Virus record (IMG/VR): IMGVR_UViG_3300032665_000074
Location: 1-41,593 of that record
Source: a virus
Reading direction: 5' to 3' (one strand)
DNA: 41,593 bases
Both the position numbers and the translations under genes were made by a program. The notes beneath the pieces are model-generated. The model was not told the DNA's origin. It did not search any database and was given only the letters and a program-made list of their open reading frames with translations. The first letter of the stretch is position 1; each line of letters starts with the position of its first letter. Below are positions 1-41,593 of this stretch, in pieces.

Positions 1-32
1 GCCGGGTTGGACTTTCCTTTCAGACTTGGCAT
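1..32 (-). CDS. Partial leftward gene, N-terminus only
   Basis: A start codon at 32 on the minus strand follows a strong Shine-Dalgarno (AGGAGGT at 37-43, spacing about 5 nt). The frame stays open to the window edge (MPSLKGKSNP...). Only ten residues are visible, so no function can be given. It lies downstream of the DUF3150-like gene and just after palindrome copy 1 (84-102). In plasmids and phages DUF3150 genes can sit near MoxR/CobS-type AAA ATPases, but nothing visible here tests that. Confidence 0.6.
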   Translation of the reverse strand, partial: MPSLKGKSNP

Positions 33-83
33 TGTGACCTCCTATAAATTGCCAAGACCATATTGCCATAACTAACCTACCCT

Positions 84-102
84 ATGTCAACAGTGTTGAC
101 AT
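84..102. promoter_or_regulatory. Palindromic operator-like site, copy 1
   Basis: ATGTCAACAGTGTTGACAT is a perfect palindrome of 9-bp arms around a central G. It lies in the gap between two leftward genes, about 50 bp ahead of the partial gene at the window edge. The same site recurs at 1039, 2113, 2931 and (variant) 4047. Each arm contains TTGACA, but no convincing -10 box follows at 16-18 bp on either strand, so a protein-binding site is more likely than a core promoter. Confidence 0.75.
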
Positions 103-109
103 TTTCGAG

Positions 110-1003
110 TTACCACTCGAACTCACTCAGGATCTTATCTACAGTGCGCTTGGTTTCTGCGCGGTAATAATTGTCTTCCTTCAAGCCTTCGCTCGTTACG
201 CCACGCATGGCCTGTGATAGTCGTTCCTTGGCTCTCTGCATCTGCGGATCATCCGTTACGTTGAACTTGTCTAGCAGTTCGATCATGTCTGTTACGTTCG
301 TAACCAATGTCCCATGGAAAGCTTGTGCCTTCTCACCCTCCAGTCTGTCGCTCATGTTCTTGAGCACCTTGTACGTACGTTCCCATACGTCCTTATAGGC
401 CGATGCCATCTGTTCCTTGTAGTAATTAGCATAGGAATCCCGCAATACCTCCATCGCTTCGTTGCCTACGTCCACTCGGAAATCACCTGCGGTTGGTACA
501 GGGAAATAATTAAGAGTCATTGAGAACTTGCCTTGGATCTCATACACATCCGGGTAGTCCTCTGGGTCGAACATAGACCCTAGCTTGTTAGGTGCACGTT
601 GCACCATGTTGTCGTAGTTATCTAGGAAAGCGGGAAGCGCTACGTTTTGGAATTCATTGACAATCGCGCTCAACGTCTTTTGGTAGTCCACGAACAACGT
701 GGTTGTTAAGAGTCTCGGCCCCTTGGATGCCCATGGCATCGTGTAGAAATAGTGTTCGGTACGTGCGCTACCTACTAATGTGTTCAACCTCTCGAACGTC
801 GGCTCGTCTGGTAATAGACTCTTGGCAAACCTACCCGCTGCTTCTACTGCACCCTCACTAGCCTTGACGTTGCGGGTAACCCGCTTGTCAGTTTTCTTAC
901 CAGTCCACTGTGATATGGACAGTTCTACGAGCATGGCTGATGAGGATATGGAAGGTGCGGATACTTCCGGGGTGTTGAAATTAAATGTGTTACTAGCGTT
1001 CAT
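110..1003 (-). CDS. DUF3150-like phage protein (tentative)
   Basis: A 297-aa soluble protein. The segment at residues 25-45 (VELSISQWTGKKTDKRVTRN) resembles the opening of the DUF3150 family of phage and plasmid proteins, whose function is unknown. The rest is alpha-helical and charged, without membrane segments or recognisable catalytic motifs. The start is supported by AGGTGA about 5 nt upstream. It is the longest gene of the leftward arm and lies between palindrome copies 1 and 2, so it may be its own transcription unit or the end of the operon that begins at 2095. The family assignment is from memory of the motif and is not certain. Confidence 0.8.
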   Translation of the reverse strand: MNASNTFNFNTPEVSAPSISSSAMLVELSISQWTGKKTDKRVTRNVKASEGAVEAAGRFAKSLLPDEPTFERLNTLVGSARTEHYFYTMPWASKGPRLLTTTLFVDYQKTLSAIVNEFQNVALPAFLDNYDNMVQRAPNKLGSMFDPEDYPDVYEIQGKFSMTLNYFPVPTAGDFRVDVGNEAMEVLRDSYANYYKEQMASAYKDVWERTYKVLKNMSDRLEGEKAQAFHGTLVTNVTDMIELLDKFNVTDDPQMQRAKERLSQAMRGVTSEGLKEDNYYRAETKRTVDKILSEFEW

Positions 1004-1038
1004 AAATCACCTATTAGTTGTTGGTTTAGTGTGTAGTT

Positions 1039-1057
1039 ATGTCAACAGTGTTGACAT
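1039..1057. promoter_or_regulatory. Palindromic operator-like site, copy 2
   Basis: ATGTCAACAGTGTTGACAT, identical over 19 bp to copy 1 and in the same orientation of its central base. It lies 36 bp ahead of the start codon of the 297-aa gene and 36 bp after the stop of the 58-aa gene. It probably controls or separates the 297-aa gene. Confidence 0.75.
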
Positions 1058-1092
1058 TTTAGACTCGGCTTGTGTTAGTTTGTTAGTCTTTG

Positions 1093-1269
1093 TTAGTCAT
1101 TCTCTTTTAGTAATACTCCCAAAGCTTTCGCACTCAGGGTTATTGTTACGCGGTCATTGGGGTTATTAGGTTTGGCCTCGACTAGGGTTACCTTTTCGTT
1201 GATTACATCAACGTGTGTTACTGCATAATCCTTAGCCCCGATTTTGAAAATCTCGCCACGCTCAATCAT
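1093..1269 (-). CDS. Small hypothetical protein, 58 aa
   Basis: Begins MIERGEIFKIGAKDYAVTHV and ends ALGVLLKEND. A strong Shine-Dalgarno (AGAAGGAGAA) precedes the ATG. The sequence alternates beta-type hydrophobic and charged residues, suggesting a small beta-sheet protein; there are no cysteines or membrane segments. It overlaps the preceding gene by 8 nt (ATGATTGA), so the two are probably translationally coupled. I do not recognise a family. Confidence 0.75.
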   Translation of the reverse strand: MIERGEIFKIGAKDYAVTHVDVINEKVTLVEAKPNNPNDRVTITLSAKALGVLLKEND

Positions 1270-1432
1270 CTGATTCTCCTTCTATAAACTCTTTTGCACT
1301 TGTAATCATGTGCTGTTCTACTGCACTCGGGTCGATACCCTTAAGGGTATCTGGTGTTATAAACACCACAGCGAAGCCGTCTGTCCGCATCTCTTTTAGG
1401 TATTTTCTCCACTCGTATTTAAGGGTTGACAT
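1262..1432 (-). CDS. Small hypothetical protein, 56 aa
   Basis: Begins MSTLKYEWRKYLKEMRTDG and ends EFIEGESDD; predicted mixed alpha/beta. The ATG at 1432 has GAGG 8 nt upstream. An ATG two codons earlier (1438) overlaps the stop of the upstream gene as ATGA and would add Met-Thr. It belongs to the leftward operon of very short, overlapping genes. No family recognised. Confidence 0.7.
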   Translation of the reverse strand: MSTLKYEWRKYLKEMRTDGFAVVFITPDTLKGIDPSAVEQHMITSAKEFIEGESDD

Positions 1433-1434
1433 GG

Positions 1435-1626
1435 TCATGTCCTCTTTGGGTTAAGTTGCTTCAGGGTTTCCCTGTCTGTTACTACCATGTAGTTAGATTT
1501 AGACATATTTACAATGCAATGCCGTCTTTTTCTTGCATACACCTCACCGCATGGTAGGCACGTGTCATAACCTAGCGCAGAGCGCTTCTCTGGGACTTCC
1601 TCAGAGCATTTTAGACATAGTCTCAT
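1435..1626 (-). CDS. Small Zn-ribbon-like protein
   Basis: A 63-aa basic protein with two CxxC pairs (C4-C7 and C23-C26) that could form one structural zinc site. A C-terminal segment SNYMVVTDRETLKQLN follows, a pattern I associate with small phage zinc-binding proteins of unknown role. The start was chosen at 1626 because it overlaps the stop of the upstream gene as ATGA; a longer version starting at 1650 lacks that coupling. The two CxxC pairs spaced about 15 residues apart recall DksA/TraR-type fingers, but the helical part is too short to assign that family. Confidence 0.75.
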   Translation of the reverse strand: MRLCLKCSEEVPEKRSALGYDTCLPCGEVYARKRRHCIVNMSKSNYMVVTDRETLKQLNPKRT

Positions 1627-1892
1627 GCGAACGATCTCGGTGCATCCCATGGATGGTGTGTGCCTTCCTCAGCAAGGATACGGTCGATCTCAGCGTTACG
1701 TTCACGCACGATACGCTCACAGGCATACTCATTGATTTTGGATCTGTTATCTGATGACAGCGGTAGGTATGCGGTATCTAAGTAAAACCACGGTCGGCGG
1801 TTGGAGCCGGTCAGTCTGATGTAGTCCGTGATGAAGCCGTTGGTGAGGACGAGAGTGTTAGCGTCCACGTAATAAAGTTCTACCTTACTCAT
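1623..1892 (-). CDS. Hypothetical protein, 89 aa
   Basis: The N-terminal half is beta-rich (VELYYVDANTLVLTNGFITD). The C-terminal half is helical and charged and includes NAEIDRILAEEG. AGGAGC lies 6 nt ahead of the ATG. The gene overlaps the upstream gene (ATGA at 1889-1892) and the downstream one (ATGA at 1623-1626), so it sits inside a coupled operon. No family recognised. Confidence 0.8.
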   Translation of the reverse strand: MSKVELYYVDANTLVLTNGFITDYIRLTGSNRRPWFYLDTAYLPLSSDNRSKINEYACERIVRERNAEIDRILAEEGTHHPWDAPRSFA

Positions 1893-2095
1893 TGTTTGGC
1901 TCCTGCGTGCTTAACTGCGCGGGTATACATTGTGCACTCGGCCTGAAGGCCGTTTGGTGCGGACTCGACGCACATCCAGTCTTTTGCTGATAACTGCACC
2001 GTTGGGGTTGATGGTTTGGTTAGCCATGACAGGATGGTGACGATGAGGGCGATGCCCGACAGGGTGAGACAAACAAGGATGAAGCGGTTGTTCAT
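1889..2095 (-). CDS. Small N-terminally anchored membrane protein
   Basis: A 68-aa protein with one hydrophobic segment at residues 5-25 (FILVCLTLSGIALIVTILSW) followed by a short hydrophilic domain with two cysteines (C42, C54). It most likely sits in the inner membrane with the C-terminus outside the cytoplasm. GGAGGT lies 4-5 nt ahead of the ATG. It is the first gene of the leftward operon driven by the promoter at 2171-2199, and palindrome copy 3 lies only 18 bp ahead of its start. A role in lysis or host envelope takeover is possible but not shown. Confidence 0.8.
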   Translation of the reverse strand: MNNRFILVCLTLSGIALIVTILSWLTKPSTPTVQLSAKDWMCVESAPNGLQAECTMYTRAVKHAGAKQ

Positions 2096-2112
2096 ATGAC
2101 CTCCAGTAAAAT

Positions 2113-2129
2113 TGTCAACACTGTTGACA
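2113..2129. promoter_or_regulatory. Palindromic operator-like site, copy 3
   Basis: TGTCAACACTGTTGACA, the 17-bp core with the opposite central base to copies 1 and 2. It lies about 35-50 nt downstream of the predicted transcription start of the 2171-2199 promoter and immediately ahead of the Shine-Dalgarno of the 68-aa gene. A bound protein here could block elongation or initiation. The one-base centre makes a stable RNA hairpin unlikely. Confidence 0.75.
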
Positions 2130-2170
2130 TTGGAAAAGTAACAAGCAAGTTATCCCACTCGTTAAGACAT

Positions 2171-2199
2171 ATTATATCAGATTGTTAGGTTGTTGTCAA
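2171..2199 (-). promoter_or_regulatory. Perfect-consensus sigma70 promoter, leftward
   Basis: On the minus strand: TTGACA (2194-2199), a 17-bp spacer, and TATAAT (2171-2176), a full match to the bacterial housekeeping consensus. It reads toward the operon starting at 2095; the 5' leader would be about 70 nt and contains palindrome copy 3. Confidence 0.85.
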
Positions 2200-2219
2200 G
2201 TTACATTGTTAGGTTGTTG
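2181..2219. repeat. 15-bp direct repeat across the promoter
   Basis: ATTGTTAGGTTGTTG occurs at 2181-2195 and again at 2205-2219, a 24-bp period. The first copy covers the spacer and touches the -35 box of the leftward promoter; the second lies just upstream of it. A tandem regulator-binding site is one reading. Confidence 0.6.
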
Positions 2220-2238
2220 GGGTAGTGTTAGCTACCCC
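2219..2238 (-). terminator. Hairpin after the 87-aa gene, no U-tract
   Basis: GGGGTAG (2219-2225) pairs with CTACCCC (2232-2238) around a 6-nt loop, a 7-bp GC-rich stem just beyond the stop codon at 2247. No T-run follows on either strand, so it is a weak or Rho-assisted terminator candidate, or an RNA-processing or stability element. Confidence 0.4.
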
Positions 2239-2246
2239 GTGTGTGA

Positions 2247-2510
2247 TTAGTCGAGGTGTTCTTGACCTTCGCGCTTCTTAATCTGAGCATTTGCCCATGA
2301 CTTCAGCACCTCTATTGCCAGCCTACCTACGGCTACATCCGAGTTCAACGCTGATAGGACTAGCTCTTTCCTGACGTATTTAGGCACGTGTAGGTGCATC
2401 AGAGAGGAGTCCGCGCGTTCTCTGGCTTTTTCTGACATCGGATCGGCTTGCTCGGTAGATTGCGGTTGCGGTTGAGTCACTGCACGTTCGATTGCGTTCT
2501 TGATGGACAT
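2247..2510 (-). CDS. Ribbon-helix-helix-like DNA-binding protein (tentative)
   Basis: An 87-aa protein with a flexible, glutamine-rich N-terminus (residues 1-30). A short strand (LMHLHVP) then leads into two helices (KYVRKELVLSALNSDVAV, then GRLAIEVLKSWANA). This strand-helix-helix layout fits Arc/MetJ-type repressors, which bind DNA as dimers of dimers. AGGA lies 8 nt ahead of the ATG, and the gene has its own promoter at 2546-2573. As the only clear candidate DNA-binding regulator in view, it could be the protein that reads the nearby palindromes. That link is inference, and the fold itself needs a profile search. Confidence 0.65.
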   Translation of the reverse strand: MSIKNAIERAVTQPQPQSTEQADPMSEKARERADSSLMHLHVPKYVRKELVLSALNSDVAVGRLAIEVLKSWANAQIKKREGQEHLD

Positions 2511-2545
2511 AACAATGTTCCTACGGGTTAGTGAATGGAGACTAT

Positions 2546-2573
2546 ATTTTATACTATGTTACGTAGTTGTCAA
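2546..2573 (-). promoter_or_regulatory. Sigma70 promoter, leftward
   Basis: On the minus strand: TTGACA (2568-2573), a 16-bp spacer and TAAAAT (2546-2551, five of six consensus bases). It reads into the 87-aa RHH-like gene, whose ATG is at 2510. Confidence 0.7.
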
Positions 2574-2930
2574 GTTATTTTGGTACTTTTATAGGAAAAG
2601 GTAACAATTCAGGAATGGCGCGGTTTGAACTAATGTTCTGATTGTAGTTGGCCTTTTGTTCTTGATGAAACCCTTATGTGGTGCGGTTTGAACGAATGTT
2701 CTTAAGATGACTGATTTTACTATACTTGAATCTTTTTACTTGGTGCTGAAAAATAATCCGAAAAAGAAAGAAAGAAAGAAATGTCGGTGCATTTTCCCCC
2801 AGACCGGAACAAAACGAACAATAGCAAAAAAAACTTTAAAAAACAGGCACTTAGTTTTGTTCCGTCCAACTACAATAGCAAGAACAATCAAGAACAATAG
2901 CAAGCGCTAATCCGTCCAACAAACTAACAA

Positions 2931-2947
2931 TGTCAACACTGTTGACA
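2931..2947. promoter_or_regulatory. Palindromic operator-like site, copy 4
   Basis: TGTCAACACTGTTGACA with A and T flanks (2930-2948), inside the gene-free region and just left of the tandem repeat block. It is over 400 bp from the nearest leftward start codon, so its role need not be simple repression of one promoter. Confidence 0.7.
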
Positions 2948-2979
2948 TTTTTTAATCCTACTTTGTTCTGTGTTTCCTA

Positions 2980-3155
2980 TGTTCCTCGCCTATGCAAGTC
3001 ACTATCATACTTTGTTCGCTTGTTCCGGACTAGCTTTGTTCGCTTGTTCCGGACTAGCTTTGTTCGCGTGTTGTCAGACTAGCTTTGTTCGATTGTTGTT
3101 GGACTATCTTTGTTCGCTTGTTCCCTGTGTTCCTCGCCTATGCAAGTCACTATCA
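2980..3155. repeat. Tandem 24-25-bp repeats flanked by a 28-bp direct repeat
   Basis: Units beginning CTTTGTTCG start at 3010, 3034, 3058, 3083 and 3108. The first two are identical 24-mers, the next two are diverged 25-mers and the last is truncated. A more distant relative starts at 2961. The block is framed by two identical 28-bp copies starting TGTTCCTCGCCTATGC at 2980-3007 and 3128-3155. There are no unique spacers between units, so this is not CRISPR. It looks like an iteron or protein-binding array. Confidence 0.75.
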
Positions 3156-3179
3156 CGGGGGCCGGTAAATTCCGGGCAC

Positions 3180-3203
3180 AAAAAAGCCCCCTTTCGGGGG
3201 CTT
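3180..3203 (-). terminator. Intrinsic terminator, leftward
   Basis: On the minus strand AGCCCCC-GAAA-GGGGGCT forms a 7-bp stem with a GNRA tetraloop, followed directly by TTTTTT (3180-3185). It lies a few bases after the stop of the 24-aa micropeptide and closes the leftward unit coming from 3927. Confidence 0.9.
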
Positions 3204-3206
3204 CGA

Positions 3207-3281
3207 TCAAAGAAATTTCTCAATCAGTCCGGGTAGCAAAACCCATGAAAGAATAATCAGCCAGATCGTCCACGTATTCAT
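3207..3281 (-). CDS. 24-aa hydrophobic micropeptide
   Basis: MNTWTIWLIILSWVLLPGLI followed by EKFL and a stop: essentially one membrane helix with three tryptophans and a short charged tail. GAGAGA lies about 5 nt ahead of the ATG. It sits between two intrinsic terminators (3293-3320 and 3180-3203), so it would be made only from transcripts that read through the first. It resembles small phage membrane peptides used in lysis or host inhibition, but no family can be assigned. A spurious ORF is possible; the ribosome site, the clean hydrophobic profile and the second terminator argue for a real gene. Confidence 0.6.
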   Translation of the reverse strand: MNTWTIWLIILSWVLLPGLIEKFL

Positions 3282-3292
3282 AATGTTCTCTC

Positions 3293-3320
3293 AAAAAAGG
3301 GGGCGGGTAATTCCCGCCCC
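3293..3320 (-). terminator. Intrinsic terminator, leftward
   Basis: On the minus strand GGGGCGGG-AATTA-CCCGCCCC forms an 8-bp stem, followed after one extra C by TTTTTT (3293-3298). It begins 8 nt after the stop of the 199-aa gene. Confidence 0.9.
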
Positions 3321-3327
3321 AATAGTG

Positions 3328-3927
3328 TTACTCGATTGATCCGCCCAATGCCATAATAGCTTGTGCAGTGAAGGTTAGAATTGCGTCGATCAACTCGCCC
3401 TCCGGGCACTTCATGGCATGCCCACGAAGTGATACTAGGTCTTCGAGAATGAATTGTTCCGGTGACTTCTCGCCGGTGGCTTCCGTCTTTTCCTTTTCGG
3501 TCTTTTCCTTTTCCGGCTTACCGTTTGGATTTTCAAGCTTGTCGAGATACGCAACAAAACGTCCGCGATATACCGACAGAATCCGTTGAGCTGTGTGCCT
3601 ATCTTCCTTTTGTTTGTCCGTGGCGTTTTTGGCTGTTTTCTTGTCCATAGCAAGTACGGCTTTATGTGTGGGGTTCATGCCAGATATAAAGGCCTCATCC
3701 CATACCCGAACCATTTCAAGGCGAGTCGATTTATCCTCCGGGGTTTCACCTTCGACAGCGCGAACATGAGCCACGCGCCCGCCCTTTTGATGGAATAAAT
3801 CAGACAATTTCCTTAGGCTACCTTCGTTCTTAACGGCTTGTTTAGCGTAGTCCGTGACGATACCCATGACTTCCGTGGTCATGACTTGGGCTACAAACTT
3901 TTGGCTTGCTTCGATAACAGTAGACAT
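3328..3927 (-). CDS. Hypothetical phage protein, 199 aa
   Basis: A mostly helical cytoplasmic protein starting MSTVIEASQKFVAQVMTTEV. A lysine/glutamate-rich low-complexity linker (about residues 132-153, with KEKTEKEKTE) precedes a short C-terminal helical domain. I chose the start at 3927 because GAGAGGTGT lies just ahead; an upstream ATG at 3966 would add 13 residues but lacks a ribosome site. The gene has its own probable promoter (3999-4027) and an intrinsic terminator. No family recognised; its isolated, well-regulated unit would fit an early or host-takeover protein. Confidence 0.8.
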   Translation of the reverse strand: MSTVIEASQKFVAQVMTTEVMGIVTDYAKQAVKNEGSLRKLSDLFHQKGGRVAHVRAVEGETPEDKSTRLEMVRVWDEAFISGMNPTHKAVLAMDKKTAKNATDKQKEDRHTAQRILSVYRGRFVAYLDKLENPNGKPEKEKTEKEKTEATGEKSPEQFILEDLVSLRGHAMKCPEGELIDAILTFTAQAIMALGGSIE

Positions 3928-3998
3928 ATTACACCTCTCGAAAAGAGCGCCGGGAAAGTCCGGCACGGGCCGGGGACAATTCCCCGAACCACGAAGTA

Positions 3999-4027
3999 AT
4001 TATCTCATGAACAAGCAAACAATGCAA
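3999..4027 (-). promoter_or_regulatory. Possible sigma70 promoter, leftward
   Basis: On the minus strand: TTGCAT (4022-4027), a 17-bp spacer and GATAAT (3999-4004). It reads into the 199-aa gene. The leader (3928-3992) could fold two short hairpins, GGGGA/TCCCC and GCCGG/CCGGC. Palindrome copy 5 lies about 20 bp upstream of the -35 box. Confidence 0.45.
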
Positions 4028-4046
4028 ACAATAGAACAATGAAGAA

Positions 4047-4064
4047 TGTCAACACGTGTTGACA
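4047..4064. promoter_or_regulatory. Palindromic operator-like site, copy 5 (even-centred variant)
   Basis: TGTCAACACGTGTTGACA, an 18-bp perfect palindrome with one extra central base pair compared with copies 1-4. It lies upstream of the leftward promoter at 3999-4027 and at the edge of the divergent region. The changed half-site spacing could alter affinity for the same protein. Confidence 0.7.
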
Positions 4065-4108
4065 ATATCAGCCGGGCCTCGCGCTACCGCGCTCGCTTGG
4101 AATTAAAA

Positions 4109-4129
4109 CGGTATAAACGGTTTATACCG
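4109..4129. promoter_or_regulatory. 21-bp perfect palindrome
   Basis: CGGTATAAAC and GTTTATACCG, separated by a single G, are exact reverse complements. It differs in sequence from the TGTCAACA sites and was seen only once in the window. It lies between the divergent transcription units, suggesting an operator for a dimeric regulator. Confidence 0.65.
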
Positions 4130-4319
4130 ATACCGGTACTTTTCTGGCAGGTTGGCATGGCGACCCCTACACCCCAAACCTGAGAGTTGGTTCCATCCGG
4201 GGTCTAGTATTACTATTCCAAACGAACGATCACCAATTTTTCAAAATCCCCACCCTAATTTATCCCCAACCTAACCAATCCCAATCCTAGAAACACCCCC
4301 CGTACCAAAATAAAAAGGC

Positions 4320-4348
4320 TTGACAAAAATTTTTTTATTATTTCAAAT
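4320..4348 (+). promoter_or_regulatory. Sigma70 promoter for the packaging/head operon
   Basis: TTGACA (4320-4325), a 17-bp A/T-only spacer and TCAAAT (4343-4348, four of six consensus bases). It reads into terS, with the start codon about 30 nt beyond the predicted transcription start. Confidence 0.6.
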
Positions 4349-4385
4349 ACGTTCCTATAAAACCTAACGCGGACAATGCGTAGTT

Positions 4386-4946
4386 ATGCTATCTATACAT
4401 CCAGACTTGACAATTCCTTTTCCGGAATCCAGCAATAGGCTTAGTGATTTCAAAGAGAAAGTTGAGGCTGCGTGCCGCACCGCCGAGTTCCTCGGGTTCG
4501 AAGATGCCTTTACAGACGATGATGTGGATACTGCCGAACGTGCAGTACTAGCGTCCGTTTATCCGGAAGAAACTACGCAAAAGGTAGCACTGCGTGCTAC
4601 AGAAGACTTCAAGCCGGCTACCTATTACGCTGCTAAGGCTATTCTTACTGAACATGCGGTACGCGTTGTAGACAACGCCAATCAAATACGTCTGTTAGTT
4701 ACTAATAAACTTCTTCTCGAATCGGACAATCCCGATCCTCGAATCCGCATGCGTGCCCTAGAACTCCTAGGAAAGATCACTGATGTTGGGTTGTTTACGG
4801 AAAAATCTGAGGTCACGGTTACTCACCGCTCTACTGAAGACCTAGTAAATAACATCCGTGCCAAGATCGCCGCTATGCGGGAACCCAAAGACATCACTCC
4901 TACGACAGGACACCTTATTAATGTAGATGAGGAACTTGGTCTGTGA
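4386..4946 (+). CDS. terS: Terminase small subunit
   Basis: A 186-aa protein that would recognise the phage DNA for packaging and hand it to the large subunit. The C-terminal part is diagnostic of a family found in podoviruses: DPRIRMRALELLGKITDVGL, then FTEKSEVTVTHRSTEDLVNN. The N-terminal 100 residues are helical. The ribosome site ahead of the ATG is weak (GCGGAC). The stop codon overlaps the GTG start of the next gene (GTGA), coupling it to the large subunit. Identification rests on this C-terminal pattern plus position directly upstream of terL. Confidence 0.88.
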   Translation: MLSIHPDLTIPFPESSNRLSDFKEKVEAACRTAEFLGFEDAFTDDDVDTAERAVLASVYPEETTQKVALRATEDFKPATYYAAKAILTEHAVRVVDNANQIRLLVTNKLLLESDNPDPRIRMRALELLGKITDVGLFTEKSEVTVTHRSTEDLVNNIRAKIAAMREPKDITPTTGHLINVDEELGL

Positions 4947-6472
4947 GCCTAGTCCTTGACGATGCGGAGTTGGATTTCCTAGCTCAGAACATGCACATAT
5001 TGTCTCCGGAAGAGGCGTCTGAGGTAGAGCAGCTGCTCGATGAACTGCATAAAAGGAGAGAGGCACAAGCGTGCCGCGATGACCTGATCGAATTCTGTAA
5101 GAAGATGCAGCCTGACTATAAGGTTGGTAAGCATCACAGGATGCTGGCGGATGAGTTGATGGCGATCGCCGAAGGGCGTAAAGACCGAATATGTATCAAC
5201 ATGCCCCCTCGTCACGGTAAGTCCCAGCTTACTTCTATCTATTTTCCATCATGGTTTATCGGGAAATACCCGACCAAGAAAATCCTGATGGTGTCACATA
5301 CCTCCGACTTGGCGGTGGACTTTGGTAGAAAAGTGAGGAACATCATTGATTCCGTTGCGTACAAAGAGATATACCCGACAGTCACTTTGGCAGCAGATAG
5401 TAAGTCTGCTGGTCGGTGGAATACTAATTCTGGTGGCGAGTACTTCGCTTGTGGTGTTGGTTCCGCTTTGGCTGGCCGAGGTGCTGACCTCCTTTTGGTT
5501 GACGATCCTCATAACGAGCAAGACATACTTAGTGGCAACCTTGATATATTTGAGCGAGCGTATGAATGGTTTGCGTACGGAGCGCGAACACGACTGATGC
5601 CGGGAGGCCGTGTAGCTATTATTGCTACAAGATGGCACCAAGATGACCTGAGCGGACGAATGATCCGCGATATGACCCAGAGTGAGGAAGCCGATCAATA
5701 CGAGGTCGTTGAGTTTCCAGCTATCTTCAATGAGAACACGCCAGAGGAAGCTCCTCTTTGGCCAGAGTTTTTTGACCTGCCGGCACTTAAACGCACTAAG
5801 GCATCGATGCCGGTATTCCAGTGGAATGCGCAGTATCAGCAGAATCCGACCGGTGAAGAAGCCGCTATCGTTAAGCGAGATTGGTGGAATAAATGGAAAC
5901 TAGAACGACCACCTTCTTGTGAATACGTAATTATGGCGCTTGACGCTGCAGCAGAAACTCACAACCGTGCTGACTTCACGTCTATTACGACGTGGGGCGT
6001 ATTCATGAATGAGGAAACCAACGCATACAACATTATTCTACTAAACGCTATTAAGAAGCGTGTTGAGTTTCCGGAACTTAAGGATCTTGCACAAGAACAG
6101 TACAACGAGTACCAGCCAGATGCGTTTATTGTAGAAAAGAAGAGTGCGGGTACCGCGCTTTACCAAGAGCTTCGACGTACCGGTATGTCAGTACAAGAAT
6201 ATACCCCCCACAGGGGTACCGGAGACAAGATGGCTAGGCTTAACTCCATAGCGGACATTATTAGATCCGGACTTGTGTGGGTGCCTGAGACCCGGTGGGC
6301 TGAAGAAGTTGTAGAAGAACTTGCTGCATTTCCTTTTGCATCCCATGATGACCACGTCGATACGACCACGATGGCGCTGATGCGTTTTAGAAACGGTGGG
6401 TTTGTACGGCTACCTTCTGACGAGCCTGATGATATTTCTTATTTCCGTGCAAAAAAACGCGCATATTATTGA
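4943..6472 (+). CDS. terL: Terminase large subunit (ATPase/nuclease)
   Basis: A 509-aa packaging motor that drives DNA into the prohead through the portal and cuts it. The ATPase domain has a Walker A-like PPRHGKS (residues 88-94) and Walker B LLLVDDPH (183-190). The RNase H-fold nuclease shows the acidic residues in ALDAAAETH (D334), IVEKKSAG (E398) and HDDHVD (469-473). Its length is normal for the family. The start is GTG at 4943, inside the terS stop. Around residues 218-235 the GGRVAIIATRWHQDDLSG motif is typical of this terminase group. Confidence 0.97.
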   Translation: MSLVLDDAELDFLAQNMHILSPEEASEVEQLLDELHKRREAQACRDDLIEFCKKMQPDYKVGKHHRMLADELMAIAEGRKDRICINMPPRHGKSQLTSIYFPSWFIGKYPTKKILMVSHTSDLAVDFGRKVRNIIDSVAYKEIYPTVTLAADSKSAGRWNTNSGGEYFACGVGSALAGRGADLLLVDDPHNEQDILSGNLDIFERAYEWFAYGARTRLMPGGRVAIIATRWHQDDLSGRMIRDMTQSEEADQYEVVEFPAIFNENTPEEAPLWPEFFDLPALKRTKASMPVFQWNAQYQQNPTGEEAAIVKRDWWNKWKLERPPSCEYVIMALDAAAETHNRADFTSITTWGVFMNEETNAYNIILLNAIKKRVEFPELKDLAQEQYNEYQPDAFIVEKKSAGTALYQELRRTGMSVQEYTPHRGTGDKMARLNSIADIIRSGLVWVPETRWAEEVVEELAAFPFASHDDHVDTTTMALMRFRNGGFVRLPSDEPDDISYFRAKKRAYY

Positions 6473-6547
6473 TTATGTGAGAAAATTCATGTCGTTGTAA
6501 CATCCTTATACAACTATGGCGGCGCGGGGTCCAAATGGAGTTGACAG

Positions 6548-7060
6548 ATGCGCGTCAAACGATGTACCGGCTGCAAGAAAGAACTACCGTTAGCTAGTTA
6601 CAACAAAGACAGCCAAGGTAAGACAGGCCATAAACCAAGATGCCGTGAATGCACTAAAAAAGCGGGTAAAAAGTACCGAAAAACCGCATTATATAAGGAA
6701 AAAAGTACCGCAAATGCAGCGAAAAAGCGCGAAAAACGGCGTGCAAATCCCATTAAAAAGTGGGTAGAAATGGCTTATCACAACGCAAAAAGACGCGCAA
6801 AACTTAATAATTTAGAGTTTTCACTGACAAAAGAATGGCTTTACGAGAACATGGCGGCAATCTGCCCCCTATTAGGGACGTTACTGGTGTATAACGGCAG
6901 TAAACCAACCGACGCTAGTGCATCGATCGACAGGAAGGACAGCACTGGAGGGTATACTCCAGATAACTGCCGCGTTATATCGCTACGCGCTAACCGGATA
7001 AAGAACAATGCAACCCAAGAGGAGCTGCAGCGAATAGCTGAGTCTCTACTAAATTATTAA
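6548..7060 (+). CDS. HNH homing endonuclease (zinc-finger type)
   Basis: A 170-aa basic protein. The N-terminal zinc finger uses C6/C9 and C32/C35, a lysine-rich linker follows, and the C-terminal HNH-type nuclease core reads SIDRKDSTGGYTPDNCRVIS (126-145) then LRANRIKNNAT. Such proteins cut DNA at alleles lacking them and spread by recombination. GGAG lies 7 nt ahead of the ATG. It is free-standing between terL and the portal gene; neither neighbour looks split, so no intron is implied. It is one of three homing nucleases in the window. Confidence 0.9.
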   Translation: MRVKRCTGCKKELPLASYNKDSQGKTGHKPRCRECTKKAGKKYRKTALYKEKSTANAAKKREKRRANPIKKWVEMAYHNAKRRAKLNNLEFSLTKEWLYENMAAICPLLGTLLVYNGSKPTDASASIDRKDSTGGYTPDNCRVISLRANRIKNNATQEELQRIAESLLNY

Positions 7061-7071
7061 CCGAGGTTTCC

Positions 7072-9708
7072 ATGGCTATTGACAAGTCCCTGTACGCAGC
7101 TCCTTTAGGTATCACACAAGCTTCTCAGAATGAGGAGCCAATCGAAATTGAGATTGAAGATCCGGAATCCGTAACGATTGGTATGGGTGGTCTGGAAGTT
7201 ATTATTGAGCCGGGATCTGAGCACGACGATGAATTCAATGCCAACCTCGCTGAGGAGCTGGATGAAGGTGCACTTACTGAACTTGCCGGTGACCTGCTTG
7301 GGGATTTCGAGAGTGACACGTCAGGGCGTAAGGACTGGATCCAGACTTATTGTGACGGGTTAGAACTGCTTGGTCTTAAGATTGAAGAGCGGTCTGAGCC
7401 TTGGGAAGGTGCTTGTGGTGTGTACCACCCGCTGTTGGCGGAAGCCCTTGTTAAGTTCCAAGCTGAAACTATGATGTCTATCTTCCCGGCGCAAGGCCCG
7501 GTTAAGACTCTTATTATAGGTAAGGAAACTCCGGAGAAGAAAAAGTCTGCTGAGCGTGTTCAGGATGATATGAACTACCAGTTGACGGAAGAGATGCCGG
7601 AATACCGGCCTGAGACCGAGCGTATGCTGTGGGGTCTTGGCCTTTCAGGTAATGCCTTTAAAAAGGTGTACTTCGATCCGTCCATTGGCCGGCAGGTGGC
7701 ACTCTATGTGCCCGCAGAAGATGTAGTAGTTCCATACGGTGCATCGGACATTCAGTCTACTCCGAGACTAACCCATGTCATGCGTAAGACCGAGAACCAG
7801 CTCAGGCAGCTTCAGGTTGATGGGTTCTACCGTGATGTAGAGTTAGGGGATCCTGTTGGGACTCTTGACGAAGTCGAGAAGACCATCGCTGAGAAACTGG
7901 GGTTCCGGGCTACTACGGACGATCGGTTTAAGATCCTTGAAATGCACGTTGACCTTGACCTCAAAGGGTTCGAACACAAAGACGAAGACGAGAATGAGAC
8001 CGGGATCGCACTGCCCTATGTTGTTACAATCGAGCATGGGACTCAGGAGATTCTGGCTATTCGCCGCAACTGGGAACCCGATGATGAGACTCATCAGAAG
8101 CGTCAACACTTTGTACATTACGGTTACATCCCCGGATTTGGGTTCTACTACTTCGGTCTGATCCATCTTATCGGTGCATACGCTAAGAGCGGCACGTCGA
8201 TTATTCGACAGCTTGTAGATGCAGGTACCCTTGCTAACCTGCCCGGTGGGTTTAAGACTCGTGGGCTTCGCATTAAGGGTGACGATACTCCGATCGGTCC
8301 CGGCGAGTGGAAGGATGTGGATGTCCCATCCGGTACGATGCGCGACAACATTATGCCCCTTCCTTATAAAGAACCCTCACAGGTTCTTGCCGGCCTCATG
8401 GATAAGATCATTGAGGAAGGTCGTAGGTTCGCTAATACCGCGGATCTTAACCTGTCAGATATGTCTGCACAGGCTCCGGTGGGTACCACCCTCGCTATTC
8501 TGGAACGGACTCTTAAGACGATGTCCGCTATTCAGGCCCGTGTTCACTTCTCTCTAAAGCAAGAACTTAAGCTACTTAAGCACATCATCGCTGAGTATGC
8601 CCCTGAGGACTATAACTATGATCCAGATGAAGGCTCTCGCAAAGCGAGAAAGTCGGACTATTCGAACGTTGATGTCATTCCGGTATCAGATCCAAACGCC
8701 TCAACGATGGCGCAAAAAATTGTCCAGTACCAAGCGGTACTCCAACTGGCGCAAGGTGCGCCACAGCTTTTCAATCAGCCCCTCCTCTACCGTCAGATGC
8801 TGGAAGTACTGGGTATTAAAAACGCACAAAAACTCGTCCCAATGGATGAGGATCAGAAACCTATGGACCCCATCTCGGAGAACCAAGCGGTACTCATGCA
8901 GAAACCTGTTAAAGCATTCGCATACCAAGATCACCAAGCACATATTGCGGTACACATGAGTGCGATGCAGGATCCCAAGATCCAGCAGCTTTTACAGAAC
9001 AATCCGAGCGCACCTGCTATTCAGGCCGCGGCCATGGCCCATATCAACGAGCATCTTGGCTTTGCATACCGTGTAGAGATTGAGAAGCAGCTTGGCTTTA
9101 GCTTACCGCCGCAGAAGGATGAGTCTGGGGAAGACGTACATATTGACCCGCAGGTTGAGGCTCGCCTCGCTCCGCTCCTCGCGCAGGCTGCACAGCAGCT
9201 CCTTCAGCAGAACCAAGCACAGGCCGCACAGCAGCAGGCAGCTCAGCAGGCACAGGATCCGATGGTGCAGTTGCAACAACAAGAGCTTCAGCTCAAGAGT
9301 CAGGAGATCCAGCGCAAAGCCAAGAAGGACGAAGCGGACTTGCAGCTCCGACAGCAGGACTTGCAGCTTAAAGCCAAGAGGGATGCCGCGGATGTACTTA
9401 TTAAGGGTAAGCAGCTGATGGTGGATGCGGCGAATGCCGACGCTGATAGGGCTGAGAATCTAAGGGATAAGAAGGCTGATATCACGGCTGATATGTTCAA
9501 GCACATGACCAACATTAACCACGAGCACCGTCAGGAGCATAGGGACCGGGCACTTGAGGTTTTAAAGCACGAGGACGAACTTAGACAACACGCGGCTGAG
9601 TTTAAGCAAACCAACGTACACAAAGCGGCAGATCTTGCTCACCAAAGGGACATGGCTGAGTTGGCAGCAAGGAAGCAGGAGAACAAACCCAAGGCGGGGG
9701 ATGAATAA
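7072..9708 (+). CDS. Portal protein
   Basis: An 878-aa protein expected to form the dodecameric ring at the capsid vertex through which DNA enters and leaves. The first 690 residues match the layout of long podovirus portals, including NWEPDD, a HYGYIPGFGFYYFGLIHLIG segment and APVGTTLAILERTLKTMSAI. The last 185 residues are a glutamine/alanine-rich coiled coil (AQAAQQLLQQNQAQAAQQQA onward), probably the barrel that extends into the capsid. CGAGG precedes the ATG. The position between terL and the capsid genes fits. There is no frameshift. Confidence 0.93.
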   Translation: MAIDKSLYAAPLGITQASQNEEPIEIEIEDPESVTIGMGGLEVIIEPGSEHDDEFNANLAEELDEGALTELAGDLLGDFESDTSGRKDWIQTYCDGLELLGLKIEERSEPWEGACGVYHPLLAEALVKFQAETMMSIFPAQGPVKTLIIGKETPEKKKSAERVQDDMNYQLTEEMPEYRPETERMLWGLGLSGNAFKKVYFDPSIGRQVALYVPAEDVVVPYGASDIQSTPRLTHVMRKTENQLRQLQVDGFYRDVELGDPVGTLDEVEKTIAEKLGFRATTDDRFKILEMHVDLDLKGFEHKDEDENETGIALPYVVTIEHGTQEILAIRRNWEPDDETHQKRQHFVHYGYIPGFGFYYFGLIHLIGAYAKSGTSIIRQLVDAGTLANLPGGFKTRGLRIKGDDTPIGPGEWKDVDVPSGTMRDNIMPLPYKEPSQVLAGLMDKIIEEGRRFANTADLNLSDMSAQAPVGTTLAILERTLKTMSAIQARVHFSLKQELKLLKHIIAEYAPEDYNYDPDEGSRKARKSDYSNVDVIPVSDPNASTMAQKIVQYQAVLQLAQGAPQLFNQPLLYRQMLEVLGIKNAQKLVPMDEDQKPMDPISENQAVLMQKPVKAFAYQDHQAHIAVHMSAMQDPKIQQLLQNNPSAPAIQAAAMAHINEHLGFAYRVEIEKQLGFSLPPQKDESGEDVHIDPQVEARLAPLLAQAAQQLLQQNQAQAAQQQAAQQAQDPMVQLQQQELQLKSQEIQRKAKKDEADLQLRQQDLQLKAKRDAADVLIKGKQLMVDAANADADRAENLRDKKADITADMFKHMTNINHEHRQEHRDRALEVLKHEDELRQHAAEFKQTNVHKAADLAHQRDMAELAARKQENKPKAGDE

Positions 9709-9899
9709 TGAATGAGTTTGAGTATCTCATTAATGAGATGAAGAACAGGATAGCTGTACTGTCCGACGCTTTATCTACAAACAAGATCTCTTCTTACGAG
9801 GAGTATAAGTACACATGTGGTCAGATTCGGGGTCTGGAGGCTGCATGTTTCGTAATTTCAGACCTTAAAAAACGTATGGAGCACTCGGACGATGAGTAA
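9708..9899 (+). CDS. Small conserved phage protein next to portal, 63 aa
   Basis: Begins MNEFEYLINEMKNRIAVLSD; entirely helical and charged, with two cysteines, probably a short coiled coil. It starts on the last base of the portal stop (TAATG) and its end overlaps the next gene by 8 nt. Similar short proteins (FEYLxNE...GQIRGLE pattern) often follow portal genes in podoviruses; their role is not known to me. Confidence 0.8.
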   Translation: MNEFEYLINEMKNRIAVLSDALSTNKISSYEEYKYTCGQIRGLEAACFVISDLKKRMEHSDDE

Positions 9900-10296
9900 T
9901 CTTGATCTAAGTCAAGCGGTGGATTTGGGGGCAGTACTTAATCAGGCTGCAGAAGACAAGGCACGACAGTTGCCTGAGCCAAAAGGGTATCGCATTCTGT
10001 GCGCTATTCCCGAATCTGAAAAGGAATTTGATAGCGGTATTCTCAAGGCAGACGAGACACGGCGTGTAGATGAACTTCTTACGACGGTTTTGTTTGTAGT
10101 AAAGATGGGACCGGATTGCTACAAGGATGAGAACAGATTCCCTACAGAAGCTTGGTGTAAGGAAGGTGACTTTGTGTTGGTACGTCCTAACGCAGGCACA
10201 CGTTTGGTAATTCACGACCGTGAATTCCGAATCATCAACGATGACTCAGTAGAAGCTGTGGTACAGGATCCACGCGGCATTAAGCGTAAATTTTAA
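9892..10296 (+). CDS. GroES-like co-chaperonin
   Basis: A 134-aa protein whose residues 29-127 follow the Cpn10 fold. It has an opening strand PEPKGYRILCAIP and a loop with DSGILKADETRR in place of the GroES mobile loop. VVKMGPDCYKD, CKEGDFVLVRPNAGTRL and EFRIINDDSVEAVV follow. GroES caps GroEL during folding; phage versions such as T4 gp31 help fold the capsid protein. Its position just ahead of the scaffold and major capsid genes supports that role. A 28-residue N-terminal extension precedes the fold. The assignment is from motif order; a structure prediction would settle it. Confidence 0.82.
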   Translation: MSNLDLSQAVDLGAVLNQAAEDKARQLPEPKGYRILCAIPESEKEFDSGILKADETRRVDELLTTVLFVVKMGPDCYKDENRFPTEAWCKEGDFVLVRPNAGTRLVIHDREFRIINDDSVEAVVQDPRGIKRKF

Positions 10297-10308
10297 TAGG
10301 AGGCGGAC

Positions 10309-11280
10309 ATGGCCGTTAATGATGAAATGAATTTTAAATTCCCTGACGAAGAACCTAATAACGTCGTAGCTGGGGATGATTTTGAGATCGAGATCGAGGA
10401 CGATACTCCCGAAGAAGACCGAGGCAGGACTCCGTCGGACCCCGAAAAAGTAAGACAGCTTGAGATAGATGTTGACGATATAGACGACCTAGCCAAGTAT
10501 AAAGCCGCCAAGGACAAGATTATCCGTATGAAGCGGGTATGGAATGACGAGCGACGTGCTCGTGAATTGGCGGAGCGGGAACACCAAGTAGCAATCGATG
10601 CTGCTCGCAAGCTATACGCTGAGAACCAGCGTATTAAAGAACTTGTTAATTCAAAGGCTGATGAATACCAAGAAAGCCTTAAAGAAGCTACTAACGCAAA
10701 GCTTAAATCAGTAAAGCGCGAGTTTAAGGATGCGTATGAAGCGGGTGATTCCGATGCTATGGCCGAAGCTCAGGAGAAAATGACTAGGCTTCAGGTCGAA
10801 TTAGAAACCATTAATACCACTAAAAATAAAAAGTCTTTACAAGATGAATTTAGTGGTGTACAAACAGCACAAGAGGAACGGTATATACCCCCTCAAGCTC
10901 CGCAAGTACCTCGCCCCGATAGTAGGGTATTGGAGTGGCAGGACGAAAACCAATGGTTCGGACAGAACCGGGTAATGACTGCTACCGCTCTTGGAGTACA
11001 CGAGGAGCTTAAGGATAACGGTGTAGAGATCGGTTCCGAAAAGTATTACGCAGAGTTGGACAAGACGATGCGGAAACGCTTCCCCGATTATTTTGGGGAC
11101 GACAGGGCAGAGCCAGAAGCAGACAAGCCAAAAGCTAAGCCAGCCACGGTCGTAGCTTCAGCTACTAGAACTACTGCGCCTAAACGAGTACGACTCAATC
11201 AATCGCAGGTATCTATTGCGAAGAAGCTGGGCCTTACGCCTGAACAATACGTCCGTGAACTTATGAAATTGGAGGCCTGA
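10309..11280 (+). CDS. Capsid scaffolding protein
   Basis: A 323-aa acidic, helical protein. It has an acidic N-terminus (DDFEIEIEDDTPEEDR), a central coiled coil (residues about 60-185), a proline-rich hinge and a basic C-terminus (KRVRLNQSQVSIAKKLGLTP) ending EQYVRELMKLEA. Scaffolds typically have such a coiled coil and a basic capsid-binding tail. AGGAGG lies 7 nt ahead of the ATG. It lies between the portal and the major capsid protein, the usual order. Confidence 0.85.
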   Translation: MAVNDEMNFKFPDEEPNNVVAGDDFEIEIEDDTPEEDRGRTPSDPEKVRQLEIDVDDIDDLAKYKAAKDKIIRMKRVWNDERRARELAEREHQVAIDAARKLYAENQRIKELVNSKADEYQESLKEATNAKLKSVKREFKDAYEAGDSDAMAEAQEKMTRLQVELETINTTKNKKSLQDEFSGVQTAQEERYIPPQAPQVPRPDSRVLEWQDENQWFGQNRVMTATALGVHEELKDNGVEIGSEKYYAELDKTMRKRFPDYFGDDRAEPEADKPKAKPATVVASATRTTAPKRVRLNQSQVSIAKKLGLTPEQYVRELMKLEA

Positions 11281-11281
11281 C

Positions 11282-11731
11282 ATGGCTACAAATAGAATTG
11301 GAAGAGAAGCAGATACCCGAGAACTTGCGGAACGCCAGAAGCAGTGGCTCCCTCCGGAACTTCTCCCCGAGCCTGACAAAGAGCCGGGTTATGCTTATCG
11401 TTGGATTGCTGCCTCGGTAATGGGTGCTCATAACGCTCGCAACTTGTCATCCAAGTTCCGCGAAGGCTGGGAACCATGCCGTTTGGAAGAGCAACCGAAA
11501 TTCACTCTGCTAGTCGATCCCAATAGTCGATATAAAGACAATGTTGAGATTGGCGGATTGTTACTTTGCAAGACTCCGATGGAGTTTGTTGAACAGCGCA
11601 ACGATTACATCAAGCGTCAGACAGCAGCTCAAACGGAAGCGGTAGATAACAATCTGATGCGCCAAAGCGATTCTCGTATGCCTATCTTCAAGGAAGGTAA
11701 GTCTGAGCATAGCTTCGGCAGAGGATCTTAA
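11282..11731 (+). CDS. Small head-region protein, 149 aa
   Basis: Contains EPGYAYRWIAASVMGAHNAR and SSKFREGWEPCRLEEQP followed by VEIGGLLLCKTPMEFVEQRN. I associate this pattern with a conserved protein between scaffold and major capsid in several podoviruses, usually listed as a virion or hypothetical protein. It starts 1 nt after the scaffold stop and uses the scaffold's terminal GGAGG as ribosome site, so the two are coupled. No catalytic motifs are seen. Confidence 0.8.
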   Translation: MATNRIGREADTRELAERQKQWLPPELLPEPDKEPGYAYRWIAASVMGAHNARNLSSKFREGWEPCRLEEQPKFTLLVDPNSRYKDNVEIGGLLLCKTPMEFVEQRNDYIKRQTAAQTEAVDNNLMRQSDSRMPIFKEGKSEHSFGRGS

Positions 11732-11753
11732 TTTTTTAATTTAGGAGTTTCCC

Positions 11754-12623
11754 ATGGCTTATCCTATTGTTTCGGCCCCTTACGGGTTCAAGCCGATCAA
11801 TGAGCTTGGTGGTCTTCCGTACGCAGGTTCTACTCGTATGATCCCGATTGCATCGGGCTACGCTACCAGCCTGTTTGATGGTGACCTCGTACAGCTCTCT
11901 GGCGGTACACTTGTTGCAACTTCTATGAGCGCTGCTAACTCTCCGGGTACTGCGGTAGCCGGCACTATCGGTGTTTTCGTAGGTGTTGAATATACCAATC
12001 CGGGTACCAATCAGCGCATTCGTGCTCAGTATTGGCCGGCTGGCACCGTTGCTCAGGACGCAGTTGCTTACGTAGTTGACGATCCGCGCACGGTATTTCA
12101 GGTTGCAGTAACCAATCAGGGCACATCGCTGGCTAATACCGGCACCACGATCGGTTATTTCTCTGAGTCTTTCGTTGGTACCAACGTATACGCTATTACT
12201 GGCGCGTCTGGCAGCACCACCTTTGGTGATTCTGCTATGTCTGTTTCTGGTGGCGTTATCTCTTCAGGTAGCAACGGTAACACTCGTTTCACCACGGCTC
12301 TTCCGTTCCGTGTTGTTCAGCTCGTTCCTGATACTGCGGTATCTGTTGCAGCTGTCGCTAGCACCTCTGGCTCTAGCACCACGGTTACCCTGACTGCAGC
12401 TAACACTGCTATTCAGGCTGGTATGCAGCTGATTGCACCGACCGGCACGGGTTCACTTGCTGGTAACTTCATTACTGTTACTAACGTCAATGGCACGACC
12501 GTTACGGTCTCTTCTGCTATTACGCTGGCTAGCGGCACGGCTGTTACCTTCATTGGGTATCCTGAAGCTAAGGTTGTCTGGAATCAGGGCTTCCATAGCT
12601 ACACTAACGCTGCTGGCGTATAA
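11754..12623 (+). CDS. Capsid decoration-type structural protein
   Basis: A 289-aa protein of alternating small residues (Gly, Ala, Ser, Thr), predicted to be nearly all beta. The N-terminal 160 residues, starting PYGFKPINELGGLPYAGSTR and continuing MIPIASGYATSLFDGD, match a family encoded beside major capsid proteins. A C-terminal serine/threonine-rich Ig-like part (about 190-270) may be surface-exposed. AGGAG precedes the ATG. It lies 14 nt ahead of the major capsid gene and probably is made in comparable amounts. The exact role (cement, decoration or head fibre) is inferred. Confidence 0.8.
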   Translation: MAYPIVSAPYGFKPINELGGLPYAGSTRMIPIASGYATSLFDGDLVQLSGGTLVATSMSAANSPGTAVAGTIGVFVGVEYTNPGTNQRIRAQYWPAGTVAQDAVAYVVDDPRTVFQVAVTNQGTSLANTGTTIGYFSESFVGTNVYAITGASGSTTFGDSAMSVSGGVISSGSNGNTRFTTALPFRVVQLVPDTAVSVAAVASTSGSSTTVTLTAANTAIQAGMQLIAPTGTGSLAGNFITVTNVNGTTVTVSSAITLASGTAVTFIGYPEAKVVWNQGFHSYTNAAGV

Positions 12624-12637
12624 GGAGGATTACTTAA

Positions 12638-13549
12638 ATGGCTATTTCACGCGCCCAACTTCTTAAGGAGCTCCTCCCCGGTCTGAACGCTCTGTTCGGT
12701 CTTGAGTACGCTCGTTATGGTGAAGAACACAAGGAAATCTACGAAACTGAGAGTTCTGAACGTTCTTTCGAAGAAGAAACCAAGCTGTCTGGCTTCTCAG
12801 CTGCACCGGTCAAAAACGAAGGTCAAGCGATCTCGTACGACAATGCACAGGAAGCATGGACTGCTCGCTACAACCACGAAACCATTGCTCTTGGCTTCTC
12901 CATCACTGAAGAAGCTATCGAAGATAACCTGTATGACTCACTGTCTGCACGTTATACGAAGGCTCTGGCTCGTGCTATGGCTTACACGAAGCAGGTTAAG
13001 GCTGCTGCGGTTCTGAACAACGGCTTCAATGCTACCTACGTTGGTGGTGATGGCGTCTCTCTGTTCTCTTCTGCTCACCCGCTTGTTAGTGGTGGCTTAA
13101 ACAGCAACACGCCGTCTACCCCGGCTGACTTGAATGAAACCTCTCTTGAAGCGGCAGTAATTCAGATCGCAGCTTGGACCGACGAACGCTCGATGTTGAT
13201 CGCTGCTAAGCCTAAGAAGCTTATCGTTCCTCCGTCACTTCAGTTCGTTGCTACTCGCCTGCTCGAAACCGAGCTCCGCGTTGGTACCAACAACAACGAC
13301 ATCAATGCGATCAAGAACAACGGTGTTGTTCCGGAAGGTTATACCATTAACCACTTCCTGACTGACCCGAACGCATGGTTCCTGACCACTGATGTACCGA
13401 ACGGTCTTAAGCACTTCGAGCGTATTGCGCTGCAGAAGTCTATGGACGGTGACTTCGATACTGGTAACGTTCGTTACAAGGCTCGTGAGCGATACTCATT
13501 CGGGTGGTCCGATCCGCTGGGAATCTTCGGTTCACCCGGAGCTTACTAA
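12638..13549 (+). CDS. Major capsid protein (Mu gpT-like, HK97 fold)
   Basis: A 303-aa protein that builds the icosahedral shell. It resembles the gpT-type major head subunit: acidic E-loop region (EIYETESSERSFEEETKLSG), ALGFSITEEAIEDNLYDSLS spine helix segment, LFSSAHPLVSGG, KKLIVPPSLQFVATRLL, and a C-terminal FGWSDPLGIFG. There is no N-terminal delta domain or protease gene nearby; the separate scaffold gene fits this. A strong AAGGAGG site precedes it, and a UUCG terminator follows 28 bp after the stop, ending the head transcription unit. Confidence 0.92.
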   Translation: MAISRAQLLKELLPGLNALFGLEYARYGEEHKEIYETESSERSFEEETKLSGFSAAPVKNEGQAISYDNAQEAWTARYNHETIALGFSITEEAIEDNLYDSLSARYTKALARAMAYTKQVKAAAVLNNGFNATYVGGDGVSLFSSAHPLVSGGLNSNTPSTPADLNETSLEAAVIQIAAWTDERSMLIAAKPKKLIVPPSLQFVATRLLETELRVGTNNNDINAIKNNGVVPEGYTINHFLTDPNAWFLTTDVPNGLKHFERIALQKSMDGDFDTGNVRYKARERYSFGWSDPLGIFGSPGAY

Positions 13550-13577
13550 GTAAAATCAATAACTTAGGTTGTTGAGG

Positions 13578-13604
13578 AAGGGACCTTCGGGTCCCTTTCT
13601 TTTT
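13578..13604 (+). terminator. UUCG intrinsic terminator after the capsid gene
   Basis: AAGGGACC-TTCG-GGTCCCTT forms an 8-bp stem with a UUCG tetraloop, followed by TCTTTTT. It ends the packaging/head operon. Confidence 0.93.
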
Positions 13605-13609
13605 GTCTG

Positions 13610-13638
13610 TTGACACACCGTTTCTTCTTGGGTTTAAT
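13610..13638 (+). promoter_or_regulatory. Sigma70 promoter ahead of the GIY-YIG gene
   Basis: TTGACA (13610-13615), a 17-bp spacer and TTTAAT (13633-13638, five of six consensus bases). It starts only 6 bp after the capsid terminator. The -35 box lies within TGTTGACA (13608-13615), one half-site of the left-arm palindrome. It restarts transcription for the next gene block. Confidence 0.75.
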
Positions 13639-13661
13639 ACCTAACATCAAAGGAGGTACAC

Positions 13662-14540
13662 ATGAAAAACGTCATTTACAAAATTCGAAACGTCGTCAAC
13701 GGTAAGTTCTATGTTGGGAGCTCGGTAGATTCACGTAAACGGTTCTGGGCACACCGTAAAGATCTTCGATCAGGAGTTCATGTATGCGTAGCTTTACAAC
13801 GTGCATGGATAAAGTATGGAGAAGACTGCTTTAAATTCGAAGTGATTGAGCAGTACGGAACCAAGGATGAGTTGTTTCCAGCTGAACAGAAGTGGTTAGA
13901 CGAACACTACGGTAAAGAGTATTGCTATAACGTATCACCACACGCCAATGCTCCTATGCGCAATGCTAGTCCAGAACTTCGAGCTAAACACGCACAAACA
14001 ATGCGTGATTACTATTCTCAGAACCCGCATCCTAGGACGGGAGCAGAATGGTCTGAAGAAGATAGAAAAAAATTAAGTGAAGCCAGAGTAGGGAAAACTA
14101 CTGGACCAGATCACTACCGCTACGGAAAAACCATATCAGAAGAAACTCGCAAGAAAATCGGTGACACGCAACGTGGGGTGCCTAAAGGCCCAAGAACATT
14201 CACTCCGGATGGGTTAGCGCGAGCACAAGAAAACATGCGTAGAAACGCGGTAGAACAACAACCCGCAGATTTCCAATCCGTCCTAGCCAAGTTCCCCGAA
14301 GAAATACGTAACCGGTACGACTTCTCCAATGCAGTGTATTCCGGGGCTCTAGTGCGTATAGAAGGCTGTATTTGCCCTAACCATGGTGTATTCTCTCAAT
14401 ATTCAGCGCAGTTCCGTAAAGGCCGCGGGTGCCCACAATGCGGAGCAGAACAACGTGCAGAATCGAAAAGGCAACAGATGCTAAAAGCATGGCAAAATCC
14501 CGAAGAACGGGGCAAAATGATGGAGTCTAGAAACAAATGA
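13662..14540 (+). CDS. GIY-YIG homing endonuclease with NUMOD3 repeats
   Basis: A 292-aa basic protein. The GIY-YIG nuclease core spans residues 1-90: VIYKIRN and KFYVGSS correspond to the two signature halves, with arginines at 25-27 and the catalytic glutamate in AEQKWLD (E75). DNA-binding NUMOD3-like motifs follow (WSEEDRKKLSEARVGK; YGKTISEETRKKIGDTQRG). A C-terminal zinc-binding element has CICPNHG and GCPQCG (236-261). AAAGGAGGT lies ahead of the ATG, and the gene has its own promoter. It sits between the capsid gene and the next structural genes and is a likely mobile insertion. Confidence 0.93.
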   Translation: MKNVIYKIRNVVNGKFYVGSSVDSRKRFWAHRKDLRSGVHVCVALQRAWIKYGEDCFKFEVIEQYGTKDELFPAEQKWLDEHYGKEYCYNVSPHANAPMRNASPELRAKHAQTMRDYYSQNPHPRTGAEWSEEDRKKLSEARVGKTTGPDHYRYGKTISEETRKKIGDTQRGVPKGPRTFTPDGLARAQENMRRNAVEQQPADFQSVLAKFPEEIRNRYDFSNAVYSGALVRIEGCICPNHGVFSQYSAQFRKGRGCPQCGAEQRAESKRQQMLKAWQNPEERGKMMESRNK

Positions 14541-14755
14541 AAATCGTTAAAGATTTACTAACGGAGCAGAACAATGAAACATATTGTGCTATCCGTATAC
14601 TTGGTTTTATCGGTGTTGGGTTGGTTGGCGTGGCTATTTTTGTCGGAGCCGCACCCCTTGAAGTCGGTGCAGGAGTCGGTGCAATTCTCACCTCGATCGG
14701 GGGTGGAATACGGCTTAAGGGAGAATCATCTAAAGAGATTGACACCACCCTATAA
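14537..14755 (+). CDS. Small two-helix membrane protein (holin-like candidate)
   Basis: A 72-aa protein with a hydrophobic stretch at about residues 20-38 (IRILGFIGVGLVGVAIFVG). A glycine-rich second segment (VGAGVGAILTSIGGGIRLKG) and a charged tail follow. This layout recurs in small phage membrane proteins that are sometimes annotated as holins. Its ATG overlaps the GIY-YIG stop (ATGA), so it travels with that cassette. A second frame (14574-14759) also encodes a hydrophobic peptide with GGAG upstream, but I judge this frame the real one. Function is unproven. Confidence 0.65.
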   Translation: MKIVKDLLTEQNNETYCAIRILGFIGVGLVGVAIFVGAAPLEVGAGVGAILTSIGGGIRLKGESSKEIDTTL

Positions 14756-14766
14756 ATAACTTATAA

Positions 14767-14850
14767 GGAACCTACATCTGGGGTTTTTTCCTATACCACC
14801 ACTGACCCAGCAGACGATGCAACGATCGGTATAGGGCTTTTGCATGAGGA
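14767..14850 (+). pseudogene. Possible 3' remnant of a structural gene
   Basis: In one frame this gap reads TYKEPTSGVFSYTTTDPADD followed by ATIGIGLLHEDT and a stop, a protein-like composition typical of virion genes. There is no ATG, GTG or usable start at its head, and it begins soon after the stop of the membrane gene in the same frame. It looks like the tail of a gene whose front was lost or displaced when the endonuclease cassette arrived. An untranslated leader of the next gene is the alternative. Confidence 0.35.
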
Positions 14851-14857
14851 TACATAA

Positions 14858-15565
14858 ATGGGACGTAGTACTTTTACAGGTCCAATTCTTTCAGGTGATA
14901 ACCGGTTTGGACCCCAACGTGACGTTGGTTATACCGTACTTCAGCAGGCTGCAGTACTTGATTTTTCTGTAGCTAATAGCGGCTCAGCCAACTACGGTGG
15001 AGCTTCAGGTCAGTTTGTTTGGGCTAATGACATCCCGAACACCAATGCTACTATCTATGTACCGCAGTCTGGAATCTCTTCGGCTTCTCCGACTATCTCA
15101 GCTCCAACTGCTGACGCATCTGGTACTAACTACCGCGGTGTGGTTTTCTACCTCCCAGTAGGAGCTAACATCAGCAATATCTACATTGACCAGATTGTTC
15201 AGCCTACTGACGGCACTCATGCTGTAACGACGATTCAGCCTTACATCTCCAATAACTTCGCTACTTCTGCTGGTGTATATGCGACTTCAGCTGCTATTAC
15301 GGGTGGCACTATTGGACGTACCGCTGCTACGTTCTCTGCTACGCAGTATGTTAGTGCTGAATCTACTCTGGCTGACGTGCAGAATGTTAACTGGCCGAAT
15401 GTTACTGAACCTGCTTTCTTCTCACAGGTAGTTGTGACTCTGGCGCTGACGGTTTCTTCTCTTACTTCTGTAAATGCAGGTAAGTTCGCTGTAACTGTTC
15501 AGTATGTACAGCCTGATACCAATCTCGGTAACACCACGACTTACCCCTACGGTAACCTCGACTAA
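14858..15565 (+). CDS. Virion structural protein, 235 aa
   Basis: Begins MGRSTFTGPILSGDNRFGPQ and is rich in Thr, Ser, Ala and Val with aromatic-ended strands, fitting an all-beta capsid or head-fibre protein. There are no signal peptide or catalytic motifs. GAGG lies 7 nt ahead of the ATG. It has its own UUCG terminator directly after the stop, like the capsid gene, suggesting high expression. The proteins starting with S/G-R-(S/T)-x-x-(S/T)-GPI seen beside capsid genes in other phages are usually listed only as structural. Confidence 0.75.
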   Translation: MGRSTFTGPILSGDNRFGPQRDVGYTVLQQAAVLDFSVANSGSANYGGASGQFVWANDIPNTNATIYVPQSGISSASPTISAPTADASGTNYRGVVFYLPVGANISNIYIDQIVQPTDGTHAVTTIQPYISNNFATSAGVYATSAAITGGTIGRTAATFSATQYVSAESTLADVQNVNWPNVTEPAFFSQVVVTLALTVSSLTSVNAGKFAVTVQYVQPDTNLGNTTTYPYGNLD

Positions 15566-15572
15566 TTCGAGT

Positions 15573-15595
15573 GGGGGGTCTTCGGACCCCCTTTA
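15573..15595 (+). terminator. UUCG intrinsic terminator
   Basis: GGGGGTC-TTCG-GACCCCC forms a 7-bp stem with a UUCG loop followed by TTTACC. The U-tract is short, so partial read-through into the following neck genes is likely. Confidence 0.8.
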
Positions 15596-15616
15596 CCTTG
15601 CTAAAGGAGATAAGTC

Positions 15617-15907
15617 ATGACAATGCAATATGATGTCAATTCGGCGTATACGACCGCAGCTACGGGGTCTTTGTACGTTGGTAGATCTAGGCTGAAGCAG
15701 GTTGTATTTCTCGGTAACGGTACCGCAGGTACTTTTACTCTCTACGATAATGCTAGCGCCGCTTCTGGGAACATTCTGTTCCAGTTCAAATTTTCTACAG
15801 CAGTTCAACCATTCCAGATTCTCATACCCGGAGAAGGAATCCTTGCGCAAAACGGTATTTATTTGTCTAGCACTAACTTAAGTGCGATTAGTATTTGCTA
15901 TGGCTAA
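15617..15907 (+). CDS. Small beta-rich virion protein, 96 aa
   Basis: Begins MTMQYDVNSAYTTAATGSLY; the strand-turn pattern (VVFLGNGTAGTFTLYDNASA) recalls short phage proteins with a jelly-roll-like fold. AAGGAGA lies 8 nt ahead of the first ATG; a second in-frame ATG two codons later is possible. Its end overlaps the next gene by 8 nt. Probably a minor virion component; no named family. Confidence 0.75.
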   Translation: MTMQYDVNSAYTTAATGSLYVGRSRLKQVVFLGNGTAGTFTLYDNASAASGNILFQFKFSTAVQPFQILIPGEGILAQNGIYLSSTNLSAISICYG

Positions 15908-16163
15908 ATCACCCGCTTGGCAACGCGCAGAAGGAAAAAACCCTAAAGGAGGCTTGAACGCCAAGGGTCGCGCTTCTGCAAAGAAACAGGGTATGGATCT
16001 TAAACCTCCGGCCCCACACCCGAAAACGGACAAGGACGCTGCTAGGCGTAAATCGTTCTGCGCCAGAATGGAAGGCATGAAGCGTGAGAACACTTCGTCA
16101 AAGACGGCTAAGGATCCAAATAGTCGTATAAACAAGTCCTTACGGGCATGGAACTGCAAATGA
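15900..16163 (+). CDS. DUF6321-like basic protein
   Basis: An 87-aa strongly basic protein opening MAKSPAWQRAEGKNPKGGLN and continuing AKGRASAKKQG, a pattern I recognise from DUF6321 proteins. The remainder includes KSFCARMEGMKRENTSSK. The function is unknown; the basic, disordered composition suggests nucleic-acid or assembly contacts. The start at 15900 gives the conserved MAKSPAW opening and overlaps the preceding stop; a longer start at 15882 is less likely. Confidence 0.78.
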   Translation: MAKSPAWQRAEGKNPKGGLNAKGRASAKKQGMDLKPPAPHPKTDKDAARRKSFCARMEGMKRENTSSKTAKDPNSRINKSLRAWNCK

Positions 16164-16354
16164 GCGACCCATACGAACACATTAATGAAGTCGTAAAGCA
16201 TATAATTGACGCATTATCCTTTGCGACGGTAGTAGGTACTCTAATGGACGCGTTACCCGCTGTAGCGGCCTTGTTTTCTATAGTGTGGACTGCAATACGC
16301 ATTTACGAGACTAAGACTGTGCAGACGTTGTTGAATGGTGAAGATGATGCGTAG
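16160..16354 (+). CDS. Small membrane protein, possible holin
   Basis: A 64-aa protein starting MSDPYEHINEVVKHIIDALS with a hydrophobic stretch, roughly residues 19-46 (ALSFATVVGTLMDALPAVAA, then LFSIVWTAIRIYETKTVQ). One or two membrane passes and an acidic end are predicted. The start at 16160 overlaps the previous stop (ATGA); 16148 is an alternative. The 'IRIYETKTVQ' ending recurs in small phage membrane proteins sometimes called holins. It is one of three holin candidates in the window and is far from the endolysin. Confidence 0.7.
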   Translation: MSDPYEHINEVVKHIIDALSFATVVGTLMDALPAVAALFSIVWTAIRIYETKTVQTLLNGEDDA

Positions 16355-16604
16355 TTTAGGAGCCAGTCGTCCTGACCGGCAGAAAATCAATAAGCCTAAA
16401 ACCCGCCATGGGGATATGGCTCTTTTTAATAAAGGTGGAAGTGTTATGGCTAAAGATAAAGGTAAACTCTCTGAACCTATGAGCAAAGTTAAGACCGCAG
16501 CTCCTAGCCGCGATGGTATTGCTGAACGTGGTAAGACCAAGGGTAAGCAAGTTACTATGGCCGGCAATAAGATGTGCAGCGGCGGCATGACCAAGAAGAA
16601 GTAG
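16347..16604 (+). CDS. Small basic KGG-motif protein, 85 aa
   Basis: Lysine- and glycine-rich, apparently disordered, with FNKGGSVM, a PSRDGIAERGKTKGKQ motif, and KMCSGGMTKKK at the end. The PSRDG-x-A-x-RGKTKG motif occurs in small phage proteins of unknown function. The start is uncertain: ATG codons at 16335, 16344 and 16347 are in frame, and one at 16446 has AAAGGTGG upstream. It overlaps the end of the membrane protein gene. Confidence 0.68.
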   Translation: MRSLGASRPDRQKINKPKTRHGDMALFNKGGSVMAKDKGKLSEPMSKVKTAAPSRDGIAERGKTKGKQVTMAGNKMCSGGMTKKK

Positions 16605-16612
16605 GTGCAATC

Positions 16613-16801
16613 ATGGCTAAAGTAGTTAAAGAAGCAATGGAACCTATGTCTGGCCCGGATATGGTTCGTCACGACGATTTTATTGCTAAGCACAGCCACG
16701 GTGGCCACGTACACCACAAGGAACATTTCAAGAAGCATGCTGCAGGGTATGAGCACGAAATGGACAAAGTGGCTAAGATGTGTAAAGGCGGTAAAGTCTA
16801 A
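16613..16801 (+). CDS. Histidine-rich small KGG-motif protein
   Basis: A 62-aa protein with twelve or so histidines, mostly in the middle (KHSHGGHVHHKEHFKKHAAG), and a CKGGKV ending. The density of His suggests metal binding, but no defined site can be read. The start at MAKVVKE was chosen for AGGTG upstream. It is followed by the next gene with a TAATG overlap. Function unknown. Confidence 0.72.
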   Translation: MAKVVKEAMEPMSGPDMVRHDDFIAKHSHGGHVHHKEHFKKHAAGYEHEMDKVAKMCKGGKV

Positions 16802-17073
16802 TGCGTCCCAGTCGCGGTATGGGTGATATTGCACCCTCCAAGATGCCCGGCAAGAAGACCATCAAACGGAAAGATAACCCTAATGAGGTTACTGAGTACA
16901 AAAAAGGTGGTTGGATTGCCGGAGCAATCAAGAAGCCCGGTGCTCTTAGGAGTGCTTTGGGTGTAAAGGAAGGTGAAAAGATCCCAGCTAAAAAGCTGGA
17001 TAAGGCGGCTAAGGCACCCGGTAAAATGGGACAACGCGCACGCTTGGCGAAAACTCTCAAAGGATTTAAATAA
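16801..17073 (+). CDS. Basic KGG-motif protein, 90 aa
   Basis: A very basic protein with YKKGGWIAGAIKKPGALRSA, then LGVKEGEKIPAKKLDKAAKA and GQRARLAKTLKGF. The 'KKPGAL...LGVxEGEKIPAKKL...RAxLAKTLKG' pattern is familiar from phage and prophage proteins of unknown function. It starts on the last base of the previous stop (TAATG). It could contact DNA or neck proteins; that is inference. Confidence 0.8.
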   Translation: MRPSRGMGDIAPSKMPGKKTIKRKDNPNEVTEYKKGGWIAGAIKKPGALRSALGVKEGEKIPAKKLDKAAKAPGKMGQRARLAKTLKGFK

Positions 17074-17261
17074 TGGCTATTTCTAAGCAGGACATTCTTT
17101 CTTTTATCAGCGCTGAAGGCCACGCGGCTTCCGGATATGAGGAAAAGCTTCTTGATAAGTTCGCTCTGTTTCTTACTCTTCCGGCTGTTGAAACGGTAGA
17201 AGAAGTTGTTGCAGATGCAGAACCGAAGAAGTCTAAGAAGGCTGATGCCGTAGCGGAGTAA
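17073..17261 (+). CDS. Small hypothetical protein, 62 aa
   Basis: Begins MAISKQDILSFISAEGHAAS; helical N-terminal half and an acidic-then-basic tail (EEVVADAEPKKSKKADAVAE). It is joined to the previous gene by TAATG and lies 3 nt from the neck protein gene. No family recognised. Confidence 0.72.
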   Translation: MAISKQDILSFISAEGHAASGYEEKLLDKFALFLTLPAVETVEEVVADAEPKKSKKADAVAE

Positions 17262-17264
17262 TTC

Positions 17265-18197
17265 ATGGCTACTAGCGGTACATCGAGTTTTAACCTAGAC
17301 CTCGACGAATTGTTTGAGGAAAGTTTTGAGCGCGTCGGTAAGCAGATGCGTAGTGGTTATGACTTCCGTACCGCTAGACGGTCTATGAATATCCTAACTA
17401 TCGAGTGGCTGAACAGAGGTATTAACCTTTGGACTATTGAACAGGACCAGATCCCACTCAATACAGGACAGTCTATCTATGCTCTCCCTTTGGATACGCT
17501 GGATATTCTAGATGCGGTAACCCGCCAGTATAACGGGCAGATCGTCAACCAGATCGATATCAACGTGACTCGGATCTCCGAGTCTACTTATGCGTTTATC
17601 CCTAACAAGAATGCGTACGGCAGGCCGTTGCAGATGTGGGTTAATCGATCTACTGGTAATTTGTCATCTATCCCGCAGACTACTTTGGCGCAGGCAGCTG
17701 CTTCTACTGATACCACTCTGACTCTTGTCTCGGCGGCTAATTTACCGACTACGGGTTTTGTGCAGATCGATAGCGAAATTATCGCGTATCAGAACTTAGT
17801 GGGTAACCAGATCCTCAACGCATGGCGAGGACAGGCCAATACAACGGCGGCGGCGCATATATCCGGTGCTTCGGTATTTAATTACCAGCTTCCTAGTGTG
17901 AATCTGTGGCCTACGCCTAATGCTCCGGGGGATCAGTATACATTCGTGTATTACCGCATGCGACGCATGCAAGACGCTGGTAACGGCGCTACTACTCAGG
18001 ATATCCCGTTCCGTTGGATCCCACCTATGGTGGCTGGTATGGCCTATTACTTGAGTGAAAAGCTAGAAGGTGTGGACCCCGGTCGAAGAGCTGAGCTCAA
18101 GGCAAATTATGAGCAGCAGTTCCAACTTGCAGCTGACGAAGACCGCGAAAAGGCCACAGATAGATTCGTACCGCGTAGCCTCTGGTACTACAGGTAA
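17265..18197 (+). CDS. Head-tail adaptor (neck) protein with inserted beta domain
   Basis: A 310-aa protein. The helical frame at each end (FNLDLDELFEESFERVGKQM, and IPPMVAGMAYYLSEKLEGVD with its following helix) matches podovirus adaptor proteins that dock under the portal. An inserted beta unit at about residues 140-205 contains GFVQIDSEIIAYQNLVGNQI and AWRGQANTTAAAHISGA, a small domain often inserted in phage virion proteins. GGAG lies 8 nt ahead of the ATG. It is followed directly (TAATG) by the zinc-ribbon protein. Confidence 0.83.
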   Translation: MATSGTSSFNLDLDELFEESFERVGKQMRSGYDFRTARRSMNILTIEWLNRGINLWTIEQDQIPLNTGQSIYALPLDTLDILDAVTRQYNGQIVNQIDINVTRISESTYAFIPNKNAYGRPLQMWVNRSTGNLSSIPQTTLAQAAASTDTTLTLVSAANLPTTGFVQIDSEIIAYQNLVGNQILNAWRGQANTTAAAHISGASVFNYQLPSVNLWPTPNAPGDQYTFVYYRMRRMQDAGNGATTQDIPFRWIPPMVAGMAYYLSEKLEGVDPGRRAELKANYEQQFQLAADEDREKATDRFVPRSLWYYR

Positions 18198-18625
18198 TGT
18201 CTGGTAAGTTTGCGTCTGGTAAGTTTTCGATCGCCGCGTGCGATCGGTGTGGTCAGAGATACAAACTCAGAGAACTACGCACCCAGACGCTCAAGACTAA
18301 ACCATGGCACATTAAGGTTTGTAAGACGTGCTACGAAAAAGATCATCCGCAGTTGCAGATTGGTATGTTCCCGGTTACAGATTTCTGGGCTGTACGGGAT
18401 CCTAGGCCTGACGTTGAATATTACATGTCTGGTACCACGGGATTACAGATTAATATTACTGGCGGTACTTCAGAATTAGGCCTTGGTTTTCCGGGCGGTG
18501 GTAGCAGAGTTATCCAATGGGGGTGGAACCCCGTGGGTGGATCAAGAGCAAACGATATGGGTCTTACTCCTAACTACTTGATTGCTGTAGGGGAAGTAGG
18601 TACAGTCACTATACAAACGACTTAG
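18197..18625 (+). CDS. Virion-associated Zn-ribbon protein, 142 aa
   Basis: An N-terminal zinc ribbon with C15/C18 (ACDRCGQRYKL) and C42/C45 (VCKTCYEKDHPQ) is followed by RDPRPDVE. A beta-rich, glycine-rich C-terminus (GLGFPGGGSRVIQWGWNPVG) ends the protein. The CDRCG...VC.xCYExxHPQ layout is common in small proteins of podovirus and myovirus neck regions. Zinc probably stabilises the fold; no enzymatic role is indicated. Confidence 0.82.
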   Translation: MSGKFASGKFSIAACDRCGQRYKLRELRTQTLKTKPWHIKVCKTCYEKDHPQLQIGMFPVTDFWAVRDPRPDVEYYMSGTTGLQINITGGTSELGLGFPGGGSRVIQWGWNPVGGSRANDMGLTPNYLIAVGEVGTVTIQTT

Positions 18626-18633
18626 GAGGCCTT

Positions 18634-18789
18634 ATGGCTAAGCACGACGACGTAGCAGAAGATAAGAAACTGATTAAAAAGGTTGTTAAGAAGGAAGCTC
18701 TTAAAGGTATGAAGAAGGGCGGAGTAACGGGCGAATCCATGCGTAAGTATGGTCGTAACCTTGCTCGTGCCAAGAACCAAGGAGGTTAA
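18634..18789 (+). CDS. Very small lysine-rich KGG-motif protein, 51 aa
   Basis: Begins MAKHDDVAEDKKLIKKVVKK and ends YGRNLARAKNQGG, with MKKGGVT in the middle. AGGAGG precedes the ATG. Its last codons (AAGGAGG) double as the ribosome site of the next gene. A basic, probably disordered peptide of unknown function; the KKGG motif links it to the small proteins at 16.3-17.1 kb. Confidence 0.75.
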   Translation: MAKHDDVAEDKKLIKKVVKKEALKGMKKGGVTGESMRKYGRNLARAKNQGG

Positions 18790-18790
18790 T

Positions 18791-18979
18791 ATGGCTAAGG
18801 ATAAACCTGCAGAAACGCTAGACTATACTCCGGGCGCGAAGGTCATGACCGAGCTCAATATCTCCGTAGGTGGACTCAGTAAGGGTAACTATGTTCCTGA
18901 TAACAAGAACCCTGAAACGACGATGCGTGGCGGCGGTGCAGCTACTAAGGGCACGAAGTGCCGAGGACCGATGGCATAA
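18791..18979 (+). CDS. Small hypothetical protein, 62 aa
   Basis: Begins MAKDKPAETLDYTPGAKVMT and ends GTKCRGPMA; glycine- and lysine-rich with GGLSKGNYVPDNKNPETTMR. The start at 18791 lies 6 nt after an ideal AAGGAGG site. It appears disordered. No family recognised; the position between neck genes suggests a virion or assembly role. Confidence 0.75.
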   Translation: MAKDKPAETLDYTPGAKVMTELNISVGGLSKGNYVPDNKNPETTMRGGGAATKGTKCRGPMA

Positions 18980-18982
18980 GCC

Positions 18983-19897
18983 GTGAACTACGAAAATATC
19001 TATAACAGCATTCAGGCGTATTCTGAAAATACGGAAGCTCTTTTTGTAGCTAATATTCCTGTATTCATACAGGAAGCGGAAACCCGTATCTATAATTCAG
19101 TACAGATCCCTGCGCTACGTAAAAATTCGATGGGTAGTGTAACGGCTTCAAACCCGTACTTGTCGTTGCCTAGCGATTATCTATCTACGTATTCTTTGGC
19201 TGCTGTGGATACTACGGGTAATTACTATTACCTTCTCAACAAGGATGTAAATTATCTGCGTGAGGCGTACCCAAATTCGAGTCAGACTGGAATCCCTAAG
19301 TACTACGGATTGTTCGGTTCTCAAACAGGTAATATCAACAACTTAAGCGCCATCCTAGCACCTACTCCCGACCAGAATTATTCTGTAGAGCTGCATTATT
19401 TCTACTACCCACCGACTATAGTACAGGGCCAGATTAGCGCACTAGGCGCATTTACAGCCGGATCTCTTTATACAAATGGTGTATATCAGAACGTGCCGCT
19501 TAGCGGGGGTTCAGGGGCTAATGCTTCAGCCGATATTGTCGTTGCAGGTCAGGTAATCACCTCAGTGAGCCTTAAGTTTGGTGGGAATTTTTATGTGGTG
19601 GGTGACATCCTTACCTGTTCCGCGCTTGGTCCTACAGGTACTGGGTTTACAGTGACTGTTAGCGGTATATCTAACTCCACCGGTACAAGCTGGCTCGGTA
19701 ATAATTACGACCCTGTGTTGTTCTACGGTGCTATGCGTGAAGCGGCACTTTTTATGAAACAGGAACAAGATCTGATATCATATTACGAAAGCAAGTTCCA
19801 AGAAGCTCTGCAGCAGTTGAACAGACTTGGAAGCGGGTTAGAGCGTGGTGACGCGTACCGCGACGGGCAGTACAGAATAGGGCAGGTTAAACCGTAA
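18983..19897 (+). CDS. Phage adaptor / tail terminator-type protein
   Basis: A 304-aa protein with a GTG start. The opening helix pair (IPVFIQEAETRIYNSVQIPA), PYLSLPSDYLSTYSLAAVD, and the closing SWLGNNYDPVLFYGAMREAA with FMKQEQDLISYYESKFQEAL match a podovirus neck/adaptor family comparable in position to P22 gp4. A beta-repeat insertion at about residues 155-230 contains NGVYQNVPLSGGSGANASAD and FVVG-type strands, a module often added to virion proteins. The ribosome site is weak. Confidence 0.83.
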   Translation: MNYENIYNSIQAYSENTEALFVANIPVFIQEAETRIYNSVQIPALRKNSMGSVTASNPYLSLPSDYLSTYSLAAVDTTGNYYYLLNKDVNYLREAYPNSSQTGIPKYYGLFGSQTGNINNLSAILAPTPDQNYSVELHYFYYPPTIVQGQISALGAFTAGSLYTNGVYQNVPLSGGSGANASADIVVAGQVITSVSLKFGGNFYVVGDILTCSALGPTGTGFTVTVSGISNSTGTSWLGNNYDPVLFYGAMREAALFMKQEQDLISYYESKFQEALQQLNRLGSGLERGDAYRDGQYRIGQVKP

Positions 19898-20454
19898 TGG
19901 AAAGAACTCGTAAAGCGGCTATGGATAAAGGTGAAGCTAAATACTTCACTGGTAAGGCCTGCCTATACGAACACATAGCTCCTAGACGTACTAAAACCGG
20001 CGAATGTACTATTTGTAGAGCTAACAAAGTTGCTACATGGCGTAAAAATAACCCAGAAGGAGTGAAAAAGCATAATAACAGCCAGTATGCTAAGCATTAC
20101 AGTAAGATTAAAGAAGCCACTAAACGGTATTATTTGGAGAATAAGGAAAAGATACAAGCTAGCATAAGCTCGTATCGCAAAAAAAATCCCCACATTGTTG
20201 CCAAATGTACAGCCGCCCAAAAGGCAAATAGATTAAAAAGAATCCCCGATTGGTTGTCAAAAGACGATCGATGGCTTATAGATGAAGTATACGCTCTAGC
20301 TAGATTAAGGACAAAGGCATTTGGGTTTCAATGGGATGTAGACCACATAGTGCCATTACAAGGAAAAGATGTATCTGGATTGCACGTACCTTGGAATTTA
20401 CAGGTTATACCAGCTTCCGAAAATCGAATTAAATCGAATAAGGTGAATCCATGA
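19897..20454 (+). CDS. HNH homing endonuclease (classical H-N-H)
   Basis: A 185-aa basic protein. The N-terminal zinc-binding part includes CLYEHIAPRRTKTGECTIC (22-40), the middle is a long lysine-rich helix, and the nuclease core is DVDHIVPLQGKDVSGLHVPW (147-166). NLQVIPASENRIKSN follows, giving the H150, N167 and N176 pattern. It is free-standing, joined to the neck gene by TAATG and to the next virion gene by ATGA, so it uses its neighbours' expression. It differs from the HNH at 6548 in both zinc finger and core. Confidence 0.93.
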   Translation: MERTRKAAMDKGEAKYFTGKACLYEHIAPRRTKTGECTICRANKVATWRKNNPEGVKKHNNSQYAKHYSKIKEATKRYYLENKEKIQASISSYRKKNPHIVAKCTAAQKANRLKRIPDWLSKDDRWLIDEVYALARLRTKAFGFQWDVDHIVPLQGKDVSGLHVPWNLQVIPASENRIKSNKVNP

Positions 20455-20876
20455 TAGTCCAAGGCCAAACCACAGTATTTAAACAGAACGTACTAAGCGG
20501 GTTGGAGAATTTCACTGCGTCTTCTCCGTATGTGTACAAAATTGCTTTGTATAACGCTAATGCTACGCTGAATAACTCTACTACGACTTATACTTCTGTT
20601 AACGAAGTTACTGGTGGCGGGTACACCGCTGGGGGTAAAGCGCTTACAGTTATCCCTGTGGCCTCTGATAACACCGCTAATGTGGCTTACGTGTCTTTTG
20701 CTACGGTAGTGTGGAACCCCGCATCGTTCATTTGTCGTGGAGCTTTGATATATAACAGCACTACTGGAGCCGCGGTAGCTGTGCTGGATTTTGGTTCTGA
20801 TAAGACGGCGTCAAGCACGTTTACAATCACTTTTCCGGCAGACGATGCCAACAACGCTATTATTAGATTCGAGTAA
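20451..20876 (+). CDS. Virion protein, 141 aa
   Basis: Begins MIVQGQTTVFKQNVLSGLEN; residues 28-141 form a beta sandwich pattern (YKIALYNANATLNNSTTTYT; GALIYNSTTGAAVAVLDFGS; SSTFTITFPADDANNAIIRF). This family is common among phage tail-region proteins. It is translationally coupled to the upstream HNH gene. Probably a minor tail or baseplate component. Confidence 0.78.
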   Translation: MIVQGQTTVFKQNVLSGLENFTASSPYVYKIALYNANATLNNSTTTYTSVNEVTGGGYTAGGKALTVIPVASDNTANVAYVSFATVVWNPASFICRGALIYNSTTGAAVAVLDFGSDKTASSTFTITFPADDANNAIIRFE

Positions 20877-20885
20877 GAGGTTTAC

Positions 20886-21494
20886 ATGATTAACGAACTT
20901 TCAAACTTTGGCGACCACGCGCAGGTATCTGCCGGGTATAACTCGTCTGCATCTCACGGAGTGGGTCTATCTGGACGGTACCATGTCGTATGTCACGGTG
21001 AGGATGGTATCCTTAAATGGGAAGAAGACTTTGAAAATCAGGTAGATCAGGTCGGTAAGATTCTCATGCTTACGGCGGCGCTTCAGGCGACTACTACTTT
21101 GGTAGGTCCGTATCTTGGACTTGTGTCTGGATCTTCTAACACTTTCTCCCCCACTGATACGATGGCGTCTCACGCTGGATGGACTGAATTTGTTAACTAC
21201 ACAGTAAGTGGCTCTGCTGTACGGGGCACAGCTGTATTTGGTACTCCTACAGGTAATGGAAGTTCTACCTCTGGTTCTAACGTAGTAACAGCCACAGCTA
21301 CGGGTATTGTCTATACGATTACGGGTGCTGGTGGCACCGTTGGTGGATGCTTCTTGGTTTTTGGATCAGGCGCGGTAAATACACAAAGCAGCACTGGTGG
21401 AACCTTGTATAGCGCAGGCGCTTTCGCTGTCCCTAAAGCCGTTACAGCCGGTGACACCGTCACCGTAACTTACAGTACCACTGCTACCTCCTAA
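20886..21494 (+). CDS. Virion protein, 202 aa
   Basis: The N-terminal part has GRYHVVCHGEDGILKWEEDF followed by ENQVDQVGKILML, typical of a phage family found with the previous protein. The middle has GPYLGLVSGSSNTFSPTDTM and ASHAGWTEF. The C-terminal half is Gly/Ser/Thr-rich beta (TVTYSTTATS ending). AGAGG precedes the ATG. Likely a tail or fibre-associated structural protein. Confidence 0.78.
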   Translation: MINELSNFGDHAQVSAGYNSSASHGVGLSGRYHVVCHGEDGILKWEEDFENQVDQVGKILMLTAALQATTTLVGPYLGLVSGSSNTFSPTDTMASHAGWTEFVNYTVSGSAVRGTAVFGTPTGNGSSTSGSNVVTATATGIVYTITGAGGTVGGCFLVFGSGAVNTQSSTGGTLYSAGAFAVPKAVTAGDTVTVTYSTTATS

Positions 21495-21503
21495 AGGTGG
21501 ATT

Positions 21504-22256
21504 ATGACGGTAGTAATTAATGGGACAACGGGAATAACGACTCCGGGCGTAGTAAACACTGGGAGTGAGACAATAACTGGAACGCTTACTACTAATGGCA
21601 TTAATACATCTTCTGCTATCACTTTTCCAGATACTTCAACTCAGATTAGCCATGCTGTCCCACAGGTAACTGTTTATACAAGCGGATCTGGAACTTATAC
21701 GGTTCCTACTAATGCTAAATGGCTGACCGTCAAAATGTGTGGCGGTGGAGGCGGTGGAGGCGGTGGTAGCGCGGGGCAAACTAATGGTACTGCTGGAAGT
21801 GCAACAACTTTTGGATCATCTTTATTAACGTGTAATGGTGGCGGTGCAGGTGGAGCATCGGCTAGTCCGGGGGCTGGCGGTACCGCAACAATCGGCGCGG
21901 GGGCTAGTGGCTTGGCATTACAAGGTGGAACAGGAGGGCTAAATACCGGAGTTGCGTCTGCACCGGGACCCTATGGCGGGACTAATCCATTTGGCGGTGG
22001 GGGTCCAGCTGGCGGAGGCAGTGCAGGTGGTGGCGCTGGAGTTGCAAATACGGGGGCTGGAGGCGGTGGAGCAGGTGATAATTCTTCAGGAGGTTCTTCT
22101 TCTGGGGGCAGTGCAGGTGGTTATATTGAGGCAACTATTACTTCACTTGCTACTTCTTACGCATATTCTGTCGGTGCGGGTGGTAATGGAGGTAGCGGTG
22201 CATCCTCAGGCGGTGCAGGTGGTTCTGGCGTAATCGTCGTAACCGCATATTTCTAA
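21504..22256 (+). CDS. Glycine-rich tail fibre / adhesin-like protein
   Basis: A 250-aa protein. The N-terminal 50 residues carry fibre-type repeats (TGSETITGTLTTNGINTSSA), and the FPDTSTQISHAVPQ link is typical of fibre shafts. The rest is dominated by glycine: nine consecutive Gly at 80-88, then many GGG or GGxGG blocks, ending GGSGVIVVTAYF. Such composition recalls polyglycine II tip adhesins (as in T-even gp38 types), where surface loops bind host receptors. The fold and receptor role are inference. A decayed partner gene follows. Confidence 0.82.
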   Translation: MTVVINGTTGITTPGVVNTGSETITGTLTTNGINTSSAITFPDTSTQISHAVPQVTVYTSGSGTYTVPTNAKWLTVKMCGGGGGGGGGSAGQTNGTAGSATTFGSSLLTCNGGGAGGASASPGAGGTATIGAGASGLALQGGTGGLNTGVASAPGPYGGTNPFGGGGPAGGGSAGGGAGVANTGAGGGGAGDNSSGGSSSGGSAGGYIEATITSLATSYAYSVGAGGNGGSGASSGGAGGSGVIVVTAYF

Positions 22257-22263
22257 GATATAA

Positions 22264-22308
22264 AAATATCAAGAACAAGCAGACGCTTTTATTAAAACCC
22301 TACCGTAA
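22264..22308 (+). pseudogene. Remnant of a fibre-partner gene C-terminus
   Basis: In frame this gap reads KYQEQADAFIKTLP then stop, closely matching the ends of the two intact 70-aa partner genes (QDQANAFIATLP at 23553 and 25380). An in-frame stop at 22261-22263 cuts off anything upstream and no start exists. It appears to be a third, decayed copy behind the glycine-rich fibre. Confidence 0.6.
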
Positions 22309-22317
22309 GGTACAGAC

Positions 22318-23337
22318 ATGACCTATGGCGCTATCAATGTAGATTCTGTAGTAACTAGCTGGGGCGATACAGCAGTAGGACTCTACGGCTTCAAAAACAG
22401 GATCATCAATGGGGCGATGATGATTGACCAGCGGAACGCTGGGGCAACTGGTACATCAGCTAGTTACACAGTTGATAGATGGATATATCAAGCAACGCAA
22501 ACACCAAAGCTGACATGGGGACAAAACATAAATTCTGCAACTCCTCCTGCTGGGTTTATTAACTATTTAGGCGTTGCTGTTTCTGCAACCGCTACGCTTG
22601 GTGCTAGTGATTATTTTCGTTTTTATCAGGGTATTGAAGGCTATAACATAGCTGATTTTGGGTGGGGGACTGCTAATGCAAAAGCGGCCACTTTGTCATT
22701 TTATGTTTACTCAAGCGTAACGGGTTCATTTGGTGGATCAATTCAATGCGGCAGCGGTTCGTATCCGTTTTTATACACAATTTCCAGCGCAAATACTTGG
22801 ACGTATATAACAGTAAACATCCCTGCTAATACGGCATATGCCCCAGCTTCCACGACAAATGGTGGTGGTTTGTATGTAAGTATTGCAATGGGGGTTGGCT
22901 CAACAAACAGCGGGACAGCAGGTTCTTGGGCTAGTGGTGCATATTTATCTGCAACTGGCGCGACATCAATAGTTTCAACGCTTAACGCTACGTTCTACAT
23001 CACCGGCGTTCAGCTAGAAAAAGGCGCAACCGCCACAAGTTTTGATTACAGACCGTATGGTACGGAATTGGCTCTGTGTCAGAGGTATTATGAGACAGGT
23101 TGGTCCAGAATAGATAGCTACGGACTTGCTGCGAATGCCATATCTGCCACAGTATCTTATCAAGCGTACAAAAGAGCAGTTCCAACAGTTTCTTATACTG
23201 GAACGGGTTATTCAAATGCTAGTGGTATTGCAACTGACTCAGCTTCTACAGCTACTCAGCAAATAACCAAAGCCATATTAACGGCTACAGGAGGCGGTGC
23301 ATTCAGCACTGCATGGAACGCTTCAGCGGAGTTATAA
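22318..23337 (+). CDS. Tail fibre protein, copy A
   Basis: A 339-aa protein. It opens with a fibre-attachment part (GFKNRIINGAMMIDQRNAGA, then SYTVDRWIY), a central carbohydrate-binding-like beta sandwich follows, and then ITGVQLEKGATATSFDYRPY and GTELALCQRYYE. The C-terminal domain (SRIDSYG onward) would be the variable tip. The FKNRxINGAM...DRW and LCQRYYE signatures are shared with the protein at 24109-25167, while the middles differ. AAGG precedes the ATG. It is followed after 3 nt by its 70-aa partner. Confidence 0.85.
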   Translation: MTYGAINVDSVVTSWGDTAVGLYGFKNRIINGAMMIDQRNAGATGTSASYTVDRWIYQATQTPKLTWGQNINSATPPAGFINYLGVAVSATATLGASDYFRFYQGIEGYNIADFGWGTANAKAATLSFYVYSSVTGSFGGSIQCGSGSYPFLYTISSANTWTYITVNIPANTAYAPASTTNGGGLYVSIAMGVGSTNSGTAGSWASGAYLSATGATSIVSTLNATFYITGVQLEKGATATSFDYRPYGTELALCQRYYETGWSRIDSYGLAANAISATVSYQAYKRAVPTVSYTGTGYSNASGIATDSASTATQQITKAILTATGGGAFSTAWNASAEL

Positions 23338-23340
23338 GAA

Positions 23341-23553
23341 ATGGAAACCTATAAACAAATCCAAAGCACATTACCGGACGGGATTAGATCGGTTGAACGT
23401 CTTTCTGATAATGCTTTCATCCCTTTCGATCCCATGAACACCGATTACCAGAAGTTCAAATCTGACGTACTCGCTGGCGCTACGCTCGAAGATTCTGATG
23501 GCAACGCCATGACTCAAGATCAGGCTAATGCGTTTATTGCTACGCTACCGTAA
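23341..23553 (+). CDS. Fibre-partner small protein, copy A (70 aa)
   Basis: Begins METYKQIQSTLPDGIRSVER and carries FIPFDPMNTDYQKFKSDVLA before an acidic end (MTQDQANAFIATLP). Its C-terminal two thirds are nearly identical to the gene at 25168. Always directly behind a fibre gene here, it may be a fibre assembly chaperone or a small structural subunit; similar short proteins follow fibre genes in other phages. The role is inferred from position. Confidence 0.8.
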   Translation: METYKQIQSTLPDGIRSVERLSDNAFIPFDPMNTDYQKFKSDVLAGATLEDSDGNAMTQDQANAFIATLP

Positions 23554-23562
23554 GGAACTAAG

Positions 23563-24099
23563 ATGGCTCTGACACTTAAAGATCGCGTACAGGAAACTTG
23601 TAATAGCCCCGGCACAGGTACGGTTACTCTGCTTGGTGCGGTTACTGGATATCAGACGTTCTCTGCGGGTGTGGGCAACGCTAATACTTGCTACTACACG
23701 ATCGCGGACCAAGGCGGAGCCAACTGGGAAGTAGGTATCGGTACGTACACATCTTCTGGTAACACCCTAGCAAGAACTACAGTAATATCGTCTTCTAACG
23801 GTGGGTCATTAACCAATTTCAGCTCAGGGGTGCAGAGTGTATTCGTAACGTATCCAGCAGAGAAAGCTGTATATCAAGACGCATCAGGTAACGTAACTCT
23901 ACCGGCAGCGCTAACCGCGGCGGGTCTTGTGCAGGGGGCAGAAACTTATGCCAGTAACGGGGTAGTTCTCAATAATGCTACCGTAAGTACAAGCTTTACA
24001 TTCCCAACCGGGGCTAATGGGAGTTCTGTCGGACCGGTTACAGTTGCTTCTGGTGTTACGGTCACTGTTCCTAGCGGTAACCGCTGGCTTGTTTTCTAA
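23563..24099 (+). CDS. Virion/tail protein, 178 aa
   Basis: Begins MALTLKDRVQETCNSPGTGT and continues VTLLGAVTGYQTFSAGVGNA, with WEVGIGTYTSSGNTLARTTV and VFVTYPAEKAVY. This N-terminal module is frequent in phage tail proteins. The C-terminus (NGSSVGPVTVASGVTVTVPS then GNRWLVF) is a short motif seen at the end of several fibre proteins and may bind neighbouring subunits. It lies between the two fibre/partner cassettes. Confidence 0.8.
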   Translation: MALTLKDRVQETCNSPGTGTVTLLGAVTGYQTFSAGVGNANTCYYTIADQGGANWEVGIGTYTSSGNTLARTTVISSSNGGSLTNFSSGVQSVFVTYPAEKAVYQDASGNVTLPAALTAAGLVQGAETYASNGVVLNNATVSTSFTFPTGANGSSVGPVTVASGVTVTVPSGNRWLVF

Positions 24100-24108
24100 G
24101 GGTGCATA

Positions 24109-25167
24109 ATGACTTCTTCTATAATTACCAGTGACAATGGTGTACTTAGCGGTACATCTGGTTTAAAGAACGCAGCGGGTAACGACGGTACCCTACAGCT
24201 TCAGACTACGAATTCAAGTGGCACCGCTGTAACTGCACTCACGATCGACAACAACCAGAACCCCACCTTCGCCAATGCCATAAACACCCCCAACACCTTC
24301 GGCTTCAAAAACAGGTTCATCAATGGTGCTATGGGAATTGCTCAGAGGGGTACATCGTTTAGTGCGCCTGCTACTGGATCTTATACGCTTGACAGGTGGG
24401 TTGTTTTTTGGGGAGGAGCGGCTCCAGCTACAGTGGCTCAAGTCTCTGGTCCATCGGGTTTTAGAAATGCCGCTCAGATTACAGGCGCTGCAAGCAATAC
24501 CAGCACAGTTTTTCAGCAAAGAATTGAATCTTATAACTGTTCTGATCTTTCTGGGGCAACGATAACGATACAAGCAAATATCGCGGTATCTTCCGCGCAA
24601 ACTGTTCAATGGTTAATTGGATATGCGGGATCTCAAGATAATTATACTTCTGCGCCAACAATAACTTCTGGAACTTGGTCTGCTACTTCGACAGCAACAA
24701 CATTCACGGCAACAATAACCGGCCTTCCGAGCGGAGTCACTAACGGTATTTATTTAAACATTTCACCAAATAACAACGGCGCATTCACTTCCGGCACGAT
24801 CACAATCACCGGCGTCCAACTTGAAAAAGGCTCAACAGCCACTAGCTTTGACTATAGACCATATGGTACTGAACTGGCGTTGTGTCAGAGGTATTATGAA
24901 TACGCAGGGTTAACTTTACCAACAGATGTATCTTGTTTTTGGTCAGGAAATGTAACCAATGGAGCAACTTATTATGTTCCTTGTAAATACGCAGTAACAA
25001 AAAGAAATGCTGCAACGGTGACATTGCTTGGGTCTCAATCTTCTTTAAACTTTTCGACAATTACAGTAACTTCATCAGGCGAAGTTGGTATGCGTGTTTC
25101 AGCTTCTGCAACTGCAACCGGCACTGGATACTTTGGTACTAGTTGGTCAGCATCAGCGGAGATATAA
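24109..25167 (+). CDS. Tail fibre protein, copy B
   Basis: A 352-aa protein. Residues 1-60 are a separate fibre-type N-terminus (GLKNAAGNDGTLQLQTTNSS, ALTIDNNQNPTFANA). The shared unit follows: FGFKNRFINGAMGIAQRG, YTLDRWVVFW, a beta sandwich, ITGVQLEKGSTATSFDYRPY and GTELALCQRYYE. A different tip follows (YAGLTLPTDVSCFWSG onward). It is paralogous to copy A, with most divergence in the middle and tip, as expected for receptor-binding parts. Confidence 0.85.
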   Translation: MTSSIITSDNGVLSGTSGLKNAAGNDGTLQLQTTNSSGTAVTALTIDNNQNPTFANAINTPNTFGFKNRFINGAMGIAQRGTSFSAPATGSYTLDRWVVFWGGAAPATVAQVSGPSGFRNAAQITGAASNTSTVFQQRIESYNCSDLSGATITIQANIAVSSAQTVQWLIGYAGSQDNYTSAPTITSGTWSATSTATTFTATITGLPSGVTNGIYLNISPNNNGAFTSGTITITGVQLEKGSTATSFDYRPYGTELALCQRYYEYAGLTLPTDVSCFWSGNVTNGATYYVPCKYAVTKRNAATVTLLGSQSSLNFSTITVTSSGEVGMRVSASATATGTGYFGTSWSASAEI

Positions 25168-25380
25168 ATGGAAATGTATAAGCAGATTAAAAACTCAATT
25201 ACCCAGAGTGTTGATGCGGTGCAGCGTCTATCAGACAACGCCTTCATCCCTTTCGATCCCATGAACACCGATTACCAGAAGTTCAAATCTGACGTACTCG
25301 CTGGCGCTACGCTCGAAGATCCTGATGGTAACGCCATGACTCAAGATCAGGCTAATGCGTTTATTGCTACACTACCTTAG
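25168..25380 (+). CDS. Fibre-partner small protein, copy B (70 aa)
   Basis: Begins MEMYKQIKNSITQSVDAVQR, then is almost identical to copy A from SDNAFIPFDPMNTDYQKFKS to the end. At DNA level 25243-25320 matches 23416-23493 without a mismatch, pointing to recent duplication or gene conversion. It starts immediately after the fibre stop. Confidence 0.8.
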   Translation: MEMYKQIKNSITQSVDAVQRLSDNAFIPFDPMNTDYQKFKSDVLAGATLEDPDGNAMTQDQANAFIATLP

Positions 25381-25388
25381 TACTAACT

Positions 25389-26051
25389 ATGTTCGGTTTT
25401 AGCTCTTTCGCTGCAAGTCCCTTCGCCGCTACAGGCTCGACTGCGTATGTCTTTTCTATAACCGAAGCCCTAACGTCAGCGGATACGCCAGCTATCTCAG
25501 CCCAGTTCAAATCCAGCATTACGGAAGCCCTAACGTCAGCGGATACGCCAGCTATCTCAGCCCAGTTCAAATCCAGCATTACGGAAGCCCTAACGTCGGC
25601 GGATACGCCAGCTATCGCGGCTCAGTTCAAATCCAGCATTACGGAAGCTCTGACAACAGCAGACTCAAGTTCACAGGCTAGTACGTTCTTACAGTCAATT
25701 ACAGAGGCCCTGACATCGGCAGACTCAAGTTCACAGGCTAGTACGTTCTTACAGTCAATTACAGAGGCCCTGACATCGGCAGACTCAAGCGCACAAAACA
25801 GTGCATTCTTGCAGACTATAACGGAATCCCTAAGTGTCCTAGACACACCTACCGTTTTGGCTAATTTTAACGTGTCCATAGTAGAAGCCCTAACCGTTGC
25901 GGACATTTTGAGTAAAATAATCTTCTGGATCCAGATCAATGACTCACAGACTTCTTCTTGGAATGGTATAAACGACACTCAGACCGGAACGTGGTCAAAT
26001 ATAACTGACACCCAATCCCCAAACTGGGCTAACATAGACGATTCGCAGTAA
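25389..26051 (+). CDS. Tandem-repeat virion protein
   Basis: A 220-aa protein. A short head (MFGFSSFAASPFAATGSTAY) is followed by eight 20-residue repeats of the form SITEALTSADTPAISAQFKS. Three near-identical A-type units, three B-type units (SITEALTSADSSSQASTFLQ) and two diverged ones make up the array. It then has three and a half 11-residue repeats (INDSQTSSWNG, INDTQTGTWSN, ITDTQSPNWAN). Similar 'EAL-ADT' repeats occur in phage virion proteins of unknown role. The repeat number probably changes by slippage or recombination. Confidence 0.83.
   Translation: MFGFSSFAASPFAATGSTAYVFSITEALTSADTPAISAQFKSSITEALTSADTPAISAQFKSSITEALTSADTPAIAAQFKSSITEALTTADSSSQASTFLQSITEALTSADSSSQASTFLQSITEALTSADSSAQNSAFLQTITESLSVLDTPTVLANFNVSIVEALTVADILSKIIFWIQINDSQTSSWNGINDTQTGTWSNITDTQSPNWANIDDSQ
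25456..25935. repeat. 60-bp tandem repeat, eight units
   Basis: Eight in-frame 60-bp units inside the preceding gene. Units 1-3 are nearly identical to each other, as are units 4-6; units 7-8 are diverged. The two clusters suggest two separate rounds of local amplification. Confidence 0.9.
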
Positions 26052-26088
26052 TCGCCCCAAGGCAAATATTTAAATTTAAGAGGTACAT

Positions 26089-26328
26089 ATGGAATCCATC
26101 ATCGTAAAAGGTCTTATTCACGCTCTCGCAGGTTATGTTCTGGGCTCAGGAATTCTGGACAAGGTCGAAGCCGAATATGACAAGTGGGCGGACAAGAATA
26201 TCTCCGCGGAAGAGCTGCACGACAGTGTGCGCAACAGCCTTAAGGAACAGGGACTTCTTCTTAGCGAGCAAGCTGTCCAGCACGCGATCGTATTTATCGA
26301 GCTTTTAATCAAGCATGGTGCAAAATAA
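26089..26328 (+). CDS. Hypothetical protein, 79 aa
   Basis: Begins MESIIVKGLIHALAGYVLGS and ends VFIELLIKHGAK. It is helical, with a weakly hydrophobic N-terminus and an acidic centre. AGAGGT lies ahead of the ATG, and its stop overlaps the next gene (TAATG). It pairs with a membrane protein, so a lysis-related role is possible; no family recognised. Confidence 0.72.
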   Translation: MESIIVKGLIHALAGYVLGSGILDKVEAEYDKWADKNISAEELHDSVRNSLKEQGLLLSEQAVQHAIVFIELLIKHGAK

Positions 26329-26606
26329 TGAACATTTTTACGGCTATCCCGAATGCAGCTAAGGTACTTGAACAGGGTAAGGCGATTCAATTTAGTACTC
26401 TTCTCACGAATGCAGAGGCGGGTGCAGCTATGCTGTATGGCCTTCTTTCAGCGGTTGTCGTTCTGCTCGGAGACTTTGGGATCGATCTTAACGTCGGTGG
26501 GACTGACCTTCACACCGTAGCAAACGGCTGGTCAATTACAATCAGCATCATTTACAGCTGGTATAGGATCGCTACTAACCCCGCAGCTGGCATAAAAGCA
26601 CAGTAA
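26328..26606 (+). CDS. Small membrane protein, holin candidate
   Basis: A 92-aa protein with hydrophobic segments at about residues 30-48 (AGAAMLYGLLSAVVVLLGDF) and 65-82 (VANGWSITISIIYSWYRIAT), and a short basic tail (NPAAGIKAQ). Two membrane helices and small size fit class II-type holins, which form the lesion that frees endolysin. It is coupled to the 79-aa gene by TAATG and lies about 1.6 kb ahead of the endolysin. Holin assignment is by size and topology only. Confidence 0.65.
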   Translation: MNIFTAIPNAAKVLEQGKAIQFSTLLTNAEAGAAMLYGLLSAVVVLLGDFGIDLNVGGTDLHTVANGWSITISIIYSWYRIATNPAAGIKAQ

Positions 26607-26633
26607 ACTACAACCCCGTATTGGAGAAACACC

Positions 26634-27746
26634 ATGTCTACTTCGTACTCTACCAGCCTTAAGCTGTCGTTGATGGCCAATGGCGAAGACTCTAATACGT
26701 GGGGATCTATTACCAACACCAACTGGCAGATGATCGAACAGTCTGTGTCTGGGGTTGTGTCTGTAACGATGGCGAACGCCAACTACACGTTGTCTAACCT
26801 TAACGGCACGTTGAGTGAAGCTCATGCCATGGTGCTGAATATCGGAGGTACTAATTCCGGTATTTACCAAGTCATCGCCCCGCTGGTTTCGAAATTCTAC
26901 GTCGTGTCTAACAACACGTCAGGTGGGTACGCTATTACGATTGGCGGTGCTTCAGGGTCTATTATCTCTATCCCTAACGGGTACACGGCTCAAGTTTTTT
27001 GTGATGGAGCAAACTTCTTTGCAGCGCAGACTACGTCTACGGGCAACTTTAACATCAACGGTAACAGCACCGTAGGTGGGAATCAGACAATTAATGGTAA
27101 TGAGACCATAGCTGGAACGCTCGGTGTAACAGGCAATACCACGTTGGTTAATGCCACGGTGAGTGGTACGCTTGGTGTGACCGGCGCAGCTACATTCTCA
27201 TCTACGGTAACTATATCTGGAAATAATGTAGATTCGTTCCCTTCAGGGACTAGGCTTGTATTTAACCAAGGAACCGCCCCCGCTGGCTGGACGCAGGACA
27301 CTTCAGACACTGCCAATAACCGGATGCTTAGGGTAGTTAACTCTACTGGCGGTGGTACTGGTGGCTCTAGTGATCCGACTTTGATGAACGTAGTTCCTTA
27401 TCATACACACGGGTTTTCAGGTAGCACTGCAGGCGCAACTACTGGCACCTATATAGGCGATCCGGGCCATGCGCACGGAGTTTATGATCCCGGCCACGCC
27501 CATACTGATAATGGAGTGCAAGTTGGGGCTTCTCCTCCCGGTGGCGCTAATCCGTTTCAGTCATTTAACGGTACGCATAGTACGTATGCAGCCGGCACAG
27601 GTATCGGTATATACGGGAACACAACCGGTGTGTATATCAATGATCCGGGACATGCGCATAGCTTTAGTGGTGGTACAGATGGTGGTTCGAGCCAGACTAA
27701 CTGGACTCCGCGTTACGTCAATATGATTATCTGCCAAAAGAACTAG
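26634..27746 (+). CDS. Tail fibre with collar domain and HxH-rich tip
   Basis: A 370-aa protein. The N-terminal 130 residues (SLMANGEDSNTWGSITNTNW) match a fibre-attachment domain common in phages. A hexapeptide-type shaft follows (NINGNSTVGGNQTINGNETI; GTLGVTGNTTLV). A tail-collar type domain reads GTRLVFNQGTAPAGWTQDTS then NNRMLRVV. The tip has four HxH motifs (H257/259, H279/281, H288/290, H340/342), three of them in DPGHAH. In T4 gp37 such HxH motifs hold iron along the fibre axis. The closing TNWTPRYVNMIICQKN is typical of the collar family. Confidence 0.87.
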   Translation: MSTSYSTSLKLSLMANGEDSNTWGSITNTNWQMIEQSVSGVVSVTMANANYTLSNLNGTLSEAHAMVLNIGGTNSGIYQVIAPLVSKFYVVSNNTSGGYAITIGGASGSIISIPNGYTAQVFCDGANFFAAQTTSTGNFNINGNSTVGGNQTINGNETIAGTLGVTGNTTLVNATVSGTLGVTGAATFSSTVTISGNNVDSFPSGTRLVFNQGTAPAGWTQDTSDTANNRMLRVVNSTGGGTGGSSDPTLMNVVPYHTHGFSGSTAGATTGTYIGDPGHAHGVYDPGHAHTDNGVQVGASPPGGANPFQSFNGTHSTYAAGTGIGIYGNTTGVYINDPGHAHSFSGGTDGGSSQTNWTPRYVNMIICQKN

Positions 27747-27753
27747 GTGACTT

Positions 27754-27900
27754 ATGAATTCTACTAATCCAGAAAACGTACAACCAATTATCCCCAATGG
27801 CTATAAGCTAGTAAACGACGATAAGGGATGGTACATAATTCCTGTGGATCAAACCCCCGGACAGCCAGTAATCCCTGAAGTACCAACGACCAATGAATGA
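27754..27900 (+). CDS. Small hypothetical protein, 48 aa
   Basis: Begins MNSTNPENVQPIIPNGYKLV and is proline-rich toward the end (VDQTPGQPVIPEVPTTNE). AGGTGA lies 4 nt ahead of the ATG, and the stop overlaps the next start by 8 nt. It appears partly disordered. Position behind a fibre gene may indicate a fibre-associated peptide; no family recognised. Confidence 0.68.
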   Translation: MNSTNPENVQPIIPNGYKLVNDDKGWYIIPVDQTPGQPVIPEVPTTNE

Positions 27901-28201
27901 TATTGAGACTGTAATCAGCTGCCCGCTAGGATCAAAGTGCCGAGAAGTTAAAGATGGTAAGATCCATCAATGCGCTTGGTACGTCAAACTAGCTGGCACT
28001 AACCCTAATACGGGTGAAACTACTGACGAAAGTGGGTGCGGTATACATTGGCTTCCGGTGCTTATGGTAGAGAACTCAATGCGTCAGCTGAACACCGCTA
28101 CGGCGATAGACGACTTCAAAAATGAGATGGTAGAAGCTAACAAGTCTAGTCAGCAGGTTATGCTAGCAGCTACTCAACTAAGACTCATTGGAAACGACTG
28201 A
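27893..28201 (+). CDS. Conserved phage Cys-rich protein, 102 aa
   Basis: The N-terminal half has CPLGSKCREV, CAWYVKLAGTNPNTGETTDE and CGIHWLPVLMVENS: four cysteines that likely hold one metal or form a compact knot. The C-terminal half is a helix with TATAIDDFKNEMVEANKSSQ. This pattern is common in phages next to lysis or tail genes and is normally unnamed. It ends just ahead of the endolysin start. Confidence 0.82.
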   Translation: MNDIETVISCPLGSKCREVKDGKIHQCAWYVKLAGTNPNTGETTDESGCGIHWLPVLMVENSMRQLNTATAIDDFKNEMVEANKSSQQVMLAATQLRLIGND

Positions 28202-28202
28202 A

Positions 28203-28628
28203 ATGCTCACTTCTAAAGACTGTCTAGCTCGATATGGTGATCCGGAAAAGAACGAACTCAAATTCATGCAGGTGTGGGATGTACCTTCTAATCTGGAGCA
28301 TGGGGCCATTCCTAAGAAAATCTACTGCAATAAGGACATCGTACCTGCACTAAATCAAGCATTTAGTAATATTAACTCCCGTGGACTTGCTAATCAGGTC
28401 AAAACTTGGGACGGATGCTTTAACATTCGTAAAAAACGTGGGGGTGCTACCATGTCCCTGCATTCTTGGGGACTGGCGATCGATGTCAACGCTGCATGGA
28501 ACGGTTTCGGAAAAGAACCCACTATGTCCCCTGAATTGGTCAAATGTTTTACTGATGCTGGGTTCGACTGGGGTGGCACTTGGAAGAAAAAAGATGGGAT
28601 GCATATGCAACTAGCTAAACTCCCTTAA
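28203..28628 (+). CDS. Endolysin, M15-family peptidase
   Basis: A 141-aa enzyme expected to cut the peptide part of peptidoglycan at the end of infection. The M15 D-Ala-type peptidase signature is complete: SLHSWGLAIDVN supplies H87 and D94, and FDWGGTWKKKDGMHMQ supplies H134 with D131 nearby. No signal peptide, SAR segment or membrane helix is visible, so a holin is needed for release. I chose ATG 28203 with GGAAACG upstream; a TTG at 28188 would add five residues and overlap the previous gene. No spanin genes were recognised nearby. Confidence 0.9.
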   Translation: MLTSKDCLARYGDPEKNELKFMQVWDVPSNLEHGAIPKKIYCNKDIVPALNQAFSNINSRGLANQVKTWDGCFNIRKKRGGATMSLHSWGLAIDVNAAWNGFGKEPTMSPELVKCFTDAGFDWGGTWKKKDGMHMQLAKLP

Positions 28629-28640
28629 TAGGAGCACACC

Positions 28641-30788
28641 GTGCAACTTCAAAAACTTCAATTTCGTCCGGGTTTAAATCTCGAAGGAACCGACTATTCG
28701 AACGAGGGCGGTTGGAGTTATGGCGATAAGATTAGGTTTCGTTCTGGTTTCCCAGAAAAGATAGGTGGGTGGAGTCAAGTTGTGTCTGCAACCTATAACG
28801 GAGTGTGCCGATCGCTGTGGTCTTGGTTGGCTGGGGATCTAGGAGCCGGCGCTTCTTATCTAGGTGTAGGTACTAATACTAAGTACTATATATTTTCTGG
28901 CGGTACGTACAACGATATAACGCCAATCACCCAGACTTCGACCCTGACAAATCCTTTTGCTACCAACAATGGTAGCCCTATCGTAACTGTAACTGATGGT
29001 ACATACACCCCTAATGTGGGTGATTTTGTAATTTTTTCAGGTGGCACCGCTGTAGGCGGTTTGACTATATCTGGGGAATATCAGGTAGCTAGTTCTGTAT
29101 CTTCTACGCAGTACACCATACAAGCGGCTTCTAACGCTACATCTACGACTACAGGTGGTGGTACGGTAACTGCTCAATACGAATACCCCATAGGCCTTAA
29201 CGTGTATAGCGTAGGTACTGGATGGGGCGCTGGCCCTTGGTCTCGTGGTACTTGGGGCTCTTCCTATGCGACTGGTATCGGGGAACAGCTGCGTCTGTGG
29301 TCTAACGACAACTTTGGTACTGACTTAGTTATATCACCTCGCGGTGGTCCTATTTTCTATTGGGCTGATTCAAGTGGGGTATCTACAAGGTCACAGTCCA
29401 TAACAGCTTTGGCTAACACTACGACAGCACTCACGGACGCATCCACGTTCGGATCAGGAGCTACTTCCATCACGGTATCTTCTACTGCAGCGCCTAACGT
29501 CTATCCGTACATGGTTATAACCGGCACTGGACTTCCTGCCAATACGCAGGTGTCTTCATCGTATGTGACTGGGTCTACCACTGTACCAATTACAAAAACA
29601 ACCACATCAGCCAGTTCGGGTAACTATTCATTTTCCTACGCTGGGGCTTTTGCTCCTGTAGCTACTTATCAGGTCATCACTTCGGCCATTCAGGAATTTG
29701 TTCTTGCGTTCGGATCTAACTCTTACAACCCCAATAATGCGGGAACTGAGTTTAATCCGTTGCTGGTTAGATGGTCAGATCAGGCAAACCCCTACCAATG
29801 GATCCCAATTATCACCAACCAATCTGGTGAATATCAGCTAACTAACGGGTCATACATCCTGTGCTCAAGAGCTACTAGGCAAGAAATTCTTATCTGGACT
29901 GACACCGCGCTGTATTCAATGCAGTATGTAGGTGCGCCCTACGTTTGGGGCTTTCAGATCCTTATGGACAATATTACCTGCATGTCTCCCAACTCTCCGA
30001 TTACGGTTAACAACGCTACGTACTGGATGGGGCGTGACCGGTTCTATATCTACACCGGTAGAGTGGAAGTGCTGCCGTGTACTTTAAAGCAATACATTTT
30101 TGAAGATATCAACTACGACCAAGCCTACCAAGTTTTTTCCGGAACCAATAACGGATTTAACGAAATTTGGTGGTGTTACATAAGTAAAAACAGCGGTGGC
30201 ACCGTTGTAGACAAATACGTCGTATATAACTACTTGGATAGAGTCTGGTACTACGGTACGTGGAGTACTTACAACCCGGTAACGGGTAACTTCGATGCAC
30301 TTAATGGACGATCGGCTTGGATTCAATCTGGTATGCTGCCATATCCCGTAGCTGCTGATTACAATAACAGGCTTCTATACCACGAATCAGGTACGGATGA
30401 TAACGCTACGTCTACTACGTATCCGATCTACGCTTACGCTCAGTCTTCTGACTTTGACATAGGTGACGGTCACAACTTCGGGTTCGTATGGCGCATCCTC
30501 CCAGATATTAATTTCAATGGGTCTACGGTCAACAATCCCTATGTGACGATGACTATTACGCCAAGATACAACTCAGGTACACCGTACGGTGTGGCAGATA
30601 CTCCTCAAGTTATCAGCGCTCAGAACTACACTAACGTATCTGAATACCAAGTTCAGCAATTCACTGGGCAGGTTTACACGCGACTTCGTGGTCGTCAGAT
30701 GTGTTTCAGGATTGAATCTAATAGCATAGGAGCGGCATGGCAGCTTGGAACTCCCCGCATTAGCGTGCGCCCTGATGGCAGAAGGTAA
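28641..30788 (+). CDS. Tail hub / DNA stabilisation protein (P22 gp10-like)
   Basis: A 715-aa protein with a GTG start behind TAGGAG. The opening FRPGLNLEGTDYSNEGGWSY with FRSGFPEKIGGWSQV, the central ALYSMQYVGAPYVWGFQILM, and NNATYWMGRDRFYIYTGRVE with FNEIWWCYISKN match podovirus tail proteins related to P22 gp10. These close the portal-neck channel and support the fibres. Two Ser/Thr-rich beta insertions lie at about residues 100-175 and 250-340. The position after the lysis gene and before internal proteins fits a tail-assembly block. Confidence 0.83.
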   Translation: MQLQKLQFRPGLNLEGTDYSNEGGWSYGDKIRFRSGFPEKIGGWSQVVSATYNGVCRSLWSWLAGDLGAGASYLGVGTNTKYYIFSGGTYNDITPITQTSTLTNPFATNNGSPIVTVTDGTYTPNVGDFVIFSGGTAVGGLTISGEYQVASSVSSTQYTIQAASNATSTTTGGGTVTAQYEYPIGLNVYSVGTGWGAGPWSRGTWGSSYATGIGEQLRLWSNDNFGTDLVISPRGGPIFYWADSSGVSTRSQSITALANTTTALTDASTFGSGATSITVSSTAAPNVYPYMVITGTGLPANTQVSSSYVTGSTTVPITKTTTSASSGNYSFSYAGAFAPVATYQVITSAIQEFVLAFGSNSYNPNNAGTEFNPLLVRWSDQANPYQWIPIITNQSGEYQLTNGSYILCSRATRQEILIWTDTALYSMQYVGAPYVWGFQILMDNITCMSPNSPITVNNATYWMGRDRFYIYTGRVEVLPCTLKQYIFEDINYDQAYQVFSGTNNGFNEIWWCYISKNSGGTVVDKYVVYNYLDRVWYYGTWSTYNPVTGNFDALNGRSAWIQSGMLPYPVAADYNNRLLYHESGTDDNATSTTYPIYAYAQSSDFDIGDGHNFGFVWRILPDINFNGSTVNNPYVTMTITPRYNSGTPYGVADTPQVISAQNYTNVSEYQVQQFTGQVYTRLRGRQMCFRIESNSIGAAWQLGTPRISVRPDGRR

Positions 30789-30790
30789 TC

Positions 30791-31453
30791 ATGACTTCAA
30801 ATATTACCCAGCAAAAGCTGTTATCTCTTAAAGATACTAAAGCACCTAACTTACCTATCCCTCCGGTAGAGTACAGCCAACAGTTTTCAGACCAGCTTAA
30901 CAACGTGCTTAGGTTGTACTTCAACCAGATAGATGCTTTTACTCAGACATTCTCTACGGGAGCCAGTGCTATTTACTTAGGGTTTCCTTATGGTGCTTTT
31001 AGTAGCACAGTTACCCAGACCGCCGTCGCTGCTAACACTCCGCAGCATGTCAATCTTAACAGCACTGATTTCTCCAACGGGGTGAGTCTTAACGCGGCCA
31101 ACGATATAACGGTGCAGTACGCTGGTATATACAACTTTGCGTTTAGTGTGCAGACTACGAATTCAGATACGCAGACCCATGACGTAGACATTTATTTTAG
31201 GAAGAATGGTGTCCCTGTCGCCAACAGCGCTAGTGTGTTTTCAGTGGTTAGTACCCACGGGGGTCAGCCGGGTTATCAGGTCGCAGCGGCTAATTTCTTC
31301 ATAAAGATGTTGCCTACCGACTACTTAGAAATGTATTGGTCTACCAATTCTACTCAGGTTCAGCTTAACTACCTTCCGGCGATTACAACGCCTTTTATCA
31401 GTCCGGGCGCACCCTCGGTAGTGCTTACAGCTAGCTTCGTATCAGCGATGTAA
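30791..31453 (+). CDS. C1q/jelly-roll-like tail protein, 220 aa
   Basis: A short helical N-terminus (residues 1-55) precedes a beta jelly-roll domain. Its signatures are DITVQYAGIYNFAFSVQTTN, VDIYFRKNGVPVANS, and FIKMLPTDYLEMYWSTNSTQ. Trimeric jelly rolls of this kind are common in phage tail and head-surface proteins. It starts 2 nt after the tail hub stop. A receptor- or subunit-binding role is inferred. Confidence 0.8.
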   Translation: MTSNITQQKLLSLKDTKAPNLPIPPVEYSQQFSDQLNNVLRLYFNQIDAFTQTFSTGASAIYLGFPYGAFSSTVTQTAVAANTPQHVNLNSTDFSNGVSLNAANDITVQYAGIYNFAFSVQTTNSDTQTHDVDIYFRKNGVPVANSASVFSVVSTHGGQPGYQVAAANFFIKMLPTDYLEMYWSTNSTQVQLNYLPAITTPFISPGAPSVVLTASFVSAM

Positions 31454-31470
31454 TGTGATAGGATTCCACT

Positions 31471-32274
31471 ATGAATTCCGTTGAAAAACCTAGAGTTACG
31501 TTGAAAGAGTTCAAGGCGGCTATGGCCGACTCCATCACATCGGGTCAGGTCAAACAAATAGATCCGCCACTTGAGCATTACCATACGCCCGGACTGTACG
31601 GGCGTCGTATTTTTGTACCCGGTGGTACAGCGGTTTTAACTAAGGTGCATAAGACGGAACACATCACGATCGCTCTTAAAGGTAGTTGCACTGTAGTAGA
31701 TGAGAAAGGTGTTAAGACAGAAGTTGTGGCTCCATCAGTATTTATCACAAAGCCGGGTACCCGGAGGGCGGTCTACGCTCACGACGATGTCGAATGGATC
31801 ACAGTGCATGCAACCGAGGAACAAGATGTGGAAAAGCTGGAAGCTACACTTGTTTGCGATTCTCAGGAAGAAGTAGACCGCGAGGACTACATGCGAGTGC
31901 TTGTAGAAAATAACACTAACGAGAAGTGGGCACGTAACCTTTCTGAAAATCCTAGAACTTGGTCAGACGATATGGCTGGCGACACCGGGTACTACATCGC
32001 TGATTCTGTGATTGAAGGTAAAGGTGTATTTGCTGATAAGGATTACGACGCTGGTGATTTTATTGGTGTGACTAGATTAGGTGTTATGCGCACGCCCATG
32101 GGAAGGTATACTAACCACAGCATTAATCCTAACTGTGTATTCCGCGCCGAACCCAACCGCATAGTAGCAATAGCTGCTAGAACCATATACGAAGGCGAAG
32201 AGATAACGGTGTGCTACCGCCTAGCCCGCAAAGTAAACATCGAGGCTACTAAGCTTCTGGAGAAATTATCATGA
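31471..32274 (+). CDS. Cupin-SET fusion, putative protein lysine methyltransferase
   Basis: A 267-aa two-domain protein. Residues about 40-115 form a cupin-like barrel (YGRRIFVPGGTAVLTKVHKT; HITIALKGSCTVVDEKG; PGTRRAVYAHDDVEWITVH) with H60/H64 as possible metal ligands. Residues about 175-252 carry the SET core: EGKGVFADKDYDAGDFIGV, then the AdoMet/active-site motif TNHSINPNC (214-222) and EGEEITVCYR (241-250), where SET enzymes place the catalytic tyrosine. SET proteins methylate lysines using AdoMet. Its stop overlaps the next internal-protein gene (ATGA). The target is unknown and may be viral or host. Confidence 0.88.
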   Translation: MNSVEKPRVTLKEFKAAMADSITSGQVKQIDPPLEHYHTPGLYGRRIFVPGGTAVLTKVHKTEHITIALKGSCTVVDEKGVKTEVVAPSVFITKPGTRRAVYAHDDVEWITVHATEEQDVEKLEATLVCDSQEEVDREDYMRVLVENNTNEKWARNLSENPRTWSDDMAGDTGYYIADSVIEGKGVFADKDYDAGDFIGVTRLGVMRTPMGRYTNHSINPNCVFRAEPNRIVAIAARTIYEGEEITVCYRLARKVNIEATKLLEKLS

Positions 32275-33485
32275 GTTTTGTAGATATCGCTGCAGCTATT
32301 GGTGGGGTTGCTCTCGAAGCTGGAGCCAGCGAAGCTGTAGCCGGTGGAATTGGAGCCGTTGGCGCTGGCGCTTTAGGTGGGGCTGGTATGGGCGCAGCCA
32401 CTTCCGCTCTTACTGGTGGGAATGTTGGACAGGGCGCTTTATTTGGTGCTCTCGGTGGAGGACTTACGGGTGGTATCGGTTCCGCTATAGGTGCTGGCGG
32501 TGGCGCTGCTGCCGCATCTGCTACCCCCTCTGCTGCTGGTAGCGTAGCTAACGCTATCGATACTCCAATTAGTAGTTTAACTCCTGATATTACTAGCGAA
32601 CAAATAGCATCTAGCTTTCCCGGTACTTCAGCTCAAGAGTATAACCCTTTGGCTAACATGAACGATGTTCTGGATACAACTGGAAGTCAGACTGGTTCAC
32701 AGGCCGCACAAACAGCACCTGCTTTAACACCTCAACAAACTGCTGCGGCATCACTTAAGAATTCATTCTTTGGTAAAAACCCGTTAATGACCGTAGGTGC
32801 TGGTGGAGTTCTGGGTAGTATTTTAGGTAGGGGCATTTCGCCTTCTCAAGCTACACCTCCCGGCCCTGCATACAACCCGCTGGTTGGGTATAAGTTCAAT
32901 CCTTCTACATTCCAGAAACAACCCGCTGGATATACCGGCTATCTCAATTACGCGCAAGGGTATGCTGATGGTGGGATTGCTTCTCTGCAGAATTCGGATC
33001 CTTCTTTGATGGCTTCTGGTACGGATAAGATGGACTTTATGAGTAGCGGTGCATACCCCATGAGTCAGCAGAAGATGAACTTCTATTCATCACCATCCCA
33101 AATGCCGACAAGTGCTCAACAGGCCATGTCTAGTTATGAGCCCACTACTAACCCACTTACCGGTGAAGAGACTAACCATTTTGCCGAAGGAGGCATTACG
33201 GATCTGGGTGGGTATTCTGACGGTGGTCGTATGATTAAAGGTCCGGGAGATGGAGTATCAGATTCCGTGCCGGCCACTATTGCTGATAAACAGCCTGCTC
33301 GCCTTGCGGATGGGGAGTTCGTGGTGCCGGCGCGTATCGTGTCAGAACTGGGTAATGGTTCTTCGGATGCTGGTGCGCGTAAGCTATACGATATGATGGA
33401 TCGGGTACAAAAGTCTCGTCGCAAGACGACCGGTAAAGGTAAGGTAGCTGTGGATTCCAAAGCAACTAAGGCACTACCCGCATGA
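32271..33485 (+). CDS. Internal virion / ejection-type protein, 404 aa
   Basis: The N-terminal 90 residues are a Gly/Ala-rich hydrophobic stretch (GAVGAGALGGAGMGAATSAL) like those of proteins that enter membranes during DNA ejection. Flexible middle parts contain 'GGI' motifs (YADGGIASLQ, FAEGGITDLGGYSDGGRMIK). A conserved C-terminal motif reads GPGDGVSDSVPATIADKQPA, then RLADGEFVVPARIVSELGNG and SDAGARKLYDMMDRV, a motif frequent in podovirus internal proteins. It overlaps the SET gene before it and the GNAT-like gene after it by 4 nt each. Confidence 0.8.
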   Translation: MSFVDIAAAIGGVALEAGASEAVAGGIGAVGAGALGGAGMGAATSALTGGNVGQGALFGALGGGLTGGIGSAIGAGGGAAAASATPSAAGSVANAIDTPISSLTPDITSEQIASSFPGTSAQEYNPLANMNDVLDTTGSQTGSQAAQTAPALTPQQTAAASLKNSFFGKNPLMTVGAGGVLGSILGRGISPSQATPPGPAYNPLVGYKFNPSTFQKQPAGYTGYLNYAQGYADGGIASLQNSDPSLMASGTDKMDFMSSGAYPMSQQKMNFYSSPSQMPTSAQQAMSSYEPTTNPLTGEETNHFAEGGITDLGGYSDGGRMIKGPGDGVSDSVPATIADKQPARLADGEFVVPARIVSELGNGSSDAGARKLYDMMDRVQKSRRKTTGKGKVAVDSKATKALPA

Positions 33486-33895
33486 CTCTAGTAGTACAGC
33501 CTGTAACTGTGCAGTACGCTGCTCAGGTTTGGCCTTTGGTAGAAGCCTATATCGAGGAAGCTGTTAAGTATTCCAACGGGGATTACACTATAGAGCAGCT
33601 TAAAGCCTTTGTATGCACGGGGCAACAGACCTTGATTGTGGCGGTAGATTCTGATAATAAGATTCAGGGTGCGGCTACTGTTTTTTTCGATAACGGGCCA
33701 AACCACAGAGTGGCCTTTATAACCGCTATTGGCGGTAAAATGATTACAGGGAAGGATACCTTCCTACAATTACGTGCTGTCCTCGGACTGCAGGGCGCTA
33801 CTAAAATCCAAGGAACCGTTAGGCCTTCTATGGCTAGGTTAATTAAGAAACACGGCTTTAGTGAAGTTGCCGTTCTTATGGAGATTAAATTATGA
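33482..33895 (+). CDS. GNAT-like acetyltransferase-fold protein
   Basis: A 137-aa protein with the beta-alpha order of N-acetyltransferases: VQPVTVQYAAQVWPLVEAYI helix, a TLIVAVDSDNKIQGAATVFF strand pair, and an FITAIGGKMI strand. A C-terminal helix-strand (SMARLIKKHGFSEVAVLMEI) resembles 'yxxxGFxxxxxxM'. The classic acetyl-CoA loop (Q/RxxGxG/A) is not clear, so activity is uncertain. Small GNAT-like proteins are recurrent in this position in podoviruses. It is joined by ATGA overlaps to internal-protein genes on both sides. Confidence 0.72.
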   Translation: MTLVVQPVTVQYAAQVWPLVEAYIEEAVKYSNGDYTIEQLKAFVCTGQQTLIVAVDSDNKIQGAATVFFDNGPNHRVAFITAIGGKMITGKDTFLQLRAVLGLQGATKIQGTVRPSMARLIKKHGFSEVAVLMEIKL

Positions 33896-35313
33896 GTGGC
33901 AATCCACCTTCGGCGCAACCTTCGAACACTACATCGCAGGTAACTAATACTACTATCCCTACCTATTTGCAGCCTTATGCCACAGCGATGCTTGGCGGGG
34001 CTATGAATCAGGCGTTTACACAAGACGCTAATGGAAACATTACAGGGACTACTCCATACACGCCGTTTTCGGCTCAATCTCCTAGCACAGTAAACCAAGC
34101 GCTCAGTCAGGCTAGTCAGGATGTAGCGGGTTTCACCCCTCTTCAGCAACAGTCTCAGGCTGGTATTGCAGGACTTCAGCTTCCGGGTCAGTTTGGTCAA
34201 GCCTCTGATATAACTGGACAAGCCGCTCAAGGGTCATTGGGTGTAGCAGGCGGCGCTGCTCCGGGCCTTACTGGTGGTGCTCTTGGTTATGGGGCGCAAG
34301 GCGCTGGGTACGGCGCTATGGGGGCGGGTGTTGGTGCTCAGGCTTTAGGTTCACAGAACCAGCTGATTAACCAGATCCAAGATCCTACGACGATGCAGAA
34401 CTTGATGAGCACGTTCATGGATTACAACCTCCCGGCGCAGCAGCAGTTACTTGCTCAGCAGACGGGTATTCAGGGCGCTCAGGAACAATCAGCAGCTACA
34501 TCATCCGGGGCTTTCGGTGGATCTCGTGAGGCGTTAGCCAACGCTCTTAACCAACAGGCGGGTAACATCGCCCAGTCTAATTTGGTAGGTAATGCGTACA
34601 ACTCAGCGTATACAGACGCTGTTAATGCACTTACTCAGAACGTAGGTCAAAACATCCAACGTCAGGGGCTTGGTATCCAAGGTGCTCAGACAGGTCTGGC
34701 CGGCGCTCAAACAGGTCTTCAAGGTATCGGACAGGGTATCAATGCTCAGCAACTAGGGCTTCAGGGATATGGTCAGGCAGGTACTGAGGCTACTAACCTT
34801 GCAAATATCGGGCAGAACGCACTTACGGCTCAAGAAGGGATTTACGGACTGCAGGCTCAGACCGGTGGAACTCAGCAGCAACAGCAGCAGAACATTATTA
34901 ATCAGGCTATGACTGATTACTCTACTGCACAGCAGTACCCGTACCAGCAGTATTCGTTCCTTAGCGATCTTCTTCACGGCTTGCCGGTATCGTCTACGAC
35001 TTCGCAGAATTACACGGCTGCTCCTAACGCTGCGTCTACAACAGCGGGTCTTGGTATTGCAGGTCTGGGTCTTTCAAATGCGATGTCTGATGTACGCACA
35101 AAGCAGAACATTCAACCGGTTGGCCGGTTGAAGAACGGTATTACTCTATTCGAGTTTAACTACAAGCCTGAGTTTGGCGATCCTTCAATTAGGTACCGCG
35201 GTGTTATGGCTCAGGAAGTTGAGCGGGTTATTCCGGATGCAGTGGGTGTACTCGATAACGGATACAAGTACGTTAATTACGACATGGTTGGCACTCGGAT
35301 GGAGGCTGTATGA
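33892..35313 (+). CDS. Gln/Gly-rich internal protein with S74 chaperone domain
   Basis: A 473-aa protein. Residues 1-390 are Gly/Gln/Ala-rich with imperfect repeats (IQGAQTGLAGAQTGLQGIGQ) and long helices, like ejection proteins. The C-terminus is an intramolecular chaperone (peptidase S74): SDVRTKQNIQPV (S399, K404), LFEFNYKPEFGD, YRGVMAQEVERVIPDAVGVL, YKYVNYDMV. In fibre proteins this domain trimerises the shaft and cuts itself off at the Ser of SDxRxK. Here it is linked to an internal-type body, and the usual Ser-Lys dyad is present. It overlaps both neighbours by 4 nt. Confidence 0.85.
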   Translation: MSGNPPSAQPSNTTSQVTNTTIPTYLQPYATAMLGGAMNQAFTQDANGNITGTTPYTPFSAQSPSTVNQALSQASQDVAGFTPLQQQSQAGIAGLQLPGQFGQASDITGQAAQGSLGVAGGAAPGLTGGALGYGAQGAGYGAMGAGVGAQALGSQNQLINQIQDPTTMQNLMSTFMDYNLPAQQQLLAQQTGIQGAQEQSAATSSGAFGGSREALANALNQQAGNIAQSNLVGNAYNSAYTDAVNALTQNVGQNIQRQGLGIQGAQTGLAGAQTGLQGIGQGINAQQLGLQGYGQAGTEATNLANIGQNALTAQEGIYGLQAQTGGTQQQQQQNIINQAMTDYSTAQQYPYQQYSFLSDLLHGLPVSSTTSQNYTAAPNAASTTAGLGIAGLGLSNAMSDVRTKQNIQPVGRLKNGITLFEFNYKPEFGDPSIRYRGVMAQEVERVIPDAVGVLDNGYKYVNYDMVGTRMEAV

Positions 35314-36944
35314 TCGGTGATGCACTAAGTGATATGGCTAATGCCCAGAAGTTAAGCATCGCTCAGCTTCAGAAATCTGTACAGGATGGATCACTGCCGT
35401 CCTACATAGGCATCCCGCTTATCCAGCAGAAAACTAAAGAAAGACAAGAGGCTATGGCTGCTCTACAAGGGCAACAGAGCCAGAATCAACCCCCTATTGG
35501 GGAACAAGTTATGCAGGCTGCGGATCAGGTAACTCGTCCGGAAGAACCCCCCGCGCCCACCCTTCCGGCGACCGATCGCCAGCGGCCTGCTCCCTCTCGT
35601 GGTATTGACTCAGCACAGAGCAACCTCCCAGACTCTTTCGCCAGCGGCGGCATCGTTGCGTTTAGCGGTGAAGATGGCTCTCAGGTTAGATCAAACCCTA
35701 ATGAAAAATTTGTCAATGATCCATCATTCGGTATAGACCCTTCAGCGATAGCTGATTGGATGAACACACCTCCGGGCGGTTACTCTGATGAATACAAAGC
35801 TAGACAGGCTGCTTTAGAGGCTAACAAAAAAGGGTATTACAGTACTACGCAACCCTCTCCGTCTAAGGCTCGTGAATTAGCTGCGCAGTCTCAGCAAGGG
35901 CCATCTATGCTAGATCAGGCTTCTGACTGGTGGCATCAAAACGTATCTGGCCCTGCTTCTAATTACATACAAGATAAAGCTTATAACTTGGTTATGGGTG
36001 GGGATAAATCAGGAGGTGCTACACCTCCACAAACTACACCAGCTCCACAAGCTCCGCCTACACCTACTTTGAGCGCAAGTGATATAAATAGAACTGCACA
36101 GCCGCAGGGTATTAGGGCTGCTCCTGCTATAAACTTACCGCAAGGATTGCCGGCAGATACGACTCCTGCGCAAGCTGCTCCTACTACGGGTGGGATGGAC
36201 TTCGATAAATTGATGCAGCAACAGCGTGCGGGCAGAGAAGACCTACGTAATATGATCCTTGGCCAAGGCGCGGACGATACTGATAAGTTGAAGCAAGTTC
36301 AGAATATGGCTTTGCTTAGAGCCGGTCTGGGCATCATGGGCGGCAGATCTCCGTTCTTCGGTGTTAATGTTGGTGAAGGCGCAATGCAGGGCGTGGATGC
36401 CTATCAAAAGGGTATCGAACAGCTCGATGCAGGTAAGCAGCAGCGCGTTAAGCAAGTAGTAGATATGGGCCTCAAAGGTCAGGATCTCGACAACACTTTG
36501 ACCCAGCTTGGCATTACCAAGGACTACTACGATGCCCATAAGGGTCTGTTCGAGGCTCAAGCAGATCTGGCACGCTCTGGTGCAATGGAAAACAGAGCTC
36601 AAACCGCGGCTATACCTGCCAAACTAGCGTTGCAGCAAGCTAAACTACAAGCTGCAGGTGCAGGTGGATCGGGTGGTAAAGGTTATATAGGTGCTACTAC
36701 CCAACAAAAGATAAAAGATAAGTATACTGGCGATCCCACAGGTACACCCGGATTTAATAAACTACCCAAAATCTATCAAGATGCTTTGACTGAGATTAAG
36801 GATCCTAGTAACCCTTCCTACCAGAAAGCCAAAGCACAATTAGATGCGACAAACAAATCTATGTACGTTAATGATTTAAACGAGGCTTATCAATCTAACC
36901 GACGGTCAACTTCATTCGATCCTTCTCAGTACTCTTTGGATTAA
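35310..36944 (+). CDS. Internal virion / ejection-type protein, 544 aa
   Basis: Starts MIGDALSDMANAQKLSIAQL. A helical N-terminus is followed by a long Pro/Gln-rich linker with SFASGGIVAFSGEDG (the same 'GGI' motif as the 404-aa protein). A conserved helical body follows, with LGIMGGRSPFFGVNVGEGAM and DAYQKGIEQLDAGKQQRVKQ, seen in podovirus internal proteins. The C-terminus is charged and helical. It is coupled (ATGA) to the S74 protein and lies directly ahead of the giant protein gene. Likely packaged in the capsid and ejected with DNA. Confidence 0.8.
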   Translation: MIGDALSDMANAQKLSIAQLQKSVQDGSLPSYIGIPLIQQKTKERQEAMAALQGQQSQNQPPIGEQVMQAADQVTRPEEPPAPTLPATDRQRPAPSRGIDSAQSNLPDSFASGGIVAFSGEDGSQVRSNPNEKFVNDPSFGIDPSAIADWMNTPPGGYSDEYKARQAALEANKKGYYSTTQPSPSKARELAAQSQQGPSMLDQASDWWHQNVSGPASNYIQDKAYNLVMGGDKSGGATPPQTTPAPQAPPTPTLSASDINRTAQPQGIRAAPAINLPQGLPADTTPAQAAPTTGGMDFDKLMQQQRAGREDLRNMILGQGADDTDKLKQVQNMALLRAGLGIMGGRSPFFGVNVGEGAMQGVDAYQKGIEQLDAGKQQRVKQVVDMGLKGQDLDNTLTQLGITKDYYDAHKGLFEAQADLARSGAMENRAQTAAIPAKLALQQAKLQAAGAGGSGGKGYIGATTQQKIKDKYTGDPTGTPGFNKLPKIYQDALTEIKDPSNPSYQKAKAQLDATNKSMYVNDLNEAYQSNRRSTSFDPSQYSLD

Positions 36945-36950
36945 AGACTA

Positions 36951-39900
36951 ATGGCTTACATAGACATCCCCGGATATGGACGGAAAAACTACCCCGACAC
37001 CATGTCGGATGATGAGATCCTACGCGATGCAAATTCGCTGATCGGTAAAGGTAAGCAAGAAGAACCGGATATAGACGTTAGGGATTTTCCTGCATCGTAT
37101 ATTGCGAAGCAGGGCGCGGCTAGAAGCTTAGAGCAGGTTAAAGGCGCTGGTTTAGAGCTACTCCCTTCTATGGGAGCTAAAGCGCTTGGTTATGACGATT
37201 ACGCTAAGCGTAAGATGGATGAGTACCAGACCCGCATGCGGGAGATGGAAGAAGCTCACCCGACTGCTTTTAAGTCCTTCCACGATATTCGTGACATTAG
37301 CGATATCCCCAAGTATGCAACTGAGGCCGTAAGTGAACAGGCCTACAACATACCAACCATGCTTGGTCCCGGTATTGCTGGGCGTATTGGCGGGGGTATG
37401 CTCGCAAAATCATTGGCCTCTAAAGGTCTTGAGGAAGCGGCATTAGCACGAGCCGCGGAAGCGGGATTAACGGGGGAGGCAGCAGAAGCGTATGCCGCTA
37501 ACTTAGCTGAAAAACGTCTAGGTATGGCCGGCCTTAAAGGCGCTGAAGCGGGTATGACCGCTGGGCTTGGCGCAGGTGCCGCTGCTCTTAATGTTCCGGA
37601 AACCTACGAACAGATTTACAGTGATACTGGACAACTGCATCCCGGCGTAGCCGCTGCCTTTGGTGGCGTTAAGTCTATACTAGATACGATTGTTCCGGGT
37701 CATGTACTTAATCAGTTATCCTCGGCTGGAAAAAGCCGACTTGCCTTTGGGCTTATCAAAGACTCTAACGTATTCCCTACTACTTGGAAAAGAGCGTTTG
37801 CTACTGAAGTAGCTAAAGACGCTGCAGGTGAGGGACTCACAGAAGGCGCACAGCAGACTATTGATAACCTTGCGTCTAACTACGCTGGTGCACATAAAGA
37901 CCTACTAGATAACGTAGGGGAGTCTATTGTTCGGGGTGCCATTGGAGGCGGTGCCGTCAGCACTCCCGGTGCAGCTATTCAAGCAGGGCGTATTAAAGAT
38001 GCGCGTCAAGCCGAAATCGATCGTAGAGAACAGCTTCTAAATCAGCAAGAGCAACCGCAGGGGCAGCAAGAACAGCAAGAGCAACCGCTGGATGGACAAC
38101 CTTCATGGCAACCTCCGGAATATAAAGAAACCAAATTTGGTTTGCTGCCTGCACCGCCCGTACCCACAGATTATTACGGCACCCAAGGTGGTCCTACTTT
38201 TTCTTCGCAAGAAGAAGCCGATGCTTATCAGAGACAGCAACAGGAACAAGCGTTCCGTGACCAGTACGATCCCGAAAAAGCTTTTGCCACTCAGAACTGG
38301 TTGGCTTCTAATAGGGAAGCTCTAAGAGCGGCGCAGCTGCGTAGGGAAGGGACTAAAGCGGGCCTCAAGCAGTCCGATATGTTTGCAGAAGACTTGGCGC
38401 AGCCCCCTGTGGCACCGGGTCCACAACCGGGAGAAGGTTACCTTGGACAGATTGACGTCGGCCCTGCAGAGCGCCCTAGAGGTGCTAGTACTGTTATTGA
38501 CGCGGATAGGCTTAAAGCTACTGGACTTAATCCTAGGTCACCTTATTTCAAACAACTCCTTGGGAAAGACATATCCGACCCCGCACAGCTCAAAGACGTT
38601 AAGAACATCGTTTCCAAGGTACGTGCCAATTCAGTCCTCGCAAAGTCAACCAAGACTGGTGTCGAAGAGGTTGTCCGCGGGCTTATGCCCTATGCAACTC
38701 AAGAAGGATTCACAATCCCACGCGGTGAGGAATTCCAATTCAACAAATCCGGACTCGCCCCTGCAGCTAGAGCTCCCATTGGAGGATCTGGAGAAAGCAC
38801 TGGAGTACCTAGCCAACCCGAACCAAGTGTACCCACCGAAGGAACTGGGGTATCTGAAACCGGAGGAGTGGCACCTACTCAACCTGTACCTAGTGGGCCT
38901 ATCGGAGGAACTCCGTCACAGCCGGGTGCACTGACACCCCCAGAACAGAAAGCTACGCCTGTAGAAACAGCTCCGGAGCCACCTACAATTCCGGCTAGAG
39001 ATACAGATCAAACCGGATTCGCTCAGGTTAAAAAGTTCCTTACTCAGAGGTCACTTGCGGACCAGAAAGTTAAACCCACTACGGTAGGAGAAGCAATTCA
39101 GCATCATCTGGATACAGTGCCAGATAGCGCGTACAAATCTCTCGCTGAAAGACTCACTAAGATACCGCATGTAGCATCAACTCCCATATCGTACACACAA
39201 GGCGAACCGGGAGAGCAGGGTAAATTTAACGCTAAAAGTGGCTCTATCGAAATTCATGATGGCGGCGGTTGGCATGCTGTGTTCCATGAAGCTGTCCATG
39301 CCGCTACAGTAAAAGGGTACACGCAGGATAGGGATCTGAGACAATCCTTAGATATGCTACACACTAAAGTGGTCAAGCAAGCCAAAGCAGATGGTAAGAC
39401 TTCTTATTACGGACTTTCAACTCCTATGGAGTTCCTTGCTGAGGCGGAAACCAATCCAGAATTCCAAGATTACTTGAAATCTATTGAATTCAATAAGAAC
39501 CAGTCTTTGTGGGATAGATTGGTCAATGTGGTAAAGCATTACCTAAATAAAATTGGTATTCGTGGGAAAGATCTGAATACGGCTTTAGACGCAGCGTTTG
39601 GATTATCCGAAGCTTCTATGCAGCGCACAGCCGAAGCGGGTGAAGTAGGGTTAACTGATGCTGAGCAAAAAATAGTAGGGTCACAAACATTACAGCTTCC
39701 TTCTAATTTCTCCTCTCCTAACGCTCCGTTCCAGACGGTGCAGGGTGTAGATGCGTTTATAGATAAGGTGAATCCGTTCGGCGCTAGCCAAGCATCGGCG
39801 TTAAGTTCGGCCATCCATGGTGCTACGGGTGCTGTTCGTAGCGGCATACTTAGTATGCTTCCTACTCATGCTCTTAGTGACGTAGCGAAAGGCGCTTTCC

Positions 39901-41593
39901 CTCCGGGTATGGCTGAAGCCTACCATTCTGTTATCAGAGACCAAGACGGTTATCTGCACGGGCTGTTAGACAAGGCTGTTGACGTAAACATGGCCAAGCT
40001 CCGGAAGGCACGTAAGGATGCTCCTAAGCAACAGAATCTATTCAACAAGCTGGCTGCAGAAAGCACTAAGTATGGTGTTGACCCTACGGATGCTGAGTCC
40101 ATGGATAGGGCTACTAAGTTCTCTATGGGTTATTTGGAGTTCAACCCGGACGGTACTGAAAAGGGTATGAAGTACCAGTACTTCGATAGCGCAGAAGCGC
40201 GTAAAGAAGCCATCAAAGCTCACAACAAGAGTAAGCCTGAAGAAGAACGGTCTTTCGCCGTAAAGGATCCGGATATCAAGACTAAGCAGAAAGCTGAAGA
40301 AGTGCGCCGTATGTACAGCCAGCTTAGAGAGTCTTGGAAGGATCTATACAAGTCCATGCGGAACACCAACCAAGCTATGCTCAAGGAGTTCAAGGACTCA
40401 ATCTGCAACCGTATTGACGAAGCCGAGCATCTGGACCATGACACCAAGATCTTCCTTAAGAAGAATCTGCTCACCCGTTTGGCTGAAGCTGGGGTTATCC
40501 ATCCCTATTTCTCTTTGGGTCGTGAAGGCGATCATTGGCTTGCTGCAGAAGTTCCTAACGAGTACGGTGCATACGAATCTTTCGTTACGGCATTTAAGGA
40601 TCCTCTTTCAAGAAGTAAGGTGGAGACTGACCTTAAAAACAAAGTGTATGCACACGAACTAAAGAAGAACCTCGGAAGAGGTATGCCTCAGAACGAAGCT
40701 AAGCAGGCTGCGTACAACTCGGCTGTGAAGCAGGTGCGTGTTTATTCGAACATTAACCAGATCGATTACCGAAGGATGTCTCCGGGGTCTACCATTAACG
40801 AGATTTTGGGAATCATCGAAAGCAAAAAACCTGCTCGCAAGGCAGGGGAATCTGAAGAGGCCTATCAAGACAACGTCCAGCGTTTTAACGATATCGAGCA
40901 TGACATCATGCAGATGGTCATCAATGCTTTGCCAGAAACGGCTTTCGTTAAGAACCTTCAGAAACGTAAGAATACCCCCGGTCATCTAGAAGACATGGTC
41001 GATGTATTTGAGCGCAAGACCCGTAGCAGCGCACGGCAGATTGCTAACCTGAAGTTCAAGCCTAAGCTTAGTAAAGCTCTGGATGACATGCGCGACTACA
41101 CAGCTATGCTGGGTAAAGGAATGGATGAAGTGCGAGACCCCAATACGGGAGAAATAACGCAGGAATCCGTGCTACCTAAAGACAACTCTCTGCAGGCTGC
41201 TTACCTAAATGAGTTCGAAAAGCACGCTAGCGCTATCTTTAACCCGTCCCCGAAGAATGTATCGGGTATTATCAAGTCGGCTCTGTTTGGCGGTACGCTT
41301 GGGTTTAACGTGTCTTCCGGGCTCATCGCCTTGTCGAACTTGCCTATGATTGTGTTCCCCTATCTTGGTGCTGAGTACGGTACGCAAGCTACCCGTAAGG
41401 CCATGGGCGAAGCCCACAAGATAATCCGCAATAGCGGTAACTACCGCAAGGTTCGAGCTTTGGGGCCTGAAGAAGCTAACGACGTTAGCGAAGAAGCGAT
41501 GAAGTCTGGGTGGTCTTTTGGTAATTACGGGCCTAACACCAAGATTGGTAAAGAATTGGCTACCCTGTATGACGTTGCTTCTAGAAGCGGTCA
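36951..41593 (+). CDS. Giant polyvalent-type virion protein with zincin domain (3' truncated by window)
   Basis: Open from ATG 36951 to the window end (1547 residues visible). The opening IDIPGYGRKNYPDTMSDDEI is typical of large podovirus internal proteins. Hydrophobic Gly/Ala-rich segments (about 130-215 and 320-345) could span membranes during ejection. Q- and P-rich linkers follow (350-400, 630-700). A metallopeptidase site HEAVH (779-783) is followed by EFLAEAE (827-833), fitting a gluzincin with a downstream glutamate ligand. Later parts are helical; near residue 1450 comes FNVSSGLIALSNLPMIVFPY, a conserved piece of such proteins. It probably enters the host with the DNA. Confidence 0.87.
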   Translation, partial: MAYIDIPGYGRKNYPDTMSDDEILRDANSLIGKGKQEEPDIDVRDFPASYIAKQGAARSLEQVKGAGLELLPSMGAKALGYDDYAKRKMDEYQTRMREMEEAHPTAFKSFHDIRDISDIPKYATEAVSEQAYNIPTMLGPGIAGRIGGGMLAKSLASKGLEEAALARAAEAGLTGEAAEAYAANLAEKRLGMAGLKGAEAGMTAGLGAGAAALNVPETYEQIYSDTGQLHPGVAAAFGGVKSILDTIVPGHVLNQLSSAGKSRLAFGLIKDSNVFPTTWKRAFATEVAKDAAGEGLTEGAQQTIDNLASNYAGAHKDLLDNVGESIVRGAIGGGAVSTPGAAIQAGRIKDARQAEIDRREQLLNQQEQPQGQQEQQEQPLDGQPSWQPPEYKETKFGLLPAPPVPTDYYGTQGGPTFSSQEEADAYQRQQQEQAFRDQYDPEKAFATQNWLASNREALRAAQLRREGTKAGLKQSDMFAEDLAQPPVAPGPQPGEGYLGQIDVGPAERPRGASTVIDADRLKATGLNPRSPYFKQLLGKDISDPAQLKDVKNIVSKVRANSVLAKSTKTGVEEVVRGLMPYATQEGFTIPRGEEFQFNKSGLAPAARAPIGGSGESTGVPSQPEPSVPTEGTGVSETGGVAPTQPVPSGPIGGTPSQPGALTPPEQKATPVETAPEPPTIPARDTDQTGFAQVKKFLTQRSLADQKVKPTTVGEAIQHHLDTVPDSAYKSLAERLTKIPHVASTPISYTQGEPGEQGKFNAKSGSIEIHDGGGWHAVFHEAVHAATVKGYTQDRDLRQSLDMLHTKVVKQAKADGKTSYYGLSTPMEFLAEAETNPEFQDYLKSIEFNKNQSLWDRLVNVVKHYLNKIGIRGKDLNTALDAAFGLSEASMQRTAEAGEVGLTDAEQKIVGSQTLQLPSNFSSPNAPFQTVQGVDAFIDKVNPFGASQASALSSAIHGATGAVRSGILSMLPTHALSDVAKGAFPPGMAEAYHSVIRDQDGYLHGLLDKAVDVNMAKLRKARKDAPKQQNLFNKLAAESTKYGVDPTDAESMDRATKFSMGYLEFNPDGTEKGMKYQYFDSAEARKEAIKAHNKSKPEEERSFAVKDPDIKTKQKAEEVRRMYSQLRESWKDLYKSMRNTNQAMLKEFKDSICNRIDEAEHLDHDTKIFLKKNLLTRLAEAGVIHPYFSLGREGDHWLAAEVPNEYGAYESFVTAFKDPLSRSKVETDLKNKVYAHELKKNLGRGMPQNEAKQAAYNSAVKQVRVYSNINQIDYRRMSPGSTINEILGIIESKKPARKAGESEEAYQDNVQRFNDIEHDIMQMVINALPETAFVKNLQKRKNTPGHLEDMVDVFERKTRSSARQIANLKFKPKLSKALDDMRDYTAMLGKGMDEVRDPNTGEITQESVLPKDNSLQAAYLNEFEKHASAIFNPSPKNVSGIIKSALFGGTLGFNVSSGLIALSNLPMIVFPYLGAEYGTQATRKAMGEAHKIIRNSGNYRKVRALGPEEANDVSEEAMKSGWSFGNYGPNTKIGKELATLYDVASRSG

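Follow-up and report, generated by a model that had tools for sequence, protein, structure and literature searches.

A cupin-fused SET domain is an optional cassette beside the DNA-ejection genes of bacterial viruses

Introduction

SET enzymes are best known for the methylation of histones in eukaryotes. Among solved structures, the SET domain of MLL1/KMT2A is the best match in both sequence and fold to the viral protein described here, and the two have a common core of GxG, NHSxxPN and ExTxxY motifs. However, the viral domain has no SET-I of normal size, no pre-SET and no Cys-rich post-SET, and a C-terminal helix stands at its end instead. A second close relative is vSET of PBCV-1 (A612L; PDB 1n3j, 3kma), likewise a small viral SET, which matches in fold (E 2e-6) and in profile (1e-8). 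vSET is a stand-alone H3K27 histone methyltransferase of an algal virus, whereas the domain described here is fused to a cupin and belongs to a bacterial virus, whose host has no such histones. It also differs from vSET by a family-specific R-T-x-x-G-R-Y-x-N-H block and by the near absence of SET-I.

In bacteriophages, a 'SET domain protein (ORF62)' has been named in passing for Stenotrophomonas phage Ps15 (PMC9025141). Beyond this mention, we found no description of the function of a phage SET protein in the open-licence literature. The closest described family is phrog_34170 (PHROGs v4), which has the identical cupin-SET architecture without structural difference and carries no functional annotation. 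The same cupin domain is found in phrog_12032 and phrog_24280, which bear the names 'short tail fiber protein' and 'tail fiber adhesin'; Bbp23 of Bordetella phage BPP-1 and a protein of Thalassomonas phage BA3 are among their members. These cupins differ in that they end in a short C-terminal tail without SET. In BA3-type phages the cupin likewise lies before an ejection gene, and the gene that it overlaps in BPP-1 is Bbp24, for a GNAT acetyltransferase, and not a SET gene. In phage P22, the same slot between the tail needle and gp7 is taken by gp14 (DUF2824, phrog_651), which is unrelated to the cupin; the candidate identity of the cupin with gp14 was rejected (hhalign probability 0.3%, different Pfam family).

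Here we analysed a cupin-SET gene in a stretch of 41,593 nucleotides (the window) from a short-tailed bacterial virus, IMG/VR virus record IMGVR_UViG_3300032665_000074, together with its relatives in other bacterial viruses.

Results

The features of the locus are collected in Table 1. The window ORF encodes a cupin fused to a SET core. Against Pfam SET (PF00856) the protein scored 41.6 bits (cut-off 22.4, E 1.9e-10), and its relatives passed the cut-off too; N215-H-S-I-N-P-N-C222 and E243-E-I-T-V-C-Y249, the motifs on which the original prediction of a SET core was based, are both present. The N-terminal cupin barrel that it had also proposed was sub-threshold in Pfam (Cupin_2, 19 bits, cut-off 27.2, E 0.0011), but was clear by PHROG profiles and by predicted fold. 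The N-terminal half matched the cupin families phrog_12032 (7e-33) and phrog_24280 (2e-30), the C-terminal part matched phrog_28741, and phrog_34170 gave the full-length match (6.1e-43, residues 26-256). Structure prediction, which had been suggested as a check, gave a confident AlphaFold2 model of the whole protein (built with 45 IMG/VR relatives; pLDDT 87.9), in which residues 34-114 form a barrel and 120-158 a helical linker, followed by SET from 174 and a helix at the C-terminus. In a Foldseek comparison with solved structures, the two halves matched cupins (3d82, 3lag, TM1459 variants) and SET enzymes (MLL1, PBCV-1 vSET); in profile comparison, the cupin half matched TM1459 at 0.002. The SET module modelled alone reached a pLDDT of 93.4 and a pTM of 0.86, and all of the solved structures listed as its matches were SET methyltransferases (MLL1, vSET, PRC2, SETD8).

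Table 1. Features of the cupin-SET gene and of the genes around it in the window.
Feature	Position	Strand	Support
Virion structural protein, P22 gp10-like tail/head-closure position	28641..30788	+	phrog_3287 3.5e-53; order compared with P22
Weak BclA_C (TNF/C1q-like) match in tail-needle position, putative needle	30791..31453	+	Pfam 5e-4, below cut-off
Putative Shine-Dalgarno-like AGGA	31460..31463	+	7 nt 5' of ATG; read off the sequence
Cupin-SET fusion ORF	31471..32274	+	267 aa, ATG start; Pfam SET 1.9e-10; phrog_34170 6e-43, residues 26-256
Cupin barrel, residues 34-114	31570..31812	+	AF2 model, Foldseek (3d82, 3lag, TM1459), family alignment; metal-ligand positions vary
Helical linker, residues 120-158	31828..31944	+	AF2 model; comparison with stand-alone SET genes
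SET domain core (residues 174-249), SET-I insert nearly absent	31990..32217	+	Pfam, AF2, Foldseek
GKG, residues 183-185, predicted AdoMet-binding GxG motif	32017..32025	+	Both glycines invariant, 52/52 relatives
NHS, residues 215-217, predicted AdoMet/catalytic motif	32113..32121	+	Asn and His invariant, 52/52 relatives
EEITVCY, residues 243-249, predicted catalytic Tyr249	32197..32217	+	E244 and Y249 invariant, 52/52 relatives
ATGA overlap with next ORF	32271..32274	+	Translational coupling; 4 or 13 bp overlap in 31/44 relatives having a downstream ORF
Ejection-type N-terminus, Lys/Arg-rich C-terminus	32271..33485	+	Without family match
GNAT-like ORF, putative acetyltransferase	33482..33895	+	phrog_1249 0.0041; L001 has a clear GNAT (Pfam 2.7e-8) at the equivalent position
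DNA-ejection-protein family ORF with C-terminal Peptidase_S74	33892..35313	+	phrog_4287 1.6e-19; Pfam S74 1e-9

For the conservation analysis we used 52 non-redundant relatives (<90% identity) gathered by a cupin pattern rather than a SET pattern. S179, G183, G185, T208, G211, R212, N215, H216, E244 and Y249 were invariant in all of them, and N221 was kept in 98%. From general knowledge of SET structures, we take GxG and Asn-His to be the AdoMet motifs and Y249 to be the catalytic tyrosine. Because the relatives were found with the cupin pattern and nevertheless all keep the SET residues, a chance resemblance to SET is excluded. A separate SET search of viral contigs returned at least 599 stretches, at least 573 of which were confirmed; its seed contains the NH motif, and motif conservation in that search was therefore not used as evidence. 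The median dN/dS was 0.11 for the SET part and 0.08 for the cupin in greedy disjoint pairs, of which 57 were listed, some being near copies of others so that the independent pairs number fewer than 57. Both parts of the protein are under purifying selection. The intact motifs suggest that the protein is an AdoMet-dependent enzyme.

The domain is built on a reduced scaffold. From the SET-N match to the NHS block there are about 10 residues in the window family, compared to 44 in MLL1 (SET-I), and the full SET-I insert of canonical eukaryotic histone SET enzymes of the MLL/EZH2 type is absent. A family-specific block, R-I-x-x-x-R-T-x-x-G-R-Y-T-N-H, stands where SET-I would be, and in 176 of 183 members GxG and R[YF]xNH are spaced 26 residues apart. 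The cupin-SET proteins have no post-SET cysteines. To our knowledge there is no smaller SET scaffold, and the cupin-SET with almost no SET-I would be the smallest. The second part of the linker, residues 132-158 (D-Y...L.E.G), followed by S-E-N before SET, is kept in stand-alone SET genes, which indicates that these pre-SET helices are part of the SET module. A conserved GCxGG insert just ahead of the catalytic strand occurs in L025, L034 and many fused members and is missing from the window protein.

The cupin-pattern search of IMG/VR returned 172 relatives, and in the best 80 of the 172, which were fetched, the SET was present as well; because the ranking used the full protein, the SET fraction among them is not a frequency. 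Two isolated phages, Rhodoferax phage P26218 and Pseudoalteromonas phage PH1, encode a cupin-SET, gp30 and gp49 respectively, annotated as 'hypothetical protein', and the genome paper of P26218 does not mention the SET protein. The PH1 and zth2-2 proteins matched phrog_34170 at 3e-155 and 1e-84, respectively. Phage SET proteins had earlier been regarded as uncommon; this one is no isolated oddity and belongs to a widespread family already clustered, with unknown function, as phrog_34170. Hundreds of related bacterial viruses carry a putative SET enzyme, with its predicted active-site residues intact, beside DNA-injection genes. We also noted SET-like ORFs without annotation in cyanophages and a pelagiphage (NC_015290, P-SSM7; NC_020855, P-RSM6; MT375529, Kolga).

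The gene follows the P22 gp10-like gene, with a possible needle gene between the two in the window, and precedes the ejection genes. The late operon and the coupling to ejection genes, as first proposed, are borne out by the P22-like gene order around the ORF and by a gp7-like gene downstream in 45 of the 49 loci checked, where the downstream protein starts like 'MSGIATAIVGSAVIGG'. Of the 44 relatives measured, 31 had an overlap of 4 or 13 bp with the downstream gene, and neighbours of the relatives matched PHROG 'DNA ejection' families (1.7e-98, 5e-39) and Pfam P22_gp7 (0.0025). The window itself is an exception, in that the immediate next protein (32271-33485) is of another, unclassified kind and the match to a DNA-ejection family comes two genes on (33892-35313). 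The C-terminus of 32271-33485 is Lys/Arg-rich and resembles a histone tail (RVQKSRRKTTGKGKVAVDSKATKALPA), with a similar tail in L001 and, in part, in L002; it is possible that this tail is a lineage-specific substrate of SET or GNAT. The protein at 33892-35313 carries at its C-terminus a Peptidase_S74 domain (an intramolecular chaperone), which is unusual for an ejection protein.

GNAT-like ORFs recur beside the cupin and ejection genes (window 33482-33895; L001 8093-8545; BPP-1 bbp24, L259 4483-4947), and the operon of the window lineage would therefore hold two types of protein-modifying enzyme. A GNAT gene as a substitute for SET beside the cupin was considered and rejected: GNAT genes were found in 2 of 48 neighbours of SET-bearing cupins and in 3 of 32 neighbours of SET-less ones, so that the two do not exclude each other. 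Elsewhere in the window, ORFs resembling HNH or GIY-YIG homing endonucleases by eye lie between late genes (6548-7060, 13662-14540, 19897-20454), and the terminase large subunit (4943-6472) is closest to that of pelagiphage HTVC023P (47%).

The same cupin was found without SET in podoviruses of Vibrio, Alteromonas, Shewanella, Dickeya, Acinetobacter and others, including Bbp23 of BPP-1; in these SET-less proteins a short coil tail forms the C-terminus. A tree of 116 cupins, on which L142, truncated at a contig end, was wrongly scored as SET-less, requires at least 11 changes between SET present and SET absent, and 5 of these changes are forced by well supported branches. The cassette is seen directly in the close pair L119 and L120: their cupins share 92% identity as far as residue 156, beyond which L119 has SET and L120 a tail of 28 residues, while the flanking genes have 77-89% DNA identity. 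In L179, L198 and L217 a separate SET gene touches the cupin gene; in L163 and L172 the SET gene lies three genes beyond the cupin, ahead of a portal-like gene; and in L177 it lies ahead of a gp7-like gene, without a detectable cupin. What is constant across fused and stand-alone SET is the late morphogenesis and ejection operon. SET is thus an optional cassette on a cupin that is often found without it.

The original prediction had described the cupin as a barrel for a metal or a small ligand. In the family alignment, the canonical His/Glu metal ligands of cupin motifs 1 and 2 were not conserved (W60/Y64 in L014, Q64 in L012; motif 2 His replaced by K/R), and because these positions vary across the family a metal or small-ligand enzyme is unlikely. 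Cupin-only proteins occupy the identical place in the operon, pointing to a barrel with an assembly or virion role. A virion role would agree with the gene position and with the inherited annotation, in which the label 'short tail fiber' in PHROGs and GenBank is annotation only. No solved virion structure holding the cupin, BPP-1 Bbp23 included, was found in the PDB by sequence.

In the SET-bearing phages, no lysine was conserved at the 60% level in the first, second or third downstream ejection protein, the alignments of the second and third being weak. A target lysine common to the gp20-like or gp16-like proteins was likewise rejected at 60% conservation, in a test that is weak because of these poor alignments. 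Lysine is altogether absent from the gp7-like proteins of L077 and L191, and the adjacent gp7-like protein is therefore ruled out as a universal lysine substrate. Comparison of the neighbours in L119 (SET) and L120 (SET-less) gave no clear signal of compensating lysine changes or of lysine loss. The earlier proposal that a virion, ejected or host protein is methylated is still plausible, except for the gp7-like protein as a universal lysine target. This leaves as candidate substrates the cupin itself, a host protein, or one of the gp20-like, gp16-like, portal, coat and needle proteins, whose sites would then be degenerate.

Discussion

For phrog_34170, the present analysis adds the identities of the two domains, the behaviour of SET as a cassette and the linkage to the ejection operon, and it shows a predicted SET methyltransferase on a reduced scaffold, in an architecture and a setting that are new. 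As to function, we tentatively prefer a late protein-lysine methyltransferase on a non-metal cupin that modifies virion or ejection proteins during assembly. The cupin would be a non-metal assembly or virion barrel of the podovirus tail and DNA-ejection module, and the C-terminal SET, an optional cassette, would be a protein-lysine methyltransferase dependent on AdoMet. The cupin would hold SET, or be co-expressed with it, at the assembly site of the tail and the ejection proteins, where SET may then methylate lysines of the virion or ejection proteins being made at this stage. In this scheme we infer the enzymatic activity, lysine as the target residue, the location of the cupin in the virion, and the timing. 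That SET is encoded by a late gene and can do without the fusion favours action during morphogenesis.

It is also conceivable, though somewhat unlikely, that the cupin-SET protein is packaged and enters the cell with the ejection proteins, and early in infection methylates a host nucleoid, transcription or defence protein. There is a precedent in vSET of PBCV-1, where H3K27 methylation rises upon infection and host transcription is repressed (PMC3089700). Such a role would agree with the constant linkage to ejection genes and with the lack of a conserved lysine in the phage ejection proteins. We keep it in consideration mainly because of the patchy distribution of SET, since gains and losses of this kind (at least 11 changes, 5 well supported) are typical of an accessory, host-facing function. 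However, stand-alone SET genes in the late operon need no virion anchor. Because the gene is late and the stand-alone SET stays in the late operon without such an anchor, we give more weight to modification during assembly than to an injected effector. That a large undescribed phage group injects a cupin-docked SET lysine methyltransferase with its genome, and thereby modifies a nucleoid, transcription or defence protein of the host, we regard as clearly unlikely.

A further alternative is that SET methylates its own cupin or oligomer and so tunes tail assembly. The fusion keeps enzyme and cupin together, and the cupins have several lysines; however, separate SET genes exist, in L177 even without a detectable cupin, and no cupin lysine was invariant in the 52-member alignment, which makes this self-modification improbable. 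It is very improbable that SET is a catalytically dead fold, merely a structural knob or oligomerisation domain ending the cupin, because, although SET-I has almost disappeared from the substrate groove (about 10 against 44 residues in MLL1) and other cupins have a short coil tail at their end, the AdoMet and catalytic residues never vary while overall identity drops to about 30%, and N-H, GxG and Tyr would not be retained for a purely structural role.

The presence of a SET domain with preserved, predicted catalytic residues in the DNA-ejection operon of hundreds of phages, some of them cultured, makes phage-driven protein methylation testable. The pair of nearly identical cupins with and without SET shows that the enzyme is an add-on module, and its benefit to the phage can therefore be tested by simple removal.
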